A stretch of 64,000 bases of DNA, from assembly GCA_900752905.1 (NCBI GenBank), contig CAADWX010000001.1, positions 16,040 through 80,039 on the forward strand. The letters are read 5' to 3'. This stretch comes from Bacilli bacterium. GTDB lineage: Bacteria; Bacillota_I; Bacilli_A; RF39; UBA660. This document shows positions 1-64,000 of the stretch, in pieces; position 1 is the stretch's first letter, and each line of letters opens with the position of its first letter. A program made the translations under genes and the position numbers. The notes under the pieces were generated by a model that saw nothing but the letters and a program-made list of their open reading frames with translations, had not been told where the DNA came from and made no database searches.

Positions 1-526
1 CTACAACATAATTTTTCATATCCATATTGTAATAAATATTCATAAGTGATCGCATATTTTTAGTATCAGCTAAATCATTATTTATTATATATAAAGCTTT
101 ATCACTTTGATCTAATGCAGTCAAATTAATTTCATCTAATGTATGATTTGTATCTATTAATATTACGTCATATCTTGATTTTAATTTGGCAATAACAATA
201 TTTAAATATTTAATACCAATTTTATTAGCAAGTCTTGGATCACGAGGAGAAGGAAGAACATCAATATATTCATCATATTTTTCAACATAATCCTCTATTT
301 TAGTAAACCTGTTTTCTCTCAAATCATCAACTAATTTAAATATGTCAGTATTATTCTCCATATTCAAATAAAGTGATACAGCACCAGCATACATATCTAA
401 ATCCATTATTAGAACCTTTTTGTTTTCATGTTCAAATATACCTGCTAAATTAATTGTTGTAATAGTTTTTCCTACTCCCCCTTTAACAGAAGAAATTGTA
501 AATACCTTTGCTTGTTTTATTGCCAT
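1..526 (-). CDS. TadZ/CpaE-like MinD-family ATPase (partial, runs off left edge)
   Basis: The first 175 codons are present; the C-terminus lies beyond the window. Residues 15-21 read KGGVGKT, the deviant Walker A of ParA/MinD ATPases, followed by a Walker A'-like strand VLIMDLD at 38-44. ATPases of this type (TadZ/CpaE) place the Tad/Flp pilus machine at the pole. The start codon at 526 is only 2 nt after the preceding TadE-like stop and has a GGGGAT ribosome site, so it is the fourth gene of the flp-tadE-tadE operon. A MinD/ParA partition role is the alternative, but the pilin genes directly upstream favour TadZ. Confidence 0.8.
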   Translation of the reverse strand, partial: MAIKQAKVFTISSVKGGVGKTITTINLAGIFEHENKKVLIMDLDMYAGAVSLYLNMENNTDIFKLVDDLRENRFTKIEDYVEKYDEYIDVLPSPRDPRLANKIGIKYLNIVIAKLKSRYDVILIDTNHTLDEINLTALDQSDKALYIINNDLADTKNMRSLMNIYYNMDMKNYVV

Positions 527-528
527 AA

Positions 529-900
529 TTATCCCCTTTCTACAATAATATTATCTCCATCAAATGTACCTTTGTATGTTACCTCAATATTTTTTATAGG
601 ATTACTAAATAAATTACTAAATATACCATTTACTTTAGTTTTTATATATACATATAAATCACCATTATCATAATAAACTTTATAATCTTCAATGTTTTTA
701 ATATTTTTTTTAATTAATTCAATCGTTTGTTCTTCATCTAAATTTTTACTAAAAGATGTTCTAACAGTATACTTTATATTATTTTCAACATTTCTTTTTT
801 CATATGTAGCATACGATATATCAATAATAACTCCAAGTAACATAAATAATACTGGTATTAAAATAATAAATATAGTTAATGTTTGTCCTCTATTATTCAT
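529..900 (-). CDS. TadE/TadG-like pseudopilin
   Basis: This 123-residue protein begins MNNRGQTL followed by one hydrophobic segment at about residues 8-30, the layout of TadE/TadG minor pilins, which have a prepilin-like N-terminus and an extracellular remainder. It is the second of two tandem TadE-like genes; its start overlaps the stop of the first by 8 nt, so they are translationally coupled. The extracellular part is short and has no recognised domain. The family assignment rests on the N-terminus and on position between the Flp pilin gene and the TadZ-like ATPase gene. Confidence 0.72.
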   Translation of the reverse strand: MNNRGQTLTIFIILIPVLFMLLGVIIDISYATYEKRNVENNIKYTVRTSFSKNLDEEQTIELIKKNIKNIEDYKVYYDNGDLYVYIKTKVNGIFSNLFSNPIKNIEVTYKGTFDGDNIIVERG

Positions 901-1234
901 TTTTATAAATTGTCCTGCTTTCTTCTATTTTATAAGGATTTCCTAGTATATTAGATAATCCAGGTGTATTTATATCAATTTTTTTTGAAATAGTTATTGT
1001 TAAAAACTCATCTTTTTCATCAATAAAAAACTCAACACCATTCTCTGTCACAAACGATTGGATTTTATCTTTTTTATTGTTTTCATATAAAGAAACAACA
1101 TCATTTAAAATATCATTCATTTCATTTTTTTTTAGCAAAATATTGGCAAAATCAAATACTGCCATAATAAATAATATCAAAATAGGCAAAATCATTATAA
1201 ATTCAACTAAAGCTTGACCTCTATTATTCTTCAT
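893..1234 (-). CDS. TadE-family minor pilin
   Basis: This 113-residue protein starts MKNNRGQALVEF with a transmembrane stretch at about residues 12-32. The GQALVEF signature is the TadE motif and matches the GQALVEY of the neighbouring Flp pilin. A longer reading frame would begin with TTG two codons earlier, but the ATG at 1234 sits about 7 nt after a GGGAGGG ribosome site and is preferred. It lies downstream of flp, behind a terminator that probably allows partial read-through, so pilin is made in excess over minor pilins. Confidence 0.78.
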   Translation of the reverse strand: MKNNRGQALVEFIMILPILILFIMAVFDFANILLKKNEMNDILNDVVSLYENNKKDKIQSFVTENGVEFFIDEKDEFLTITISKKIDINTPGLSNILGNPYKIEESRTIYKNE

Positions 1235-1267
1235 AATCAACCCTCCCTATTATCATACAAATTATAC

Positions 1268-1300
1268 CAAAAAAAAAAGAAATACTCAAGTAATATTTCT
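1268..1300 (-). terminator. Intrinsic terminator after the Flp pilin gene
   Basis: A 7-bp stem (1278-1284 with 1294-1300) and a 9-nt loop are followed, on the minus strand, by about ten T residues. It separates flp from the tadE genes and could set the pilin to minor-pilin ratio. Confidence 0.7.
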
Positions 1301-1303
1301 ATT

Positions 1304-1501
1304 TTAATCTACACAACTTCCCTCACCTGGTTTATTTCCTTCAACATAAGTTTTTCCAACTAAATTGCAAGAAGATTTTGTCATAGAATCTTGTAAATAA
1401 CCACCCAATAATTTAACTACTGCCACAACTACAACGCTTATAACAGCTATAATAAGTAAATATTCAACTAATGCTTGACCTTTATTGCTTAATTTTTTCA
1501 T
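1304..1501 (-). CDS. flp: Flp/Fap-type major pilin
   Basis: This 65-residue prepilin has a short basic leader (MKKLSNKG), the GQALVEYLL motif with the glutamate needed for assembly, and one hydrophobic helix at about residues 12-32. The length fits Flp pilins, the major subunit of Tad pili. Two cysteines (near 40 and 63) in the C-terminal tail may form a disulfide, which is not usual for short Flp pilins. Start: ATG at 1501 with GGAGGA 7 nt upstream. It is the first gene of the tad cluster, with its own TTGACA/TATAAT promoter and a terminator directly after it. Confidence 0.88.
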   Translation of the reverse strand: MKKLSNKGQALVEYLLIIAVISVVVVAVVKLLGGYLQDSMTKSSCNLVGKTYVEGNKPGEGSCVD

Positions 1502-1542
1502 GTAACATTCCTCCTGATTTCAAGTATTCTTTCTAATAACAT

Positions 1543-1569
1543 ATTATACTTTTTTTATATATTTGTCAA
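1543..1569 (-). promoter_or_regulatory. SigA-type promoter of flp
   Basis: On the minus strand TTGACA (1564-1569) and TATAAT (1543-1548) are separated by 15 nt. Both hexamers match consensus; the spacer is shorter than the usual 17. Confidence 0.65.
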
Positions 1570-1607
1570 ATGTTTTTTTATGTGATATTATTGTTTTAGT
1601 GATTTAA

Positions 1608-1928
1608 ATGAATGTAATTATAAACAATAAAAAATATGATGTTAAAAATTGTAAAAACTTATTTTCAAAATTTAAAGGAATGATGTTTTTAAGAAAAAAA
1701 ACTAAGACTTGCTACAGATTTAAAAAGTGTAATAGTATTCATACCTTTTTTTGCTTGCAAAATTTAGATATCATTATGTGTGATAAAAATAATAATATTC
1801 TTTTTAAATATAAAGATTTAAAACCTAATAGAATTATATTACCTAAAAAGAATGTTTATTATACATACGAGTTTTCTAGTAATATGATAGATATAAATAA
1901 TGTATATGAAATAAAGACTATTGATTAA
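1608..1928 (+). CDS. DUF192 family protein
   Basis: This 106-residue protein has the DUF192 layout: a KFKGMMF stretch near residue 22 (family RGLMFR), then a central IHTFFCLQNLDIIMCDKNN segment matching the family's H-T-F-x-M-x-F/x-DVVFLD core, then a short beta-rich end. The function of DUF192 is not established; members are small, often secreted or cytosolic. No signal peptide is visible. It is one of few plus-strand genes here and converges on cysS, overlapping it by 11 nt inside a long palindrome. The start at 1608 is the only ATG ahead of the conserved core. Confidence 0.7.
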   Translation: MNVIINNKKYDVKNCKNLFSKFKGMMFLRKKTKTCYRFKKCNSIHTFFCLQNLDIIMCDKNNNILFKYKDLKPNRIILPKKNVYYTYEFSSNMIDINNVYEIKTID

Positions 1929-1946
1929 TAGTCTTTATTTCATATA
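1903..1946. terminator. 20-bp palindrome, bidirectional terminator candidate
   Basis: A perfect 20-bp inverted repeat (1903-1922 with 1927-1946) with a 4-nt GATT centre spans both convergent stop codons. It codes for YEIKTI at the end of both proteins. No long T tract follows on either side, so termination efficiency is uncertain. Confidence 0.6.
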
Positions 1947-3342
1947 TTGTACCTTCTCTTGTATCTTTTATATAAATACCTTTACTTGCTAATTCTTTTC
2001 GTATATTATCCGCTAATTCATAATTTTTATCTTCTTTTGCTTGTTTTCTTAAATTAATTTTATTTTCTATATATTTTTTTAATTCTATATCAATGCTATC
2101 CTCTTTATTATCTTTATCATTTAATAAATCTAAAGATAATACTTTGTCAAAATCTCCTATTAAATATATTTTTGAATTATTAGATAAATCTTCATCCTTA
2201 ATTACATCATATAATACTGTAATAGCAGATGAAGTATTTAAATCATTTTCAAGTGCTTTTGTAAAATTATTTTGATAATATATTATTTTATCACCATTTA
2301 ATTCACCTGATAAATTTTCCTTTATTGTTTTAATCTTATTTAATAGTTTATTGTATGTATTAGAAATTTGATCTAAAGCATCATACGAAAATAATAACTG
2401 TTTTCTATAATGTGATTGTAGACAAAATAGCCTATAAACAATTGGATTATAACCTTTTTCTTCAAGTAATGAAATTGTCAAAAAATTTTCTTTAGATTTG
2501 CTCATTTTACCAGTTTGATCATTTAAATGTTCACTATGAAACCAATAATTACACCATTTATGTCCCAAATAGCTTTCAGATTGAGCTATTTCATTAGTAT
2601 GATGTGGAAATATATTATCAACACCACCACAATGAATATCCAAATATTCGCCTAAATATTTTAATGAAATGCAAGAACACTCTATGTGCCATCCAGGATA
2701 ACCAATTCCCCAAGGACTATCCCATTTTAGTTGTTGATCTTCAAATTTAGACTTAGTAAACCAAAGAACAAAATCATTTTTATTTTTTTTATTCGAATCA
2801 ATTTCAACATCATTTCTTACAGCTTCAATCAAAGAATCTTCTGAATGATTAGTAAGAACATAATACTCTTTTAACTTGGAAGTATCAAAATATATATTTC
2901 CCCCTGCTTTATATGCATAATCATCATTTAATAATTTTTCAATCATATTGATGTATTCATCAATACATGAAGTTGCAGGTACTATAATATCTGGTTTTTT
3001 TACATTTAGTTTTTTCAAATCATTAAAAAAACATTGTGTATAATATTTGGCTATTTCTAAAACCGTTTTGTGTTCTCTTTTAGCGCCTTTTACCATTTTA
3101 TCTTCACCTGTATCAGCATCACTAGATAAATGTCCAACATCAGTTATGTTCATACATCTTTGAACATTATAACCAATATAATTTAAACTTTTTTCCAAAA
3201 TATCTTCCATTATATATGTTCTAAGATTACCTATATGTGCATAATGATATACTGTAGGACCACAAGTATACATTTTTACATGTTTTCCATCTCTAGGAAT
3301 AAATTCCTCTATTTTTCTCGATAATGTGTTGTACAATTTCAT
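1918..3342 (-). CDS. cysS: Cysteinyl-tRNA synthetase
   Basis: This 474-residue enzyme charges tRNA-Cys in the cytoplasm and is normal length for the family. Visible are the first zinc ligand in CGPTVY (residues 27-32), the HIGH-type signature HIGN (36-39), the SCIS and HCGGVD zinc-site motifs, and the KMSKS loop (TGKMSKSKEN). The C-terminal anticodon-binding helices are present up to the end. Start: ATG at 3342 behind GAAGGTGAAGG. The last codons are part of the palindrome shared with the convergent DUF192 gene. Confidence 0.96.
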   Translation of the reverse strand: MKLYNTLSRKIEEFIPRDGKHVKMYTCGPTVYHYAHIGNLRTYIMEDILEKSLNYIGYNVQRCMNITDVGHLSSDADTGEDKMVKGAKREHKTVLEIAKYYTQCFFNDLKKLNVKKPDIIVPATSCIDEYINMIEKLLNDDYAYKAGGNIYFDTSKLKEYYVLTNHSEDSLIEAVRNDVEIDSNKKNKNDFVLWFTKSKFEDQQLKWDSPWGIGYPGWHIECSCISLKYLGEYLDIHCGGVDNIFPHHTNEIAQSESYLGHKWCNYWFHSEHLNDQTGKMSKSKENFLTISLLEEKGYNPIVYRLFCLQSHYRKQLLFSYDALDQISNTYNKLLNKIKTIKENLSGELNGDKIIYYQNNFTKALENDLNTSSAITVLYDVIKDEDLSNNSKIYLIGDFDKVLSLDLLNDKDNKEDSIDIELKKYIENKINLRKQAKEDKNYELADNIRKELASKGIYIKDTREGTIYEIKTINQ

Positions 3343-3465
3343 AAACCTTCACCTTCTAGTAAATTATAACATATTATATAGATATTTAATAGTATAAAAT
3401 TATTTAAAAAAAATACTTATTAAATATAAAATGTATATATTTTTTATAAATTTCTTTAAAAATTA

Positions 3466-3494
3466 TTGCATAATTTGCCCGGTTATGCTATTAT
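3466..3494 (+). promoter_or_regulatory. Promoter of the tRNA(CAT)-tRNA-Leu pair
   Basis: TTGCAT (3466-3471) and TATTAT (3489-3494) are separated by exactly 17 nt, placing the start near 3501, about 17 nt ahead of the first tRNA. The spacer contains an 11-nt segment (3477-3487) complementary to the tRNA anticodon arm. Confidence 0.6.
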
Positions 3495-3517
3495 TAAAGA
3501 GTGCTAAATGCATATAT

Positions 3518-3594
3518 GGACCCTTAGCTCAGTTGGTTAGAGCATCCGGCTCATAACCGGGCGGTCATAGGTTCGAGTCCTATAGGGTCCACCA
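3518..3594 (+). tRNA. tRNA with CAT anticodon (Ile2 type or elongator Met)
   Basis: The 77-nt gene folds into a full cloverleaf: acceptor GGACCCT/AGGGTCC, D arm, anticodon loop CTCATAA, T arm AGGTTCGAGTCCT, and encoded CCA. The G1-C72 pair excludes initiator tRNA. The acceptor stem and TTAGCTC start resemble lysidine-modified tRNA-Ile2 more than elongator Met, but this cannot be settled by eye. Confidence 0.93.
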
Positions 3595-3600
3595 TCTTGT

Positions 3601-3685
3601 GCAGGTGTGGCGAAATTGGCAGACGCGCTAGACTTAGGATCTAGTGTCTTACGACATGGGGGTTCAAGTCCCTTCACCTGCACCA
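3601..3685 (+). tRNA. tRNA-Leu (TAG)
   Basis: The 85-nt class II tRNA has a long variable arm, acceptor GCAGGTG/CACCTGC, anticodon loop ACTTAGG with anticodon TAG, T arm GGGTTCAAGTCCC and encoded CCA. It starts 6 nt after the CAT tRNA and shares its transcript. Confidence 0.95.
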
Positions 3686-3696
3686 CTTTGTTTACC

Positions 3697-3720
3697 ACTA
3701 GTCTTATGACTAGTTTTTTT
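3697..3720 (+). terminator. Terminator of the tRNA pair
   Basis: ACTAGTC (3697-3703), loop TTAT, GACTAGT (3708-3714), then a T run. Confidence 0.85.
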
Positions 3721-3722
3721 GT

Positions 3723-3775
3723 GCCCTATGACCGCCATAGAATGAAAGGATGCTCTTTAAACTAATCTTAATTAT
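3723..3775 (-). pseudogene. Decayed inverted copy of the CAT tRNA
   Basis: Read on the minus strand, this stretch follows the neighbouring CAT tRNA in order. CCTATGACCGCC (3725-3736) is the exact complement of 3560-3571, and GGATGCTCT (3748-3756) is the exact complement of 3539-3547, with the right spacing between them and weaker matches beyond. The anticodon arm is destroyed and no cloverleaf can form. It lies 5 nt after the terminator of the intact pair. Positions 3776-4090 hold no gene: the sequence is almost pure A/T with no ORF or clear hairpin apart from the ribosome site of the next gene. Confidence 0.68.
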
Positions 3776-4090
3776 AATATTTTGTAATATAAATATTCAA
3801 AATCAAAATATTTTATAATAATTAATACATTTTTATAAAGCAATAAAAGGCAACATAATTAACACATATCTAATTTTAATTATTTTATGTCCAATATAAT
3901 AATAATTCACAAATAAATAAAAAAAACTAATTATATACAAAAAAATTACTTTTTATAATTATAAAGTTCAAAATCAAATTTATTAATGTTAAAAAAATAT
4001 ATTTCATATTTATTAAATATTCGAAATAACAAAAACAGTCATTTGATTTAGTTATGTTAATACTCTAAAATTTAATTTGAGGTGATTATT

Positions 4091-4846
4091 ATGGATGAAA
4101 ATATGAAAAGTTTAATAAATGAATTTTGTAAAATAAATAATAAAGGTTGGATAAAAAGTAAATATAAAAGTTATGGTAATGTTGGATTAACATTTGAAAA
4201 TGAAATTAATAAAAAAATTGATTCAATGTTTTTTCCTGATTACAAAGATATAGAAATAAAATGTTCGACACGATTTAGCCGATATCCTTTACATTTATTT
4301 AATACTGCTTTTGATGGCCCGACATTTCCTGAAATTAATAGAATAATTGAAAAATATGGATATCCAGATAAAGATATAAGTGATAAAAATATTTTTATTG
4401 CAACACTTAATTGTAAGAATCCATGTTGCGTAAATAATAATTTTAAATTTAAATTTGAAATTGATAAAAAAAGTGAAATATTAATATTATGTGTTTACAA
4501 TAAAAATAATGAACTAATTGAAAGAGAATCCTTTGTTTACTTAGACAAATTAAAAGATCATTTATGCCTAAAATTAAATAAACTAGCTTTAATAAGGGCT
4601 AGTAAAAAAATTATTGATGATGTTATTTATTATAGGTATTATTCACTAGAATTATATAAACTAAAATCATTTGAAACTTTTTTAAATTTATTAGAAAGAG
4701 GAATTATAGAAATAAGTATTGTTGCTAGACTTATTAAAAGTGGTGATAAGATTGGAACATATAGTAACAAAAGTTTAGAATTTACTATTAAAAAAAATTT
4801 CATTTCCCTATTATTTGATAAAATTCACTATTTAGAAGCTGGATAG
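4091..4846 (+). CDS. MvaI/BcnI-family restriction endonuclease (orphan)
   Basis: This 251-residue protein has the usual length of MvaI/BcnI enzymes, monomeric type II endonucleases related to MutH. The N-terminal NKGWIKSKYKS block corresponds to the family's GWI.S opening, and KDIEIKC near residue 56 supplies the E-x-K half of the PD-(D/E)xK active site. No methyltransferase gene is adjacent, so it may be an orphan nuclease or protect by another route. The ATG at 4091 has GAGGTGAT 5 nt upstream; a GTG at 4082 overlaps that ribosome site and is rejected. The last codons and stop run into a decayed tRNA-Arg copy. Very low G+C and the tRNA flanks suggest lateral acquisition. Confidence 0.72.
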   Translation: MDENMKSLINEFCKINNKGWIKSKYKSYGNVGLTFENEINKKIDSMFFPDYKDIEIKCSTRFSRYPLHLFNTAFDGPTFPEINRIIEKYGYPDKDISDKNIFIATLNCKNPCCVNNNFKFKFEIDKKSEILILCVYNKNNELIERESFVYLDKLKDHLCLKLNKLALIRASKKIIDDVIYYRYYSLELYKLKSFETFLNLLERGIIEISIVARLIKSGDKIGTYSNKSLEFTIKKNFISLLFDKIHYLEAG

Positions 4847-4892
4847 AAATTGCACTTCTTTATGGTCGTGTTGTTCGAATCCTAATCAAGAG
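4822..4892 (+). pseudogene. Decayed inverted copy of tRNA-Arg (TCT)
   Basis: This plus-strand stretch aligns end to end with the intact minus-strand tRNA-Arg at 4937-5013. The D-arm piece AGCTGGATAGA is identical (11 of 11), CTTCT of the anticodon loop is kept, then GGTCG and the T-loop GTTCGAATC. Acceptor stems no longer pair. The stop codon of the endonuclease gene (4844-4846) is the TAG of the D loop, so the gene's end overlaps this relic. Confidence 0.7.
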
Positions 4893-4897
4893 CAATA

Positions 4898-4926
4898 AAC
4901 AAAAAAACCGTTGAATTTCAACGGTT
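4898..4926 (-). terminator. Terminator of tRNA-Arg
   Basis: A 9-bp stem AACCGTTGA/TCAACGGTT (4906-4914 with 4918-4926) is followed on the minus strand by a T run. Confidence 0.85.
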
Positions 4927-4936
4927 ATTTTCATTA

Positions 4937-5013
<77 letters not shown>

Positions 5014-5059
5014 ATTCCTGTTCTAACTGAACAAGACAATTATACAATAAAAATTTCTT

Positions 5060-6016
5060 TTATTCAATAGTTTTTATAACACTTTTATAAATTTCTTTTC
5101 CATTATAATTAAATATAACTTCATCAACATCATAATTATCACCAATTGATAAACTTATTGTGTTAATAACCTCTTCTAGTATATTATACGTATCAATATT
5201 ATCAAAAATATTTTCATTAAATGTTAAATATATACTGCTATTATCATTTTTCTTATTTAATATTTTAGTATTATTATTTAGATAGCTTATTAAATTGTTA
5301 TGATATAATGAACCCTTAGATAATTCTTGAACAATTACATCTATTTTATCACTACCACCATCAATATACTTAGTAACTGGTACATAATAAATATTATCAT
5401 TATATTTACTTAAATAATATATTGTTATTTTATCAATATTTTTGTAAGTTGTAATATCATATTCTTTATTAATTCCATAGCCTCTATCTAATGATGTTGG
5501 AAGAATTTTCCCAGATGGCAGCTTTGTTAGTACATCACCATTTACATATATTATAACATTTTTTACATTTTCTATGGATGTTAATGTATACACAATTGAT
5601 TCTATTACTTTGCTTTCGTTAAATTCTTCTATATTTAAAAATTCAATCGAAAAATTTACCTTAATTGTACCTTCGACATATTCAACGCTCAATATTTTTG
5701 TATCACTTGGAATTACTGGTTTGAAACCACTTGGAATTTTGCTTTCTTCTTTTCCTGAAATTATTAGAAGCTCTAATAATTCCTTTGCTTTTTGATCTAT
5801 TTTCTCATTATGTTCAAGGGCGACAGTTGTTCTTGAAACGTAATCATATTGATCAATTAAATAAATGACATTACTTTCTAAAGTATAATCAACATATTCC
5901 AATTTTTTTTCAACTTCTAATACATTAGTTTTAGGCATTAAAGTAAGTAAAAATAAAGTAAATAACGTAGCCGATGTAATTATAATTCTATTTAGTATCC
6001 TCTTTTTTAACACCAT
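5060..6016 (-). CDS. GerM-like protein with two GerMN domains
   Basis: This 318-residue protein has a basic N-terminus and a hydrophobic segment at about residues 10-27, then two repeated alpha/beta units (about 60-165 and 195-310). Each unit carries the GerMN pattern: an elongated strand with D-GT-I-K-VNFS or S-IYLTFN, then a helix and a V..V.....NG strand. GerM is a forespore protein that in Bacillus helps hold the SpoIIIAG-SpoIIQ complex and is needed for sporulation. No lipobox cysteine is seen, so it is membrane-anchored rather than a lipoprotein. It follows gerE and spoIIIAH on the same strand, which supports a spore role. Confidence 0.78.
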   Translation of the reverse strand: MVLKKRILNRIIITSATLFTLFLLTLMPKTNVLEVEKKLEYVDYTLESNVIYLIDQYDYVSRTTVALEHNEKIDQKAKELLELLIISGKEESKIPSGFKPVIPSDTKILSVEYVEGTIKVNFSIEFLNIEEFNESKVIESIVYTLTSIENVKNVIIYVNGDVLTKLPSGKILPTSLDRGYGINKEYDITTYKNIDKITIYYLSKYNDNIYYVPVTKYIDGGSDKIDVIVQELSKGSLYHNNLISYLNNNTKILNKKNDNSSIYLTFNENIFDNIDTYNILEEVINTISLSIGDNYDVDEVIFNYNGKEIYKSVIKTIE

Positions 6017-6045
6017 TTCACCTCTTTAATTAATAGTATGAAAAA

Positions 6046-6065
6046 AAACCGCTTTAATGCGATTT
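6046..6065 (-). terminator. Terminator after gerE
   Basis: A 7-bp stem (6046-6052 with 6059-6065, one G-T pair) and a T run on the minus strand start at the gerE stop codon. Confidence 0.65.
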
Positions 6066-6271
6066 TATAGTGTAATTTCACCAAGTTTAAGTAATTCTAC
6101 AACAGCACTTGCTCTGCCTTTGACTCCAAGCTTTTGCATAGCATTTGATATATGATTTCTAACTGTTTTTTCACTAATTTTTAATTTTTCAGAAATTTGA
6201 ACAGTTGTATTATTTTGTATTAACAATTCAAAGACTTCTTTTTCTCTTTTTGTTAATATGCTTTTTTTCAT
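6065..6271 (-). CDS. gerE: GerE, LuxR-type late sporulation regulator
   Basis: At 68 residues this is a free-standing LuxR-type DNA-binding domain. It is close to Bacillus GerE along the whole length, including LTKREKEVFELL, ISEKTVRNHISNAMQKLG and VKGRASAVVELL. GerE acts in the mother cell as the last regulator of spore coat genes. The four-helix HTH fills residues 6-65, leaving no receiver or sensor domain. Start: ATG at 6271 after GAGAGGGAG. It lies between spoIIIAH and the GerM-like gene, all on the minus strand. Confidence 0.9.
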   Translation of the reverse strand: MKKSILTKREKEVFELLIQNNTTVQISEKLKISEKTVRNHISNAMQKLGVKGRASAVVELLKLGEITL

Positions 6272-6360
6272 AAACTCCCTCTCTTTCTAAGATGATGGAT
6301 TATATTTTTATTCATATTATTGTATGTATTTAAATATACAATGTGTATGTTTTTTTACTA

Positions 6361-6388
6361 AAAAAAAGTTCATATATTTATGAACTTT
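6361..6388 (-). terminator. Terminator after spoIIIAH
   Basis: A 10-bp stem (6365-6374 with 6379-6388) and TATT loop overlap the spoIIIAH stop and are followed by seven Ts on the minus strand. Confidence 0.8.
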
Positions 6389-6893
6389 AAGCACTAAACT
6401 GTACAGTTACATACATTTTTGTTTCAAATTTTTCTTGAATTGTATTCATTATATTGTTAGCTAGTGTTGTATCATGTTCACTACCAGATATAACAACTTT
6501 AACTTGATTATTTTTTATTTTTATAAAAGATTTTAATTTATATGAAGATTCTATCAAATTTTCCAACTCTTCTTCTTTATTCTTATTTGTATTTAAATCT
6601 TTCATTTTATCAAATGCATCATTTTTTTCTTCAACACTTGACTTATTGTCCATTAATACTAATTTTAATGTATCTAATTCTTTTAAATATTCTTCATCAT
6701 CAGCAACTTTTAAAGCTGTTATTACTTCATTTTCTTCTATAGAAACTTTTGTATCCTCTTCACTAGTATCTTTAGTTACAAAATTAGAATTATTTGTTAT
6801 CAATAATTCTGTTGGCATTGTAACATAATACACACTCAATACTAAAATTAAACTAAATAATGTCAAAAACCATAAATTCTTTTTATTTATCAT
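6387..6893 (-). CDS. spoIIIAH: Stage III sporulation protein AH-like
   Basis: This 168-residue protein opens with the SpoIIIAH signature: a short basic head, the membrane helix NLWFLTLFSLILVLSVYYVT (residues 6-25), a charged linker of about 60 residues, and a C-terminal domain with the YscJ/FliF-like ring-building fold (about 95-165). In Bacillus it spans the mother-cell membrane and binds SpoIIQ to form the channel feeding the forespore. Normally it is the last gene of an eight-gene spoIIIA operon; here no other spoIIIA gene is next to it, since thrS lies directly upstream. Confidence 0.83.
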   Translation of the reverse strand: MINKKNLWFLTLFSLILVLSVYYVTMPTELLITNNSNFVTKDTSEEDTKVSIEENEVITALKVADDEEYLKELDTLKLVLMDNKSSVEEKNDAFDKMKDLNTNKNKEEELENLIESSYKLKSFIKIKNNQVKVVISGSEHDTTLANNIMNTIQEKFETKMYVTVQFSA

Positions 6894-6952
6894 TTGTATC
6901 CTCCCCTAGTGCATATCTAATTAAAACTATGATAAAAAGGATTAAATATTAC

Positions 6953-6979
6953 AAAAAAAAGGATTTTTCTCCTTTTTTT
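6953..6979 (-). terminator. Terminator after thrS
   Basis: An A-rich arm ending AAGGA (to 6963) pairs with TCCTT and following Ts (6970-6979), with a T run on the minus strand; it overlaps the thrS stop. Confidence 0.7.
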
Positions 6980-8735
6980 ATAATTCTTTATTTTTTATTG
7001 CTTTTTTTAGTAATATTATAAGTTCATCAATAGATATAGTTACTGTTTCTGTGGTACCAAATTTTCTATAACTTATTAAATTATTATCAACTTCATTTTG
7101 GCCAATTATTAATGTAAATGGAATTTTATGAGTTTGACTTTCACGTATTTTATATGATAATTTTTCATCTCTGTTGTCAAGTTCAACCCTTATATTTTCA
7201 TCCAATAATTTTTCATGTAACTTGTTACAATATTCTAGATGATATTCATTATTAACAGGAATTATATTAACTTGTACTGGTGATAACCAAAGTGGAAGAT
7301 TCCCTTTTGTTTCCTCTAAAATATAAGCCATAAACCTATCAATTGAACCTAATATTGCTCTATGTAATACAACAGGTGTTTTCTTTGACCCATCCTTATC
7401 AACATATTTTAAATCGAATTTAGCAGGTAAACAAAAATCTAATTGACAAGTAGATAATGTATATTCATTACCAACAGCAGGTCTAACATTAACATCTAAC
7501 TTTGGGCCATAAAAAGCTGCCTCTCCTATTTCTTCAGTATAATTAATACCAAGTTCATTTAGAACCTCTCTAAGTCCATTTTCTGCTTTTTCCCACATTT
7601 CATCATCTTGATGATACTTTTCTTTATCCTCTGAATCACGAAGAGATAAAACAAATCTATAGTCTTTAATTCCAAAGTCTTTATATGTATCTAGTATTAA
7701 ATCAACAACTTTTTTAAATTCATCCTTTATTTGTTCAGGTGTTACAAATAAATGTGCATCATTTTGGCAAAAATGTCTTCCTCTTTCTATTCCTTTTAAT
7801 GAACCACTTGATTCATATCTAAAATCATGAGCAATTTCACCAATTCTTATAGGTAAATCCCTATATGAATGTAATTTATTAGCATATATCATCATGTGAT
7901 GAGGACAATTCATTGGTCTTAACACAAAACTTTCTCCATCGACCTCCATTGCAGGAAACATGTTTTCTTTATAATGTTCCCAATGTCCACTTGTTTTATA
8001 TAATTCTACATTTCCAACACATGGTGTCATAACATGTTGATATCCAAGCCTTTTTTCTTTGTTTTTTATATAATTTTCTAATTCTTGCCATATTATATAT
8101 CCATTTGGTAAAAACATAGGTAATCCCCTACCAACTAAATCATCAGTCATAAATAAATCTAGATCTTTACCTATTTTTCTATGATCACGTAGCTTTGCTT
8201 CTTCAAGATAAGATAAATAGTTCATCAAATCTTCTTCTTTTTCAAAACAAACGCCATAAATTCTTTGAAGCATTTTGTTTTTTGAATCACCTTTCCAATA
8301 TGCTCCACTTACTTTTACAAGTTTAAAATACTTCATATCTTTCGTAGAATTCATATGCGGTCCTCTGCATAAATCAATAAAATCACCTTGTTGGTATGCA
8401 GAAATTACTGTATCGTTTTCATTCATTCTTCTAATTAAATCTATTTTATATGGATCATCTTTAAACATTTCTAATGCATTTTGTTTAGTAAGCTCTATTC
8501 TTTTAATTAACTTATTGTCCTTACTGATTTTTTTCATTTCTTTCTCTATTTTAGGTAAATCATCTTCTTTTATTACATCATCACCTAAATCAATATCATA
8601 ATAAAATCCTTCTTCCACAACAGGGCCTACCCAAAACTTTGCATTTGGATATAAATGTTTTATAGCATGTGCAAGTAAATGCGCACAACTATGATTTAAT
8701 TTATTTAAATCTTCATTTTCTTTAAAATTAATCAT
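6978..8735 (-). CDS. thrS: Threonyl-tRNA synthetase
   Basis: This 585-residue class II enzyme charges tRNA-Thr. The editing domain motif HSCAHLLAHA starts near residue 15, so the N-terminal TGS domain of typical 640-residue enzymes is missing. Motif 2 (ERGRHFCQNDAHLF) and motif 3 (GSIDRFMAYILEE) and the zinc-site region NCPHHM are present, as is the C-terminal anticodon domain. The ATG at 8735 is well placed after GAGGAGAATAAT. It is the second gene of an operon headed by a threonine T-box leader, with an unknown 148-residue protein between. Confidence 0.96.
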   Translation of the reverse strand: MINFKENEDLNKLNHSCAHLLAHAIKHLYPNAKFWVGPVVEEGFYYDIDLGDDVIKEDDLPKIEKEMKKISKDNKLIKRIELTKQNALEMFKDDPYKIDLIRRMNENDTVISAYQQGDFIDLCRGPHMNSTKDMKYFKLVKVSGAYWKGDSKNKMLQRIYGVCFEKEEDLMNYLSYLEEAKLRDHRKIGKDLDLFMTDDLVGRGLPMFLPNGYIIWQELENYIKNKEKRLGYQHVMTPCVGNVELYKTSGHWEHYKENMFPAMEVDGESFVLRPMNCPHHMMIYANKLHSYRDLPIRIGEIAHDFRYESSGSLKGIERGRHFCQNDAHLFVTPEQIKDEFKKVVDLILDTYKDFGIKDYRFVLSLRDSEDKEKYHQDDEMWEKAENGLREVLNELGINYTEEIGEAAFYGPKLDVNVRPAVGNEYTLSTCQLDFCLPAKFDLKYVDKDGSKKTPVVLHRAILGSIDRFMAYILEETKGNLPLWLSPVQVNIIPVNNEYHLEYCNKLHEKLLDENIRVELDNRDEKLSYKIRESQTHKIPFTLIIGQNEVDNNLISYRKFGTTETVTISIDELIILLKKAIKNKEL

Positions 8736-8752
8736 ATTATTCTCCTCTTTAC

Positions 8753-9199
8753 TTATCTTATTCCTCTTCTTATTAAAGTCTTAACTCTATTTAATTTTTG
8801 TGTAATACAAGGTTCTGCCTCGAAAAAATCATTCGATAATACTTCCCCATTTGGAAGTTCTCTATAACCTTGTTCTTCCAGATATCTTTTTCTTACTAAG
8901 TCTCTCTTTAATTTTTCCTCATTTTGTTTAATTTGATTGCATAACATAGAAAGATTTATTGGCCTTTCATACGGAATAATTTTGCCTACATCATCTCTTA
9001 CTAAAATATATGTACCATTTAATATATCTTCTTTTTTTATTTTTTTAAAATTAACATGTGTTAAGTGTGTTTTCCCTTTCATAATTAAATAATTTGAAAA
9101 CTCTTCATGTGTTAACTTCAATTTTCCATCATACTTAAGATTTAAAAAATTCCACATAAACTCTCTTATTTCCAAAATGTTTTTTCTACTTACGTTCAT
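8753..9199 (-). CDS. Uncharacterised protein in the thrS T-box operon
   Basis: I do not recognise this 148-residue protein. It is soluble, strongly basic at the end (KTLIRRGIR), with no signal peptide, membrane segment or cysteine pair motif; a helical stretch at about 90-110 (KQNEEKLKRDLVRKRYLEEQ) is likely coiled coil. The start is taken at 9199, where ATG is preceded by GGAGGAG (9205-9211); the longer frame would start inside the T-box terminator. The T-box and the 17-nt gap to thrS mean it is co-induced with thrS on threonine starvation. Bacilli often carry a sporulation gene ytxC between dnaI and thrS, but no similarity to it is evident. Confidence 0.8.
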   Translation of the reverse strand: MNVSRKNILEIREFMWNFLNLKYDGKLKLTHEEFSNYLIMKGKTHLTHVNFKKIKKEDILNGTYILVRDDVGKIIPYERPINLSMLCNQIKQNEEKLKRDLVRKRYLEEQGYRELPNGEVLSNDFFEAEPCITQKLNRVKTLIRRGIR

Positions 9200-9218
9200 A
9201 CATACTCCTCCAAAACGC

Positions 9219-9418
9219 AAAAAAGAATAGTACTAAGGAGTGCAGAAAGCACGGTACCATCCTTTTTTTTACTTTTATATTTTTAACGGAATAACCCGGA
9301 AACTCTTTTGAGTTCAGTTCATTGGTAGTAATTATTAAATTTTACTTTTAGGCTTTCACCATTCCTAAATCGCTAAAATTAGTTTTATTCAATAATCATG
9401 TCCAAATCAAAACTATTA
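9219..9418 (-). promoter_or_regulatory. T-box riboswitch leader (threonine specifier)
   Basis: On the minus strand the leader contains the distal stem I motif GGTGAAAGCC, a specifier ACC (9324-9326, followed by A), and the T-box TGGTACCGTGC (centred on 9255). The competing terminator pairs 9254-9262 with 9225-9233 around GTGC/GCAC and ends in six Ts (9219-9224). Specifier ACC reads threonine, matching thrS downstream. Uncharged tRNA-Thr should stabilise the antiterminator and allow transcription. Confidence 0.93.
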
Positions 9419-9423
9419 CTTAA

Positions 9424-9451
9424 ATTTTACCACTAATTTTTAATTTGTCAA
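9424..9451 (-). promoter_or_regulatory. Promoter of the T-box/thrS operon
   Basis: On the minus strand TTGACA (9446-9451), 16-nt spacer, TAAAAT (9424-9429) with an upstream TGG. It abuts the stop codon of the previous gene. Confidence 0.75.
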
Positions 9452-12097
9452 TCACAAATTAAATTGTTTTAATTTATTCCTTTTAGCATTATTTTTAAAT
9501 ACTATATCTTCTGGCTTAATATGATTAATACTTAGATTTAACTCATGCTCTAATTTTTCACATTCTTTTAAATATTTTGATTTATCTTTAAGCTTTTGGT
9601 TATTAAAAATAATATCTGTAATTAATCGTTGATTAAAAATAAATAAATAATTAATGTCATTTATTAAATTTAAATTATATGTTCCATCAACTTCGAATGC
9701 TTTTGTAGAATAATTATATTCACCTACATTATTACTAATAATAGTGTATAACTTCTTAAAATCAATTACATTCAACCTATTAAATATATTACTTAAATTA
9801 TTCATATGATTTATATAATCATTTATATATTCTTTTCCACAATAAATAAATGGTAGTTTATTTTCATCAATATAATTTATAAATTCTTCATTAAGTAATA
9901 TTTCAATAGATTCATCAATTGTATAGCTTTCGAAATCTTTAATATTCTTAGAAGCTAGAATTTTTTTGGATAATTGACTTAAGTTTTTCAATAAAGTATT
10001 ATTTTCCTCATCTATGAAGATTTTACTTTTATAAATCTTAAAATCTGTAATACAATTACCTTTTTCAATATTAAATTCATATGTAATTGTAGGATTTTCT
10101 TCATTATATTTTAATGCTAATTTTCTTTTTATATTTTCACTAATTTTTTCATGTTCAATCATGCAGTTATAAATTTTACTATCCACTGATGTATATGGTG
10201 CGACAATTTTACTTGTATCTATTACATGTATTTTAAGTTTTCTCTTATCACCATCTTGAGATAATGAATAAGCATTAATTCCATTTAATGTGATACAGTC
10301 ATCTAATACATTTACTCTATTGTCTTTTTTCAAACAATGTGTTCTATTATTTGATAATAACTCAGTTTGCCATCTTAATTGTCTTTCATCAACTTTTCTA
10401 AATTTTAATTTCTTTTCATAATATAAATATTGACTTTTTAATTTTCTTACTTCTTTTTTTGCTAAGGTTTTTCTATCTTCTTTATATATTTCTTTATCTA
10501 GATAAAGTATAAAATCATCTAATATATAGTCAATTGTTACTTTATCTTCAAAATTCAACTTCAAATTACTATTGTTCATGAATAATAAATATACTTGTTT
10601 TAAATAATCTGGATTTATAAAACAACCATTTTTATCTTTTAACATTTCTTTATAATTATAGATATATTCCTTTAATATATTTATAATTATATGTTCATTA
10701 CTATGTTCTTTTACTCTAACATTTACTATTTCTGGCATATAATTAATTATTTTTTTTACATATGGATATCCATTTTCATCTTTTAAATAGTATTTTATGA
10801 CATCACATCTATAATCATGTTCTGTACTTTTTGTATCTTCTTTATAATTTTTACAAATAAAATCAAATACAATTCTCAATTCCTTTAATATAGAACGTTC
10901 CAATTCATTATCATCATTTTTATTTAACGAAAGTAATCTATATCTAATTGTATCTTTTATTGAATTTATCATAACAATATCTTTATCATCTTTAATTTCT
11001 TCATCAATTATTTTGTTAGATATATACTTTGATACATTAAGAATACTTATTGAATAGTCTTTAACATAATTCATAACTAAATACTTATATGCTGTTAAAA
11101 TTTCTAATAAAGTATATCTGTCTAAACAATCATTATTTTTAATTTTATCAACTACTTCTAGCTCTTTTTTCGACAATTTTGAATTATTATTTATTTCATT
11201 GCTATTCTTTTTTGAAATATTTTTTCTCTTTTTATGTTCTATTTTTATAGCTTCATTAGAATATTCCTCAATTTCTTTTACATATTTATAAATTTCTTTT
11301 GAAGTATTCTTTTCTAGTGTGGAATAAATATCTATACATTTACTTTTCAATAAATTTAATAGTTTTATTCTTTTATTTATATCTGTTTCATTTTCTAGTT
11401 TTTTTAATGTTTCTAATATATTCGTATTAATTTTCAAATCAATGGTTAATATTTGCTTTTCATTTAGTTTCAATACAGGATAATAATATTTCTTTTTAAC
11501 AATTATTTCTTTTTTACTTGCTTTAATTTTATCCTTTATTTCATACTCTATTTTTATCAAATTATTTATATATCTATATATTCGTTCAAAAGTCTTATAT
11601 TCAGATCCAAAATTTTCTTTTTTTATTTTGATATTTGCTTTTGAATATATTTGTTTTAATTGAATTAATATTAAAATCCTTTTATCTGTATCAAATTCAT
11701 AATTTAACTTATCAAATAGAACATAAGTATTTCTATTAAGAATAACATCAATATTTTTAATTTCTGTATCGTTAATTTTAAATAATAAATTTTTATTTTT
11801 TATTTTAATACTATGTTCTACCTCAATATAGTCTTTAATTTCTTTATATAAATCTATGTTTTCTTTAAATTTTTCTATTTCACTAATAGATTTAAATACT
11901 CTATTTGTTTTTAAATACTTTTCATATTGTTTTTTCAAATTACTTAGTTTTTCATACTTTGTAGTTGCACTATCTATTAGGGCATTTAAAAGTTTTATTT
12001 TATCATTATAATTTAATAGTTGTATTTTTTTTGATAAATACATTCTTTTTTTATTAATTGAATTAATTTTTTCTATTTTTCTTACTATATTTTCCAT
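9452..12097 (-). CDS. Large coiled-coil protein with a divergent RNase II/R (RNB)-like C-terminus
   Basis: The first 570 or so residues of this 881-residue protein are lysine/isoleucine-rich helical sequence without recognised domains. From about residue 590 the order of elements resembles an RNB exonuclease core: NRVNVLDDCITLNG (compare D-x-DDA), KIHVIDTSKIVAP (compare VHIADVSHFV), NPTITYEFNIEKGN, and a late NDINYLFIFNQRLITDII (compare TSPIRRYADL). Two of the four catalytic aspartates and the TSPIRR arginines appear to be missing, so nuclease activity is doubtful. It follows dnaI by 12 nt, suggesting an operon with dnaB-dnaI. The RNB relation is my inference from pattern, not a proven homology. 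Confidence 0.5.
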   Translation of the reverse strand: MENIVRKIEKINSINKKRMYLSKKIQLLNYNDKIKLLNALIDSATTKYEKLSNLKKQYEKYLKTNRVFKSISEIEKFKENIDLYKEIKDYIEVEHSIKIKNKNLLFKINDTEIKNIDVILNRNTYVLFDKLNYEFDTDKRILILIQLKQIYSKANIKIKKENFGSEYKTFERIYRYINNLIKIEYEIKDKIKASKKEIIVKKKYYYPVLKLNEKQILTIDLKINTNILETLKKLENETDINKRIKLLNLLKSKCIDIYSTLEKNTSKEIYKYVKEIEEYSNEAIKIEHKKRKNISKKNSNEINNNSKLSKKELEVVDKIKNNDCLDRYTLLEILTAYKYLVMNYVKDYSISILNVSKYISNKIIDEEIKDDKDIVMINSIKDTIRYRLLSLNKNDDNELERSILKELRIVFDFICKNYKEDTKSTEHDYRCDVIKYYLKDENGYPYVKKIINYMPEIVNVRVKEHSNEHIIINILKEYIYNYKEMLKDKNGCFINPDYLKQVYLLFMNNSNLKLNFEDKVTIDYILDDFILYLDKEIYKEDRKTLAKKEVRKLKSQYLYYEKKLKFRKVDERQLRWQTELLSNNRTHCLKKDNRVNVLDDCITLNGINAYSLSQDGDKRKLKIHVIDTSKIVAPYTSVDSKIYNCMIEHEKISENIKRKLALKYNEENPTITYEFNIEKGNCITDFKIYKSKIFIDEENNTLLKNLSQLSKKILASKNIKDFESYTIDESIEILLNEEFINYIDENKLPFIYCGKEYINDYINHMNNLSNIFNRLNVIDFKKLYTIISNNVGEYNYSTKAFEVDGTYNLNLINDINYLFIFNQRLITDIIFNNQKLKDKSKYLKECEKLEHELNLSINHIKPEDIVFKNNAKRNKLKQFNL

Positions 12098-12109
12098 AAA
12101 AGCCCAACC

Positions 12110-13033
12110 TTACTTCCTATAATTTTTTGTAACTAAATTAAATTCACTAGTTAACTGTCTTACCCTCTCAATTATTCTTTTAGCTTTTATTTCTTCTATT
12201 CCATCTTTACTATTAGAAAGATGTTGTTCTAACATATTTATATCTAAATTAGATGTAAAAAATGTTGGCAATTCATCTTGCATTCTATATTGAAGTATTG
12301 GTCCCAATACCTCATCTCTTTCCCATGAAGTATTTGCTTCAGCACCTATATCATCAATAAGTAAAATAGGTATCTTTTTTACTTTATTTAGTACAGTTAT
12401 ATATTCTTCTTTTCCAAATAAAGTTTTTAAATAAGATATATATTCAGGCCAATATACAATAGAACTTTTTATATTATTTTTAGCAAGTTCATTAAACACA
12501 GCAGAAACTAAATATGTTTTTCCACTTCCAAAGCTTCCACTTAAATATATTCCTTTTACCTTTTCACCATTTAAATACTTTTCTAGAAAATCCATAAGAT
12601 AAGTTATAACAGGATATCTAGACGCATCTTTTTTGTATATATCCTTTATTCTAGCGTTTGCTATTTCCTTCGGTTCATTATATACATAAACATTATCTTT
12701 ATATGAGTTTTCCTTTTCATATTTATTCTTAAATTTACAAGCCTTATATCCAAAAGAAAGTGATTTATCTTTTTTATTTGGTAAATAAGCATATCCACAT
12801 ATTTTATTTTTACATTCAATTAATCCCTTGCAATTTAAACAATGATCATATTCAATAGATGATTCTTCCAACTCACTTGTATATTTAGATAATACTTCTA
12901 TATTTAATTTCAATTTATCTACAAGGCGTTTAAATTTATCGTTACTATATGATTCATTAAAAGCTTTATATAATTCTGTTTCAAGATTCTTTTTTTTATT
13001 ATATTTATCAATTGAATCAATTACATTTTTCAT
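12110..13033 (-). CDS. dnaI: Primosomal protein DnaI (helicase loader)
   Basis: This 307-residue AAA+ protein loads the replicative helicase at origins and restart sites. An N-terminal cysteine cluster (CLNC near 66-69 and CKNKIC near 74-79) matches the zinc-binding helicase-interaction domain. The ATPase domain has Walker A GSFGSGKTY (about 165-173) and Walker B ILLIDDIGAE (about 222-231), plus a sensor stretch FFTSNLD. Length is normal. It lies directly downstream of dnaB as in Bacillus, with a GTAGGTGAA ribosome site. Confidence 0.93.
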   Translation of the reverse strand: MKNVIDSIDKYNKKKNLETELYKAFNESYSNDKFKRLVDKLKLNIEVLSKYTSELEESSIEYDHCLNCKGLIECKNKICGYAYLPNKKDKSLSFGYKACKFKNKYEKENSYKDNVYVYNEPKEIANARIKDIYKKDASRYPVITYLMDFLEKYLNGEKVKGIYLSGSFGSGKTYLVSAVFNELAKNNIKSSIVYWPEYISYLKTLFGKEEYITVLNKVKKIPILLIDDIGAEANTSWERDEVLGPILQYRMQDELPTFFTSNLDINMLEQHLSNSKDGIEEIKAKRIIERVRQLTSEFNLVTKNYRK

Positions 13034-13045
13034 ATTTCAATTCAC

Positions 13046-14323
13046 CTACTCAAATTTGCTTAGCATTTCTTCCATCTTTTTAATATCTTCAGCACTACCT
13101 TGCTTCATGTCATTTTCTTGCTTTGCCCATTCTGGAACACTCTCTAAAACTTTAACTTTCTTTGTTGTTTTAGTTTTATTTCTATTTTTATATTCTTGGT
13201 TTGCTAAAGCCATAGCATCTTCTACCGTTTCTATTTTACTTCTTGAAAACTGTGTCGCTACAGCATCAACAAAATTTTTATTTAATTTATTATTGCTTAT
13301 TTTAAGTACATAATCAATAATAACATTTACAACTCCAGGATTTAAATTCATATCATCAAGAAGATATTCTAATATATTTATTTCATGCTTAGTCGGTTTA
13401 TCACCACCATGCTTATTACATATAAATTCATATGGGCTCATTGTTTCAAATTGATATATTATTTTATCTTTTTTACTGTTCCCATATTCTTTTCTTAAAC
13501 GTTCGGGTTGCTTTTTATATACAATTCCAACCACTTTATCAGGATTTTCAAACTTATAATATTTTCTTGCATTTTCTTTTAAAAGTTCTTTACTTATTTT
13601 TTTATCTATAATTGAATTTTTAATCAATTCTAGCATTTCTGAATCATTATAATTATAAATAAATGACAATTTATATAAAAAATCTTTTATTTCATTTGTA
13701 ACATATTTTGTATCTAGTAGTTCTTCGGGTATAAGACTTATTGTATTTTCTAAATTAAATGAAGATAATATTTTTAGTTTGTTCTTTTTATTTTCTCTTA
13801 AATCACCTAATATAGGTCTATAACTATCAAAATCAATACTCATAAATATATCATTAAATGATGAAGTTATATCTTCATATTCATCTAAATTTATAGTTGG
13901 AATTTTAAAATAAGAAACTATTCTTTCAAACTCAGTTTCACCGACACTATTATATAAACTTATATTTAAAACAGGATTATTCAAAAATTCATAAACAGAT
14001 AAAGGAGAATACAATTCATATACATATTCATTTGTAATACCTCTTTTAACATATGTTTTTAAAAGTCCTATACCTTCTAACTTTTCTCTAGAATTTATAA
14101 TTTCATCTAGATCCATTTGAGTATTATTTATAAGATGTAGATGTGTCCAATCAGATGAAGTTATATCATTTTGATCTAAATATGCCCAAAGGGAAAAATA
14201 TAGACTAATTGATGATTGACCTATTATAGGCTGATATAGCATGAAAAGAATTTTTCTATCACTATCATTTAAAATTGATTTATTTATAACAATAAATTTA
14301 TCTGATGGTATAACTCTTTCCAT
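13046..14323 (-). CDS. dnaB: Replication initiation/membrane attachment protein DnaB (DnaD-like)
   Basis: This 425-residue protein matches Gram-positive DnaB, the helicase co-loader, not the DnaB helicase. It has an N-terminal winged-helix region (about 10-110), and a C-terminal DnaD/DnaB_2-type helical domain (about 290-375) with the SPYEFICNKHGGDKPTKHE opening and a late YKNRNKTK basic patch. The ATG at 14323 follows GGGTGAG and is preferred over a GTG four codons upstream. dnaB-dnaI order and strand are those of Bacilli, which helps place the organism. Confidence 0.87.
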   Translation of the reverse strand: MERVIPSDKFIVINKSILNDSDRKILFMLYQPIIGQSSISLYFSLWAYLDQNDITSSDWTHLHLINNTQMDLDEIINSREKLEGIGLLKTYVKRGITNEYVYELYSPLSVYEFLNNPVLNISLYNSVGETEFERIVSYFKIPTINLDEYEDITSSFNDIFMSIDFDSYRPILGDLRENKKNKLKILSSFNLENTISLIPEELLDTKYVTNEIKDFLYKLSFIYNYNDSEMLELIKNSIIDKKISKELLKENARKYYKFENPDKVVGIVYKKQPERLRKEYGNSKKDKIIYQFETMSPYEFICNKHGGDKPTKHEINILEYLLDDMNLNPGVVNVIIDYVLKISNNKLNKNFVDAVATQFSRSKIETVEDAMALANQEYKNRNKTKTTKKVKVLESVPEWAKQENDMKQGSAEDIKKMEEMLSKFE

Positions 14324-14373
14324 AAACTCACCCACTAACTAAACATATTTTAACATAAAAAATAAGAATTAAA

Positions 14374-14397
14374 AACAAGTTTTATAAAAAACTTGTT
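14374..14397 (-). terminator. Terminator after the first FtsW/RodA gene
   Basis: A 10-bp stem (14374-14383 with 14388-14397), ATAA loop, then TTTTTAATTCTT on the minus strand. Confidence 0.75.
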
Positions 14398-15552
14398 CTA
14401 AACCTTTATTTTTTGATTTTTATTTTCTATATGTATTCTCTGAATAACTGCTAAAGAACAGAAAAGAGAAAGAGTAAATGAACCTCCATAAGATAAAAAT
14501 GGAAGTGGTACACCTGTTAAAGGAATAATACCAAATAATCCTCCTAAGTTAATGAATATATGGCAGAAAATATATATAGACATACCAAATGCTATATATC
14601 TTCCTCTTATTGTCTTAGATGTACTAGATATTTTAAGTATTCTATATAAAACAATAATATACAAAATTAATATTACACTTGAAAAAATAAACCCATATTC
14701 TTCTGCTATTATAGCAAATACTGAATCTGTATGAGCTTCTGGAATATAAGATTTTTGTGTACTATTACCTATTCCTACTCCAAATAATCCTCCAGAATTA
14801 ATAGCTATAAATCCATTACATATTTGATATCCACCACTTTCATATCTAGAACATGGATCAAAAAAATTAAATCTATTAAGTTGTTTTTCTGAAAATAATT
14901 TACCCGCATTAACAAAAATTATAAATATACCAACTACACCTAATATCAAAACAAGAAACAGAACTTTTAATTTATCACTTTTTAATATTGGACTTGCAAA
15001 AAACATAACAAAGAATATAACACATAAAATTATCATTGTACCCATATCTTTTTGTAAAAAAACCATTAATGGGAAAAATAATCCTGCAAATAATATAATA
15101 GCTAACATACTATTATGATCTTTATTTGGATTTCTTAATCTAAAATAAAAAGCTTCAAATAAAACACTTAAAAAAATTATCATTGTTGGTTTAGCAAGTT
15201 CACTTGGTTGTAAATTGAAAAAGCCAAAATCAATCCAGTTCTGATTACCACTCCAATTTTGTCCTATGAATAAAACTGCTACATTCAAAATGCCAACTAC
15301 AATAAATAAAACAAGTCCAAATACTCTATAATTTCTAGTTGGTTTCATAATTATATATATACTTATAATAACACTACCAATAAGTATTGCAGCTTGTTTA
15401 AAAAAATAATTATAAAGTGACGTATTATACTTTAATACTGCTACTTGACTAGAAGCTGTTACTATATTTAAAAGCCCAAAAACAAATAATATAACAGTAC
15501 ATATAAGTAATACTTTATCCATATCTTTAAGTGTATTTTTAAGTTTTTTCAT
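14398..15552 (-). CDS. FtsW/RodA/SpoVE-family peptidoglycan polymerase
   Basis: This 384-residue integral membrane protein has ten predicted membrane helices and SEDS-family signatures: QPSELAKPTMIIF in the middle, FGVGIGNSTQKSYIPEAHTDSVFAIIAEEYG, and a final GVPLPFLSYGGS. SEDS proteins polymerise lipid II into glycan strands together with a class B PBP. A second SEDS gene sits beside mraY (43868-44953), so this one may be RodA or the sporulation form SpoVE; sequence alone does not decide. It stands apart from other cell-wall genes, upstream of dnaB behind its own terminator. Confidence 0.88.
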   Translation of the reverse strand: MKKLKNTLKDMDKVLLICTVILFVFGLLNIVTASSQVAVLKYNTSLYNYFFKQAAILIGSVIISIYIIMKPTRNYRVFGLVLFIVVGILNVAVLFIGQNWSGNQNWIDFGFFNLQPSELAKPTMIIFLSVLFEAFYFRLRNPNKDHNSMLAIILFAGLFFPLMVFLQKDMGTMIILCVIFFVMFFASPILKSDKLKVLFLVLILGVVGIFIIFVNAGKLFSEKQLNRFNFFDPCSRYESGGYQICNGFIAINSGGLFGVGIGNSTQKSYIPEAHTDSVFAIIAEEYGFIFSSVILILYIIVLYRILKISSTSKTIRGRYIAFGMSIYIFCHIFINLGGLFGIIPLTGVPLPFLSYGGSFTLSLFCSLAVIQRIHIENKNQKIKV

Positions 15553-15694
15553 ACTTTCACTCCTATTTTATATAATAACACACTATTAAATAACTCTCAA
15601 GATAAAGTACATTTCTTTAAAATAATTTAGGCATATTCAATCACCTATTTTACATCTTTTGAGTAGACTATATTAGAAAAAGGAGGGGATTTTT

Positions 15695-15850
15695 TTGTAC
15701 TACTACGGAGGATATCAAGGATACGGAAATGCTTGCTGTAATCAAGGAAATTACGGATACGGTACTGGATATGGAGCAGCTATAATCCTTGTTCTATTTA
15801 TTTTACTTGTAATCATAATTGGTGCTGGAACATGGAATCGTAACAACTAA
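15695..15850 (+). CDS. YjcZ-like small Gly/Tyr-rich membrane protein (TTG start)
   Basis: This 51-residue product starts at TTG (15695) 6 nt after AGGAGGGG. Its first half is Tyr/Gly-rich (MYYYGGYQGYGNACC...) and the second half is one hydrophobic helix, AAIILVLFILLVIIIGAG (residues 28-45). That is the layout of YjcZ-family sporulation proteins, although they usually lack the CC pair. A terminator follows at once, so it is monocistronic. A role in the spore envelope is inferred from the family and from other sporulation genes nearby. Confidence 0.75.
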   Translation: MYYYGGYQGYGNACCNQGNYGYGTGYGAAIILVLFILLVIIIGAGTWNRNN

Positions 15851-15856
15851 TTAAAA

Positions 15857-15880
15857 GCCCTATTTTTATAGGGTTTTTAT
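15857..15880 (+). terminator. Terminator after the YjcZ-like gene
   Basis: CCCTAT (15858-15863), loop TTTT, ATAGGG (15868-15873), then TTTTTAT. Confidence 0.85.
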
Positions 15881-15927
15881 TGTTTTTAAATTAAATTTGT
15901 GCTAAAATATATTCACTGGTGATGTAT

Positions 15928-16476
15928 ATGTTTAAAAAATTAAAAATATTAGATGAGAAAAATAAAATATTAAGAGAAATTTCTAAAGAAGTAACTGAAC
16001 CACTTACTAAAGAAGAAAAGGAAACAATAAATCAAATAATACTTAATTTAAAATATAGTCAAATAGAAAATTTATCTAAAAAATATGATTTACGCCCTGG
16101 TATGGGTTTAGCCTTCCCTCAAATTGGAATTTTAAAACGTATTATAGTAATTGTCTATGAATATGAAGAAGGAAAATTTGAAAACTATGTTGTAGTAAAT
16201 CCAAAAATAGTTAGTAATTCAACAGAAATTATAGCTGCAGAAGCAGGAGAAGGATGTCTTAGTGTTAACAGAGAAGTTGATGGCCATGTACCAAGATATG
16301 CACGTGTTACTGTAGAAGGATTAGATACTGATGGAAATAAAATAACAATTCGAGCAAGAGAGGATTTATCTATAGCCTTTCAACATGAAATAGATCATTT
16401 AAATGGAATTCTATTTTATGATAGAATAGATAAAAATAAACCATTCTTTACAGATGATGAAATAAGATTAATATAA
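15928..16476 (+). CDS. def: Peptide deformylase
   Basis: This 182-residue metalloenzyme removes the formyl group from nascent protein N-termini. The three family motifs are visible: GMGLAFPQIG (family GxGLAAxQ), EGCLS with the metal-binding cysteine, and HEIDHLNG with both metal histidines and the catalytic glutamate. The insert between motifs and the length fit type 2 deformylases of Gram-positives. The ATG at 15928 lies 4 nt after GGTGAT; upstream GTG and ATG codons overlap that site. Followed by its own terminator. Confidence 0.95.
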   Translation: MFKKLKILDEKNKILREISKEVTEPLTKEEKETINQIILNLKYSQIENLSKKYDLRPGMGLAFPQIGILKRIIVIVYEYEEGKFENYVVVNPKIVSNSTEIIAAEAGEGCLSVNREVDGHVPRYARVTVEGLDTDGNKITIRAREDLSIAFQHEIDHLNGILFYDRIDKNKPFFTDDEIRLI

Positions 16477-16478
16477 AG

Positions 16479-16506
16479 ATTTACCTTAGGGGGGTAAATT
16501 TTTTTC
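16479..16506 (+). terminator. Terminator after def
   Basis: ATTTACC (16479-16485) pairs with GGTAAAT (16493-16499), followed by Ts. Confidence 0.8.
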
Positions 16507-16536
16507 TTTATGTGGTATAATAAATTTGGTGATAAA

Positions 16537-16638
16537 ATGAAACAATATAAAAAGAATATTGCAAAAACTACATTTAAAGTTATCACATTAGTTGTAATAG
16601 CAGTAGTTTGTTGTATTTTAATTTACTATTATGCTTAA
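16537..16638 (+). CDS. 33-residue single-pass membrane peptide
   Basis: The product is MKQYKKNIAKT followed by a hydrophobic helix (about residues 12-29, with a CC pair) and a YYYA end. The start follows GGTGATAAA. It ends 15 nt before ldh, whose AGGAGG ribosome site begins right after the stop, so the two are probably co-transcribed. Function unknown; the positive head and single helix predict an N-in membrane peptide. Confidence 0.55.
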   Translation: MKQYKKNIAKTTFKVITLVVIAVVCCILIYYYA

Positions 16639-16653
16639 AAGGAGGTTTATTTT

Positions 16654-17565
16654 ATGAAAAATAAAGTTGTAATAATAGGTTGTGGAAATGTTGGAATGAG
16701 TTATGCATATGCCCTTTTGAATCAAAGAACATATGTTAATGAACTTGTTTTAATTGATTTAAATAAAACAAGAATAGAAGGAGAAGCAATGGACTTAAAT
16801 CATTGTCTTGCAGTAGGTCCTTCTAAAATAGATATAAAAGCTGGAGATTATTCTGATTGTAAAGATGCTACATTAATTGTAATTGCTGCTGGTGCAAATC
16901 AAGAACCTGGTGAAACAAGAATGGATTTAATATATAAAAATAGTAAAATATTTAAATCTATTATAGATAATGTAATGTCTTCTGGATTTGATGGTATATT
17001 TTTAATTGCTACTAACCCACTTGATGTTATGACATATTTAACATTTAAATATTCAAAATTACCTCACAATAGAGTAATTGGTTCTGGTACATGTCTTGAT
17101 ACAGCAAGACTTCGTTATTTAGTTGGAGAAAAACTAAATATTAATCCTAAAAACGTACATGGGTATGTTATTGGAGAACATGGTGATTCAGAATTTGTTC
17201 CATGGAGTAATGTTAATATAGGTCTTCAAAATATAACTGATTTTTTAAATAATCAAGAACTATCTGAAATAGAAAAAGATGTTAGAAATGCTGCATATGA
17301 AATAATTAATAAAAAAGGTGCTACATTCTATGGAATTGGTATGTGTTTAGCTAGAATAACAAATGCTATATTAGGTGATGAAAATACAGTACTTGCTGTT
17401 TCAGCATATGATGAAGTAAATGATATATATATGGGAATACCTTCTATAATAAATAAATCAGGTATACAAAAAAGAATATATGTTAAATTAAATGAAGAAG
17501 AAACAAATAAATTACAAAACTCAGTTGATATAATTAAAGATGCAATTAAAAAGATAGAAAATTAA
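16654..17565 (+). CDS. ldh: L-lactate dehydrogenase
   Basis: This 303-residue NAD-dependent enzyme reduces pyruvate to lactate. The Rossmann start VVIIGCGNVGMSYA (residues 5-18), the ATNPLDVMTY segment, and the active-site GEHGDSEFVPWS with the catalytic histidine are visible. The substrate loop EPGETRMDL has the Q/E-x-x-GETR form of lactate rather than malate dehydrogenases. AGGAGG sits 10 nt before the ATG. It converges on a carboxypeptidase gene, sharing a bidirectional terminator. It suggests fermentative metabolism. Confidence 0.93.
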   Translation: MKNKVVIIGCGNVGMSYAYALLNQRTYVNELVLIDLNKTRIEGEAMDLNHCLAVGPSKIDIKAGDYSDCKDATLIVIAAGANQEPGETRMDLIYKNSKIFKSIIDNVMSSGFDGIFLIATNPLDVMTYLTFKYSKLPHNRVIGSGTCLDTARLRYLVGEKLNINPKNVHGYVIGEHGDSEFVPWSNVNIGLQNITDFLNNQELSEIEKDVRNAAYEIINKKGATFYGIGMCLARITNAILGDENTVLAVSAYDEVNDIYMGIPSIINKSGIQKRIYVKLNEEETNKLQNSVDIIKDAIKKIEN

Positions 17566-17578
17566 ATTCTATCTTTTT
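17548..17578. terminator. Bidirectional terminator between ldh and the carboxypeptidase gene
   Basis: A 12-bp stem (17548-17559 with 17567-17578), 7-nt loop, A tract on one side and T tract on the other; it contains both stop codons. Confidence 0.85.
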
Positions 17579-18750
17579 CTTCTTTTTATTCTTCTTTTTT
17601 TCTTTTTATTCTTTATATAAATTATTAACATAAAAAATACAAATATAGAAATATAAATTAAATAATAAGGAAATTTCTTTATTTCAGTATTTAAAACAAC
17701 ATCGTAAGTATATAATTCTTCTCCTTCATACATAACAGTTATAACGCCAAGTTTATCCCCTACTTTTGATTTATAATCTATAACATCTAATCCATCATAT
17801 TTATATTCTAAGTTATTTAAATCAATATTCTTTTTTACATATACTTTTATATTTTTATTAGAATATATATCTAATTTCTTAATTGTACTTTTTTTAACTT
17901 TTAAAGTTTTTAGTAATTGATTTTTACTTATTAAAGTTTTATATTCATAGTTCTCATCATAATAATTATAAGTATCTAATGCATCTTCTAAATTATATGG
18001 GTAAGATCCATTTTTTGCTCCACAAGTTACAAGTAAATAATCAATATTACTTAAGGAAGCTATACTAGCTAAACAAAGACCAGCTTTATTAGTTGTTCCT
18101 GTTTTAGAACCTAATATGTAACTTGCATCTTTATTTAAAACTTTTGCTTTGGCACTTAGTGTACTAGATAAAACAAGACCATTTGTTGTTGTATACTTTT
18201 TTGTAGTAAATATTTTTTTAAAATCTTTATTTTTTAATGCATATTTTAAAGTTTTAGCAACATCATCTACACTAGAATAATTCTCAACACTATCCATACC
18301 TATAGGATTATCAAAATGAGTATTTTTTAAATTTAACTCAACTGCTTTTTTATTCATTAATTCAACAAAGTCATCAATACTACCAGATACATTATTAGCA
18401 ATAGCTTGTACAGCATCTGCACCACTTGGTAAAATAATACCATATAATAAATCTTCATACGTTACCTTATCGCCAACATTAAATCCAGCTTTCGCATACC
18501 CTTCTAATCCTTTAAAATCAGATTGTTTAAGAGTAACATAATCATTTATATTATCTATATTTTCAATAGCTACAATAGATGTCATTATCTTAGTTAAACT
18601 AGCTATTTGAATCTTTTCATCCTTAGATTTTTCATATATTACGTTATCATCATTTAAATTATAAAGAACTGCATTTTTTGAATTTATATCTAACGCAGAA
18701 ACATTTATAAATGTTAAAAAAATAATTAAACCAAATACTATTTTTTTCAT
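17569..18750 (-). CDS. D-alanyl-D-alanine carboxypeptidase (PBP5/DacF-like)
   Basis: This 393-residue exported protein has a signal peptide (residues 1-20), an S11 peptidase domain with the SxxK motif SLTK (about 52-55), and a KTG motif in GSKTGTTNKAG (about 212). A beta-rich C-terminal domain follows and then an unusual membrane helix near residues 361-379 with a very basic tail (KNKKKKRRIKRRKR), a lysine-rich anchor rather than the amphipathic helix of classical PBP5. It trims the terminal D-alanine of the stem peptide. It is one of two S11 enzymes here (other at 30220-31368). Confidence 0.9.
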   Translation of the reverse strand: MKKIVFGLIIFLTFINVSALDINSKNAVLYNLNDDNVIYEKSKDEKIQIASLTKIMTSIVAIENIDNINDYVTLKQSDFKGLEGYAKAGFNVGDKVTYEDLLYGIILPSGADAVQAIANNVSGSIDDFVELMNKKAVELNLKNTHFDNPIGMDSVENYSSVDDVAKTLKYALKNKDFKKIFTTKKYTTTNGLVLSSTLSAKAKVLNKDASYILGSKTGTTNKAGLCLASIASLSNIDYLLVTCGAKNGSYPYNLEDALDTYNYYDENYEYKTLISKNQLLKTLKVKKSTIKKLDIYSNKNIKVYVKKNIDLNNLEYKYDGLDVIDYKSKVGDKLGVITVMYEGEELYTYDVVLNTEIKKFPYYLIYISIFVFFMLIIYIKNKKKKRRIKRRKR

Positions 18751-18821
18751 ATCTTACCACCATACATATTATAGTATAAAATAACAAAAAACTAAATAAT
18801 AAAATAATTATCTGTGTAAAG

Positions 18822-18853
18822 TAAAAGATATTATCCTGTAATAATATCTTTTA
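18822..18853 (-). terminator. Terminator hairpin, copy C of a repeated sequence
   Basis: A 13-bp stem (18822-18834 with 18841-18853) and CCTGTA loop. The same core hairpin occurs at 26722-26751 and 30212-30241. It follows the 58-residue membrane protein gene. Confidence 0.7.
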
Positions 18854-18905
18854 ATATTCTTTTTGTTTTATTTTTTTTATAATCTTCATATTTTTAATTC
18901 ATAAT

Positions 18906-19082
18906 TTATTCTTTTTTTAATTTATCACATATCAAATCAGTTACTATATAAGAAACAGCATATATTATTGTTGTAACAAAAACCATTTTCCAATTTATAC
19001 TTTTAGAAAACAAATACATTACTAAAGTATATATAATTTCAAAAACAACTATATTTATTAAATATTTTATATATTTTTTCAT
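18906..19082 (-). CDS. 58-residue membrane protein
   Basis: This small gene starts at ATG 19082 behind AGGAGG and encodes two predicted membrane helices (about residues 8-25 and 32-50) with a lysine-rich start (MKKYIKYL) and end (CDKLKKE). It ends ahead of terminator copy C. It lies 34 nt after the small lipoprotein gene on the same strand and could be its partner. No family recognised. Confidence 0.7.
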   Translation of the reverse strand: MKKYIKYLINIVVFEIIYTLVMYLFSKSINWKMVFVTTIIYAVSYIVTDLICDKLKKE

Positions 19083-19116
19083 ATAAGCCTCCTAACAAAT
19101 TATCAAATTGTAATTT

Positions 19117-19572
19117 TTATTCAATAGTAAATTCAACTGCTACATTGAAAGTTTCATATTTTTCTTCTTCATATTCATAGTCAATTTCTTTTATAATTCT
19201 ATAAGTTCCATTTGCAAGTTTACCATACCCATTTTCCCAATTGAGTTCAATTTCTTTACTTTCTTTTGCTGAAAGTTGAAAAGCTGGCATATCGAAATAT
19301 AATTCAATATTTATTTTATGCCATTCTTCATCTTTTTTAATTTCTATTTCATAAGGATCCCCATATTGGAAATTTTTATCACTATTATTTGTTAAAACAA
19401 GAGTTGCACTTTTATTTGTTAATGTTCCCTCTTTAATAGTCATTGTAACATCATTTTGTGAAATCTTAATATTAGACTTATTTCCAATATCAAATTTATT
19501 TTTTGCTTTTCCACATCCTGCCATTCCCAATACTATAATCCCACATAATAAAATAGTTAAAATTTTTTTCAT
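19117..19572 (-). CDS. Small lipoprotein with Ig-like domain
   Basis: This 151-residue lipoprotein has a signal peptide and lipobox LGMAGC (cysteine at about residue 20). The rest is a beta-sandwich pattern with NDVTMTIKEGTLTNKSATLVLTN and a GTYRIIKEID end, like the bacterial Ig-like domains of many Bacillota lipoproteins. The ATG at 19572 is 7 nt after GGAGG; a TTG two codons upstream is rejected. Its promoter region shares the TATAAT-then-ATAGATAGATAG leader with the genes starting at 26611 and 30106, suggesting common control. Function unknown. Confidence 0.7.
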   Translation of the reverse strand: MKKILTILLCGIIVLGMAGCGKAKNKFDIGNKSNIKISQNDVTMTIKEGTLTNKSATLVLTNNSDKNFQYGDPYEIEIKKDEEWHKINIELYFDMPAFQLSAKESKEIELNWENGYGKLANGTYRIIKEIDYEYEEEKYETFNVAVEFTIE

Positions 19573-19669
19573 AATCAATCCTCCATTTCAATAAATTACT
19601 ATCTATCTATTCAATTATACCACATTTTTTCTAAATTAGATTATTCGGATTATTACTACACTATGAGCA

Positions 19670-20884
19670 TTATAATTTAAAATATTTAATTACGAATTTT
19701 GTTCCTAGTTTGTTTGATTCAACACTAACATTTCCGTTATCTTCTTCAATAATAGTCTTTGCTAGAGCCAGTCCAATACCTATACTATCAGATGTAGCAT
19801 TTTCACCTTTATAAAATCTCTCAAAGATGTGTGCTATATCTTTTTTAGAAATACCATCACCAGTATCAATAATTTCAATCATTGAATATACATTATTATC
19901 TTCTATATTAATTGTTACTTTTGAAGCATTTTTAGAGTGATCTATAGCATTTTTTAATATATTAGTTATTGCTTCAATTTGCCATTTAGAATCACATACA
20001 ATTTTAGAATTTCCTTTAGTATTAAATTCAATATTAATGTTTCTTAAATCACATAAAGTAGAAACATTTTTAATGGATTCTTTAACAATATTTTGTAAAT
20101 CATTTTCTTGTTTTATAAAATAAACTGTATTAGCATCAAACTTTGATAACTTTAAAAGTGTTTGTACCAAAAAATTAATGTTTGTAACATTTCTTTTTAT
20201 ATCTCTAATAAAATCATTTCTAACACACTTATCCATATCAGGATCTTCAATAATATTGTCTAACATTACTAATATACTAGTAAGTGGAGTTTTTAATTGA
20301 TGAGAAATATCTTCTAATGATTTTTTTAGATTTATTTTATCCTTGTTAGAATTTTCAGCTGATTCTTTTAACATTATGGTAGTTTTATATATTTCATTTT
20401 TTAAAATTGATAATTCATCTTCTGATATCGAATCAATCTGTAATTCATAGTTCTTTTTGTTTATTTCTTCTATACATTTAATAATATCCTTTATATCATT
20501 TTCTTTTTTATGATTATATCTAATATATAAAATCATTAAAATAATAATAGTTATTGTTAAAAAAGACATATTTATAACTAAAAACATATGATAGTCTTTA
20601 TCATTTTTAATAAGAACTGATTTATTATCTACATCAATTCCATATTTGATAAAAAAATCATTAGATTCAAATTCATCACTATTTAAAATTGTAATAATTT
20701 CTTTATCCGTTATTTCTGGATACTTATCTTTGATTACATTAATAATAGCACCAATTTTATTATTAAAATTTTTAGTATAAGTATTGTATTCATATATATT
20801 TAATGTTAGGAACGAAACAAATAAACATATTGATACAATAAATGTAGAAATAAAATACTGTTTTAATTTAATTTTATTCTTCAT
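19670..20884 (-). CDS. Two-component sensor histidine kinase
   Basis: This 404-residue kinase has two membrane helices (about 11-31 and 99-121) around a short external loop, then a dimerisation domain with the H-box EDISHQLKTPLTSI, and an ATPase domain with N-box NILKNAIDHS, the DTGDGISK loop and GIGLALAKTI. Its start overlaps the end of the response regulator gene. Kinases next to an ABC/FtsX exporter commonly sense envelope damage or antimicrobial peptides; the moderate-sized external loop leaves direct sensing possible. The stimulus is not known. Confidence 0.92.
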   Translation of the reverse strand: MKNKIKLKQYFISTFIVSICLFVSFLTLNIYEYNTYTKNFNNKIGAIINVIKDKYPEITDKEIITILNSDEFESNDFFIKYGIDVDNKSVLIKNDKDYHMFLVINMSFLTITIIILMILYIRYNHKKENDIKDIIKCIEEINKKNYELQIDSISEDELSILKNEIYKTTIMLKESAENSNKDKINLKKSLEDISHQLKTPLTSILVMLDNIIEDPDMDKCVRNDFIRDIKRNVTNINFLVQTLLKLSKFDANTVYFIKQENDLQNIVKESIKNVSTLCDLRNINIEFNTKGNSKIVCDSKWQIEAITNILKNAIDHSKNASKVTINIEDNNVYSMIEIIDTGDGISKKDIAHIFERFYKGENATSDSIGIGLALAKTIIEEDNGNVSVESNKLGTKFVIKYFKL

Positions 20885-21530
20885 CAATCCTATAACCCAT
20901 TCCTTTAATAGTAGTAATAATATCTGTTCCTATTTTTTCTCTAATTCTTTTGAAATAAACGGTAACCGTATGATCATCTACATAATTACCAGTCCAATCC
21001 CAAATTTTATCTAATATAACATTTCTACTAACTACTTTATTTAAGTTATTAAATAATAAATTTACAAGTTTTAATTCTAATGCAGTTAGTTCAATAGGAA
21101 TATTATCTTTCATTAAAACAAATTTATCCATATCGTAAGAAATATCTTTTACTTTAATAATATTTTTCTTTTTAGATCTTAATAATATTCTATTAACTCT
21201 TGCAAGTAATTCTTTAGAGCTAAAAGGTTTAGTTATATAATCTTCAGCACCTACATTTAATCCTTTAACAATATCATCTTCTTCATCTTTAGCTGTTAAA
21301 AAAATAGTAGGAATTTTTAAATTCTTAATAGTATTTTCAAATAAGTTAAATCCATTTCCATCTGGTAAAGTTATATCAAGTATTATTAAATCAATGTTGG
21401 AGTTATTTAATAAATATTCTTTTGAATCTTTTATAGTAGTTTTTACATTTAAATTATAGTTATTTTTTTCAAAAGAGTATGTGAGTCCTTTTATAATTGA
21501 TTCTGTATCTTCAATTAACAAAATATTCAT
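20874..21530 (-). CDS. OmpR-family response regulator
   Basis: At 218 residues it has a receiver domain with phospho-acceptor aspartate in LIILDITLPDG (about residue 51), the conserved threonine in FLTAKDE and lysine in ITKPFS, and a C-terminal winged helix with ELTALELKLVNLL and the recognition region DDHTVTVYFKRIREKIG. It is coupled to the kinase gene by an overlap. The TGG-TATAAT extended -10 upstream of its ATG suggests a promoter separate from the exporter genes. Target genes probably include the adjacent ABC exporter. Confidence 0.93.
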   Translation of the reverse strand: MNILLIEDTESIIKGLTYSFEKNNYNLNVKTTIKDSKEYLLNNSNIDLIILDITLPDGNGFNLFENTIKNLKIPTIFLTAKDEEDDIVKGLNVGAEDYITKPFSSKELLARVNRILLRSKKKNIIKVKDISYDMDKFVLMKDNIPIELTALELKLVNLLFNNLNKVVSRNVILDKIWDWTGNYVDDHTVTVYFKRIREKIGTDIITTIKGMGYRIDEE

Positions 21531-21565
21531 ATATTAGCTCCTTTCATTACATAATATTATACCAC

Positions 21566-21594
21566 AATATAAGGAGCTTTTCGCTCCTTATATT
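21566..21594 (-). other. Perfect 12-bp hairpin between exporter and response regulator genes
   Basis: Arms 21566-21577 and 21583-21594 pair perfectly around TTTTC. It covers the permease stop codon and lacks a T tract, so it may be an mRNA stabiliser or weak terminator rather than a standard terminator. Confidence 0.55.
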
Positions 21595-24214
21595 AGATAT
21601 TCTCATTTCTAATTGTTTCAATAGTATTTTGCTTATTTATTTTACTCATAGAATACTTCATAATTAACGAAATAAGTATAAATACAACTGCTATAGCAAT
21701 TAATATTGCTACAATAGGAAGTTTATAAGGTATTCCTGATTCTTCTGATAAGAAATGATAAATAATATATGATAATGCTATTCCAATAGGTACACCAAAG
21801 AATAGAGATTTAATACCCATAAATAAACTTTCTAATCGAATCATCCTGTTAAATTCTTTTGTTGTCATACCAACTGATTTTAACATAGCAAATTCTTGTT
21901 TTCGTAGTTCCATATTAGTAGTAATAGTATTAAAAATATTAGTTATACCGATTAATGAAATTACAATTATAAATCCATAAAGAAATATTCCTACTAAAGT
22001 AAATAAGTTACTCATTATTTTAACATTTTCATCTACATTATTAATGTTATAATCTTCGCCTTTTAAGAAATCATCAAGATCATCTTGTAATTTATCAGCA
22101 TCATTTGATTTATAATATATTGCTAATGATTTAGATTTAAAATTAGCATCAAACATTTCATCACTAATAAGTAAATATTGCCCATCGACACCTTTAAATC
22201 CAAAAGGTTTAACATCAGAAACTGCTCCAATTTCTATTTTTATTTTTTTATCTTTATCAGTGATAGTGGCGTCAATGATGTCACCTTTATTAAAGTTAAA
22301 TACTCTCATATATTTAGTAGTTAACTTATTGTTTTTATTATAGTTAGAAACATATCCCTTATCAACAAGAATAGCTTTATTTTTAATTTCATTATAATTT
22401 AAGCCTAATGAATCAACATACTTTTTAAACTGTTCTTCTCCAATAGAAATTATAGATGCATATGTAGGTTTATTTTCATCTAATGCTAAATTTAAAAACT
22501 TAGCATATTCTTTGTTATAATGATTCCCTGTAAAAGATATTTCACTATTTCTAAATATTGTATAATCTTCTATATTATCTAATCTAGTAGTTTCTATAAA
22601 TTTATTATAAGATTCATTATTTGTGATAGTTGTAGATAATGAAATATTAAAATCAGATATCTCTAATTCATGATCTACTTGTTGAAATGCCAATTTCATA
22701 AATCCTGATAAAGCAATAAATATAAATACAGAAACAACTATTGATATAACTGTAGTTCTATATTTTTTCTTATTTCTTTTTAAGTTTTTAAATGATATTT
22801 CGCCACCCACACCAAATATACTTTTTATTAATTTTGGTGATTTAATCTTTTTAGGATTTATTTTAATATTAGCACTATTTCTAATAGAATCTATTGGTGA
22901 TACTTTAGATGCTCGTTTTGCACTTCTAAATGCAGAGAAGTATATAGTTACAATACCAAGTATTATGGCTACTAAAACAGACAACCAAGAAAAAGAAAAT
23001 ACTAATTTTAAACCTTCTGCAAATGAACCATTTAAATAATAATTACTTATGATAATAAGTATATATGATGCTATAAAACCAAGTAATAGTCCTAATGGAA
23101 TACCAATTAATCCTAATATTGTAGCTTCATAAAAAACATTTCTTTTAATTTGTCTTTTAGTTGCTCCAATACTTCTTAACATACCATATTGCTTTATTTT
23201 CTCTGTAATAGAAATATCAAAACTATTTTTTATACAAAATATTGAAGTAAATACAATTATTCCTATTACAATTCCTACAACAATACCTAAACCGCCAATA
23301 CCACTATTTGAAATAGGATTTGTTTCTAAAGCAATTAAATAGGAATTAACATTTATATCACTATATTTTGCTTTATCCATTTGATTTAGATATTCTTTTA
23401 ATTCTTTATTTGACGCTTGTTTCTCATTATCATTAACTTTCTTAAATAATTTTGCATCAACACCTAATATATTAGCAATAGTTTCATAACTGTTTTTTAC
23501 ACCATCTTTTGAAAATCTTGCATATACATCAACAATTCCATTTATTTTATTTTCTTCAAGATAAGTTATAAATGTATATCCTGGTGCAGAATAACCTTCT
23601 ATATTTGTAGCTGGTCTTCCTATAATACCAACTATTTTATATGTTTTTGATGTTGTTTCAACTATAGATTCACCAACTTCTTCATCATTTTTTTGATATG
23701 GATTATTTTGATTTAATTCATAATTACTATTATCAATTCTTTTTCCTATATCTAAAGTAATAGAATCACCAATATTTAAAAATAATCTACCATTTGTTTT
23801 TAAATGAGTCGGTATAACTATTTCATTTTCATTTTCAGGAAGCCTTCCATCCACCAGTTTAACAGATAAATTTTTTAAAGAATCTTTAGTAAATGCCTTT
23901 ATAAAAGCGTAAGGTTTATATTCATTTTTAGAGTCTATTTTAGCATAACCAACATTTTTAGTAATATTGATAGTTTCTATATTTCTATTGTTTTCAAATA
24001 TATCGATATCACTAACAGGGACATTGTAAAATGCAGTATGAAAGTTTCCTTTTTCGCATGTTTCGTATTTAATTAATGATTTTATACCACTAGAGTATAT
24101 AGATGCTACAGCTGTTATTAAAGCAACTGATAGCATAATACCAATAATAGTAACGACTGTTCTTTTCTTATTCAATTTAAGATTTTTAATTGTCAATTTG
24201 TTAAGTAAGCTCAT
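21593..24214 (-). CDS. ABC transporter permease with two FtsX domains
   Basis: This 873-residue permease has an N-terminal helix, a MacB-type external domain (about 45-290), a first FtsX core of three helices (about 305-440), a second external domain (about 510-730), and a second FtsX core (about 745-865). This duplicated form is common in Gram-positive exporters for peptides, lipids or cell-wall stress agents. It starts 2 nt after the ATPase stop with GAGGAGG. Together with the two-component genes it makes a complete sensing and export set. Confidence 0.9.
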   Translation of the reverse strand: MSLLNKLTIKNLKLNKKRTVVTIIGIMLSVALITAVASIYSSGIKSLIKYETCEKGNFHTAFYNVPVSDIDIFENNRNIETINITKNVGYAKIDSKNEYKPYAFIKAFTKDSLKNLSVKLVDGRLPENENEIVIPTHLKTNGRLFLNIGDSITLDIGKRIDNSNYELNQNNPYQKNDEEVGESIVETTSKTYKIVGIIGRPATNIEGYSAPGYTFITYLEENKINGIVDVYARFSKDGVKNSYETIANILGVDAKLFKKVNDNEKQASNKELKEYLNQMDKAKYSDINVNSYLIALETNPISNSGIGGLGIVVGIVIGIIVFTSIFCIKNSFDISITEKIKQYGMLRSIGATKRQIKRNVFYEATILGLIGIPLGLLLGFIASYILIIISNYYLNGSFAEGLKLVFSFSWLSVLVAIILGIVTIYFSAFRSAKRASKVSPIDSIRNSANIKINPKKIKSPKLIKSIFGVGGEISFKNLKRNKKKYRTTVISIVVSVFIFIALSGFMKLAFQQVDHELEISDFNISLSTTITNNESYNKFIETTRLDNIEDYTIFRNSEISFTGNHYNKEYAKFLNLALDENKPTYASIISIGEEQFKKYVDSLGLNYNEIKNKAILVDKGYVSNYNKNNKLTTKYMRVFNFNKGDIIDATITDKDKKIKIEIGAVSDVKPFGFKGVDGQYLLISDEMFDANFKSKSLAIYYKSNDADKLQDDLDDFLKGEDYNINNVDENVKIMSNLFTLVGIFLYGFIIVISLIGITNIFNTITTNMELRKQEFAMLKSVGMTTKEFNRMIRLESLFMGIKSLFFGVPIGIALSYIIYHFLSEESGIPYKLPIVAILIAIAVVFILISLIMKYSMSKINKQNTIETIRNENI

Positions 24215-24216
24215 AA

Positions 24217-24888
24217 TTATACCTCCTCAACAATTTTTCCATCTTCAATTTTAATTATCCTATCAGCCACTTTTGCAATTTCCATATTGTGAGTAATCAT
24301 AATAATTGTTTGATTAAGTTCTTTATTTGATTTTTTTAGTAGAGCAACTATTTCATCACTTGATTTAGAATCCAAGTTACCAGTTGGCTCATCAGCTAGT
24401 ATAATTGTAGGATTAGTAATTAAAGCACGACCAATACTTGTTCTTTGCTGTTGTCCACCAGATAATTCATTAGGAAGATGTGTTCTTCTATTTTGTAATC
24501 CTAACAGTTTTAACATATCGTTCAATTTTTCTTTATCAACCTCACGATTATCTAAAGAAAGTGGCAGTGTTATATTTTCTTCTACATTTAATATAGGTAT
24601 TAAATTATAGAATTGATATATTAATCCTACCTGTCTTCTTCTAAATATAGCAAGTTTATCATCATTAAAATTAAATATATCTTTACCATCAATAAACACC
24701 TTGCCAGAAGATGGTCGATCAACACCTCCAATTAAATGTAGTAGTGTTGATTTACCAGATCCTGATGCACCAACTATTGCTACAAATTCACCTTTTTCTA
24801 CCGAAAAAGAAACATGATCTAATGCAACAACTTTTGTTGTATCTTTACCATAAATTTTAGTTAAATTATCTACTTTCAAAATTTCCAT
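24217..24888 (-). CDS. ABC transporter ATPase (MacB/LolD type)
   Basis: This 223-residue ATPase has Walker A GASGSGKST (about 40-48), the signature LSGGQQQRTSIGRAL, Walker B IILADEPTGNLD and the switch histidine in MITHNME. It matches the ATPases that pair with FtsX permeases. ATG at 24888 is preferred over a TTG three codons upstream because the GGAGG site almost touches the TTG. It leads the exporter pair and the permease follows directly. Confidence 0.94.
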   Translation of the reverse strand: MEILKVDNLTKIYGKDTTKVVALDHVSFSVEKGEFVAIVGASGSGKSTLLHLIGGVDRPSSGKVFIDGKDIFNFNDDKLAIFRRRQVGLIYQFYNLIPILNVEENITLPLSLDNREVDKEKLNDMLKLLGLQNRRTHLPNELSGGQQQRTSIGRALITNPTIILADEPTGNLDSKSSDEIVALLKKSNKELNQTIIMITHNMEIAKVADRIIKIEDGKIVEEV

Positions 24889-24951
24889 AACTAACAATTC
24901 CTCCTTTTCACAATAACATTATATTATAATCAATGTTACAACTAAGTTACA

Positions 24952-24978
24952 AAATAAAAAAAGCAGATTTTTCTGCTT
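24952..24978 (-). terminator. Terminator after the 189-residue gene
   Basis: AAGCAGA (24961-24967), loop TTTT, TCTGCTT (24972-24978), T run on the minus strand. It lies 55 nt after the stop at 25033. Confidence 0.85.
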
Positions 24979-25032
24979 GAATGTTTGTTATATTATTATA
25001 TTACGAACAATTAGATAAATTGTAATTTGTTT

Positions 25033-25602
25033 TTATTTCTTTGGCTCAAATTTTTTTGCCCACTCTATATATTCTTCATCTTCATAGTCATTACAACTTA
25101 GATATATTTTCCATTCATTTATTCCATCTTTTGGACAAGATGTTTTTACATATAAACCACAATATGATTCATTATCTATATCTAACAACACATCCTTATC
25201 CATTCCACCATTAAACACTAGAGTTTCATGAGTAATTAATTGACCACCATTTCCTTGTTGACAATTTGGACTAACAAGACTCATATATTTTTCTAGTTCT
25301 TTATCTATTTCATCTCTGATTTCATCATATCTATCTAAGCTATATTTCATAAACCAACTACCATACTTTACACCACGATTATTTTTAAATGGTTCGTTCG
25401 GACTAACACTTGGATATAGAACAACTTTATATCCTAATCCCCAATATGTAACCTTCTTTCCATCTTCGCTTACTATTTTGATTGTAAACTTTGGTTCAAC
25501 ACTATTTCTAACTCTTGCACTATCAATATAACTTGTAACAAATCCTGCAACTATCAAAATCACTAATATAAATCCTAAAATAATTAAAAGTTTCTTTTTC
25601 AT
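25033..25602 (-). CDS. Exported protein of unknown function (189 residues)
   Basis: It has a basic head and one hydrophobic segment (about 4-23) acting as a signal anchor, then a soluble domain with the stretch KVTYWGLGYKVVLYP and GVKYGSWFMKY near residues 51-90. The segment KVTYWGLGYKV recalls uncharacterised Bacillota proteins that I cannot name. Four cysteines (NCQQG, YCGLY, SCPKD, SCNDY) in the second half could form two disulfides. GGAGGAAG precedes the ATG. It sits upstream of the ABC exporter with its own terminator, and beside related small exported proteins. Confidence 0.7.
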   Translation of the reverse strand: MKKKLLIILGFILVILIVAGFVTSYIDSARVRNSVEPKFTIKIVSEDGKKVTYWGLGYKVVLYPSVSPNEPFKNNRGVKYGSWFMKYSLDRYDEIRDEIDKELEKYMSLVSPNCQQGNGGQLITHETLVFNGGMDKDVLLDIDNESYCGLYVKTSCPKDGINEWKIYLSCNDYEDEEYIEWAKKFEPKK

Positions 25603-25629
25603 ACTTCCTCCTATTTAGTAAATTGCAAT

Positions 25630-26014
25630 TTATTCTTTTGTATGTACACCATTATTTTTAATATAATCTACTAAATCATTTTTCATCATCGAATCATCAA
25701 TAATAAAATAAATATTTTTTTATCTAAACAATAAATTTCTCCACTTTTATCATCTGGTAAATTTTACATAAATTCAATCTTGTAAATTGATTCACAATAT
25801 TCTATATTTCTTTCTTCTAATAATTCTATTATTTTACTTCTATTATTTTCCGTAATACCAATATAATAATAGTCTTTTTTTGCAAGTTCAACAATAAATG
25901 ATTTAAATAAAATGAAACAGAAAACTAAAATCATAATTAAAGCACAAATAATAAAAATTGTAATTTTACCATTTTTTTACAGTTTTGAATTTCTTGTTCT
26001 ATATTCTGTCACAT
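25630..26014 (-). pseudogene. Broken gene for a small membrane protein
   Basis: Three frames read together give about 125 residues: an N-terminal TEYRTRNSK, a membrane segment ITIFIICALIMILVFCFILF, an EELLEERNIEYCESIYKIEF stretch, and an end MMKNDLVDYIKNNGVHTKE. It is interrupted by a frameshift in an A run near the start (about 25975), an in-frame TAA after the KIEF stretch, and another frameshift in an A run near 25720. A GTGAGGT ribosome site remains. Orientation and layout match the exported genes on either side. Confidence 0.65.
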
Positions 26015-26038
26015 AATATTTACCTCACTTTACAATTA

Positions 26039-26611
26039 CTATTTGTCATCTAAATCCCAACTTAATCCATTATCAATACTTATGAATATTAATTCTACAT
26101 CTTCATATCCATTTTTATCTTCTCTAACTTGATAAATTGAACATTTAACTTTCAAAACATCATTTTCAAAATATGGTGTTGATTCCACCGTTAAAATTTC
26201 AATATTAGGATTATAGTAGTTTATTTTACTATTTATAAAACTTTTGCCACCATCTTGTGTTACTTTAAATCCCATATAATCATTGTTCTTTGTTAAGTTT
26301 GATTTAGCAATTGCAAATCCTAAATTTTTATCTAAAAAAATTAATTTAGGTTCCATACTTAATATTATTGGTTCTTTTGTTACATTTTCAAAAGTTTTTC
26401 CTTTATCAGTACTTTTTTGAACAACGACAACTTGATTTTGGCCTGTTGAATAATCATATCTTTCAAATCTCAATATTTCGTTTTTAAATTCTATATAATA
26501 CAATGTGTTCTCATCTTCATATGAGTATTTTCTGTTTAATAAAAATAATATTATGATGCAACTTATAATTAGTGCAACGGTCATTAAAACTATAATTGCT
26601 TTCTTTTTCAT
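26039..26611 (-). CDS. Exported protein with BNR/Asp-box-like repeats
   Basis: This 190-residue protein has a signal anchor (about 3-23). The external part carries three evenly spaced Asp-box-like motifs, STDKGKTF, TQDGGKSF and SIDNGLSW, as found in beta-propeller proteins such as sialidases and YCF48-like folds. Three repeats are too few for a whole propeller, so it may be truncated or form a half domain. ATG at 26611 follows AGGAGGAA; the frame's earlier TTG is rejected. The upstream region is repeat copy A, which is almost identical to that upstream of the DUF1287 gene. Confidence 0.65.
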   Translation of the reverse strand: MKKKAIIVLMTVALIISCIIILFLLNRKYSYEDENTLYYIEFKNEILRFERYDYSTGQNQVVVVQKSTDKGKTFENVTKEPIILSMEPKLIFLDKNLGFAIAKSNLTKNNDYMGFKVTQDGGKSFINSKINYYNPNIEILTVESTPYFENDVLKVKCSIYQVREDKNGYEDVELIFISIDNGLSWDLDDK

Positions 26612-26640
26612 ATTTCCTCCTAACAAACAAATTACTATTT

Positions 26641-26751
26641 ATCTATCTATACTATATATAATTATACTATATAATTCATTATATTGATAAAAAATCTAAA
26701 ATTAATATTCTAAGTATTATAAAAAGATATTATCCTGTAATAATATCTTTT
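26641..26751. repeat. Intergenic repeat copy A (promoter-leader plus terminator)
   Basis: About 110 bp almost identical to 30131-30241. It contains, read on the minus strand, the terminator hairpin (26722-26733 with 26740-26751), then a TATAAT-bearing region and an ATAGATAGATA leader before the next gene. It ends transcription from the calcium ATPase side and starts the 190-residue protein gene. Confidence 0.75.
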
Positions 26752-26857
26752 ACTTTATATTACTTATTCTTTCATATTTTGAATAAAATTCTTTTAGTAT
26801 ATTCAAAAATTATATTTCATTTTATAAAATTTAATTTAAATATTAAAAAGATAATTA

Positions 26858-29407
26858 TTAATCTTTAAACCATTTTACTAATAATGGTTTAATTAATTCA
26901 TAAATAAATATTGACATTAAATTTATGATAGATACAGCTAAAATTAATCTAATATCTATTGATGTAATACTTATTAATTTACCTATAGGAGTAATAAACA
27001 CTATAAGTTCAATTAAAAGTATCAATAATATTCCATAGTTCATTGGTTTATTAGAAAATATTCCTTGTTTAATAATTGATTGTTTTAGATTTCTACAAGA
27101 AATTGAATAAACAATTTCTTGAATTACCATTGAAAGAAGCGCTAAAGACATAGCTGTTTCTTGTCCATAATTTTTTAAACTAATAAAATATGTAAAAACT
27201 ACAAATACAGTTTCTATTATAGCTGAAGATGCAATACAAGATTTAATAAAAGATGTAAATAATGGTTTATCAATACCTCTTGGTTTTTTATTCATTATAT
27301 CATTTTCACTTTTTTCAAAAGATAAACATATACTTGGAATAGAATCTGTTACCAAATCAATAAATAAGATATAAATTGGCAATAAAATTGTTTTTTTAGT
27401 AAGTAACCCTATAATAATAGTAAATATTTCAGCAAAATTACTTGATAATGAAAATACTATATTATTTCTGATATTATTATATATTCTTCTACCCTCTTCA
27501 ACTGCTACAACTATTGTTGAAAAAGAATCATCCATTAATACTATGTCAGAAGCTGACTTTGTAACATCAGTACCAGTAATACCCATTCCTACACCAACAT
27601 GAGCATCTTTAATAGCTGGAGCATCATTTACTCCATCTCCGGTCATTGCTACAATTTTTCCACTATTTTGAAGAGCAAAAACTATTCTTTGTTTATGTGA
27701 TGGATTAACTCTTGCATATACTGAATATTTTTTTACTATGTCTTTTAATTCATTATCATTATATTTATCAAGTTCACTTCCAATTATTGCTTCATTATCA
27801 TTAGTTATTATTCCAACATTTTTGGCAATAGCAGTTGCTGTATCTATAGAATCTCCTGTAATCATAATTGGTCTAATTCCAGCTTTTTTACATAAAAGGA
27901 CACTTTTCTTAACACTTTTTCTAGGCGGATCTATCATTCCTAGAATACCAGCAAAAGATAAATCTTTTTCCTCTTCTTCTAACTCTTTAATATTTTTTGG
28001 TATATAATCTATTTTTTTATAAGCAAATCCTAAAGTCCTTAGAGCATCTTTAGATAAACATTTAACTTTATCTAAAATATCATTTTTCTCACTTTTAGTT
28101 AAATTTACTTTTTCTATCAAAGATTCCATACTACCTTTACATAATATATATATATCATTATCTATTTTATTTAAGGTAGTAAACATCTTTCTATCACTAT
28201 CAAATGGTATATCTAATATTCTGTTACATTTTTTTCTTAATTTAAGTGGATCAATCTTTTTATTGTATAGATAGTCATACAAACATGTTTCTGTAGGATC
28301 ACCAACATATTTATCTTTATAAATAAGGCCATCATTACAAAGAGCACATATATAATTAAGCATATTTTCATCTAACACATATTCTTCTTTAACAGTCATT
28401 TTATTTTGTGTTATAGTACCAGTTTTATCAGAGCAAATAATGTCTATAGCTCCAAGTGTTTCTACTGCTTGCATTTGTTTTACCACTGTTTTCTTTTTTG
28501 CTAAATTAGATATTCCAATGGACAATGTTATTGTAATTACAGTTGGTAATCCTTCTGGAATAGCAGCTACTGCAAGAGATGAACATAGCATTATAATTTC
28601 AAGTATTGTATACTTATTTATTAAAGCTAAAATAAAGATAAATATTAAAATAATAAATACTATTATTGTTATCTTTTTAGAAAGCTCTTTTATTTTTAAT
28701 TGTAATGGTGTTTCTAATGTATCAACTTCATTAAGTGATAATGCAATCTTGCCTATCTCACTGTTTTTTCCTGTACTTACAACTATACCAGTACATTTTC
28801 CACTTGTAATGCTTGTTTCTAAAAATAGCATGTTTTTTTGTTCTTGAAGAATTAAATTTTCTTCTAAAACATCTTCACATTTTAAAACAGGAACACTTTC
28901 TCCGGTTAAAGTAGATTCATCTACTTTCAAATTTTCACAAGATAATATTCTAATATCAGCAGGAACTGTTTCTCCAGATTCTAAATAGATTATATCTCCT
29001 GGAACTAATTCTTTAGTATTTATTACAATAATTTTATTATCCCTTTTTATTTTGCAAGTACTAGTTTCATATTTTTTTAAATCATTTAATATTAATGTTG
29101 CTTTTTCCTCTTGTACAAATCCAACAATAGCATTTATAAAAACTACAAAAAGAATAACAATAGTATCAGTATACTCATGAGAATAGAAAATTCCATAAAA
29201 ATATAAAAGCAATGCTACTACTAATAATATAATAATCATTGTATCATTAAATTGTTTTAAAAATCTTAAAATCCATGGTTTTCTCTTTTTATTTAAAATA
29301 ATATTTTTTCCATAATCATTTAATCTTTTATTTGCTTCTTTACTATCTAATCCAGAAATATTACTATTCAAAATTTTTAATATATCTTCTTTTCTTTTAG
29401 AATACAT
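26858..29407 (-). CDS. Calcium-transporting P-type ATPase
   Basis: This 849-residue P2-type ATPase has ten predicted membrane helices. Visible are TGES (actuator, TLTGESVP), PEGLP in helix 4 (AAIPEGLPTV, the calcium-site motif), the phosphorylation site CSDKTGTIT, KGSMESL in the nucleotide domain, and the hinge MTGDGVNDAPA. The full length and PEGLP motif fit SERCA/PMCA-type Ca2+ exporters rather than heavy-metal pumps. It would export calcium or manganese from the cytoplasm. GGTGATAA precedes the ATG. It lies in a cluster of envelope proteins. Confidence 0.93.
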   Translation of the reverse strand: MYSKRKEDILKILNSNISGLDSKEANKRLNDYGKNIILNKKRKPWILRFLKQFNDTMIIILLVVALLLYFYGIFYSHEYTDTIVILFVVFINAIVGFVQEEKATLILNDLKKYETSTCKIKRDNKIIVINTKELVPGDIIYLESGETVPADIRILSCENLKVDESTLTGESVPVLKCEDVLEENLILQEQKNMLFLETSITSGKCTGIVVSTGKNSEIGKIALSLNEVDTLETPLQLKIKELSKKITIIVFIILIFIFILALINKYTILEIIMLCSSLAVAAIPEGLPTVITITLSIGISNLAKKKTVVKQMQAVETLGAIDIICSDKTGTITQNKMTVKEEYVLDENMLNYICALCNDGLIYKDKYVGDPTETCLYDYLYNKKIDPLKLRKKCNRILDIPFDSDRKMFTTLNKIDNDIYILCKGSMESLIEKVNLTKSEKNDILDKVKCLSKDALRTLGFAYKKIDYIPKNIKELEEEEKDLSFAGILGMIDPPRKSVKKSVLLCKKAGIRPIMITGDSIDTATAIAKNVGIITNDNEAIIGSELDKYNDNELKDIVKKYSVYARVNPSHKQRIVFALQNSGKIVAMTGDGVNDAPAIKDAHVGVGMGITGTDVTKSASDIVLMDDSFSTIVVAVEEGRRIYNNIRNNIVFSLSSNFAEIFTIIIGLLTKKTILLPIYILFIDLVTDSIPSICLSFEKSENDIMNKKPRGIDKPLFTSFIKSCIASSAIIETVFVVFTYFISLKNYGQETAMSLALLSMVIQEIVYSISCRNLKQSIIKQGIFSNKPMNYGILLILLIELIVFITPIGKLISITSIDIRLILAVSIINLMSIFIYELIKPLLVKWFKD

Positions 29408-29452
29408 TTATCACCATCTCCAATTTATTATTTTTTAATTTTTTTAAAACTC

Positions 29453-30106
29453 TTAACTAATTCTATAATGACCAACTATATCTTTTCTATATTCTAAAAT
29501 ATCTTCTTCATAATATCTTTGATAAGGACTAGCATGATGTATAATGAAACTTATTCCTTTTTTATTTCTATTATCAGACACTATTCCGATATGTTTTTTA
29601 AATACAACAATATCTCCACCTTGCCACTTATCTATTTTATTTATATCTGTAGTAAGACTTATAGCATTATTATCTAAATATATTTTTAAATTTTGAACTC
29701 TTCTAAAGTCTATTTTTTTATCAATAACATTTATATCATATAAATCTTTATTGGCTTTGATATCTTCATTTACTAAGGTCATTAAATCATATCCAGCATC
29801 TTTTAATGCAAAAGCTACTACATCAGTACAAACTCCATATTCATCATCAGGATAACCTGTTTCATAATATTTACTCCTATATTTAGGCTTTTTTTCTATA
29901 TAATTTTTTGCATTATTTAATATATCTGTTTGATCATCTATACCGTCATTATCTTTATCAATATTGCTTTTATAAGTTTTTATATTAAAATCTGTATTTG
30001 TATATTTTTTATGTGGAATATAATTAAAATAATATAGTGTATATAAAATAATAATTATTAATATTAACATTATCAAAGTAGTAATGATTATTATTTTCTT
30101 CTTCAT
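29453..30106 (-). CDS. DUF1287 family exported protein
   Basis: This 217-residue protein has a signal anchor (about 4-28), a DKDNDGIDDQTD loop like a calcium-binding EF/dockerin loop (about 51-62), and a DUF1287 domain. The domain shows GVCTDVVAFALK with a cysteine and aspartate, GGDIVVFKKHIGIV with a histidine, and a late IIHHASP. That Cys-His arrangement is that of NlpC/P60-like amidases, and a wall-related hydrolase role is plausible. The upstream region is repeat copy B. The ATP-driven calcium pump gene follows it. Confidence 0.75.
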   Translation of the reverse strand: MKKKIIIITTLIMLILIIIILYTLYYFNYIPHKKYTNTDFNIKTYKSNIDKDNDGIDDQTDILNNAKNYIEKKPKYRSKYYETGYPDDEYGVCTDVVAFALKDAGYDLMTLVNEDIKANKDLYDINVIDKKIDFRRVQNLKIYLDNNAISLTTDINKIDKWQGGDIVVFKKHIGIVSDNRNKKGISFIIHHASPYQRYYEEDILEYRKDIVGHYRIS

Positions 30107-30130
30107 AATAAAAGTCTCACTTTCAAATTA

Positions 30131-30241
30131 TTCTATCTAATCTATATATAATTATAACATATAATTCATTATATTGATAAAAATATCTAAAATAATATTC
30201 TAAGTATTATAAAAAGATATTATCCTGTAATAATATCTTTT
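30131..30241. repeat. Intergenic repeat copy B
   Basis: About 110 bp nearly identical to 26641-26751. Its hairpin (30212-30223 with 30230-30241) contains the stop codon and last residues (KDIITG) of the carboxypeptidase gene, and its left part is the promoter-leader region of the DUF1287 gene. Confidence 0.75.
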
Positions 30242-31368
30242 AATGTTCTTAAATAAAGTTTAAATATATTTACTTTAGTTACATCTTCTTTTATAGTTAC
30301 ATTAATAGTATCAACAATTTTATTGTTTTCTTTTATACTTAATTTTCCAACACATGTACCTTTTTTAGTGGGTACAGTTATTTTATTTATATTTAAATCA
30401 TATGTAATATTTCCAAGCTTCGTAGATTTATTCATTATTATATTTACATCATTAACTGGTACAATCTTTACAGTTTCATCTTTTGCTTTAGAGATTTTTA
30501 TTTCTTTTAATACATCATTTTTATCTACAACTTTTTCTAATTTATATTTAGCATATCCATAATCTAACATTTCTGTTACTTCACTATTTCTTGTAGTAGT
30601 ATCTGGTTCTTTCATTACTACTGATATAAGTCTCATATTATTCTTATTAGCTGTAGCTGTTAAACAGTATCCTGCAGTTTTTGTATAACCAGTTTTTAAT
30701 CCATCCACAATAGGATTAAATCTAACAAGTTTATTTGTATTAACTAACCAAAATTCACGATCAGTACCTTTTCTTAAATAATCTTCATATATTGATGAAA
30801 ACTCCAATACTTTTTCATGTTTTAATAACTCACGAGCTATAATGGACATATCATGCGCTGAAGAATAATGATTTACTTCATCAAGTCCATGTGGATTTTT
30901 AAAATTTGTATCTGTTAAACCTAATTCACTTGCCCTTTTATTCATCATTTCTACAAATTCTTCAACACTTCCAGCTACAGCTTCTGAAAGTGCTACAACA
31001 GCATCATTTGCACTACCCACAGCAACACCTTTAAATAAATCTTCTACGCTCATTTTTTCTCCAACTTCAAGAAGTATTTGACTTCCTCCCATAGAAGAAG
31101 CTCTTTGTGATACAGTAATAATATCATCCCATTTTATAACATCATTTTCTATTGCTTCCATTACTAGAAGCATACTCATCATTTTGGTCATAGAAGCTGG
31201 AGATAATTTTTCATGAGAATTTTTTTCAAATAATATTTTACCAGTTGATGCCTCAATCAATATAGCACTTTCTGCATTTTGAGCTAAAGTATAATCTACT
31301 TTTGACTCTTCTGCTTTTACACTAAATGCAATAAAAAACAAACATAAGAAACATAATACTTTCTTCAT
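30220..31368 (-). CDS. D-alanyl-D-alanine carboxypeptidase (DacF/PBP5 type)
   Basis: This 382-residue S11 enzyme has a signal peptide (1-19, ending near VKAEE), the SxxK motif SMTK (about 59-62) after SPA, an SAHD segment in place of a strict SGN, and KTG in GLKTGYTKTAGYC (about 222). The PBP5 C-terminal beta domain is present, ending in an amphipathic helix NIFKLYLRTLKDIITG that anchors it to the membrane. It removes the last D-alanine from peptidoglycan stems; DacF forms act in spore cortex. Its last codons form the terminator hairpin. Confidence 0.93.
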   Translation of the reverse strand: MKKVLCFLCLFFIAFSVKAEESKVDYTLAQNAESAILIEASTGKILFEKNSHEKLSPASMTKMMSMLLVMEAIENDVIKWDDIITVSQRASSMGGSQILLEVGEKMSVEDLFKGVAVGSANDAVVALSEAVAGSVEEFVEMMNKRASELGLTDTNFKNPHGLDEVNHYSSAHDMSIIARELLKHEKVLEFSSIYEDYLRKGTDREFWLVNTNKLVRFNPIVDGLKTGYTKTAGYCLTATANKNNMRLISVVMKEPDTTTRNSEVTEMLDYGYAKYKLEKVVDKNDVLKEIKISKAKDETVKIVPVNDVNIIMNKSTKLGNITYDLNINKITVPTKKGTCVGKLSIKENNKIVDTINVTIKEDVTKVNIFKLYLRTLKDIITG

Positions 31369-31400
31369 AATTCACCTCTAATAAAAGAATATGTTATAAA

Positions 31401-31439
31401 TTAAAAAAAATTAGTTAACTTTTAATTTTTAACTAATTT
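31401..31439 (-). terminator. Terminator after the beta-lactamase-like gene
   Basis: An 11-bp stem (31408-31418 with 31429-31439) followed by a T run on the minus strand. Confidence 0.8.
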
Positions 31440-32442
31440 AATTACCATATATTTTATCTTTACATACTTGTTGTCTATTTTTATAATATAGATGATGTAA
31501 TTCATTTACTTTTTTATGTATATTTCTAACAACTTTTTCATAATCATCATTTCCATGCAAAGTTAAAATTGATATATAATAAGGTCTTGTTTCATATACT
31601 ATTCCAATATCATGATAATAATAACTATACCATCCATATTTATGCGCTACATTATTGCTATCTTTATCAGTTAAATAAAGAGAATTATAATAAGTATTCA
31701 TCATATATTGTTTTAAAAGTGGTCCATATTCTTTACTATTTTCTATTATTTCGTTAGCATGTTTCAAATATATATTAGTATCATATGCTGTTTGTGAACC
31801 AAAAGTGTCAGTTCCATACAATGTATATTTAGCACCTAATTTTTTACCATAAGCCTTAAGATTATCAGTACCTATATAATCACTTAGCATAAAATGAGCA
31901 CTATTATCACTATACATAATAGCATAACTTATTAATTCTTTTATAGATACATCATCACCTATTTTATGCTTTTCCATACCATCACTATAAGCTTTTTTAT
32001 ATTTGGCTGTATACGTTAATGTATCATTTATATCTATATTACCCTTTTCTGCTTCATCAAAAATATACATAGCTTCAACTAGTTTAATCAAACTTGCACC
32101 ATAGTAAACTGTATTTTCATTATAAGTATATTTAAAACCAGTATTAATATCTTCATAATACACACTTGCTTCATAATTTTCCTTTATATATTTATCTATT
32201 TCTTCTATCTTATTTTTTATTTCATCTGTCATATCAGATTCGGTGTATTTCTTCGTAATACATTCATTATACTTTTTTGTAATAGATAAATCTTTATCTA
32301 CTGTAATTAGCACTTCATCTGCTTTTCTTTTTAAGTTAATTGCATTCTTATAATTTAAAAATAAAATAATTAAATATAAAATCAATAATAATATTATAAA
32401 TAAAAATATTATAATTTTCTTCTTATTCTTTCTCTTCTTCAT
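31438..32442 (-). CDS. Class A beta-lactamase-fold serine hydrolase
   Basis: This 334-residue protein has a signal anchor (about 9-28) and a beta-lactamase2-type domain. The active serine lies in YGASLIKLVEA (SxxK = SLIK), the SDN loop in AIMYSDNSAHFM, and the third box appears as HKYGWY rather than KTG or KSG. The changed third box makes true beta-lactamase activity uncertain; related proteins act as wall-anchored peptidases of unknown substrate. It may share a transcript with the UPF0316 gene upstream (48 nt gap). Confidence 0.82.
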   Translation of the reverse strand: MKKRKNKKKIIIFLFIILLLILYLIILFLNYKNAINLKRKADEVLITVDKDLSITKKYNECITKKYTESDMTDEIKNKIEEIDKYIKENYEASVYYEDINTGFKYTYNENTVYYGASLIKLVEAMYIFDEAEKGNIDINDTLTYTAKYKKAYSDGMEKHKIGDDVSIKELISYAIMYSDNSAHFMLSDYIGTDNLKAYGKKLGAKYTLYGTDTFGSQTAYDTNIYLKHANEIIENSKEYGPLLKQYMMNTYYNSLYLTDKDSNNVAHKYGWYSYYYHDIGIVYETRPYYISILTLHGNDDYEKVVRNIHKKVNELHHLYYKNRQQVCKDKIYGN

Positions 32443-32490
32443 ACCATCACTTCAGGACTATTATACAACTAATTTAAAAATAAATCTATA

Positions 32491-33000
32491 TCATTTTTGA
32501 AAATACCCATTATATACTTCTTTAGTTTCGTTAACTACAACAAAGGCATTTTTATCATATTTTTTTATAATTTTTCGAAGATTTATAAATTTAGTTTTAT
32601 CTATTTCAATAAATAACATATATTTTTCTACTTCATCTTCACTTAATATATCTATAGCTGTTAATCCAAATCCTTCTTTTCTTAATATATTTATTAATTT
32701 TTTATTACTAGTTATAACTTGTACACCAAAATTACCACTTATAAATTTTTCTGATATATATCCACCAAAATATGTACCTGTTGCGAAACCTAAAGCATAT
32801 GATATAGCAATTAAAATACTAGTTTCATCTGTATTTAGTGCTTCTTTCACTATTAAAAACCATAAAAGTATTTCAATAAATCCTATAACACTTGCTAAAA
32901 TTTTTTTACCTTTTACAGTTAATATAGTCGCTACTGTTCCCATTGATACATCTATTATTCTAACAAAAAATATTTTTAAACAAAGAAATAAAAGTTCCAT
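32491..33000 (-). CDS. UPF0316/DUF2179 membrane protein
   Basis: At 169 residues it shows three membrane helices (about 2-22, 30-52, 60-84), with the FVRIIDVSMGTVATILTVKG opening of the family, and a C-terminal DUF2179 alpha/beta domain (about 92-165) containing GFGLTAID. The molecular role of the family is not known; DUF2179 domains also occur in YitT-type membrane proteins. AGGAATT precedes the ATG at 33000. It is divergent from the vanY-type gene at 33100. Confidence 0.82.
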   Translation of the reverse strand: MELLFLCLKIFFVRIIDVSMGTVATILTVKGKKILASVIGFIEILLWFLIVKEALNTDETSILIAISYALGFATGTYFGGYISEKFISGNFGVQVITSNKKLINILRKEGFGLTAIDILSEDEVEKYMLFIEIDKTKFINLRKIIKKYDKNAFVVVNETKEVYNGYFQK

Positions 33001-33099
33001 ATAATTCCTCCATATATATATATTATTTACTAAAATGCAAATATATATTCGGAATTGTTTTTTATTTTATTTATAGTATAATTATTATAGGTGAAATAT

Positions 33100-34023
33100 A
33101 TGATAGTAAAAAGAAGAAAAATAAAAAAAGATGTATTATATAAAGCAATTGGTATTCTTGTATCAATAATAATTATTATTATTCTAATTAATGTATTTGT
33201 TTCTATACATAATAAAAAACAAAGTAATAATTATAAATTAAAAAAAGTTGGATATAATGATAAAGAAGTAACTGAAATACTAAAATTAGATGATAAATAT
33301 ATAGAATATCTTTTAAAAGCTGACTATAACCCAGTCGCATATAAATTAATTAAAGAGAAATATTTTATAGAAAATAATATGGATGCATATTTAGATTATT
33401 ATAAAAAACATGATAAAGAAAAACTTTCTAATATTATCGCTCTTGTTAATGTAGGTCAAAATGAAAAAAATTATGAAAATTATAAAAATTCAAATGTAGA
33501 GGATAAAGAATTAATACTAATAAATAAACATACTAAATTAGATGAAAATGTTGAATTTGATGATTTAGTAGAGGTAAAAAATTGGTATTGTTATGGAACA
33601 AATTACTTAAGAGAAGATGCCTACAATGCATTTATTGATTTATATAATGATGCTCATGAAGAAAATCTAAATATATTAATAAAATTAAGTTATAGAAGTT
33701 ATGCTGATCAAGAAGCTCTATGGAATAACCAAGGTGGTGAAGATGATGATACATCTATTTCAAAGCCAGGATTTTCAGACTATCAATCAGGATACTCTAT
33801 AGATATTAATTTGGATGAAGAAGGAAATATTTTATCTTGGATGAAAGCTAATGCTTACAAATATGGATTTATTTTAAGATACCCTAGTGATAAAGTTAAA
33901 ATAACAGGATATGAAGCAAATGATGCTCACTGGAGATATGTAGGCGTTAAAGCTGCTAAAAAAATACATGATGAGAATATAACTTTTGATGAATATTATG
34001 CATATTATGTAGAAAATAAATAG
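33100..34023 (+). CDS. VanY-type D-Ala-D-Ala carboxypeptidase / LD-peptidase
   Basis: This 307-residue protein has a signal anchor (about 13-37), a spacer domain (about 45-160), and an M15B peptidase domain with the zinc motif SGYSIDINL (family SxHxxGxAxD form, but the first histidine appears as YQSGYS) and the terminal DAHWRYVG (family W-H-F/W-R-Y-G). The first zinc histidine looks replaced (DYQSGYSIDI against EHQTGLSVDI in the next gene), so catalysis is uncertain. ATG at 33100 is 5 nt after AGGTGA; an upstream GTG lies within that site. Confidence 0.82.
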   Translation: MIVKRRKIKKDVLYKAIGILVSIIIIIILINVFVSIHNKKQSNNYKLKKVGYNDKEVTEILKLDDKYIEYLLKADYNPVAYKLIKEKYFIENNMDAYLDYYKKHDKEKLSNIIALVNVGQNEKNYENYKNSNVEDKELILINKHTKLDENVEFDDLVEVKNWYCYGTNYLREDAYNAFIDLYNDAHEENLNILIKLSYRSYADQEALWNNQGGEDDDTSISKPGFSDYQSGYSIDINLDEEGNILSWMKANAYKYGFILRYPSDKVKITGYEANDAHWRYVGVKAAKKIHDENITFDEYYAYYVENK

Positions 34024-34031
34024 AAACAAAA

Positions 34032-34067
34032 ACATCACTAAAGCATATTATATAGTGGTGTTTTTTT
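34032..34067 (+). terminator. Terminator touching the next start codon
   Basis: ACATCACTA (34032-34040) pairs with TAGTGGTGT (34053-34061), followed by seven Ts that run directly into the ATG at 34068. The GGTG in the right arm is the only ribosome-site candidate for the next gene. Confidence 0.7.
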
Positions 34068-34715
34068 ATGAAAAAATATATAACTATAATTATATTTATC
34101 TTACTTTTTATAGGAGATGAAATAACTCCTAATCCCCTTTTTTACCATAATATAAAATCTATTGATAGTATAAGTTATACAACTCTTATAAATAAAAATA
34201 ATCGCATTGGAAGTAATTTTATTCCTGATTTAAAAAAGTTAGATATAAATTACGCATTTGATGATAAATATATGGAAAAAAAAGCTGCTTTAGCATTTGA
34301 AGATATGGCTAAATCTGCTCTTAAAGATGGTTATAAAATTATTGCTGTATCAGCATACAGAAGTTATTCATATCAGGAAAAATTATATGAACATTATGTA
34401 AAAGAAAAAGGATATGAATATGCTGATAAATGTTCAGCAAGACCAGGCCATTCTGAACATCAAACAGGGCTTTCTGTTGATATAATGGGAAGTAATAATG
34501 ATTATAATTTATTTGGAGACTCTATTGAATTTAATTGGGTAAAAGAAAATGCTTATAAATATGGTTTTATATTAAGATATCCTAAAGATAAAGAATATAT
34601 AACTGGATTTAAATATGAGCCTTGGCATTATAGATATGTTGGAAAAATATCAAAATATATATATGAAAATAATATAACATTAGAAGAATATTTTGCTTTT
34701 CATAAAAATAGTTAA
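34068..34715 (+). CDS. VanY-type D,D-carboxypeptidase
   Basis: This 215-residue M15B peptidase has a short signal peptide (1-17) and the complete zinc site: ARPGHSEHQTGLSVDIMG (SEHQTGLSVD) and EPWHYRYVG with the third histidine and the YRYVG end. It cleaves terminal D-alanine from peptidoglycan stem peptides. It is a paralogue of the preceding gene but shorter, lacking the spacer domain. Its end overlaps the convergent permease-like gene by 36 nt. Confidence 0.88.
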   Translation: MKKYITIIIFILLFIGDEITPNPLFYHNIKSIDSISYTTLINKNNRIGSNFIPDLKKLDINYAFDDKYMEKKAALAFEDMAKSALKDGYKIIAVSAYRSYSYQEKLYEHYVKEKGYEYADKCSARPGHSEHQTGLSVDIMGSNNDYNLFGDSIEFNWVKENAYKYGFILRYPKDKEYITGFKYEPWHYRYVGKISKYIYENNITLEEYFAFHKNS

Positions 34716-35183
34716 AAGTAAATCTATAAAAAATAATATAATTAATATCCAAGAAACTATTCTTGGTATTTTTTTTACTATTTTATCACTTTTTCCTTTT
34801 AGAAAAACAATAAAAAGTAATGAACTAATTCCCCATATAATTAACATTTTAAGAGAAATAAACTTTCCAAAATTAAATTTATGATTTGAATAATCCCATA
34901 AAACTATATTAAATAAACTTTTTAATAAAATACCACCTAAATATTCAATTAAAGTAAGTAAAATACTAGATATTAAAAATAATAATAATAAATATTTAAA
35001 TCTACTAAGTTTAAATTTTTTAAGAAACTTATCAATAATTAAAACTATAATTATTCCTATACCATATATAGGAGTCCAATAGCCATATAAAAAACCACTA
35101 TGACCACTACAAAATAAATAAATTATAGATTCTATTATATGACCAATAATTGAGTATAAAAAAAAGTAATTAATATAATACAT
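34680..35183 (-). CDS. CmpB-like putative ABC transporter permease (PF06541 type)
   Basis: This 167-residue protein has four to five membrane helices. The N-terminal FFLYSIIGHIIES and the GFLYGYWTPIYGIG motif (about 30-43) are diagnostic for the family annotated as putative ABC transporter permease, whose members are usually encoded alone, as here. Function is unproven. Its 3' end overlaps the convergent VanY gene by 36 nt, an unusual length for convergent overlap in this window. Confidence 0.75.
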   Translation of the reverse strand: MYYINYFFLYSIIGHIIESIIYLFCSGHSGFLYGYWTPIYGIGIIIVLIIDKFLKKFKLSRFKYLLLLFLISSILLTLIEYLGGILLKSLFNIVLWDYSNHKFNFGKFISLKMLIIWGISSLLFIVFLKGKSDKIVKKIPRIVSWILIILFFIDLLLTIFMKSKIFF

Positions 35184-35222
35184 AATATCACCTTTATTAT
35201 TATGGCAATTTTAGTATATTAA

Positions 35223-36107
35223 TTACATTTTGGCTCTTGGATGTGTTGATAAATATACTTTTCTAAGTCGTTCATTTGAAACATGAGTATAAATTTGAGT
35301 AGTAGATAAATTCTCATGACCTAATAATTCTTGAACACTTTTTAAATCAGCTCCACTATCTAACATATGTGTTGCGAAAGTATGCCTTAAAACGTGTGGA
35401 CTAATATGAAAATCTATTTCACCTTTTTTTAAAATATTATCTATTATAACTCTAACTCCTCTAGTTGTAAGACCACTACCATTTTTATTTAAAACCAGAT
35501 ACTCTTGATTATTCTTTACTAATTTTTCCCTTCCATCATTTAAATATATATCAAGTAAGTTTTTTAAATATTCTCCATATAAAACTATTCTTTCCTTATT
35601 TCCTTTACCTAAAATTCTAATTTTTCTTGTACTTAAATTTATATCTTTTAATTTTATATTAACTAGCTCACTTACTCTTATACCAGTTGAATATAAAAGC
35701 TCTAATATTACACTATCTCTTTGACCTAAAGGTGTACTTTTATCTGGAATATTTAAAATAGTTTCAAGTTCATTATAGTATAAAAAATGAGGTAGTTTAC
35801 TTTCTTGTTTTGGATTAGATATAAGAGTCATAGGATTTTTAACTATATAATTTTCTTTTAACATATATTTATAAAAGCTTCTAAGAGAACTTATATGTCT
35901 ACTTATAGTTTTAGAACTATATTTTTTATTATACATATATGATAAATAATTTCTAATTACTTTATAATCACTATCTAACACATCAATATTCTCTTTATTT
36001 AAAAAATCTAAATAAAAAGATAAATCATCTTTATAATTAATTAAAGTATAATTAGAATAGTTTTTTTCTAAATCAATGTATTTTAAAAATTCAGATAAAT
36101 ACTTCAT
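35223..36107 (-). CDS. Tyrosine recombinase XerC/XerD
   Basis: This 294-residue recombinase has the SAM-like N-terminal domain (about 1-85) and catalytic domain with R in STGIRVSEL (about 169), H-x-x-R in SPHVLRHTFATHM (about 237-241), the H in LLGHENLSTTQ (about 263) and the nucleophile Y in QIYTHVS (about 272). The normal length and chromosomal neighbour FtsK suggest Xer resolution of chromosome dimers at dif rather than an integrase of a mobile element. ATG at 36107 follows GGTGATTAT. Confidence 0.92.
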   Translation of the reverse strand: MKYLSEFLKYIDLEKNYSNYTLINYKDDLSFYLDFLNKENIDVLDSDYKVIRNYLSYMYNKKYSSKTISRHISSLRSFYKYMLKENYIVKNPMTLISNPKQESKLPHFLYYNELETILNIPDKSTPLGQRDSVILELLYSTGIRVSELVNIKLKDINLSTRKIRILGKGNKERIVLYGEYLKNLLDIYLNDGREKLVKNNQEYLVLNKNGSGLTTRGVRVIIDNILKKGEIDFHISPHVLRHTFATHMLDSGADLKSVQELLGHENLSTTQIYTHVSNERLRKVYLSTHPRAKM

Positions 36108-36143
36108 ATAATCACCATATTAATTATATCAAAAAAAAGAAGA

Positions 36144-38402
36144 TTAATCATCATTATCTTCTTTTTCAAGTTTTATAAGTACCTCTCTTGGCTTAGAACC
36201 ATTTTGAGGTCCTACAATACCACGTTCTTCTAACAAATCAATTGCACGTGCTGCCCTATTATATCCAAGTCTAAATCTTCTTTGTAAAAGCGAAGCACTT
36301 GCCTTACCTTGTGTTACAACGAATTCAACAATTTCATTATATAAAGGCTCTTCCGTAGCATCTTTTTCATGAGGATTTGAACTACTTGTTTCGTTTACCA
36401 TAGTTGTAGCATGCATCTCTTCATCACTCATTATAAAAGTTTCATCGTAATGAGCTTTTTGTTGATTTATAGTATAATCTACAACTTTCTTTATTTCTTC
36501 ATCACTTATAAAAGTACCCTGAATTCTTATAGGAGTATTTTCTCCTTGAGGTAAGAATAACATATCACCTTTACCAAGTAATTTTTCAGCACCTGTCATA
36601 TCAAGAATTGTTCTTGAATCTATACTAGATGAAACAGCAAATGAAATACGAGATGGAATATTAGCTTTTACAACACCAGTAATTACATCAGTTGAAGGTC
36701 TTTGAGTCGCTACAATCAAATGAATACCAGCTGCTCTTGCCATTTGAGTTATACGCATAATGGAATCTTCTACCTCTTTTGCAGCAACAAGCATTAAATC
36801 AGCAAGTTCATCAATTATTACAACTATAAATGGTAATTTTCTAATCTTATGATTTTCATCTCTATTTTTATTTTCTTTTTCAACATATTCATTATATCCA
36901 GCAATATTTTTAGTACCACTATCACTAAACATATCATATCTATTTTCCATTTCAGTAACAATCTTCTTTAAAGCTATATTAGCCTTTCTTGGATCAGTTA
37001 CAACAGGAGTTAATAAATGTGGAATTCCATTATACATAGAAAGTTCTACCTTTTTTGGATCAACTAATACTAATTTTACCTCATCAGGTTTAGAACGCAT
37101 AAGTATTGATACAATCATACTATTTATACATACTGATTTACCACTACCAGTAGATCCAGCAACCAAAAGGTGTGGTGTTTTATTAATCTCACAATATTGA
37201 GGAGATCCCATTATATCTCTACCTAAAGTAGTAAGCAATTTAGAATCTTTATATTTAGGAGGTACACTATCTAGAATTTCTCTTACTGTTACAGTAGAAA
37301 CAACTTTATTAGGTATTTCTATACCTATAGTTGATTTACCAGGTATAGGTGCTTCTATACGAATATTTTTAGCAGCTAAAGCAAGAGCAATTTCCCTATG
37401 AATACTTAAAACTTTACTCATTTTTGTACCACTTGCAGCTTCTACTTCATATTGAGTAACCGTAGGTCCAGGATTAATTGCAACAACATGTCCAGTTATA
37501 CCAAAATCCTTTAAAACTTGTTCAAGTACAGTAACATTATGAGCAATAGTATCTTTACTCTCTACTTGTTTTTGTTTTGGTTTAGAAAGAAGATTATTAG
37601 AAGGAAGAACATAGCCTTTTTTATTTATAGGTTCAATTTCTTCAACAACATCTTTTGGTTCTAAAATAACATCTGGTTTAACTTCTTCCTTTGCATTATT
37701 ATTAATATTTATTATCTCATCTATTGATGTTACAACAGTTCTTTTATCACTTTGTTCATTTACTTCATCAAGTTCTTTTAAGTCATGAATTTCTCTAACT
37801 TCATTTTTTTCTTCTTTTTCTTTCTTTTCATGTTTTGTTATTTTAACCTTCGAAGCACCTTTCTTTAAAATATCCATAATAGACATTCCAGTAAACATAA
37901 CAACACCACATATAAGTAATGCCCATGTTACAATAGTAGTTCCTGTTGTATCAAAAAGAGTTACAAAAAGGCAAGAAAATGCAGCTCCTATAATTCCACC
38001 ACCTAATTGACTTTTACCTGATGATATAGAAGCCATAAATTGATTTAAAGTTTCACTGATTATATCCATTCCTTTTAAATCAGTATCTTTTATATATTTA
38101 GTATGAGTTAAAACTAATAATCCTAAAATAAATATATAAAGCCCAACAAGTTTTGATGTAAAAAAGTCTGGTTTTTCTCTTTTTATAATCATATATATTC
38201 CAATAACTATTAAAGCTATCAAAAACAAACCATACCATATTCCAACTAAAAAGGATGAAAAACTACTTATAAAATTACCTATAATTCCTGTTTTTGGAAT
38301 AAAACCTATAAGAGCAATTATTATAAGAAGTAAACCAAATAATTCTGTAGAATATTTTTTAGGAGTTTTACCTTCTTCTTTTCTCTTTTTTTTCTTACTC
38401 AT
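36144..38402 (-). CDS. ftsK: FtsK/SpoIIIE DNA translocase
   Basis: This 752-residue translocase has four N-terminal membrane helices (about 16-180), a charged linker (about 185-280), an alpha domain, the RecA-like motor with Walker A VAGSTGSGKSVCIN, Walker B FIVVIIDELADLM, and a C-terminal gamma winged helix (QGKASASLLQRRFRLGYNRAARAIDLLEERGIVGP) that reads KOPS/SRS sites. It pumps chromosomes across the division or sporulation septum. ATG at 38402 is after AGGAGG; the six extra upstream codons are not used. The linker is short, as in SpoIIIE. Confidence 0.94.
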   Translation of the reverse strand: MSKKKKRKEEGKTPKKYSTELFGLLLIIIALIGFIPKTGIIGNFISSFSSFLVGIWYGLFLIALIVIGIYMIIKREKPDFFTSKLVGLYIFILGLLVLTHTKYIKDTDLKGMDIISETLNQFMASISSGKSQLGGGIIGAAFSCLFVTLFDTTGTTIVTWALLICGVVMFTGMSIMDILKKGASKVKITKHEKKEKEEKNEVREIHDLKELDEVNEQSDKRTVVTSIDEIININNNAKEEVKPDVILEPKDVVEEIEPINKKGYVLPSNNLLSKPKQKQVESKDTIAHNVTVLEQVLKDFGITGHVVAINPGPTVTQYEVEAASGTKMSKVLSIHREIALALAAKNIRIEAPIPGKSTIGIEIPNKVVSTVTVREILDSVPPKYKDSKLLTTLGRDIMGSPQYCEINKTPHLLVAGSTGSGKSVCINSMIVSILMRSKPDEVKLVLVDPKKVELSMYNGIPHLLTPVVTDPRKANIALKKIVTEMENRYDMFSDSGTKNIAGYNEYVEKENKNRDENHKIRKLPFIVVIIDELADLMLVAAKEVEDSIMRITQMARAAGIHLIVATQRPSTDVITGVVKANIPSRISFAVSSSIDSRTILDMTGAEKLLGKGDMLFLPQGENTPIRIQGTFISDEEIKKVVDYTINQQKAHYDETFIMSDEEMHATTMVNETSSSNPHEKDATEEPLYNEIVEFVVTQGKASASLLQRRFRLGYNRAARAIDLLEERGIVGPQNGSKPREVLIKLEKEDNDD

Positions 38403-38443
38403 AATGATGCCTCCTATCATTAAGACAATTATAACATAAATAC

Positions 38444-38608
38444 AAAAAAAAAACTAGAAGAAGTCTAAACGATAAAACCTGTTCTACCAGGTGGGCACTA
38501 CAGAATAAATATTAGGATTCTTAAATAAATTTAAGCATTCAACACAACCTATTCATTAAGTTCCCGAATCGTTTACTTGTAGGTTTTTCTTTTATAACTT
38601 CCTCTAGT
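38444..38608 (-). ncRNA. Structured small RNA, 6S RNA candidate
   Basis: No ORF lies here. A promoter (38615-38643) fires into an about 165-nt unit ending in a ten-T run. Ends pair over 11 bp (38597-38607 with 38454-38464), then TAAACGAT/ATCGTTTA (38466-38473 with 38568-38575), GGG/CCC, GAATA/TATTC, and an apical CTTAAA/TTTAAG hairpin, with a small ACCTG-CAGGT hairpin on the 3' side of a large bubble. A closed end stem, central bubble with 3' side hairpin and upper arm is the shape of 6S RNA, which binds RNA polymerase. Sequence does not let me name it firmly. Confidence 0.6.
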
Positions 38609-38614
38609 AATTTA

Positions 38615-38643
38615 ATTATAGCAATATAAAATAAAATTTACAA
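38615..38643 (-). promoter_or_regulatory. Promoter of the small RNA
   Basis: On the minus strand TTGTAA (38638-38643), 17-nt spacer, TATAAT (38615-38620). It abuts the stop of the pseudopilin gene. Confidence 0.75.
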
Positions 38644-39006
38644 CTAATTTTTAACTTCTTGACACTTTTCTGTTAAAGAATACAAATTACCATTTTCTTT
38701 AATACTAGCTTTAACATAAGCATAACCATTATCTATAACATCAGATATATCAACCATTATAAGTCCTGAATCATCAAGATCAGATAAAGAAATACAATAA
38801 ATATTATTTAATGTATTTGGATAATCATTTATATTTTTGGATATATATGTATCAGCCGCACTTTTAATTAATGAAACCTTTGCTTCATCTACTTTTTGGT
38901 TATCGTTATCAACTCTTTCTAAAATCTTAGGTATCATAATAACAGCAAGCAAACCCATTATAGTAATAACAGCCAACAATTCAATCAAAGTAAAACCTTT
39001 TTTCAT
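38644..39006 (-). CDS. Type IV prepilin-like (pseudopilin) protein
   Basis: This 120-residue protein starts MKKGFTLIELLAVITIMGLLA, the class III signal: a 3-residue basic leader, cleavage after glycine, N-methylated phenylalanine and Glu5. The helix continues to about residue 24 and the rest is a small pilin-like domain with two cysteines (near 77 and 116) that may pair. ATG at 39006 is after AGGTGATGTT, which rules out the 17 extra upstream codons. No pilus assembly genes adjoin, so it depends on a prepilin peptidase elsewhere. Confidence 0.85.
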   Translation of the reverse strand: MKKGFTLIELLAVITIMGLLAVIMIPKILERVDNDNQKVDEAKVSLIKSAADTYISKNINDYPNTLNNIYCISLSDLDDSGLIMVDISDVIDNGYAYVKASIKENGNLYSLTEKCQEVKN

Positions 39007-39116
39007 AACATCACCTATTCTATTAACAATTTTATAACAAAACTTAACCCCTGTCAAACCTAACTTGACTTACCAAATATTATAGTATATATTTATTCTA
39101 GGAGGATGATAATTTT

Positions 39117-39467
39117 ATGAAAAAAATATTAAATAGTGATGTAGAAAAGTTTATAAAAATATCTTTAATAGTTTTAACATTTATAAGTATAATGATTACA
39201 ATATTAAATTTTACATACCTAACTTATATAGATCAAAATATAGATAATATTAGTAACTTTTTAATCAATTATATTAATGGTCCATTATTATGGATAGACA
39301 ATATTTTATTATTTGTATTTGCAATTATTTATATAGTATGTGCATTAAAATCAAAAAAAGAAACATCTCTTAAGATATCATTTAGTATAATAGCCATACT
39401 TACATCTATGATACCACTTTCACTTATAATTAATGCTTTAGCAAGTATTTTTGGCATTTTCAATTAG
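39117..39467 (+). CDS. Membrane protein, three predicted helices
   Basis: This 116-residue protein has hydrophobic segments at about 12-34, 52-74 and 87-112 and a basic N-terminus. No family is recognised; the layout resembles small uncharacterised Bacillota membrane proteins. The start has AGGAGGATGATAATTTT upstream, a good ribosome site. A strong hairpin terminator follows (39487-39520), so it is transcribed alone, divergently from the pseudopilin gene. Confidence 0.7.
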   Translation: MKKILNSDVEKFIKISLIVLTFISIMITILNFTYLTYIDQNIDNISNFLINYINGPLLWIDNILLFVFAIIYIVCALKSKKETSLKISFSIIAILTSMIPLSLIINALASIFGIFN

Positions 39468-39486
39468 TAATTTAAAAATATTCTAA

Positions 39487-39521
39487 AAAAAGCGATGACT
39501 TATAATAGCCATCGTTTTTTC
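39487..39521 (+). terminator. Terminator after the 116-residue membrane protein
   Basis: An 11-bp stem (39487-39497 with 39510-39520, one G-T pair) with A and T tracts at its ends. Positions 39522-39668 hold only one short doubtful ORF (39538-39648). Confidence 0.75.
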
Positions 39522-39537
39522 TATATTCAAAATGTTG

Positions 39538-39648
39538 TTATAAAGTTAACTTTTGTTTGTTATTAATTTTGTTTTCAATGTATTCAATATTATTAAATGA
39601 TTTATTATTCTTTAATAACTCCATTTGTTTTCTTGCAATATTAATCAT
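39538..39648 (-). CDS. Doubtful 36-residue ORF
   Basis: An ATG-started ORF of 36 codons encodes a charged helical peptide (INIARKQMELLKNNKSF...). There is no clear ribosome site and no recognised family; it may be a gene remnant or chance. Confidence 0.25.
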   Translation of the reverse strand: MINIARKQMELLKNNKSFNNIEYIENKINNKQKLTL

Positions 39649-39668
39649 AAAATCTGTCTTTTCTTAAC

Positions 39669-39705
39669 AAAAAAAATATCAACTTCATTTAGAAATTGAT
39701 ATTTT
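39669..39705 (-). terminator. Terminator after tRNA-Cys
   Basis: A 10-bp stem (39673-39682 with 39696-39705) and a T run on the minus strand, 45 nt after the tRNA 3' end. Confidence 0.75.
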
Positions 39706-39749
39706 ATATATTAAGCCCTAAACTATAAAAGTTCGAACAGATTTCCCGA

Positions 39750-39823
39750 TGGAGGGCCTAGTCGGATTTGAACCAACGATCAGGGAGTTGCAGTCCCACG
39801 CCTTACCACTTGGCTATAGACCC
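39750..39823 (-). tRNA. tRNA-Cys (GCA)
   Basis: The 74-nt gene has acceptor GGGTCTA/TAGGCCC, discriminator U typical for Cys, anticodon loop ACTGCAA (anticodon GCA), T arm TTGGTTCAAATCCGA and encoded CCA. Confidence 0.95.
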
Positions 39824-39876
39824 ATACAAGAAGATTATATCAAAATATTTTATTCTTGACAATATATTTTATTCAA

Positions 39877-39907
39877 AAAAGAAGATGTTGTTCATCTTCT
39901 TTTCTTT
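39877..39907 (-). terminator. Terminator after the LTA synthase gene
   Basis: AAAAGAAGATG (39877-39887) pairs with CATCTTCTTTT (39893-39903) around TTGTT; an A tract to the left gives a T run on the minus strand. Confidence 0.75.
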
Positions 39908-39908
39908 T

Positions 39909-41987
39909 TTAAGGAATAACTTCATTTAGTATTTTTTCTTGTTCCTCTGTTTTTAATATTAAATCATATGTTATTATTGAATTTGAAACAGTAATTAATT
40001 TATCTGAATAATCATTATAATAATTAATGTAATCACTTCCTACTGTTTCATTTATATCTAGCATTTTTCCTTCGTCTTTACTTCTATTATAATACATTTT
40101 ATCTGTTAACCAGTTACCATCAGGAAATACTACTACATTTTCATCAATTGAGAATATATCATGCCCTAAAGCATATTTACTTTTAACACCTAACATATTA
40201 GCAAGTGTTGGTTGAACATCATACATTCCCATTACTTTTGTAACTTCACCTTTAAATTTATCTTTCAATTTACTATCTGTTGTCCACATTATAAGTGGTA
40301 CTTTTCTATTTAGTTCATAGTCATAATAATCAACTTCATGATATCTTTCATCATCTTTATCATACATTTCACCAGTTTCTGGATTAAAATTATAATAAAA
40401 ATTATAATCAGATTTTTTCACTTTAGCATCATGATCACCATACAATACTAAAAGAGTATTTTCCATTAAATTATTATTCTCTAGATATTCAATTAATTCA
40501 CCTAGTGCTTCATCAGCATAATGAACTGATTGGATATAATATCCTAACTTTCTTCCCTCCAAATAATCCCAAGATGCATCTTCATATTCACCTGTTTCTT
40601 CATTTAATTTTTGAAAGTGATATCTTACATCAAAATCTGAAAAAGGTTCTCCATTTTTATTAAATGGTGTATGGTTGGATAACATAATCATTGTTCCATA
40701 ATAATTTTTATGTTCTTGTTTAATATTTTTTAATATATCAATTGATTGTCTAAAGAATGATTTATCCGAAAGTCCAAGACCAACAGTATCATCAATTACA
40801 TAATCATTAGTATAACAATAAAATTTTTCATAACCTATACTTTCATATGCAAGCTTTCTATTCCAGAATGAACAATTATTACCATGCATACTAAAAGTAT
40901 AATATCCTTTTTCTTTTAACATATTTTGTAAAGTTACATATTTTCTATCATAATAATTTACAAAAACAGTACCTTTAGAAGTTGGTAAAATTGAGGATGC
41001 ATATGTAAATTCACTATCACTACTTGTTCCTGTACTTTCTTGTGCATAAAAATTAGAAAAATAAAGTCCTTCACGAACTAATTTATTTAAATTAGGAGTT
41101 ATTTCTTTCCCATTTATGGTTGTATTTATTACCCATTTTTGCATACTTTCTGCATGTATTGCTATAACATTTTTTCCTTGTAATAAATTTGTATATTCAT
41201 TTGTTTTAGTTTCAGAATCCTGTGAATAAAATTCTCTAAACTGAGCTGCAGCTTTATCATATCCAAATAAAGGATTTAATGATGATTTAATATTTGTAAT
41301 TAAGTCATTTATATGGTATGTATATATTCCATATTTCATAACAATATATTCAGGATTCCATTGTTTACTTAATCTACTTATATCTGTACTAGTTAATGTT
41401 GATACAAAGAAACCTAAAGTAATAAGTCCTCCAACAATTGAGTTTAAAAATCTAATTCTACCTACTTCAATTTTTTCAACCTTTTTATAATAACCTTTAC
41501 GTTTTAAAAACTTATGTACAAATAAGAGTGCTACAACTTGAAATAGATAATAAAAATCTCTTGGTTGTAACAAATCAGTAACTGAGTCTTTTACTCCTCC
41601 CAATTGACCTGCAGCCTTTAATAACGATACAGATGAAAAAGAAACATAATTTGTATAATAAACAGAATTAATTATACAAATTATAGAAAATATAACCGAC
41701 ATAATAAACAAGTATTTAAATTGGTGTTTTGGCTTTAAAAAATAGCAAATAGATCCAATAAATATAACTACTGTTAAATCAGCTAAAACAGGACTAATAC
41801 TTAACCCATTCTTTACTGTAAATAATCTAAGCATAGTTGAATTTATAACAGAAGTTATAACAAATGTAAAAAATAGTATATTAGTCTTTGAATAATTAAT
41901 AATTTTCTTTATACATTTAACAAAATTAATTGAAAAATCTTTGAAGAAAGATTTAATATAATTTAAAAATTTATTACCTTTTTTCAA
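39909..41987 (-). CDS. ltaS: Lipoteichoic acid synthase family sulfatase-fold protein
   Basis: This 692-residue membrane enzyme has five N-terminal helices (about 40-215) and an external sulfatase-fold domain (about 275-640). The catalytic threonine lies in TGTSSDSEF, the metal and substrate residues in HAESMQ, MLSNHTPF and YGDHDAK. LtaS transfers glycerol-phosphate from phosphatidylglycerol to build lipoteichoic acid outside the membrane. The start is taken as TTG at 41987, 4 nt after GAGGTGAT; the GTG nine bases earlier is within that site. Transcribed alone. Confidence 0.88.
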   Translation of the reverse strand: MKKGNKFLNYIKSFFKDFSINFVKCIKKIINYSKTNILFFTFVITSVINSTMLRLFTVKNGLSISPVLADLTVVIFIGSICYFLKPKHQFKYLFIMSVIFSIICIINSVYYTNYVSFSSVSLLKAAGQLGGVKDSVTDLLQPRDFYYLFQVVALLFVHKFLKRKGYYKKVEKIEVGRIRFLNSIVGGLITLGFFVSTLTSTDISRLSKQWNPEYIVMKYGIYTYHINDLITNIKSSLNPLFGYDKAAAQFREFYSQDSETKTNEYTNLLQGKNVIAIHAESMQKWVINTTINGKEITPNLNKLVREGLYFSNFYAQESTGTSSDSEFTYASSILPTSKGTVFVNYYDRKYVTLQNMLKEKGYYTFSMHGNNCSFWNRKLAYESIGYEKFYCYTNDYVIDDTVGLGLSDKSFFRQSIDILKNIKQEHKNYYGTMIMLSNHTPFNKNGEPFSDFDVRYHFQKLNEETGEYEDASWDYLEGRKLGYYIQSVHYADEALGELIEYLENNNLMENTLLVLYGDHDAKVKKSDYNFYYNFNPETGEMYDKDDERYHEVDYYDYELNRKVPLIMWTTDSKLKDKFKGEVTKVMGMYDVQPTLANMLGVKSKYALGHDIFSIDENVVVFPDGNWLTDKMYYNRSKDEGKMLDINETVGSDYINYYNDYSDKLITVSNSIITYDLILKTEEQEKILNEVIP

Positions 41988-42048
41988 AGTAATCACCTCA
42001 ACTTCATAATTGTAACACTTTTTATTACTTTTTTCAAATTATAACATC

Positions 42049-42073
42049 AAAAAAAAACATTCTAATGAATGTT
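42049..42073 (-). terminator. Terminator after the 48-residue ORF
   Basis: A 7-bp stem (42056-42062 with 42067-42073), TAAT loop, then a T run on the minus strand. Confidence 0.75.
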
Positions 42074-42079
42074 CTTTTG

Positions 42080-42226
42080 TTATTTAAATAAAGTTAAAAT
42101 TTTTACTTTTTCTTTACTTTTTTCATATTGAACAAATTGATTATTAATCTGTTCATCATGTTCAATACTTGCTTTATAATATAATAAAGCATTCCTTAAT
42201 TTTTTTAATTTTTCTATTTTTTTCAT
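42080..42226 (-). CDS. 48-residue basic helical protein
   Basis: This small gene starts at ATG 42226 behind GGGGGT and ends in front of a terminator. The product (MKKIEKLKKLRNALLYYK...) is highly charged and predicted helical, without signal peptide or cysteines. Function unknown. It may be co-transcribed with the VirD4-like gene 66 nt upstream or independent. Confidence 0.6.
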   Translation of the reverse strand: MKKIEKLKKLRNALLYYKASIEHDEQINNQFVQYEKSKEKVKILTLFK

Positions 42227-42292
42227 GTGTTACCCCCAATATTACACTATAATAATATATTCTATGTAGATTTAAAGTATAAATTTAATTTT

Positions 42293-43318
42293 TTAACATT
42301 TTTTTATAAAATCCTCTATATTAAAATAATTATGTTTATTAATTTTAGTATCTGGTAAATTAATATTACATTTATCTAAAATTTCATACTCTTCTTTTAC
42401 ATCTTTAACATAATTTATATTATTTATTAAGTTATTTCCATATATATCACTAATTTCTTGCTTAGAACTTGACGTAATAAATATTTTTTCATTATTATCA
42501 ATCATATTTTCTAATTCAGTAATACTATTTAATTTTTCTATTTTATCTATATAATATGAAAATTCTTTATTTTGATTAAATATTTGATTTATTAGTATAT
42601 TAGAAATACCATTATATTTAGTATCACTTATTATAAAAATTGCTGTTTTATTATTTAAAATAGATAAATCTATTTCGTTATTACATAAATTATTTAATAA
42701 AATTTCTTTTGTACAATATAAATTTAATTTTTGTTTTAATACCGATATAATACTTGCTCTAGTTTCAGATGGAGAATATATAACTTGAGATCCAAATACA
42801 TAAATAGGATCCATAATATCCAAGGTACTAAAATACTTTTTAATTAAATTAGTATCTTCAAATTCTTTTTCACCAAGAGTTAACATAGTTTGTATACTTC
42901 CTAGATTTATTTCATCATATGATCCTTCTTTAAAAAGAATAAGCGCTAAAGTCGTAAAATATGATGTAGCACTATTCTCCCAAAAAGGATCTGAATTACT
43001 ATTCTTTTCCTTACAAATCTCATGCCCAATGCTTTCTAACATTTCAACTGCTTTATCTTTTTTACCAGATTTATAATATTTATATGGAAGAATAAAAGGA
43101 TTAAATCCATTACTATGAGAACTATCTTTTAAATTTAATATATAGGTATTATATTCTTCTTCATTTAATTTTCTTAAAAAATCACTATAATAAGATACAT
43201 TATCACTAAAAACTAATATATTCTCATGATTTGTTATAGAATTATTTATATTACAACTAATTTCGTGTCTTATATTTTTATTATTTGCTTTTCCTATTAA
43301 TAAACTTGTATTATTCAT
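42293..43318 (-). CDS. VirD4/TraG-like protein without Walker A
   Basis: This 341-residue protein follows the order of VirD4/TraG coupling proteins: an NPF segment (SNGFNPFILPY, about 70-80), the DPFWENSATSYFTTLALILF helix (about 109-128) and a strand ILNNKTAIFIISDT (Walker B position). The Walker A glycine loop is replaced (HENILVFSDNVSYYSDF), so ATP binding is unlikely. No other conjugation genes are near. It follows a MerR regulator by 9 nt and is probably controlled by it. The assignment rests on motif order and is an inference. Confidence 0.55.
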   Translation of the reverse strand: MNNTSLLIGKANNKNIRHEISCNINNSITNHENILVFSDNVSYYSDFLRKLNEEEYNTYILNLKDSSHSNGFNPFILPYKYYKSGKKDKAVEMLESIGHEICKEKNSNSDPFWENSATSYFTTLALILFKEGSYDEINLGSIQTMLTLGEKEFEDTNLIKKYFSTLDIMDPIYVFGSQVIYSPSETRASIISVLKQKLNLYCTKEILLNNLCNNEIDLSILNNKTAIFIISDTKYNGISNILINQIFNQNKEFSYYIDKIEKLNSITELENMIDNNEKIFITSSSKQEISDIYGNNLINNINYVKDVKEEYEILDKCNINLPDTKINKHNYFNIEDFIKKC

Positions 43319-43327
43319 TTTATCACC

Positions 43328-43705
43328 TTAATACAAAGATTTAACTTTCTTTGTATTTTCCTTTCTTTTTCTAATTTTACCATTATTTAAATTACTTTTT
43401 AATTCATCTATTTTTTTTATTGCTTTTTGTTTTATTTCTATATCTTTTAATAATTCATCTTTTTTTTCATTAAACAAATCTACTGTAAAAGAATCCCAAT
43501 TATTTTTTATTTCTTCTAATGAAAATCCAACACTTTTTAATACATTGATTAGCTCTAAATCATAAATTTGATCAGTGCTATAATATCTATACCCAGTAAA
43601 TAAATCTACATCAATTGGTTTAAATAAATCTATATCATCGTAATACCTTAAAGTTTTCACAGATAGTCCTGTCATATTTGAAAACTCACCTATTTTATAT
43701 AACAT
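43328..43705 (-). CDS. MerR-family transcription regulator
   Basis: At 125 residues it has the MerR winged helix at the N-terminus (MLYKIGEFSNMTGLSVKTLRYYDDIDLFKP) and a coiled-coil dimerisation helix (about 80-110), without an effector domain or metal-binding cysteines. Such short members often act on one adjacent operon. AGGAGGT precedes the ATG. The VirD4-like gene starts 9 nt after its stop, so both share a transcript. The effector is not known. Confidence 0.88.
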   Translation of the reverse strand: MLYKIGEFSNMTGLSVKTLRYYDDIDLFKPIDVDLFTGYRYYSTDQIYDLELINVLKSVGFSLEEIKNNWDSFTVDLFNEKKDELLKDIEIKQKAIKKIDELKSNLNNGKIRKRKENTKKVKSLY

Positions 43706-43821
43706 ATGACCTCCTTTTAAATTTTAACTAATTAAATTATATCACGTATTAATTTTATATTTAAATATTATTCACCTCTTTACAGTTAAAATATATCATT
43801 ACAGTCAAATGGAGAGTCAAT

Positions 43822-43847
43822 AAAAAAGAATACTTCTCATATTCTTT
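43822..43847 (-). terminator. Terminator after ftsW
   Basis: AAAGAATA (43825-43832) pairs with TATTCTTT (43840-43847) over a 7-nt loop; an A tract to the left gives the T run. Confidence 0.7.
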
Positions 43848-43867
43848 ATTTTTATAAATTTAAAACA

Positions 43868-44953
43868 TTATTTACTATACCTACTTATATTTAAAACAAT
43901 TCCCATACTTGCTAATGTTATAAGTAAACTAGAACCTCCATAGCTCAAAAATGGTAAAGTAACCCCTGTAACAGGAATTAATCCCGTTACTACCATTAAA
44001 TTTAATAGTGTTTGAAATGAAAGCCCAAATATAATTCCAAAACATAGTAATTTACCAAATAAATCTTTACATTTTATGGCTATATTTATACCTCTTATTA
44101 TAATTATTAAAAAAAGTGTTGAAACTATAACTATACCCATAAACCCAAATTCTTCTGAGATTATAGAAAATATAAAATCTGTTTGTGGCTCTGGAAGATA
44201 AAAATGCTTTTGTCTTGAGTTTAAAAAACCAAATCCAAATAATCCTCCAGGCCCTATAGCATATAAACTTTGTATTATTTGAAATCCACTACCGAGTGGA
44301 TCACTCCATGGATTTAAAAATGAAAGTATTCTTTTTAATCTATAAGGAGCTGCTATGATAAGACCTGATATACCACATAATCCAAGTATTCCAAGACGTA
44401 TAAAAAAATTAAAATTTACTCCTCCTACAAATAACATTCCAACTATTGTCATAACAATTATTACTCCTGTACCAAAATCTGGTTGTAGCATTATAAGTCC
44501 AAATATAAATAAACATACTAAAAATATTGGTAATACTCCACTTTTTATACTTCTAAGCTCTTTTCTATTTAAAGTTAAATATTTTGCTGTAAAAATAATT
44601 AAAGATATTTTAGCCAACTCACTTGGTTGTATTCCAAAAGATCCTATTCCAAACCAACTACGACTTCCATTTCTAACACTTCCAATACCAGGTATTAAAA
44701 CAAGTATTAAGAGTATTACTGTAAGAATAAGTAATTTGTTTGAATATTTATGATATATATTATAATTTATTTTACTTATTATAAACATAAATATTATTCC
44801 AACTATTAAAAATAAGCCTTGATTTTTTACATATTTAAATGGATCATTAAATTTATATTCTGCCCATATATATGATGATGAATATACCATAATAACTCCA
44901 AAAGTAGCAAGCGCTATTACTGATAAAACTAAAATATAGTCAACCTTTTTCAT
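43868..44953 (-). CDS. ftsW: FtsW/SpoVE-type peptidoglycan polymerase
   Basis: This 361-residue SEDS protein has ten membrane helices with QPSELAKISLIIF, the FGFGFLNSRQKHFYLPEPQTDFIFSIISEEFG stretch, and GVTLPFLSYGGSS at the end. The longer frame is cut back to ATG 44953, which overlaps the mraY stop as ATGA and has GGGG 7 nt upstream. Order PBP-mraY-ftsW is that of the mra/dcw division cluster with murE, murF and murD missing here. It polymerises lipid II with the PBP encoded at 45997. Division (FtsW) or spore cortex (SpoVE) roles cannot be separated. Confidence 0.92.
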   Translation of the reverse strand: MKKVDYILVLSVIALATFGVIMVYSSSYIWAEYKFNDPFKYVKNQGLFLIVGIIFMFIISKINYNIYHKYSNKLLILTVILLILVLIPGIGSVRNGSRSWFGIGSFGIQPSELAKISLIIFTAKYLTLNRKELRSIKSGVLPIFLVCLFIFGLIMLQPDFGTGVIIVMTIVGMLFVGGVNFNFFIRLGILGLCGISGLIIAAPYRLKRILSFLNPWSDPLGSGFQIIQSLYAIGPGGLFGFGFLNSRQKHFYLPEPQTDFIFSIISEEFGFMGIVIVSTLFLIIIIRGINIAIKCKDLFGKLLCFGIIFGLSFQTLLNLMVVTGLIPVTGVTLPFLSYGGSSLLITLASMGIVLNISRYSK

Positions 44954-45942
44954 ATCCATACCCCATATATAATTCCAATAGTTGATCCTATTAATCCTAT
45001 TATCCAAAATAATTTTACAATGTCTTTTTCTTCCCATCCTATTTTTTCAAATGTATGATGTATAGGAGTCATTGGGAAAAATCTTTTATGAGTAAATTTA
45101 TAATATATAATTTGAATAATACAAGTTAGAGTTTCTATAACAAATACAATGCCTATTACTATAAGAAGTATTTCATGCCTCGTTAAAATTGCAACTGAAC
45201 CAAGTAAGGCTCCAAGAGAAAGTGATCCAGTATCACCCATAAATACTTTTGCTGGATTAGAATTAAATACTAAAAATCCTAGTACTGCTCCACTTATACT
45301 AAATAAAAATAAGGCAATTTCTTCATATCCATAAAGCCAGCCTGTAGAATATGTTATAATTGCAAATGTTAGTACAGCTATAAAAGAAAGACCTCCTGCA
45401 AGACCATCTAATCCATCTGTTAGATTAACTGCATTTGATGAAGCTACAAGCACAAATAGTATAAATAATCCATAAAACCAGCCAATATCAGCTTTTAAGT
45501 TTAAAGCATGTATCCAAAGTAATGGTTCATTATTTGCTTTCATAAATAGATAAAAATATATAACAGCAACTATTACTTGCATAAAAAATTTTTGTCCTTC
45601 TGTTAAACCTTTATTATTATGCCTCTTTATTATTAAATAATCATCTATAAAACCAATAAGTGAATATGCTAAAAATGTAAAAATTATTATGACAAAATTA
45701 AAAGATAATTCTATTTTACCAAGTAAATATAATATGGTAATAACTATAATAGGTGTAATTATAAATATTAATCCACCCATTGTCGGAGTACCTTTTTTAC
45801 TTTTATGACGTTCTTCTAGGTAAATGCTTAATGATTGACTTGCTTTAAATTTTCTTAATATAGGAATTAAGACAAGTCCTATAAGTACTGATAAAATAAA
45901 ACTAATTACTAAAATTAAAACTGACTTCGTAAGTATTAACAT
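44950..45942 (-). CDS. mraY: Phospho-MurNAc-pentapeptide transferase (MraY)
   Basis: This 330-residue ten-helix enzyme makes lipid I from UDP-MurNAc-pentapeptide and undecaprenyl phosphate. Family motifs are clear: KGTPTMGG, GFIDDYLI with the DD pair, NAVNLTDGLDGLA, MGDTGSLSLG and the HHTFEK end loop. Length is normal. ATG at 45942 follows AGGTGATGTAAT. A terminator separates it from the PBP gene upstream; ftsW overlaps its stop. Confidence 0.97.
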   Translation of the reverse strand: MLILTKSVLILVISFILSVLIGLVLIPILRKFKASQSLSIYLEERHKSKKGTPTMGGLIFIITPIIVITILYLLGKIELSFNFVIIIFTFLAYSLIGFIDDYLIIKRHNNKGLTEGQKFFMQVIVAVIYFYLFMKANNEPLLWIHALNLKADIGWFYGLFILFVLVASSNAVNLTDGLDGLAGGLSFIAVLTFAIITYSTGWLYGYEEIALFLFSISGAVLGFLVFNSNPAKVFMGDTGSLSLGALLGSVAILTRHEILLIVIGIVFVIETLTCIIQIIYYKFTHKRFFPMTPIHHTFEKIGWEEKDIVKLFWIIGLIGSTIGIIYGVWI

Positions 45943-45971
45943 ATTACATCACCTAATAAATAATATGTAAA

Positions 45972-46003
45972 AAAAAATTAGAATATTAAAACTATTCTAA
46001 TTT
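45972..46003 (-). terminator. Terminator between the PBP gene and mraY
   Basis: An 11-bp stem (45975-45985 with 45993-46003) contains the PBP stop codon and is followed by a T tract on the minus strand. Confidence 0.75.
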
Positions 46004-47901
46004 AAATAAAGCATTACTGTTTCACCTTCATATATTGATTCTCCACCTTTTGGAGATTGATGGATAACAGTATCACCATTCCCCTTATATTCAACTTTAA
46101 ATTGTTTTAAAGAATTTAATGCATCACTTAAACTTAATCCTGTTACATCATTTACAGTTGCATATTTCTTATCATACCAATTATATTTTTTGCTACTTCC
46201 ACCACTTGGTTTTTCTATATTTAATATATCTATAATACTTACCATTAAATTACGCGCTATAGGGGCTGCAACAGTACCACCATATTGTGTTACACCTTTA
46301 GCATTATCTATTGCTACATAAACTACAACTTTAGGATCATTGGCAGGTAAAAAGCCAATGAATGAAGTAATATAATTTCCTACTAAATAAGATCCATTTA
46401 CTGCTTTTTGTGCTGTACCTGTCTTACCACCTACTCTATATCCCTCTATAAAAGCATTTCTTCCAGACCCATTCGTTGCGACACTTTCAAGTGCATATCT
46501 AACTTTTTCACTAGTTTCTTCACTTATTACTTTTCTTAATACTTTAGATTTATTTTCAAGTATTACTGAATTAGTTTCAGGTTCATTTATGCTTTTAACT
46601 ATATAAGGCTGATAAATATATCCACCGTTAATTGCTGCAGATACAGCTACTACTTGTTGCATTGGAGTAACACTTACTCCTTGACCAAATGATGTTGTTG
46701 CAAGTTCGACAGGTCCTACATTTTCTTCTTTAAATAAAATTCCTTTACTTTCTCCATTTAAATCAATACCAGTTTTACTTCCAAAACCAAAGTTTTTAAT
46801 ATACTTAAATAAAGTCTCTTTTCCTATTTTTTGTCCAATATATACAAAACCTGGATTGCAAGAATTCTCTACAACTTGCAATAAAGTTTGTGTACCATGA
46901 CCTCCATGTTTCCAACATTTTATTCTGGCACCAGCTACATTAACACTTCCTGTATCTGTAAAGGTATCTTTATCTAAATCTATTAGTTTTTCTTCTAGTG
47001 CTGTTGCGAGTGTTATTATTTTGAAAGTTGAACCTGGTTCATATGTTGCCCATATTGGTAAATTTCTATTTATTTCTTCTTTTGAGTAATCCTTATAATT
47101 AGTTGGAGAAAAATTTGGTCGAGATGACATAGCTAAAATTTCTCCAGTATTTGGATTCATTACTATACCAATTGCTTGATCAGGATTGTATCTACTTACT
47201 GCATTATCTAATTCTCTTTCTAATGCTTGCTGTATTTCAAAATTTATTGTCAAATTTATATTCATACCATCTTGTGGTTCTACATATGTTTCTGATAATT
47301 CCATTCTATTTCCCTTAGCATCAGATACATATTTTATTGATCCATACTTACCTGTTAAATAATCTTCATACATAAGTTCCAAACCACTAAGTCCTTGATT
47401 ATCTATTCCCACATATCCAAGTACATGAGATAATAATTTATCATATGGATATGTACGAGCTGATTCCTTTAAGAGATATACCCCATCTAAATTTAGTGAA
47501 TCTATTTTATCTGCTATAGAAAAAGATAATCTTCTTCCTTCCGGATGAATTCTTTCGATAGAAGTTTTTTTACTTACATGTTCATAAATTTCATCATAAC
47601 TAACATTTAATATTTCTGATAATTTTTCAGATACTTCTTTTTTATCTTTTACTTGATTTGGAATTATTACAAGAGAAACTGTAGTTTTGTTATCAGCTAG
47701 TACAACACCATTTCTATCATATATTTTTCCTCTATCTGCTTCTATAGGAAGATTTCTATTCCAAAGATCATAAGCTAAATTAGAAAGTTTTTTATAACTT
47801 ATAACTTGTATATAGAATACCTTAATAATAACACATAAAAATAGCATTATGATTAATAAAAGTACCACTCTAATTCTTGAATGTATATTTTTAAAAAACA
47901 T
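45997..47901 (-). CDS. Class B penicillin-binding protein with PASTA domain (PBP2B/SpoVD type)
   Basis: This 634-residue transpeptidase has a signal anchor (about 8-32), a dimerisation domain (about 50-215), and a transpeptidase domain with SxxK STFK (GSTFKIITLA, about 293), SxN in ENSCNPGF and KTG in GKTGTAQ. One C-terminal PASTA domain (about 575-634) ends it, as in SpoVD or PBP2B. It cross-links the glycan made by FtsW/SpoVE encoded two genes downstream. The single PASTA and sporulation genes in the window make SpoVD a fair alternative. Confidence 0.93.
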   Translation of the reverse strand: MFFKNIHSRIRVVLLLIIMLFLCVIIKVFYIQVISYKKLSNLAYDLWNRNLPIEADRGKIYDRNGVVLADNKTTVSLVIIPNQVKDKKEVSEKLSEILNVSYDEIYEHVSKKTSIERIHPEGRRLSFSIADKIDSLNLDGVYLLKESARTYPYDKLLSHVLGYVGIDNQGLSGLELMYEDYLTGKYGSIKYVSDAKGNRMELSETYVEPQDGMNINLTINFEIQQALERELDNAVSRYNPDQAIGIVMNPNTGEILAMSSRPNFSPTNYKDYSKEEINRNLPIWATYEPGSTFKIITLATALEEKLIDLDKDTFTDTGSVNVAGARIKCWKHGGHGTQTLLQVVENSCNPGFVYIGQKIGKETLFKYIKNFGFGSKTGIDLNGESKGILFKEENVGPVELATTSFGQGVSVTPMQQVVAVSAAINGGYIYQPYIVKSINEPETNSVILENKSKVLRKVISEETSEKVRYALESVATNGSGRNAFIEGYRVGGKTGTAQKAVNGSYLVGNYITSFIGFLPANDPKVVVYVAIDNAKGVTQYGGTVAAPIARNLMVSIIDILNIEKPSGGSSKKYNWYDKKYATVNDVTGLSLSDALNSLKQFKVEYKGNGDTVIHQSPKGGESIYEGETVMLYLN

Positions 47902-47958
47902 TTATATCACCTATTAAAATATATGATAAATATTTAATATATATTTTCTAATAATTAA

Positions 47959-47986
47959 CAAAAAAAGTACAATAATTTTGTACTTT
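47959..47986 (-). terminator. Terminator after the zinc-ribbon gene
   Basis: A 9-bp stem (47964-47972 with 47978-47986) and T run on the minus strand, closing the 52.4-48.0 kb operon. Confidence 0.8.
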
Positions 47987-48025
47987 CTTCTTTTTTTATT
48001 TCTTTAGTATATCAAAGATTTTTAT

Positions 48026-49042
48026 TTACTTTATTAGATACCATTCTTGTAAATAATTTGTCTTTACACCGCAATATTCACATTCATTTTGTGTTACATC
48101 GATTGATGCTCCACAACCTCTACATTTTATTACATTAATTCCACTATTTAATTGTTCTATTTTTACATCATTTTTTTCTAATTTAATATTCTTTACCTCT
48201 TCATAAGACATTATTTTATTATTTTCTATTTTTACAATTCTCAATTTCAATTTAACACATATATATAAATTATGCTTTTCATCATATTGTTCCTTAAATT
48301 CTATATAATCAATAATATCATAATCAATTATATTTGGAATATCTTTATAAAAATAGTTTTGTAATTCATAATTAAGATTATTATAAAATGTATTTTTATT
48401 TATATCTTTCATTCTGTTCCAAAACTCTATTTGACGTTTATTAATTTTATCTTTATATATTTTTACAGGTAAAGTTATAATAAACGCATTTAGCATATAA
48501 AATACATAAAAAAGAGCTGCAGCAAGTATTATTGTATAAATAAATATTTTTGATATATCATAAACATTAAAAGTTCTTCCTGTTATTTTTATATAGCAAA
48601 ACATTATTAAAAAACTCATAATTAAATCAACAACAAAAGTTATAAATAAATATTTGCTTTCTTTAATAGCTCTATCATAATGATATTTAGCGCCTAAACT
48701 TTTATTTTCATAATCAACATTATAATATGTACCACAATAAGGACATCCTTCTTTAAAATTTTTACCAATATCACTCATACCACAATTTGGGCATTTAATT
48801 ATTTTATCATCTTCATTATTAGTTACAAATGTATATTTAATTCTTGGATCAAAATCTTTTATTTTATAAACTAATTTATTATCTTTATAATATTCTTTTT
48901 CTAATCTAATACCATCAACAATATCATTTTTTGTATTATCATCCACTACATGTAATGACTTATCATCTTTATATGTAGTTTTAATTTTTACATTATACTC
49001 ATTTAATCTATTATAATGAGCTTTATCATAAACTCTTATCAT
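48026..49042 (-). CDS. Zinc-ribbon membrane protein, possibly Tim44-like
   Basis: This 338-residue protein carries two zinc ribbons, CPNCG...CPYCG (about 89-105) and CRGCG...CEYCG (about 309-326), and two membrane helices (about 130-155 and 165-195). Between helices and the second ribbon, FWNRMKDINKNTF and following helices recall Tim44-like domains in Gram-positive zinc-ribbon proteins, an uncertain match. It starts 2 nt after the stop of the poly-Asn gene and lacks its own ribosome site, so it is translationally coupled to it. Role in the cluster unknown. Confidence 0.65.
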   Translation of the reverse strand: MIRVYDKAHYNRLNEYNVKIKTTYKDDKSLHVVDDNTKNDIVDGIRLEKEYYKDNKLVYKIKDFDPRIKYTFVTNNEDDKIIKCPNCGMSDIGKNFKEGCPYCGTYYNVDYENKSLGAKYHYDRAIKESKYLFITFVVDLIMSFLIMFCYIKITGRTFNVYDISKIFIYTIILAAALFYVFYMLNAFIITLPVKIYKDKINKRQIEFWNRMKDINKNTFYNNLNYELQNYFYKDIPNIIDYDIIDYIEFKEQYDEKHNLYICVKLKLRIVKIENNKIMSYEEVKNIKLEKNDVKIEQLNSGINVIKCRGCGASIDVTQNECEYCGVKTNYLQEWYLIK

Positions 49043-49044
49043 GT

Positions 49045-49407
49045 CTAGTTATTATTGTTATTATTATTGTTGTTGTTATTATTGTTATTAGAAGAACGGC
49101 CACTTGATGTATAATAATTTCTAGATGAACTTGGTGTATAAATTGGATATATTTTAAATTCTTTATCTGATATTTTTATACCACTTACACTTGAACAAGA
49201 AGTTGGTAAAGTTTCAACCTTTATCAAATTATTATTAGTATATAAATTAATTTTATTGCTTGATGCATATACGTTATTTTTTGGATTTTGAGATAAAAAA
49301 TTCCATATTTCTTCTAGTATTTCTTTAGGTATATCAAAATATTTTGCTAAATCAGAACACCTTTTTGTTCTAATTAAATCATTATATGTTTCTGGTTCTT
49401 TAAACAT
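49045..49407 (-). CDS. 120-residue protein with C-terminal poly-asparagine tail
   Basis: I do not recognise this protein. Residues 1-45 look like a helical leader (DLAKYFDIPKEILEEIWNFL); two cysteines lie near 17 and 71; after YPIYTP a Ser/Arg/Tyr/Gly segment (SSSRNYYTSSGRSS) leads into 14 consecutive asparagines ending the chain. There is no signal peptide. It lies 4 nt after a radical SAM/SPASM gene, the position of many modified-peptide precursors, and the Asn tail could be the substrate. A structural or scaffolding protein is the alternative. AGTGAAAG precedes the ATG. Confidence 0.7.
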   Translation of the reverse strand: MFKEPETYNDLIRTKRCSDLAKYFDIPKEILEEIWNFLSQNPKNNVYASSNKINLYTNNNLIKVETLPTSCSSVSGIKISDKEFKIYPIYTPSSSRNYYTSSGRSSNNNNNNNNNNNNNN

Positions 49408-49411
49408 ACTT

Positions 49412-51142
49412 TCACTTCCATTCTAAATAATTAAACTCTATATTTTGAAAAGGTAAATTTATTGCTTCTATATGGTAATATGCATTATTTTTTTGTTTTA
49501 AATAATGATAATCCCTAAGTGATGCTGTTGTAAAAAATATATTATTTGGATTAGTATTTGATAGATATATACTATATTCTTTTAATAAATTTGTAATATC
49601 ATAGCAATAAAAATCATCTTTATTACATTTTATTTGATTAAGTACACCTTTATATATCTGATGTGTCATTATATGTCTTTGTTTCACTCTTTTTTCATCA
49701 CCATATTGTACTGTATCTCCACTTAATAGCATAATCCAAACAGAATTGTTCTCTGGATATTCACATTCTTCATTTATTATATTTTTTCTTATATATAAAA
49801 CAACTTTACTTTTATTAGTTATATATACTATTTCCCTTGATTTTTTTAATATTTGTGACTCTAAATTATATTCATTTCCATCAATACTTAAGATAAATGA
49901 GTTTGGATCATATATATATTTTAAATGTATATCTTCCTTTATTAAATCTTCTAAATTTTTATGTTCATTATTATTTTTAACTATAAATTCATCTGCTATA
50001 TCAGGATGCATCTTACACATATAATCATACATTATAGACTTATCATTAATTGGTTCATAATTTCTTTTTTTATATAATTCTTTTTGTAGTTTGCAAGTAT
50101 AAGACTTATTAGAATTATAAATATTTTTAACAAATGGGCACCCTGTTTTACATATATATAAATACTCACAATTTTTACATTCTTCACTCATCTTTTGCAT
50201 ATTATGTGCTTTCATAATTTTTTCATAAGCATTATTTAGTATTTCTTCTATCGTATTATTGTAAATATTTCCATAATAAAATTCTTTATGTTTTTGACCT
50301 CTTACGCAAGAATAAATATCTCCATTTTTTTCAAGTAAAAAGAATTTTTCTCCACAATTATCACAATTAGTACAATAATCTGGTCCAAATTCATTAAACC
50401 ATGCCCCATTAACACCTGAATCTAAATCTGTATTATCAAAGTGTTCATGCATTTTATTAAAGAAATCTACTTGTTCTTCTTCTGTAAGTGGAGTTAATAA
50501 CCCGTTAGAATTATAATCAAATCCTATCATGAAATTAAAATCATTCATATCTAAACATGTATTTTTATTTAAATACTCTATATTTTCTATTATTTCATCG
50601 ATTCTATTATAGTGTTCTTTAAATATAGTAGCAGATACCTTTTTCTTATTTTCTAATTTATTTAATAATTCAATATTTTTTAAGATTTTATCTAATGTTT
50701 TATTATTACCTTTTGTAATTCTATATTCATCATGTAAAGAAAAAGGTAAATCCAAACTACCACTAATAGATACATTAAATTCTTTTATTGTATCTATATG
50801 TTTTTCTAAATTATATAAGTTTGTTTTTATATGTGGGGTACCAACTCTAAAACCATTTTCTTCTATTAAATTTTTATTTTCCTTATAATAGTTACTTATA
50901 TACTCTATAATATCATGAAAATCTTCTTTACTTAGAGTTGTTACTTCTCCTCCATGGAGTGAAATATTAAATGGCATCACATTATTATTTTTAAATTTAT
51001 TTATTGCATATTTTAATGTATCAATTGCTTTATATTGTTTCATTTCATCTTTTGTATTATCTTCCAAATAACAATATTTACAATTCATATTACATGCCAT
51101 AGTTGGGACATATAATAAATGTATAAATTTCATATTACTCAT
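49412..51142 (-). CDS. Radical SAM/SPASM protein-modifying enzyme
   Basis: This 576-residue enzyme binds a SAM cleaving cluster through CNMNCKYC (about residues 16-23 from the chosen start). The SPASM region has CTNCDNCG, YSCVRG and CKNCEYLYICKTGC, enough cysteines for two more clusters, as in anaerobic sulfatase maturases and RiPP enzymes. A C-terminal domain of about 200 residues without recognised fold follows and may bind the substrate. Start ATG 51142 overlaps the LRR gene stop by 8 nt; the longer frame begins 48 nt earlier. Its likely substrate is the Asn-tailed protein or the LRR protein encoded beside it. Confidence 0.85.
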   Translation of the reverse strand: MSNMKFIHLLYVPTMACNMNCKYCYLEDNTKDEMKQYKAIDTLKYAINKFKNNNVMPFNISLHGGEVTTLSKEDFHDIIEYISNYYKENKNLIEENGFRVGTPHIKTNLYNLEKHIDTIKEFNVSISGSLDLPFSLHDEYRITKGNNKTLDKILKNIELLNKLENKKKVSATIFKEHYNRIDEIIENIEYLNKNTCLDMNDFNFMIGFDYNSNGLLTPLTEEEQVDFFNKMHEHFDNTDLDSGVNGAWFNEFGPDYCTNCDNCGEKFFLLEKNGDIYSCVRGQKHKEFYYGNIYNNTIEEILNNAYEKIMKAHNMQKMSEECKNCEYLYICKTGCPFVKNIYNSNKSYTCKLQKELYKKRNYEPINDKSIMYDYMCKMHPDIADEFIVKNNNEHKNLEDLIKEDIHLKYIYDPNSFILSIDGNEYNLESQILKKSREIVYITNKSKVVLYIRKNIINEECEYPENNSVWIMLLSGDTVQYGDEKRVKQRHIMTHQIYKGVLNQIKCNKDDFYCYDITNLLKEYSIYLSNTNPNNIFFTTASLRDYHYLKQKNNAYYHIEAINLPFQNIEFNYLEWK

Positions 51143-52406
51143 CTTGATACCTATATACCAATGTTGGACTTTCTTTAAATGCTCTATCATTTACAATTGT
51201 ATCTTCTGGGATATTAATAATATCTAAAGAAAGACACTTTCTAAATGCTGAACTTCCTATTTCCTTAACCGTAGATGGAACTTTAACACTCCTTAAATTA
51301 GTACAACCGTAAAATGCATGCCCACCTATTCTTGTAACACCATATGGTATATCAATTGATTTAAGAGATGTACATTCTTCAAAAGTATTACCTCTTATTT
51401 CTGTAATATTTTTTGGTAATTTTATTTCTTCTAAATCTGAACAATTTTTAAATACTGAACCATGTATAGATGTTATATTATCATGTAATTTAACATATTT
51501 TAAACTTGAACATCCTTCAAAAGTACTACCATTTATTTCTTTAACACCACTAGGTATCTCTATTGATATAAGAGAGCTACAATTCTTAAATGCACTACCA
51601 CCTAAATATGTTAAATTTTTAGGTAAATTAATCTTTTCCAAAGAATAGTCATTTTCAAATGCTCTTCCTCTTATAACTTCAATAGAATCAGGTAAATTAA
51701 TTTCTTTTATAAGTTTCATATTACTGAATACTTTTCCTCTTATTCCAATAACTTTTTCATTTTTATATGTAGATGGAATCGTAACTGTTTCAAAATTAGT
51801 GATTCCATATGTATAAAATCTTACATAATATCCTTCATCTGTCTTTTCATAAAAAGTATGTGGCTTTATAAAAAATAGAATTGAAAAAAAGCTAACAATA
51901 ATTATAATCATTCTTATAAATAGTAAAGATTTACCTGAGCCTTGAACTTTTGAAGATATAATATAAGATATTTTTTCATCTGGTCTTGCTTTAATTTGTT
52001 TTTTTAAATAACTTACTGTATTTACTTTATTCATCATAATTATATACACTATTATATTTAAAATTTCAAATAAATATTTATAAGAAAATGTATGAAAAAA
52101 TATACAACAAATAAAAACAATATTTAATAAAGAAAAAATACAAGTTAATATAATTTTAATATTCTCAACGGATTTCAATTTTATCTTTTCAACATTTTGT
52201 TTTTTTAATTCACTTCTTACCATTTGTTCAAGTAATTGCTTATCATTTAAGTTATATATTGGATTAAGAGTATATTGTGAACTATTTTGTATTTTAATAT
52301 TACCCATTGTAACAGGACTTGAATCTATTTTTGATGAAGATTTTACCTGCTTTACAATAATAAAAATAATAACTACTATAAATATAATATTAAACATAAT
52401 TCTCAC
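51135..52406 (-). CDS. Membrane protein with BspA-type leucine-rich repeats
   Basis: This 423-residue protein has an N-terminal helix (2-20), a linker, three more hydrophobic segments (about 83-105, 107-125, 160-182), and about nine LRR_5 repeats (about 200-415) of 23 residues with the pattern LPDSIEVIRGRAFENDYSL and FKNCSSL. BspA-type repeats are usually cell-surface binding modules. Membrane helices ahead of the repeats are not usual for BspA proteins. It heads the four-gene operon ending at 48026 and overlaps the radical SAM gene. Confidence 0.82.
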   Translation of the reverse strand: MRIMFNIIFIVVIIFIIVKQVKSSSKIDSSPVTMGNIKIQNSSQYTLNPIYNLNDKQLLEQMVRSELKKQNVEKIKLKSVENIKIILTCIFSLLNIVFICCIFFHTFSYKYLFEILNIIVYIIMMNKVNTVSYLKKQIKARPDEKISYIISSKVQGSGKSLLFIRMIIIIVSFFSILFFIKPHTFYEKTDEGYYVRFYTYGITNFETVTIPSTYKNEKVIGIRGKVFSNMKLIKEINLPDSIEVIRGRAFENDYSLEKINLPKNLTYLGGSAFKNCSSLISIEIPSGVKEINGSTFEGCSSLKYVKLHDNITSIHGSVFKNCSDLEEIKLPKNITEIRGNTFEECTSLKSIDIPYGVTRIGGHAFYGCTNLRSVKVPSTVKEIGSSAFRKCLSLDIINIPEDTIVNDRAFKESPTLVYRYQDE

Positions 52407-52423
52407 CTATTATTGATTATAGC

Positions 52424-52451
52424 AAAAAAAAGACTTTTTTAGAAGTCTTTT
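52424..52451 (-). terminator. Terminator after the MMPL gene
   Basis: A 9-bp stem (52428-52436 with 52443-52451) overlaps the MMPL stop and is followed by Ts on the minus strand. Confidence 0.75.
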
Positions 52452-55400
52452 ATTTAAATAATTTTTTTGTTCTATCAGCAATGGTTTCTTTTTTTGCTGA
52501 TTCTTCTTTTTTAGTTACTTTGTTTTCTTTCTTTTCACCATCTATTACAAGTATAAATTTACTACTAGCTTCATTATCACCACTTAAATTCATTGTTTTA
52601 TATTCTTCACTTAATTTAACTAGTGAATTTACTCTTGTAGAGTATGTTTTTAATGTATTACTCATACTTGATAATTTCTTTATACCATCATTATTAAATG
52701 TTACTATTCCATCATTTAAAGTAGTCATTCCATTTTTAAGGTTTGTTGTACCAGCTGTAAGTTCATTCATCTTACCACTTAGTGTAGTCATTCCACTACT
52801 TAATTGAGAAGTACCTGATGATAATTTACTTGTTCCTATTTTTATTTGGTTTAAATATGTTTTTAATGTTGTTATTGTTGTAGTTATTTTTGTATTAACT
52901 TCATTAAATGTATTTAAAGATGTTTTTAAAGCTTCATTATTTGTTTTTAAAAGAGTTAACATTTCAACATTTTTTGAATATGTATTTTCATAAGTAAATT
53001 TAATATTATATAAATCTATTTCTGTTGGAGCATTTAATATTTCTTCATATGTTTTATTTGCTAAAGCATATTTAGTATAATTTTCTTTCAATGAACTTGT
53101 TGATGTTTCAAGAGATTTTATAACTTCTTCATTCTTTGATATTAATAATTTCATATTTTCAATATTTTGCAATGTCTCTTTATTATTTAAAACTTCACTT
53201 GATTTATCTAATTGTTGTATTATTTGTTCTAATCCATTATCTACTGAAATACTACCATTTTTTATTTCATCTAATTTTTGTGATACAATTTTTAAGTTAT
53301 CATTTATTTTAATACTTCCATCTTCAACACTAGTTATACCATCTAAAGCTTTTTTTGAACCTTCTTCTATTTTATCAATTGAAGATTGTAATAATTCTAC
53401 ACTACTGTATAAAGAATTTAAGTTAACTAAACTGTTTATATCTTTACTACTTATTAATTTTGGAGTAATAATTGAATAAATTGATGATAATTCAAAATTT
53501 TTAGTATTATATTTTATAGTTATTTTATTAAAATCTTTTAAATCATTTATACGAGTACTTTCATAAAGGCCTGGTGATGATAAACCTACTAATACATAAG
53601 AGTTTCCATTATTTACAACCTTACCATTAGTTATTGTTACATCACTATTATTTTCTACTGGTATAACTGTAGATGTAGCTACAACAAAAGGAGTATATAA
53701 ATTTTCATATCTTCCATTTATATATTTATTATGTTTATCTAAATTTGTGTAAGTAATATTTATCTCAATATTCCCACTTTTACCTAATATGTCTTTTAAA
53801 TCTTTTTCTTCACCATTTAATTTATAAGTAACAGATTCAGTTATAGGTAATTGTTTTTTTGTTGTACCTTGATAAAATATATCTTCTCCTTTAGCATCCC
53901 AAGTTAAAAGAGTATTTTCTGATTTAAATTTATTATTACTATTAGTATTAGTAATATTCTCTAAATCTGAATAATCAATAATTGAATCTAATTTTTCATC
54001 ATTTATTAGATGTTCATTTACAGTAGTAGATTTTACACTACCATCACTATTTAATTTAGCATATACAGTTTCTTCTTTTGTTAGTGCATAAGATACATTT
54101 GGTAATAATGCACATGAAGTAATTAGAAAAGCAGCAAGTACTTTTTTCGCTTTATTTATTGTTTTCTTTTTCATTTTATTCATTCCTTTCATACCCAAAG
54201 TAGTTTTTATTATTAATTTATCAAAAACTAATAATATTGAAGGAAGTACAGTTATAACAACTATCATACTTATAATTGCACCTCTAGATATTAATGTACA
54301 TAATGATCCAACCATTTCTAGATCAGAATATAAACCAACACCAAATGTTGCTGCAAAGAAACACATTCCACTTACAAATATCGAATTAGAACAATAATCT
54401 AATGATTTTTCTATAGCTTCAAATTTGTTATTTCCTTGTTTTCTTAAATTAATAAAATTAGTAGTCAATAGAATTGCATAATCAATTGTTGCTCCAAGTT
54501 GAATTGTTCCAAGAACTATTGGCGCTACAAAAGGAAGTACTGAACCTGAAAAATAAGATATTCCCATATTTGTAAATATTGCAGCTTCTATTGCTAAAAT
54601 CAATAATATTGGAAGTGATACTGATTTTAGAACAAATAACATTACTATTAATATAAAGAATATAGAAGATGTATTTACACTATTAAAATCTTCATCACTT
54701 ATTGTAACTAAATCTTTCATTAGCGGACCTTCTCCAGCTAATATAGCATTTTTATCATATTTTTTTATTATTGTATTAATACTATCTACTTGATTATTTA
54801 ATTCATCTGTAGCGACATCATATTCAGAATTTAATAACATCATTTGATATTTATCACTTTCAAATACTTTTAATAAATCATCACTTAACATATTTCTTGT
54901 TATACCAAGTTCTTCTACTTTAGAAAATGATAATACAAAATCAATGCCATCTAATGATTCTATTTCTGATACCATCTTTTCTTGATCAGATGCTTTCATA
55001 TTTTTATCAACTAATATAATTTCTGCAGAAACTATATTAAATTTTTCTTTTAATTTTTCATTAGCTACTATACTATGTAAATTTTTTGGTAAACTTTCAT
55101 CAATTTTATAATAAACACTTACCTTACTATTTGCTTTATAAAGTGGTATAAGCAATATAATAAATACAATAAATATTGCTTTATAATGTTTAATTACAAA
55201 TTTATTTATTCCTTTAAAACTAAATTTAATAGCTTTATGTTTAGTTTTCTCTATTAGTGAATCAAATGTAAGAAGTAAACTTGGGAACAAAGTTAAAACA
55301 CATACTACTCCTAAAAATACACCTTTAGCCATTACAAGCCCTAAATCTTTACCAAGAGTTAAATTCATTGTACAAAGAACTAGAAATCCAACAATTGTTG

Positions 55401-56241
55401 TAAGTGAACTACCAGTTACTGATATAAATGTTTCACATATTGCTTCACTCATTGCTTCATTTTTATCTTTTATATCTTTCTTCTTATTTTCATATGAGTG
55501 ATATAAGAATATAGAAAAGTCAGTTGTAACACCAAGTTGTAATACGGCAACCAATGCTTTTGTTATATAAGATATTTCTCCAAATATAATATTTGATCCT
55601 AAATTATATAAAATAGCTATACCAATATTTGCTAACAATAATACTGGTACTAAATAAGAATCCAAAGAAAGTTCAAGAACAAGTAAGCATAAAATAACAG
55701 CTATTACAACATATATAAATATTTCTCTTTCTGATAAATCCATAGTATCTAATACCATAGAACTCATACCACTTATACTAACATCGTCTTTGTTTATTTT
55801 TTTCATTTCTCTTATAGCATCTATAGTTTTAATAGATGATGTAGATTCATCGAATGTAACAAATAACAAATCAGTAGAATCTTTATTAAGTTTTGAACTT
55901 ATATTATTTGGAAGCATATTTATTGGAATATTAGTACCTATTACATCATAAGCACTTATAACTTTACTTACTCCATCAATATTTCTAAATTTTTCTTCCA
56001 ATTCTAAAATTTCTTTAGAACTCATATTATCAGTCATAACAACAGAATATGCACCCATACCAAATTCATCTGTCATTATATCTTGACCTTTTACTGTTTC
56101 AATATCTTTTGGTAAGTAAACTAAAATATCATAATTGATTTTTGTCATTTTAGTACCTATTATTGAAAATACAAATAAAAATGAACAAACAATCAAAATT
56201 GCTATTCTGTTTTTACACACAAAATTTGAAAACTTTTTCAT
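52450..56241 (-). CDS. MMPL/RND-type exporter fused to a YhgE-like ectodomain
   Basis: In this 1263-residue protein residues 1-685 form an RND/MMPL transporter with two sets of six helices and the paired motifs LGVTTDFSIFLYHSY and LGATIDYAILLTTNF carrying helix 4 and 10 aspartates. From about 690 a further hydrophobic segment and a secreted-protein-like domain (LTKEETVYAKLNSDGS) begin, then heptad-like repeats (SSGTSQLSSGMTTLSG) typical of YhgE/Pip-type proteins, ending in a Lys/Glu-rich tail. Elsewhere these parts are usually separate genes. Export of lipids or peptides is likely. GGAGGAAT precedes the ATG. Divergent TetR gene probably regulates it. Confidence 0.87.
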   Translation of the reverse strand: MKKFSNFVCKNRIAILIVCSFLFVFSIIGTKMTKINYDILVYLPKDIETVKGQDIMTDEFGMGAYSVVMTDNMSSKEILELEEKFRNIDGVSKVISAYDVIGTNIPINMLPNNISSKLNKDSTDLLFVTFDESTSSIKTIDAIREMKKINKDDVSISGMSSMVLDTMDLSEREIFIYVVIAVILCLLVLELSLDSYLVPVLLLANIGIAILYNLGSNIIFGEISYITKALVAVLQLGVTTDFSIFLYHSYENKKKDIKDKNEAMSEAICETFISVTGSSLTTIVGFLVLCTMNLTLGKDLGLVMAKGVFLGVVCVLTLFPSLLLTFDSLIEKTKHKAIKFSFKGINKFVIKHYKAIFIVFIILLIPLYKANSKVSVYYKIDESLPKNLHSIVANEKLKEKFNIVSAEIILVDKNMKASDQEKMVSEIESLDGIDFVLSFSKVEELGITRNMLSDDLLKVFESDKYQMMLLNSEYDVATDELNNQVDSINTIIKKYDKNAILAGEGPLMKDLVTISDEDFNSVNTSSIFFILIVMLFVLKSVSLPILLILAIEAAIFTNMGISYFSGSVLPFVAPIVLGTIQLGATIDYAILLTTNFINLRKQGNNKFEAIEKSLDYCSNSIFVSGMCFFAATFGVGLYSDLEMVGSLCTLISRGAIISMIVVITVLPSILLVFDKLIIKTTLGMKGMNKMKKKTINKAKKVLAAFLITSCALLPNVSYALTKEETVYAKLNSDGSVKSTTVNEHLINDEKLDSIIDYSDLENITNTNSNNKFKSENTLLTWDAKGEDIFYQGTTKKQLPITESVTYKLNGEEKDLKDILGKSGNIEINITYTNLDKHNKYINGRYENLYTPFVVATSTVIPVENNSDVTITNGKVVNNGNSYVLVGLSSPGLYESTRINDLKDFNKITIKYNTKNFELSSIYSIITPKLISSKDINSLVNLNSLYSSVELLQSSIDKIEEGSKKALDGITSVEDGSIKINDNLKIVSQKLDEIKNGSISVDNGLEQIIQQLDKSSEVLNNKETLQNIENMKLLISKNEEVIKSLETSTSSLKENYTKYALANKTYEEILNAPTEIDLYNIKFTYENTYSKNVEMLTLLKTNNEALKTSLNTFNEVNTKITTTITTLKTYLNQIKIGTSKLSSGTSQLSSGMTTLSGKMNELTAGTTNLKNGMTTLNDGIVTFNNDGIKKLSSMSNTLKTYSTRVNSLVKLSEEYKTMNLSGDNEASSKFILVIDGEKKENKVTKKEESAKKETIADRTKKLFK

Positions 56242-56310
56242 ATTATTCCTCCATTCATCAAAAGAATTGTATTCTTTTTTCTAAAAAAATACACCAACAT
56301 AATAAAAAAT

Positions 56311-56370
56311 ACGTATAAATAAACAACACTTTGTTAAAAACGTATGTATAAATAAGCTACATAGTGTTTA
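56311..56370. promoter_or_regulatory. Candidate TetR operator region
   Basis: Between divergent genes, ACGTATAAATAAACAACACT (56311-56330) and ACGTATGTATAAATAAGCTACATAGT (56340-56365) share ACGTAT and TATAAATAA, and ACACT/AGTGT form an inverted pair (56326-56330, 56363-56367). They lie where a repressor of the MMPL and tetR promoters should bind. Confidence 0.4.
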
Positions 56371-56419
56371 TTATCTTTACAAATCATATTTTCTATTTTA
56401 TAATTAATGTGGTGGTTAT

Positions 56420-56980
56420 ATGGAAAAGAATGATTTACGTGTTATTAAAACTAAAAATATATTATATTCAACTTTACTTGAATTAATGAAAGAAAAACAA
56501 TTTGAAGAAATAAAAGTATCAGATATTTGTTCTCATGCTCTAATAAATAGATCAACATTTTATTCTCATTATAATGATAAATATGAATTATTAGAAGAAT
56601 ATATTAATACTTTAAAGGATTCACTTATTGAAGAATTATCGAAAAATAAAAATATAAATAATACTAAACAATATTATATTGAATTAATAAAACTTTTCTT
56701 TAATCATATTGATGAAAAAAGGAATATATATATATCTGCTATGATAAATAACAGAAATAGTATTACTATGGATATCATATATGATGTATTGAATCATGAG
56801 GTAACAAAAAGATTAAATGATATAGAATTTAAAAATAAAACTATACCTGTTGAAATTATTTCAAAGTTTTATTTAGGTGCAGTATTTAATGTTGGTATAG
56901 AATGGCTAAAAAATGAAAATAAATATAGTAAAGAAGATTTAGTAAATTATTTAGATAAATTAATACCAGATAATCTATAG
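56420..56980 (+). CDS. TetR-family transcription regulator
   Basis: This 186-residue regulator has an N-terminal TetR HTH (about 10-56: TLLELMKEKQFEEIKVSDICSHA then INRSTFYSHYNDKYELLEEY) and a C-terminal helical ligand domain of the TetR_C_33-like short type. It is divergent from the MMPL exporter with 178 nt between, the usual layout for local repression of an exporter relieved by its substrate. A downstream gene (56996) starts 15 nt later and is likely co-transcribed. Confidence 0.9.
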   Translation: MEKNDLRVIKTKNILYSTLLELMKEKQFEEIKVSDICSHALINRSTFYSHYNDKYELLEEYINTLKDSLIEELSKNKNINNTKQYYIELIKLFFNHIDEKRNIYISAMINNRNSITMDIIYDVLNHEVTKRLNDIEFKNKTIPVEIISKFYLGAVFNVGIEWLKNENKYSKEDLVNYLDKLIPDNL

Positions 56981-56995
56981 AAAGGAAGAAAAATT

Positions 56996-57556
56996 ATGAA
57001 TGTATTTTTTTGTGATATTGTAGGAACATTTAATGGTTATGAAGAAAATATTAACCTAAGAAAAGAAAAAATAAAAATATTAGTAGATAAACTAATAGAA
57101 CTAAGTGATAATCAAATACTATATTTTAATTTTATATCAGGAGATAATTATTTATTTGTAAAAAGGTACATAGATGAAATTCAAGAATATATAAAAGATA
57201 CAAATATTATATTAGATACAAACTATTGTTATAATCAAATATATAAGAATAATACTCTATACAATAATCCATATTTGTGCAAATGGGAACAAATTTGTAA
57301 TTATGTAGAAAATAATCCAAATATAAATAGAATATACTATGCTGAAGATGGTATTATTAATTTACAAATGACAGAGGAATTATTAAGTGAAGAACATGAA
57401 AATATTGAATTAATTCAATTTATTCCTGGATCAGAAATAAATGAATATAATATAGTAGGTTCAAAAGAAAAAGGTATTGATTCATTAATAAATATATTAA
57501 CAAAATATATAAATAATCTTAAAAATAATAATAATAATATACAAAAAAAGTTATAA
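56996..57556 (+). CDS. Uncharacterised protein, possibly HAD-like
   Basis: This 186-residue cytosolic protein starts MNVFFCDIVGTFNG, which resembles the D-x-x-G-T motif I of haloacid dehalogenase phosphatases, though the second aspartate is not present in the usual D-x-D form (D7-I-V). A later INRIYYAEDGIINL could be motif III-IV (ED). The tail is Asn-rich (NNLKNNNNNIQKKL). It is 15 nt downstream of the tetR gene with GAAAGGAAG and ends in a strong bidirectional terminator. Function unknown. Confidence 0.6.
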   Translation: MNVFFCDIVGTFNGYEENINLRKEKIKILVDKLIELSDNQILYFNFISGDNYLFVKRYIDEIQEYIKDTNIILDTNYCYNQIYKNNTLYNNPYLCKWEQICNYVENNPNINRIYYAEDGIINLQMTEELLSEEHENIELIQFIPGSEINEYNIVGSKEKGIDSLINILTKYINNLKNNNNNIQKKL

Positions 57557-57573
57557 ATGTTATAACTTTTTTT
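57543..57573. terminator. Bidirectional terminator
   Basis: A 14-bp stem (57543-57556 with 57560-57573) with a 3-nt loop, A and T tracts inside the arms; it covers the stop of the 186-residue gene and faces the fragment ending at 57580. Confidence 0.85.
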
Positions 57574-57579
57574 ATTAAA

Positions 57580-58026
57580 TTATATTTCATAAGGATTATT
57601 CCATGTACCATTTCCACCCATAACAGTAATTTCATTTTTTACCTTTATAACTGGGCGAATAGATGTATCGGCATTATATTTAGCAGATGGATCCGTCCCA
57701 ATAGTAACACCATCATTATTTATTTGATATGCATCTTTTCTTACTTTATTAATAATCCAATAACTTTTTAAACCTTTAATAGAATACTCTGTGGTATAAT
57801 TTTTTGTCAACATTGTAACTGAATATCCAGACAGCATTTCACCCATTCTTAAAAATCCAACTTTTGCATTTATTTCATTTCCATTAGTACATGTTGTTCT
57901 TCCTTCTAATCTAGAGATTGAATTTTCACTACAGAAATAGTTACCCTCTTCTACTATTCTTTCTATATTGTACCCTCCCCTAGAACTTTTTGTCAAGAGT
58001 AACCATTTAAGATATTTTACATACAA
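57580..58026 (-). pseudogene. 5'-truncated fragment of a pilin-like/surface protein gene
   Basis: The open frame encodes the C-terminal part of a surface protein type common in Bacillota: GLKSYWIINKVRKDAYQI, TSIRPVIKVKNEI and a GNGTWNNPYEI end. The usual N-terminal signal or prepilin part is missing. The first 32 codons (MYVKYLKWLLL...) contain a TTGACA/TACAAT promoter, and no start codon with a ribosome site lies ahead of the homologous part. It is therefore probably a relic left between the TetR operon and the ZIP gene. Confidence 0.55.
57967..57996 (-). promoter_or_regulatory. Promoter-like sequence inside the fragment
   Basis: TTGACA (57991-57996), 18-nt spacer, TACAAT (57967-57972) on the minus strand. 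With no clear gene downstream it may drive a relic. Confidence 0.5.
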
Positions 58027-58049
58027 TAAATTAGAATATAGGTGATATT

Positions 58050-58847
58050 ATGTTTAATTGGTTTTTAGAATTAAACCACATAGTTCAAGCTTTAATGGCT
58101 GGATTATTTACATTTAGTATTACTGCATTTGGTGCTTCATTTGTATTTCTTTTTAAGAAAATAAATAAAAGTATTATGGATGCAATGCTTGGCTTTTCTG
58201 CAGGAGTAATGATTGCTGCATCATTTTGGTCTCTTCTCTCTCCATCTATTGAAATGGCTAATAGTTTAAATATGATTGCATGGCTTGTTGCACTTATTGG
58301 TTTTCTTTTTGGTGGAATTTTATTGTTTATTGGTGATAAAATTTTTGATAAGATAAGTGAAAAGAAAAAGATAATAAACACTAAATTTAAAAGATGTTTA
58401 ATGCTTATGTTTTCTATCACTCTTCATAATATACCAGAAGGATTAGCTGTTGGTGTTGCGTTTGGTTCTATTGCATATGGTTTAGATGGTGCTTCAACTA
58501 GTACTGCATGTTTGCTTGCTTTAGGTATTGGACTTCAAAATTTTCCTGAAGGAACTGCTGTTTCAGTTCCTCTTAGAAGAGAGGGATTTTCTAGAACAAA
58601 ATCATTTATTTATGGAAGTTTAAGTGCACTGGTAGAGCCTATTAGTAGTATTATTGGAGCTATATTAGTTATAAAAGTTAGATTTTTACTTCCATTTCTT
58701 TTAGCTTTTGCTGCTGGAGCGATGATATATGTAGTTGTTGAAGAACTAATACCTGAAAGTCAATCAAATAAAAAGAAAGACTTAATGGCACTATTTACTT
58801 TAATTGGTTTTTCTATAATGATGATACTAGATGTAGGTTTAGGTTAA
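58050..58847 (+). CDS. ZIP-family metal transporter
   Basis: This 265-residue transporter has eight membrane helices and the ZIP signature in helix 4, TLHNIPEGLAVGVAFG, and helix 5, LQNFPEGTAVSVPLRREG, with histidine and glutamate metal ligands (helix 5 has N in place of H). It resembles the GufA/ZupT branch that imports zinc or other divalent ions. The HNIPEG histidine is present. ATG at 58050 follows AGGTGATATT. A terminator follows, so it is transcribed alone. Confidence 0.9.
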   Translation: MFNWFLELNHIVQALMAGLFTFSITAFGASFVFLFKKINKSIMDAMLGFSAGVMIAASFWSLLSPSIEMANSLNMIAWLVALIGFLFGGILLFIGDKIFDKISEKKKIINTKFKRCLMLMFSITLHNIPEGLAVGVAFGSIAYGLDGASTSTACLLALGIGLQNFPEGTAVSVPLRREGFSRTKSFIYGSLSALVEPISSIIGAILVIKVRFLLPFLLAFAAGAMIYVVVEELIPESQSNKKKDLMALFTLIGFSIMMILDVGLG

Positions 58848-58872
58848 ATATGGTTAATTCCATATTTTTTTT
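58846..58872 (+). terminator. Terminator after the ZIP gene
   Basis: AAATATGG (58846-58853) pairs with CCATATTT (58860-58867), followed by a T run. Confidence 0.8.
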
Positions 58873-58874
58873 AT

Positions 58875-58908
58875 ATAAAAAAAAGAACTTATTCTTCATC
58901 AAGTTCTT
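58875..58908 (-). terminator. Terminator after rpoE
   Basis: AAGAACTT (58883-58890) pairs with AAGTTCTT (58901-58908); the stop of rpoE lies in it and a T tract follows on the minus strand. Confidence 0.75.
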
Positions 58909-59305
58909 CATCGTTCACTATTGATAAATCATCTAGATCATCATCATCCAAATCGTCATCTAACATTTCTTCATCAATGTCATCTTCGTCAGCTGATTCT
59001 TCAACTTCATCAGCTGTTTCCTCTTCTTCTTCCTCTTCTTCTTCCATTACTATTTTAACTGAATGTTTATCTCTTAAATCCCATTCATTTGTATCAAGAA
59101 GCACAAATCTTTTATCTGTTGTTAGTGCAGTATAAAAATCTCCTATATTGTTTGCATATTCATCATCACTTAATTCAAGTAAATTACAAATTTCTTTAAA
59201 TAAATTAGCAGTAGTCATTGCATTATGTTCTTTTAAAATGTGGTAAGCTATATCAGTATTAGACATTATTTCTAAGTCTTCTTGTTTTAAATTGTTTAAA
59301 CTCAT
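58889..59305 (-). CDS. rpoE: RNA polymerase delta subunit
   Basis: At 138 residues this is the Gram-positive RNA polymerase delta subunit, not a sigma factor. The folded N-terminal HARE-HTH-type domain (about 1-85: DIAYHILKEHNAMTTANLFKEI, DFYTALTTDKRFVLL, NEWDLRD) is followed by a highly acidic, disordered tail rich in E and D. Delta speeds polymerase recycling and reduces binding to weak promoters. GGGAGGAAT precedes the ATG. It follows argS, as in several Bacilli, and helps assign the organism to that class. Confidence 0.93.
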   Translation of the reverse strand: MSLNNLKQEDLEIMSNTDIAYHILKEHNAMTTANLFKEICNLLELSDDEYANNIGDFYTALTTDKRFVLLDTNEWDLRDKHSVKIVMEEEEEEEEETADEVEESADEDDIDEEMLDDDLDDDDLDDLSIVNDEELDEE

Positions 59306-59326
59306 AAGTTAATTCCTCCCTAGTAT

Positions 59327-61012
59327 CTACATTATTGTAGGTATTTCAATAACTAATAGATTTAACATTTCTTTTATAACTTTATTAGTTAAATTTAATA
59401 CATACATCCAATCATTTCTTTTTGTATCATCATCTAAATCACTTAAATGATTATTTTGATAGAATGCATTAGCGCATACACATAAGTCGTATAAATATTC
59501 AGCTATAAAATTAGGCATTCTATTTATATATGCATTTTTTACAGAACGTTCTAATTCTAATAATTTTAATCTTAAATTTCTATCAGAATCATTATAAATA
59601 TTATCTGATATTATGTCAACATTTTTTGTTATTTTATTTATTCTAAGATATGTATATAAAATATATGGTCCAGTTTTTCCAACTACCTCAGAAAATTTAT
59701 TTATATCAAATATATAATCTCTTTCTCTATTGTTTTGTAAATCAGCAAACTTTACAATACTATTTACTATTTTATCTAAATCTGATTCACTCATATCTAA
59801 ATTAGATTCTTTTTTTGATTTAAAAATTTCTTTTGCTTCATTAAATAAATTTTCAAGCTTTGGATTATCTCCATTTCTTGTTTTAAATGGTTTACCATCA
59901 AGACCATTTGCTGTACCATATGGAAGATGTTCTAATTTTTCTTTGCTTATTATTCCTGCTTTATCTGAAACTCTAAATACTTGTTCAAAATGAAGTGCCT
60001 GTCTTAAATCTGTAACATAAAGTACATGATCTGGATTATAATCTCTTTTTCTTTCTAAAAGTGTTGCTAAATCTGTTGAAGCATAAAGATATGCACCATT
60101 ACTTTTTTTAAATAAAAGTGGTGGTATTTCTTTTTTATCAGTATCTTCTTTTACATCAACTACAAGGGCTCCATCACTTAGTGTTAAAAGATTTTTTGAT
60201 TTAAGTAGTTCTTCAGTTTCTTTTATGTCATTATATGAATCACTTTCACCTAGCCATAAATCAAAATTAACCCCTAAATAATCATAATTTTTCTTTATAT
60301 CTTTTTTTGAAACTTCAAGTATTTTTTTCCATAGTTTTCTATACTCATCATTTCCTTCTTGTAATTTTTTTGTTATTAGAGCACATTCTTCTTTTATTTT
60401 TTCATCTTCTTTGCAAAGTTTACTCATATATGGATATATTTTATCTAAGTAGTTAATATCTATATCATCTATACTTAAATTATCTTTTTTTATTCCATAT
60501 ATAACTTCACCTATTTGTAATCCATAATCTCCTAAATGCACATCACATATTGTTTTATGTCCCATATAATTTAATATTCTTTTTATTGACTCACCTATTA
60601 TAGCTGTTCTCATATGTCCTACATGAAGAGGTTTTGCTACATTAGCTCCACCATAATCTAAAAAGTATAATTCTTCTTTTTCTTGTTTTATATTAAATTT
60701 TTCATTATCATTCATATTTTTTAAAATTTTATTAATTATCTTGTTACTTAAAGTCATATTTATAAATCCAGGACGAACAAATTCTACTTTCTTAAAATAA
60801 TCATTAAAATTACTTATAGAATTAATCGATTTTTCTATTTCTTCACCTATTTCAATAGGATTTTTTTTATATATAGAAGCAAGTTTAAAACATCCATCAA
60901 ATTGATAATCACATAACTCAGGTCTATTTGAGTTTATAACATTTACATCTATATCATATCCTATATTATTTATACATTCTTTTACTATTTTTTCTAAAAC
61001 ATTATTTATCAT
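59327..61012 (-). CDS. argS: Arginyl-tRNA synthetase
   Basis: This 561-residue class I enzyme charges tRNA-Arg. The N-terminal additional domain (about 1-110), the HIGH-type motif HVGHMRTAIIGESI (about 132-145), the GDYGLQIG segment, KTRNGDN at the KMSKS position (as normal for ArgRS), and the C-terminal DALR anticodon domain ending NLLVIEIPTIM (family GI..PERM end) are visible. The start lies 1 nt after the DUF1934 stop. Order DUF1934-argS-rpoE matches Bacillus. Confidence 0.96.
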   Translation of the reverse strand: MINNVLEKIVKECINNIGYDIDVNVINSNRPELCDYQFDGCFKLASIYKKNPIEIGEEIEKSINSISNFNDYFKKVEFVRPGFINMTLSNKIINKILKNMNDNEKFNIKQEKEELYFLDYGGANVAKPLHVGHMRTAIIGESIKRILNYMGHKTICDVHLGDYGLQIGEVIYGIKKDNLSIDDIDINYLDKIYPYMSKLCKEDEKIKEECALITKKLQEGNDEYRKLWKKILEVSKKDIKKNYDYLGVNFDLWLGESDSYNDIKETEELLKSKNLLTLSDGALVVDVKEDTDKKEIPPLLFKKSNGAYLYASTDLATLLERKRDYNPDHVLYVTDLRQALHFEQVFRVSDKAGIISKEKLEHLPYGTANGLDGKPFKTRNGDNPKLENLFNEAKEIFKSKKESNLDMSESDLDKIVNSIVKFADLQNNRERDYIFDINKFSEVVGKTGPYILYTYLRINKITKNVDIISDNIYNDSDRNLRLKLLELERSVKNAYINRMPNFIAEYLYDLCVCANAFYQNNHLSDLDDDTKRNDWMYVLNLTNKVIKEMLNLLVIEIPTIM

Positions 61013-61013
61013 A

Positions 61014-61376
61014 TTACCATTCCTTTAAATTATACTCTAGTGTAAATAAATATTCGCAATCACTTTTATAAGTAATTTCTACTTTATTCATATATATATA
61101 TAAGTTTTTTAACTCTATATCCAAGTCAAATTTCAAATCATTCTCTTTTAAATTAATAGTATAATATGATTTATTACTATCAAAAATCATATTTAATTTA
61201 TAATCAGAATTATCCCTTTCAATTTCTATTTTATTATCATTAATAAAAATTGTTACAAGTGTATTTTCATCTTTATAAATTATTTTATTATCACTAAAAT
61301 CTCCAGTTGTATTTATTTTATGTATTGTATTTTCTGTACAATTTTTTAATTCACTTTTTATATTTATTTTAGACAT
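61014..61376 (-). CDS. DUF1934 family protein
   Basis: This 120-residue beta-barrel-type protein has the DUF1934 pattern of repeated strands (LVTIFINDNKIEIERD..., SYYTINLKENDLKFDLDI, CEYLFTLEYNL) and sits immediately before argS, as YwiB does in Bacillus. Structures of the family show a calycin-like barrel; its role is not known. Sequence identity cannot be measured here, so the call depends on the strand pattern and this conserved position. Confidence 0.78.
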   Translation of the reverse strand: MSKINIKSELKNCTENTIHKINTTGDFSDNKIIYKDENTLVTIFINDNKIEIERDNSDYKLNMIFDSNKSYYTINLKENDLKFDLDIELKNLYIYMNKVEITYKSDCEYLFTLEYNLKEW

Positions 61377-61480
61377 AAAATACCTCTTTTAATCCAGTTC
61401 ATTATAATATAGTATTATTTAAAAATCAACATTTTTATTAATCTTTTGTAATATTTTAAAGTATTTGTAAAATAATAAAA

Positions 61481-63463
61481 ATGATAGAAGGTGATAATAT
61501 AAGAAGATTCTTTAGAATATTTTTTAAAACAATCATAATAATTTTTGCATTACTTCTTATTGCTTATATTTTTCTATATATATATGCTAAAATGTCACCT
61601 AAATTAAATCTTAATAGCGCTAATGTATATTATTTATATGATTCATCTAATGAATTATATACTGGTTCTAATGATAAATGGGTATCTATTGATGATATTT
61701 CTAAATATTTAATAGATTCAACAATTTCTATTGAGGATAAAAACTTTTATAAACATAATGGATTTGATATATTAAGAATAATTAAAGCTATGGTTATTAA
61801 TATTAAATCCGGTAAAACAAAACAAGGAGCTTCAACAATAACTCAACAATATGCTAAAAACTTGTTCTTAGATTTTAATAAAACTTGGAAAAGAAAAATT
61901 GATGAAGCTTGGATAACTTTAAGACTTGAAGCACATTATACTAAAAATGAATTATTAGAAGGATATTTAAACACTATAAATTATGGTGGAATTTATGGTA
62001 TAGAAAATGCTAGTTACTATTACTTTGGTAAAAGTGCTAAAGAGCTTGATTTAGCAGAAAGTACAATACTTGCTGGTATTCCTAAATCTCCAAGTAATTA
62101 TTCCCCTATTTCAAATTATGATAATGCAAAAAAAAGACAATTATTAATACTTAACTCCATGGTTAAAAATGGCTATATAACTGAAGAAGAAAAAACGAAT
62201 GCATATAATGAAGAATTGACATTTATTGGCGAGGTTAGTACAAATAATCTTAAAACGTTAATGTATTTTCAAGATGCAGTTATTGACGAACTAAAAACTA
62301 TAAAAGAAATTCCATCATCTTTTCTAACTACAGGTGGTCTTAAAATATATACAACATTGGATATGAATGCTCAAAAAAGTTTAGAAAAAAGTATTGATAC
62401 AAATCTATCATATGATAAAGAACTACAAGTTTCTGCTATGTTAATGGATCCAAATAATGGAGAAATTAAAGCAATAGCAGGTGGAAAAGATTATAGTTTA
62501 AGTCAATACAATAGAGTCACCTCTTCTAAAAGACAGGTAGGATCTACTATGAAACCTTTTCTATATTATAGTGCTTTGGAAAGTGGATTTACTCCATCTA
62601 CAACATTTACAAGCGAAAAAACAACTTTTACCTTTTCAGGTAATAAAACCTATAGTCCTAAAAACTATGGCGATTTATATGCTAATAAAGAAATATCTTT
62701 AGCCTCAGCTCTTGCTTTTTCGGATAATATATATGCTGTAAAAACAAACCTATTTTTAGGAGAAGATGTTCTTGTAAATTTTGCTAGTAGAATTGGAATT
62801 AGTAATAATTTAGAGGCTGTACCTTCCCTTGCACTTGGTACAAATGAAATAAATATTAAAAATATGATGCAAGGATATGCTACCTTTGCATCAGAAGGAA
62901 AAAAAATAATACCACATTATATAAAAAAGGTTACAGATATTAATGGTAATGTTTTATATGAATACAAACAGAATGATGAAATTTTATTAAATAAAAGTAC
63001 TGTATATATATTAAATGAACTTTTATCTAATTGTACCAATGAAAAGATAGTTGATTATACTACCCCTACTTGTCTTAGTATAAAAAATAAATTAGAAAAA
63101 AAATATGCTATAAAAACTGGTACAACAGATACAGATCATTGGATATTTGGATATAATAAAAACGCACTACTTGGTATATGGGTTGGATATGATGATAATC
63201 ATGAAACTGATGGAACTCCTAGTAGAGCTATGAAATATACTTTTGCTGATGCAATTAATGAATATGAAAAAGATATGGATAATACTTGGTATGAAACACC
63301 TAATAATGTAGTTGGTGTATTAGTTGATCCAATAAGTGGTAAAGTTGCTGATGAATCAACTAAAAATTCTACAATATTTTATTATTTAAAAGGTACTCAA
63401 CCAAATAGAAGTGAAAATTACTTAGAAGAAACTTTTAAAGAAGTAGAAGAAAATAATTCATAA
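61481..63463 (+). CDS. Class A penicillin-binding protein (PBP1A type)
   Basis: This 660-residue bifunctional enzyme makes and cross-links peptidoglycan. It has a membrane anchor (about 14-36), a GT51 transglycosylase domain with EDKNFYKHNGFD and GASTITQQYAKNLFL, and a transpeptidase domain with SxxK STMK, SDN and KTGTT (about 547). The C-terminal end is short. The ribosome site GAAGGTGAT lies 3 codons after the ATG at 61481, ahead of an ATA codon at 61499; ATG is kept but the true start may differ. A terminator follows directly. Confidence 0.94.
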   Translation: MIEGDNIRRFFRIFFKTIIIIFALLLIAYIFLYIYAKMSPKLNLNSANVYYLYDSSNELYTGSNDKWVSIDDISKYLIDSTISIEDKNFYKHNGFDILRIIKAMVINIKSGKTKQGASTITQQYAKNLFLDFNKTWKRKIDEAWITLRLEAHYTKNELLEGYLNTINYGGIYGIENASYYYFGKSAKELDLAESTILAGIPKSPSNYSPISNYDNAKKRQLLILNSMVKNGYITEEEKTNAYNEELTFIGEVSTNNLKTLMYFQDAVIDELKTIKEIPSSFLTTGGLKIYTTLDMNAQKSLEKSIDTNLSYDKELQVSAMLMDPNNGEIKAIAGGKDYSLSQYNRVTSSKRQVGSTMKPFLYYSALESGFTPSTTFTSEKTTFTFSGNKTYSPKNYGDLYANKEISLASALAFSDNIYAVKTNLFLGEDVLVNFASRIGISNNLEAVPSLALGTNEINIKNMMQGYATFASEGKKIIPHYIKKVTDINGNVLYEYKQNDEILLNKSTVYILNELLSNCTNEKIVDYTTPTCLSIKNKLEKKYAIKTGTTDTDHWIFGYNKNALLGIWVGYDDNHETDGTPSRAMKYTFADAINEYEKDMDNTWYETPNNVVGVLVDPISGKVADESTKNSTIFYYLKGTQPNRSENYLEETFKEVEENNS

Positions 63464-63500
63464 AAAAATGGCAATTTAAACAAAAATTGTCATTTTTTAA
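63463..63500 (+). terminator. Terminator after the PBP1A gene
   Basis: A 15-bp stem (63463-63477 with 63484-63498, one G-T pair) and 6-nt loop with T tract at the end. Confidence 0.8.
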
Positions 63501-63525
63501 CTATTAAAGCTTTATAACAAAAATA

Positions 63526-63807
63526 TTATTCATACATAATTTCAATTAAAGAAATATCATTGCCTAAAAGATCAACATAATCATCCCCTAATTTAACTTT
63601 TAATTTTTCAAATTTATCTATAAAATCATTACATGGGAATAAGAATAAATCTAATGAAGTCAAAAATAAATCTTTATAATAATATACTCCACTATCACTT
63701 AAATATTTAAAAATTTTTGAGACATTTTCAATATCTATTTCATTTATAATATCATCATCAAAATTTTCCTTTAAAATTTTGATATCTAAATCATTAAATT
63801 CTTTCAT
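63526..63807 (-). CDS. Small acidic protein, possible immunity protein
   Basis: I do not recognise this 93-residue acidic protein (KENFDDDIINEIDIENVSKI...). It is predicted mostly helical with hydrophobic Leu/Phe patches (LFLTSLDLFLFP) and no signal peptide. Its ATG overlaps the stop of the upstream gene as ATGA, so the two are made together. Small acidic partners directly after a basic C-terminal domain are typical for immunity proteins of polymorphic toxins; this is inference only. Confidence 0.65.
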   Translation of the reverse strand: MKEFNDLDIKILKENFDDDIINEIDIENVSKIFKYLSDSGVYYYKDLFLTSLDLFLFPCNDFIDKFEKLKVKLGDDYVDLLGNDISLIEIMYE

Positions 63808-64000
63808 AACCTTTTACCTCCAAATTTAAACTCTTCTAATGAATATTTTTTCATATACTTTCCTATATCTATATTATATTTTTTCTTTAATAATCCTTCT
63901 GTTTTTCCAAATACAGGATTTAATTTACCATCAATTATTAATTTTAAGTTATTCTCTTCCAAATATTTTATCAATGCATAGTTTTTATTTGGAGAAACTA
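63804..64000 (-). CDS. C-terminal end of an unknown protein (partial), possible toxin domain
   Basis: Only the last 65 codons are present; the gene enters from the right edge. The visible part is basic, ending KYNIDIGKYMKKYSLEEFKFGGKRL, with a LEENNLKLIIDGKLNPVFGKTEG segment. No family is recognised. Overlap with the next start and opposite charges of the two products fit a toxin-immunity pair, but the N-terminus is needed to judge. Confidence 0.6.
   Translation of the reverse strand, partial: VSPNKNYALIKYLEENNLKLIIDGKLNPVFGKTEGLLKKKYNIDIGKYMKKYSLEEFKFGGKRL

Follow-up and report, generated by a model that had tools for sequence, protein, structure and literature searches.

A SPASM-type radical SAM enzyme as the probable maturase of C-terminal asparagine tails

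What might a radical SAM enzyme do when it is encoded beside a small protein that ends in 14 asparagines? The question is raised by a minus-strand operon in the window, the 64,000-nucleotide stretch of a Bacilli bacterium contig (CAADWX010000001.1) analysed here. An earlier note on this DNA had described four genes in one operon, and each of the four ORFs was confirmed. The features of the locus are listed below.

51135..52406, minus strand: BspA-type LRR (LRR_5) membrane protein, 423 aa by the longest ORF, likely start ATG 52397
49412..51142, minus strand: radical SAM/SPASM enzyme, 576 aa, likely start 51142
49045..49407, minus strand: putative substrate, the Asn-tailed small protein, 120 aa, ending in N14
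49048..49089, minus strand: coding stretch of the Asn tail, 14 codons
48026..49042, minus strand: zinc-ribbon protein, an optional cassette member
47959..47986, minus strand: AT-rich terminator-like hairpin at the operon end, from folding energy against shuffles
52421..52452 (about), minus strand: inverted repeat followed by a T run, setting the operon apart from the MMPL gene upstream of it, from direct reading

The spacing of at most 4 nt originally proposed holds for the gaps of 4 nt and 2 nt but fails for the LRR and radical SAM genes, which overlap by 8 nt, or by 56 nt if the longest LRR ORF is used. The terminator placed at the end of the operon was upheld as a hairpin-forming stretch (-12.1 kcal/mol, z -4.07, with 0 of 200 shuffles as low), though it was not picked up by a consensus terminator scan. 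The MMPL gene upstream does not recur among the other loci.

The enzyme belongs to the radical SAM superfamily by its match to PF04055 (41.5 bits against a cut-off of 29.5), and it also exceeds the Pfam cut-offs of PF13186 (26.6 against 21.5 bits) and PF13353, as well as that of the SPASM domain model TIGR04085 (46.5 against 27 bits). The CX3CX2C cluster motif is formed by C17, C21 and C24, and nine further cysteines are present at positions 257, 260, 263, 279, 322, 325, 331, 335 and 350; the motif and all 12 cysteines are invariant in an alignment of 27 sequences. The SPASM motif, CX9-15GX4C ... CX2CX5CX3C ... C, is matched by C263-G274-C279, by C322/325/331/335 and by C350. From about residue 400, the enzyme carries a conserved, family-specific extra C-terminal domain. 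Its fold is nearest to those of anSMEcpe, ChlB, CteB and SuiB, all of which act on proteins or precursor peptides. A PDB sequence search with the single enzyme sequence gave no match, and one with the enzyme profile gave only a weak match to ChlB (E 0.26). Among the best 25 of 40 NCBIfam models, only TIGR04085 passed its cut-off and no full-length maturase model did so; the best of these matches, DynA (NF041298), reached 98 bits against a cut-off of 450, which places the enzyme outside that family.

The small protein of the window is predicted to comprise a folded N-terminal domain (residues 1-90), a Ser/Tyr-rich spacer and the terminal Asn14. This architecture is typical of its family, which has a predicted folded domain of about 90 residues, usually a Ser/Gly-rich spacer and, as its C-terminal end, a run of 10-16 Asn in most members. 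An invariant Ser and a nearly invariant Gly stand just before the run, the length of the tail varies, and single tail positions may be K, H, T or S. A PDB sequence search with the small protein returned no match, and a word-based protein search, with low recall here, returned 15. The tail of the window is encoded by six AAC and eight AAT codons where the local AAC share is 7.6%, and it is the sole AAY run of at least six codons in the window. Across loci, 373 of 874 tail codons are AAC, where the local use of Asn codons would predict 216.6 (z 13.5), and because this mixing goes far beyond local codon use, it suggests selection on the tail at the protein level.

The pairing of enzyme and putative substrate, along with the conservation of the tail, emerges from comparison of the window with 80 fetched genome loci. 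In every locus with room for it (79/79), the Asn-tailed protein lies directly downstream of the enzyme in a fixed order, as expected of a RiPP precursor gene adjoining its modifying enzyme, and the Asn run is visible in 76. One bacterial order was surveyed across 241 genomes, where all 12 enzyme carriers have the small protein adjacent; one further genome has it without the enzyme, at a point 226 nt from the contig start. Thus neither of the patterns that the earlier note had weighed against its own proposal, enzyme homologues lacking a small neighbour and a small protein widespread without the enzyme, was seen, save for this one contig-edge case. The cassette is also found in a complete genome, that of Lachnospiraceae bacterium GAM79 (AP018536). 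Because dozens of genomes share the pair and none of 811 other ORFs of at least 100 aa in the same loci ends in four or more Asn, the tail exceeds chance. Asn C-termini alone do not require the enzyme, since in an enzyme-free genome (G215) an unrelated ORF, some 300 codons long, ends N12-S-N6-R.

A second line of evidence comes from prophages of the Campylobacter type, which we take to be Mu-like. These carry a distant homologue of the enzyme (34% identity, 98% coverage) whose alignment includes the C-terminal domain and the sequence CTNC[DT]NC; the uncharacterised CAM-P21 product WKW83149.1 is an example. The prophage system resembles the cassette in the full length of this homology and in an Asn-ended partner, but the partner is a tail fibre encoded two genes away, beyond a gene of about 211 aa, and no LRR or zinc-ribbon gene is annotated in the 13.7 kb viewed. 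In all 14 prophage records read, the fibre ends with 2-5 Asn followed by 0-1 residue (NNNNY, NNNNN, GNNF and GNNS among them), with only two Asn in four. Fibres sharing one N-terminus, which matches the query at 87-100% identity across 146-150 residues whether or not the enzyme is present, have an Asn ending in 7/7 cases with the enzyme and 0/19 without it (Fisher 1.5e-6), or 5/7 against 0/19 if runs of at least three Asn are counted (p 3.2e-4); the records are mutually related, such that the 7 and 19 are not independent events and both p values ignore kinship. Apart from the Asn ending, the fibre has no detectable similarity to the small protein, and neither does the 211-aa protein show significant similarity to it. 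The comparison thereby brings out a separate Asn-ended pairing that lends independent support to a link between enzyme and tail. Together with the co-occurrence, it supports the proposal, made before these comparisons, that the enzyme has the Asn-tailed protein as its substrate. Next to L144, a viral relative still further removed, there is no convincing neighbour with an Asn end, just an overlapping 30-codon frame ending NN, and a scan of viral contigs with the window enzyme found no relative. Every count excludes five matches (L123-L127) that are weak and partial, with 21-35% identity.

For the products of the other two genes, the roles as anchor, sensor or export partner proposed in the earlier note are putative. 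The LRR protein, whose likely start is preceded by AGGTGAG, has membrane segments followed by a C-terminal LRR_5 domain (Pfam, E 1.1e-60) that is probably extracellular, judging from a positive-inside reading by eye. An LRR gene, identified by profile match, adjoins the enzyme upstream in 70 of 78 loci; as a partner this membrane protein is almost always there, and a role for it in the system is plausible. The zinc-ribbon protein has two apparent transmembrane segments, with CxxC pairs towards both of its ends, and its gene is optional, being present in 42 of the 61 loci that have room for it. A midpoint-rooted tree places 16 of the 19 loci without this gene in one basal clade, whereas a quick tree rooted on phage enzymes splits the sampled loci without it into two groups; because the two rootings disagree, neither gain nor loss is claimed. 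A Tim44-like C-terminal domain was considered for this protein and rejected, as it is absent among the best 25 of 56 Pfam families matched by 12 members, which are mostly zinc-ribbon models.

The best reading of the cassette, and a likely one, is that its enzyme is a radical SAM maturase of C-terminal Asn tails, which probably alters Asn-ended protein termini in an as yet undescribed way. Quite probably, then, the operon encodes a dedicated post-translational modification system, in which the SPASM enzyme would dock the small protein, with the folded N-terminal domain (roughly residues 1-90) as the probable contact, and would modify the tail Asn residues repeatedly by hydrogen abstraction. The tailed protein may subsequently act at the cell envelope with the LRR membrane protein, and some members of the family would have the zinc-ribbon membrane protein as an accessory. 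Both the chemical modification of the tail and its role at the envelope or in surface binding are inferred. By precedent, the reacting atom would most likely be Cβ. Comparable systems include the SPASM maturases of the dynobactin, triceptide and ranthipeptide type (DynA, XncB, OscB and CteB). Asn Cβ is well established as a site of SPASM chemistry, and several reactions of this type form their bond at it (PMC11002830). The bond partners described there are aromatic residues, His or Cys, whereas 15 of 73 tails here lack F, W, Y, H and C both in the run and in the preceding 12 residues. In triceptides, the bonded residue has an aromatic one two positions away, a pattern that the present runs, mostly plain Asn, do not show. 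TvgB, which like TigE is a poly-cyclopropylglycine maturase, modifies a repeated core (PMC9062424). The core of TvgA is a repeating TVGG modified at Val, and the tvg cluster includes peptidase and transporter genes; here an Asn run ends a folded protein. Among the open-licence PubMed Central papers listed by the searches, none describes an Asn-tail radical SAM system.

Three other explanations were weighed against this maturase. It is possible, but unlikely, that the run serves as a signal for recognition or delivery, read by an enzyme that modifies another residue, such as the Ser or Gly before it. The nearest solved fold, that of anSME (PDB 4k36-4k39), belongs to an oxidiser of Ser and Cys, which would suit this explanation. 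The enzyme reaches 92 bits against the 349.45 required by the anSME family TIGR03942, and it differs from anSME in carrying some 180 additional residues as a C-terminal domain, in a partner that is an Asn-tailed protein, with no sulfatase among the recurrent genes of the loci, and in having Val after C279 where anSME has its base, an Asp. This last difference speaks against the signal, as do phage tails such as SMGNNS, STGNNF and YSCNNNNN, which vary before the Asn residues and retain these; nor are 13 Asn obviously needed for a signal.

Somewhat more doubtful is an ordinary secreted RiPP, in which the tail would be a core peptide, cleaved and exported as a small bioactive molecule. A short gene adjoining a SPASM enzyme, with a conserved N-terminal domain and a tail of variable length, fits such a system. 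No peptidase or transporter family, however, was recognised at a fixed place in the Asn-tail loci. Only four gene families recur in this manner across 78 loci, and the next most frequent, an ABC-type ATPase by eye, occurs in 8 of the 78 at scattered positions. The phage counterpart, moreover, is the C-terminus of a structural fibre. Very improbable, and already disfavoured, is a slippage or low-complexity product of AT-rich genomes beside an enzyme that targets something else, such as the LRR protein: the window has a GC content of 24% and such genomes hold other poly-Asn tracts, but the tail persists with mixed codons in loci of 0.46-0.65 GC (L043, L045, L075, L076, L080), takes the C-terminal position in all complete cases, and is found again on a phage protein that is otherwise dissimilar and sits next to a member of this enzyme family, with no LRR gene annotated in the stretch viewed.

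Beyond the locus itself, the odds appear even that radical SAM remodelling of C-terminal oligo-Asn ends on folded proteins constitutes an undescribed class of post-translational modification, which prophages adopted for the tips of their receptor-binding fibres. If so, its users would be gut Bacillota, Bacteroidota and probably a TGA=Gly (Absconditabacteria-like) lineage, each applying it to a small protein of the envelope, and the Asn end, once modified, would provide a ready-made surface-binding tip. Most known SPASM substrates are short peptides whose core holds Cys, aromatic or small residues (PMC11002830). An Asn-run C-terminus on a folded protein, together with the fibre pairing, would broaden the substrate range of radical SAM enzymes and link peptide-modifying chemistry to surface recognition. 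Virulent Campylobacter phages carry other radical SAM genes (PMC2853527).

The earlier note had described four minus-strand open reading frames, and all were present at the positions it gave:

51135-52406, minus strand, LRR_5 membrane protein
49412-51142, minus strand, radical SAM/SPASM enzyme (576 aa)
49045-49407, minus strand, small protein (120 aa, ending in 14 Asn)
48026-49042, minus strand, zinc-ribbon protein

The operon is flanked upstream by an MMPL-family gene and downstream by a gene for a SpoVD-type penicillin-binding protein (TIGR02214, above its cut-off). Overlaps or gaps of at most 4 nt had been claimed; this holds for the two gaps, of 4 and 2 nt, and not for the LRR and radical SAM genes, which share 8 nt when the ATG at 51142 is taken as the enzyme start. 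The hairpin placed at the operon end (47959-47986) folds more stably than 200 of 200 shuffles, and is missed by a consensus terminator scan because it is too AT-rich.

Comparison, though not experiment, gives good support to the reading that the Asn-tailed protein is the enzyme's substrate. A scan of genome contigs returned 112 relatives of the enzyme, of which 80 loci were retained, or 81 with the window; the enzyme was found in 78 by ORF calling and in L051, L065 and L078 by profile. Two contigs stop behind the enzyme (L017, L057), and in all 79 remaining loci the small protein is the next gene 3′ of the enzyme on the same strand. Seventy-six of these next ORFs match a tail-less profile (A3; worst E-value 8.5e-14), 46 of them being rows from which the profile was built, and the other three were found separately. 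A run of at least four Asn can be seen in 76 of these 79 loci; the contigs of L025 and L032 stop ahead of the tail, and the frame of L003 shifts at the tail, into which L004, from the same MAG and with an identical N-terminus, reads. Among 241 genomes of one order, the enzyme occurs in 12 (E ≤ 1e-60) and the small protein in 13 (E ≤ 1e-5), including all 12 enzyme genomes, where the two are adjacent by coordinates; the match in the thirteenth, G139, begins 226 nt from the contig start. Outside this order the enzyme is rare: a Clostridia-type class sample of 291 genomes holds two carriers (G003 and G004, known already) and a Bacteroidota order sample of 247 likewise two (the known G005, and G594), with no further enzyme in either sample down to E 1e-40.

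Of 73 tails measured, 11 are cut by a contig end. The Asn run of the 62 complete tails spans 5-20 residues (median 13); it closes the protein in 15, and the residue after it is R in 24, G in 8, H in 7, S in 4, A in 3 and another in 1. An alignment of 58 small proteins has Ser105 in every row and conservation of at least 90% at Thr7, Gly103 and Asn107-117. AlphaFold2 predicts residues 1-90 as folded (pLDDT 85-97 per block of ten), with the spacer and tail at 46-63. In 71 loci including the window, AAC accounts for 373 of 874 tail Asn codons vs 216.6 expected (sd 11.6) from Asn codon use in the other ORFs called at each locus. The 44 low-AAC loci have 213 of 571 vs 73.6 expected, and the 12 high-AAC loci show no difference (75 of 125 vs 72.2); the window has 6 of 14 vs a 7.6% background. 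Such an excess in AT-rich genomes is the reverse of that expected from a purely slipped repeat and points to selection for protein sequence. None of 811 other ORFs of at least 100 aa in these loci ends in four or more Asn. Contigs often stop inside or just before the tail (L002, L004, L005, L025, L027, L028, L031, L032, L037, L041, L049, L050, L068; genomes G169 and G075), so assemblies probably break at the Asn-coding repeat, and counts of the cassette may be too low.

A poly-Asn DNA pattern occurs in 49 of the 241 genomes, including 11 of the 12 enzyme carriers; in the twelfth, G169, the contig stops at the tail. In genomes lacking the enzyme, most runs do not lie at a C-terminus (30 loci of the pattern search examined). 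ORFs of about 520-580 codons in L100, L101, L103, L104 and L108, from genomes with this pattern and with long internal Asn runs beside a VKTTV-like stretch, are an unrelated poly-Asn family. In L090 an ORF some 300 codons long ends N12-S-N6-R, and the enzyme was undetected in its genome (G215).

A second pairing was found in phages. At E 1e-30, tblastn hit a single record of the phage collection, Campylobacter phage CAM-P21, and a single record of the plasmid collection, a plasmid of C. coli; their enzymes show 34% identity over 98% of the length. With 12 viral contigs, whose close protein matches are named Campylobacter, these make 14 prophage-type records with the enzyme. The SPASM Cys and C-terminal domain are conserved in these homologues. 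In CAM-P21 the enzyme gene sits in the tail module, two genes downstream of a tail fibre ending SGSTNNNNY. Fibres of the 14 records end NNNNY (9), NNNNN (1), GNNF (3) or GNNS (1), with two Asn only in four, and those of L131 and L133 have quite different N-terminal starts and alike ends. A separate fibre N-terminus scan gave 28 loci, two of them cut. All seven with the enzyme are Asn-ended (NNNNY 5, GNNF 2; six distinct last-40 stretches), vs NN within the last 10 residues in 0 of 19 without it (11 distinct ends; 15 with at least 3 kb of room; the 197-aa fibre of L167 may be broken). Kinship ignored, Fisher's p is 1.5e-6, or 3.2e-4 without two-Asn ends. A gene of about 211 aa, possibly an adaptor or chaperone, lies between fibre and enzyme in 14 of 14 records (e.g. 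L117:5351-5986); fibre loci lacking the enzyme yielded no such gene. Counting against the pairing, a more distant viral relative (L144:6681-8510), which matches at 39% in the C-terminal domain and lacks the middle Cys of CTNC[DT]NC, has no convincing Asn-ended neighbour.

Small protein and CAM-P21 fibre show only low-scoring similarity by profile and BLAST; common to both are this enzyme and an Asn-rich C-terminus, mostly behind Ser/Thr/Gly, and the Asn run is thus the likely site of modification. As precedent, Asn Cβ is a bonding site of SPASM enzymes that make triceptides, dynobactin or a ranthipeptide (PMC11002830), and TvgB acts on a repeated core (PMC9062424). Judging from the tails, the reaction cannot in general need an aromatic or Cys partner close to the run, since F, W, Y, H and C are absent from the run and preceding 12 residues in 15 of 73; the L015 tail has none in 18 residues. 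Candidate chemistries would be epimerisation, desaturation, Asn-Asn links and side-chain-backbone links. From the fibre end and the LRR membrane partner we infer a surface role. On sequence comparison, the system would be radical SAM maturation in a new form, acting on an unusual substrate.

Recurrent families in 78 loci are the enzyme (78), small protein (68, by BLAST clustering), LRR protein (64) and zinc ribbon (43); the next commonest, by eye an ABC-type ATPase, occurs in eight at scattered positions. By profile, 70 of 78 loci have an LRR protein next to the enzyme on its upstream side, and 76 have 1200 nt of room there. Of 61 loci with room enough (1500 nt), 42 carry the zinc-ribbon gene; among the 241 genomes it occurs in 9 of 12 enzyme carriers and G139. 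In the same 241 genomes, a lone diverged zinc-ribbon relative (L115:7923-8957, G236) and a decayed copy with stops (L116, G017) stand in fetched stretches with no enzyme or small protein. Upstream of the LRR gene, L046, L058, L060 and L062 share a membrane protein of about 530 aa, preceded in L046 and L060 by a 185-aa protein; these presumably resemble DUF2207 and LemA.

In the enzyme tree, Lachnospiraceae-titled rows are interspersed among Bacilli-titled rows, with one Bacteroidota clade; together with the patchy presence, this suggests transfer, within the limits of bins and record titles. Two cassette loci, L051 (G009) and L065 (G786), have in-frame TGA at conserved-Gly columns (11 of 11 and 15 of 16, respectively). 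The 16S of G009 has 72% identity to the 16S of GAM79, a Lachnospiraceae bacterium with the cassette in a complete genome, and about 70% to full-length plasmid-collection matches from several phyla, among the 15 of 568 matches listed. By sequence, this looks like a cassette carrier with the Absconditabacteria-type code (table 25).
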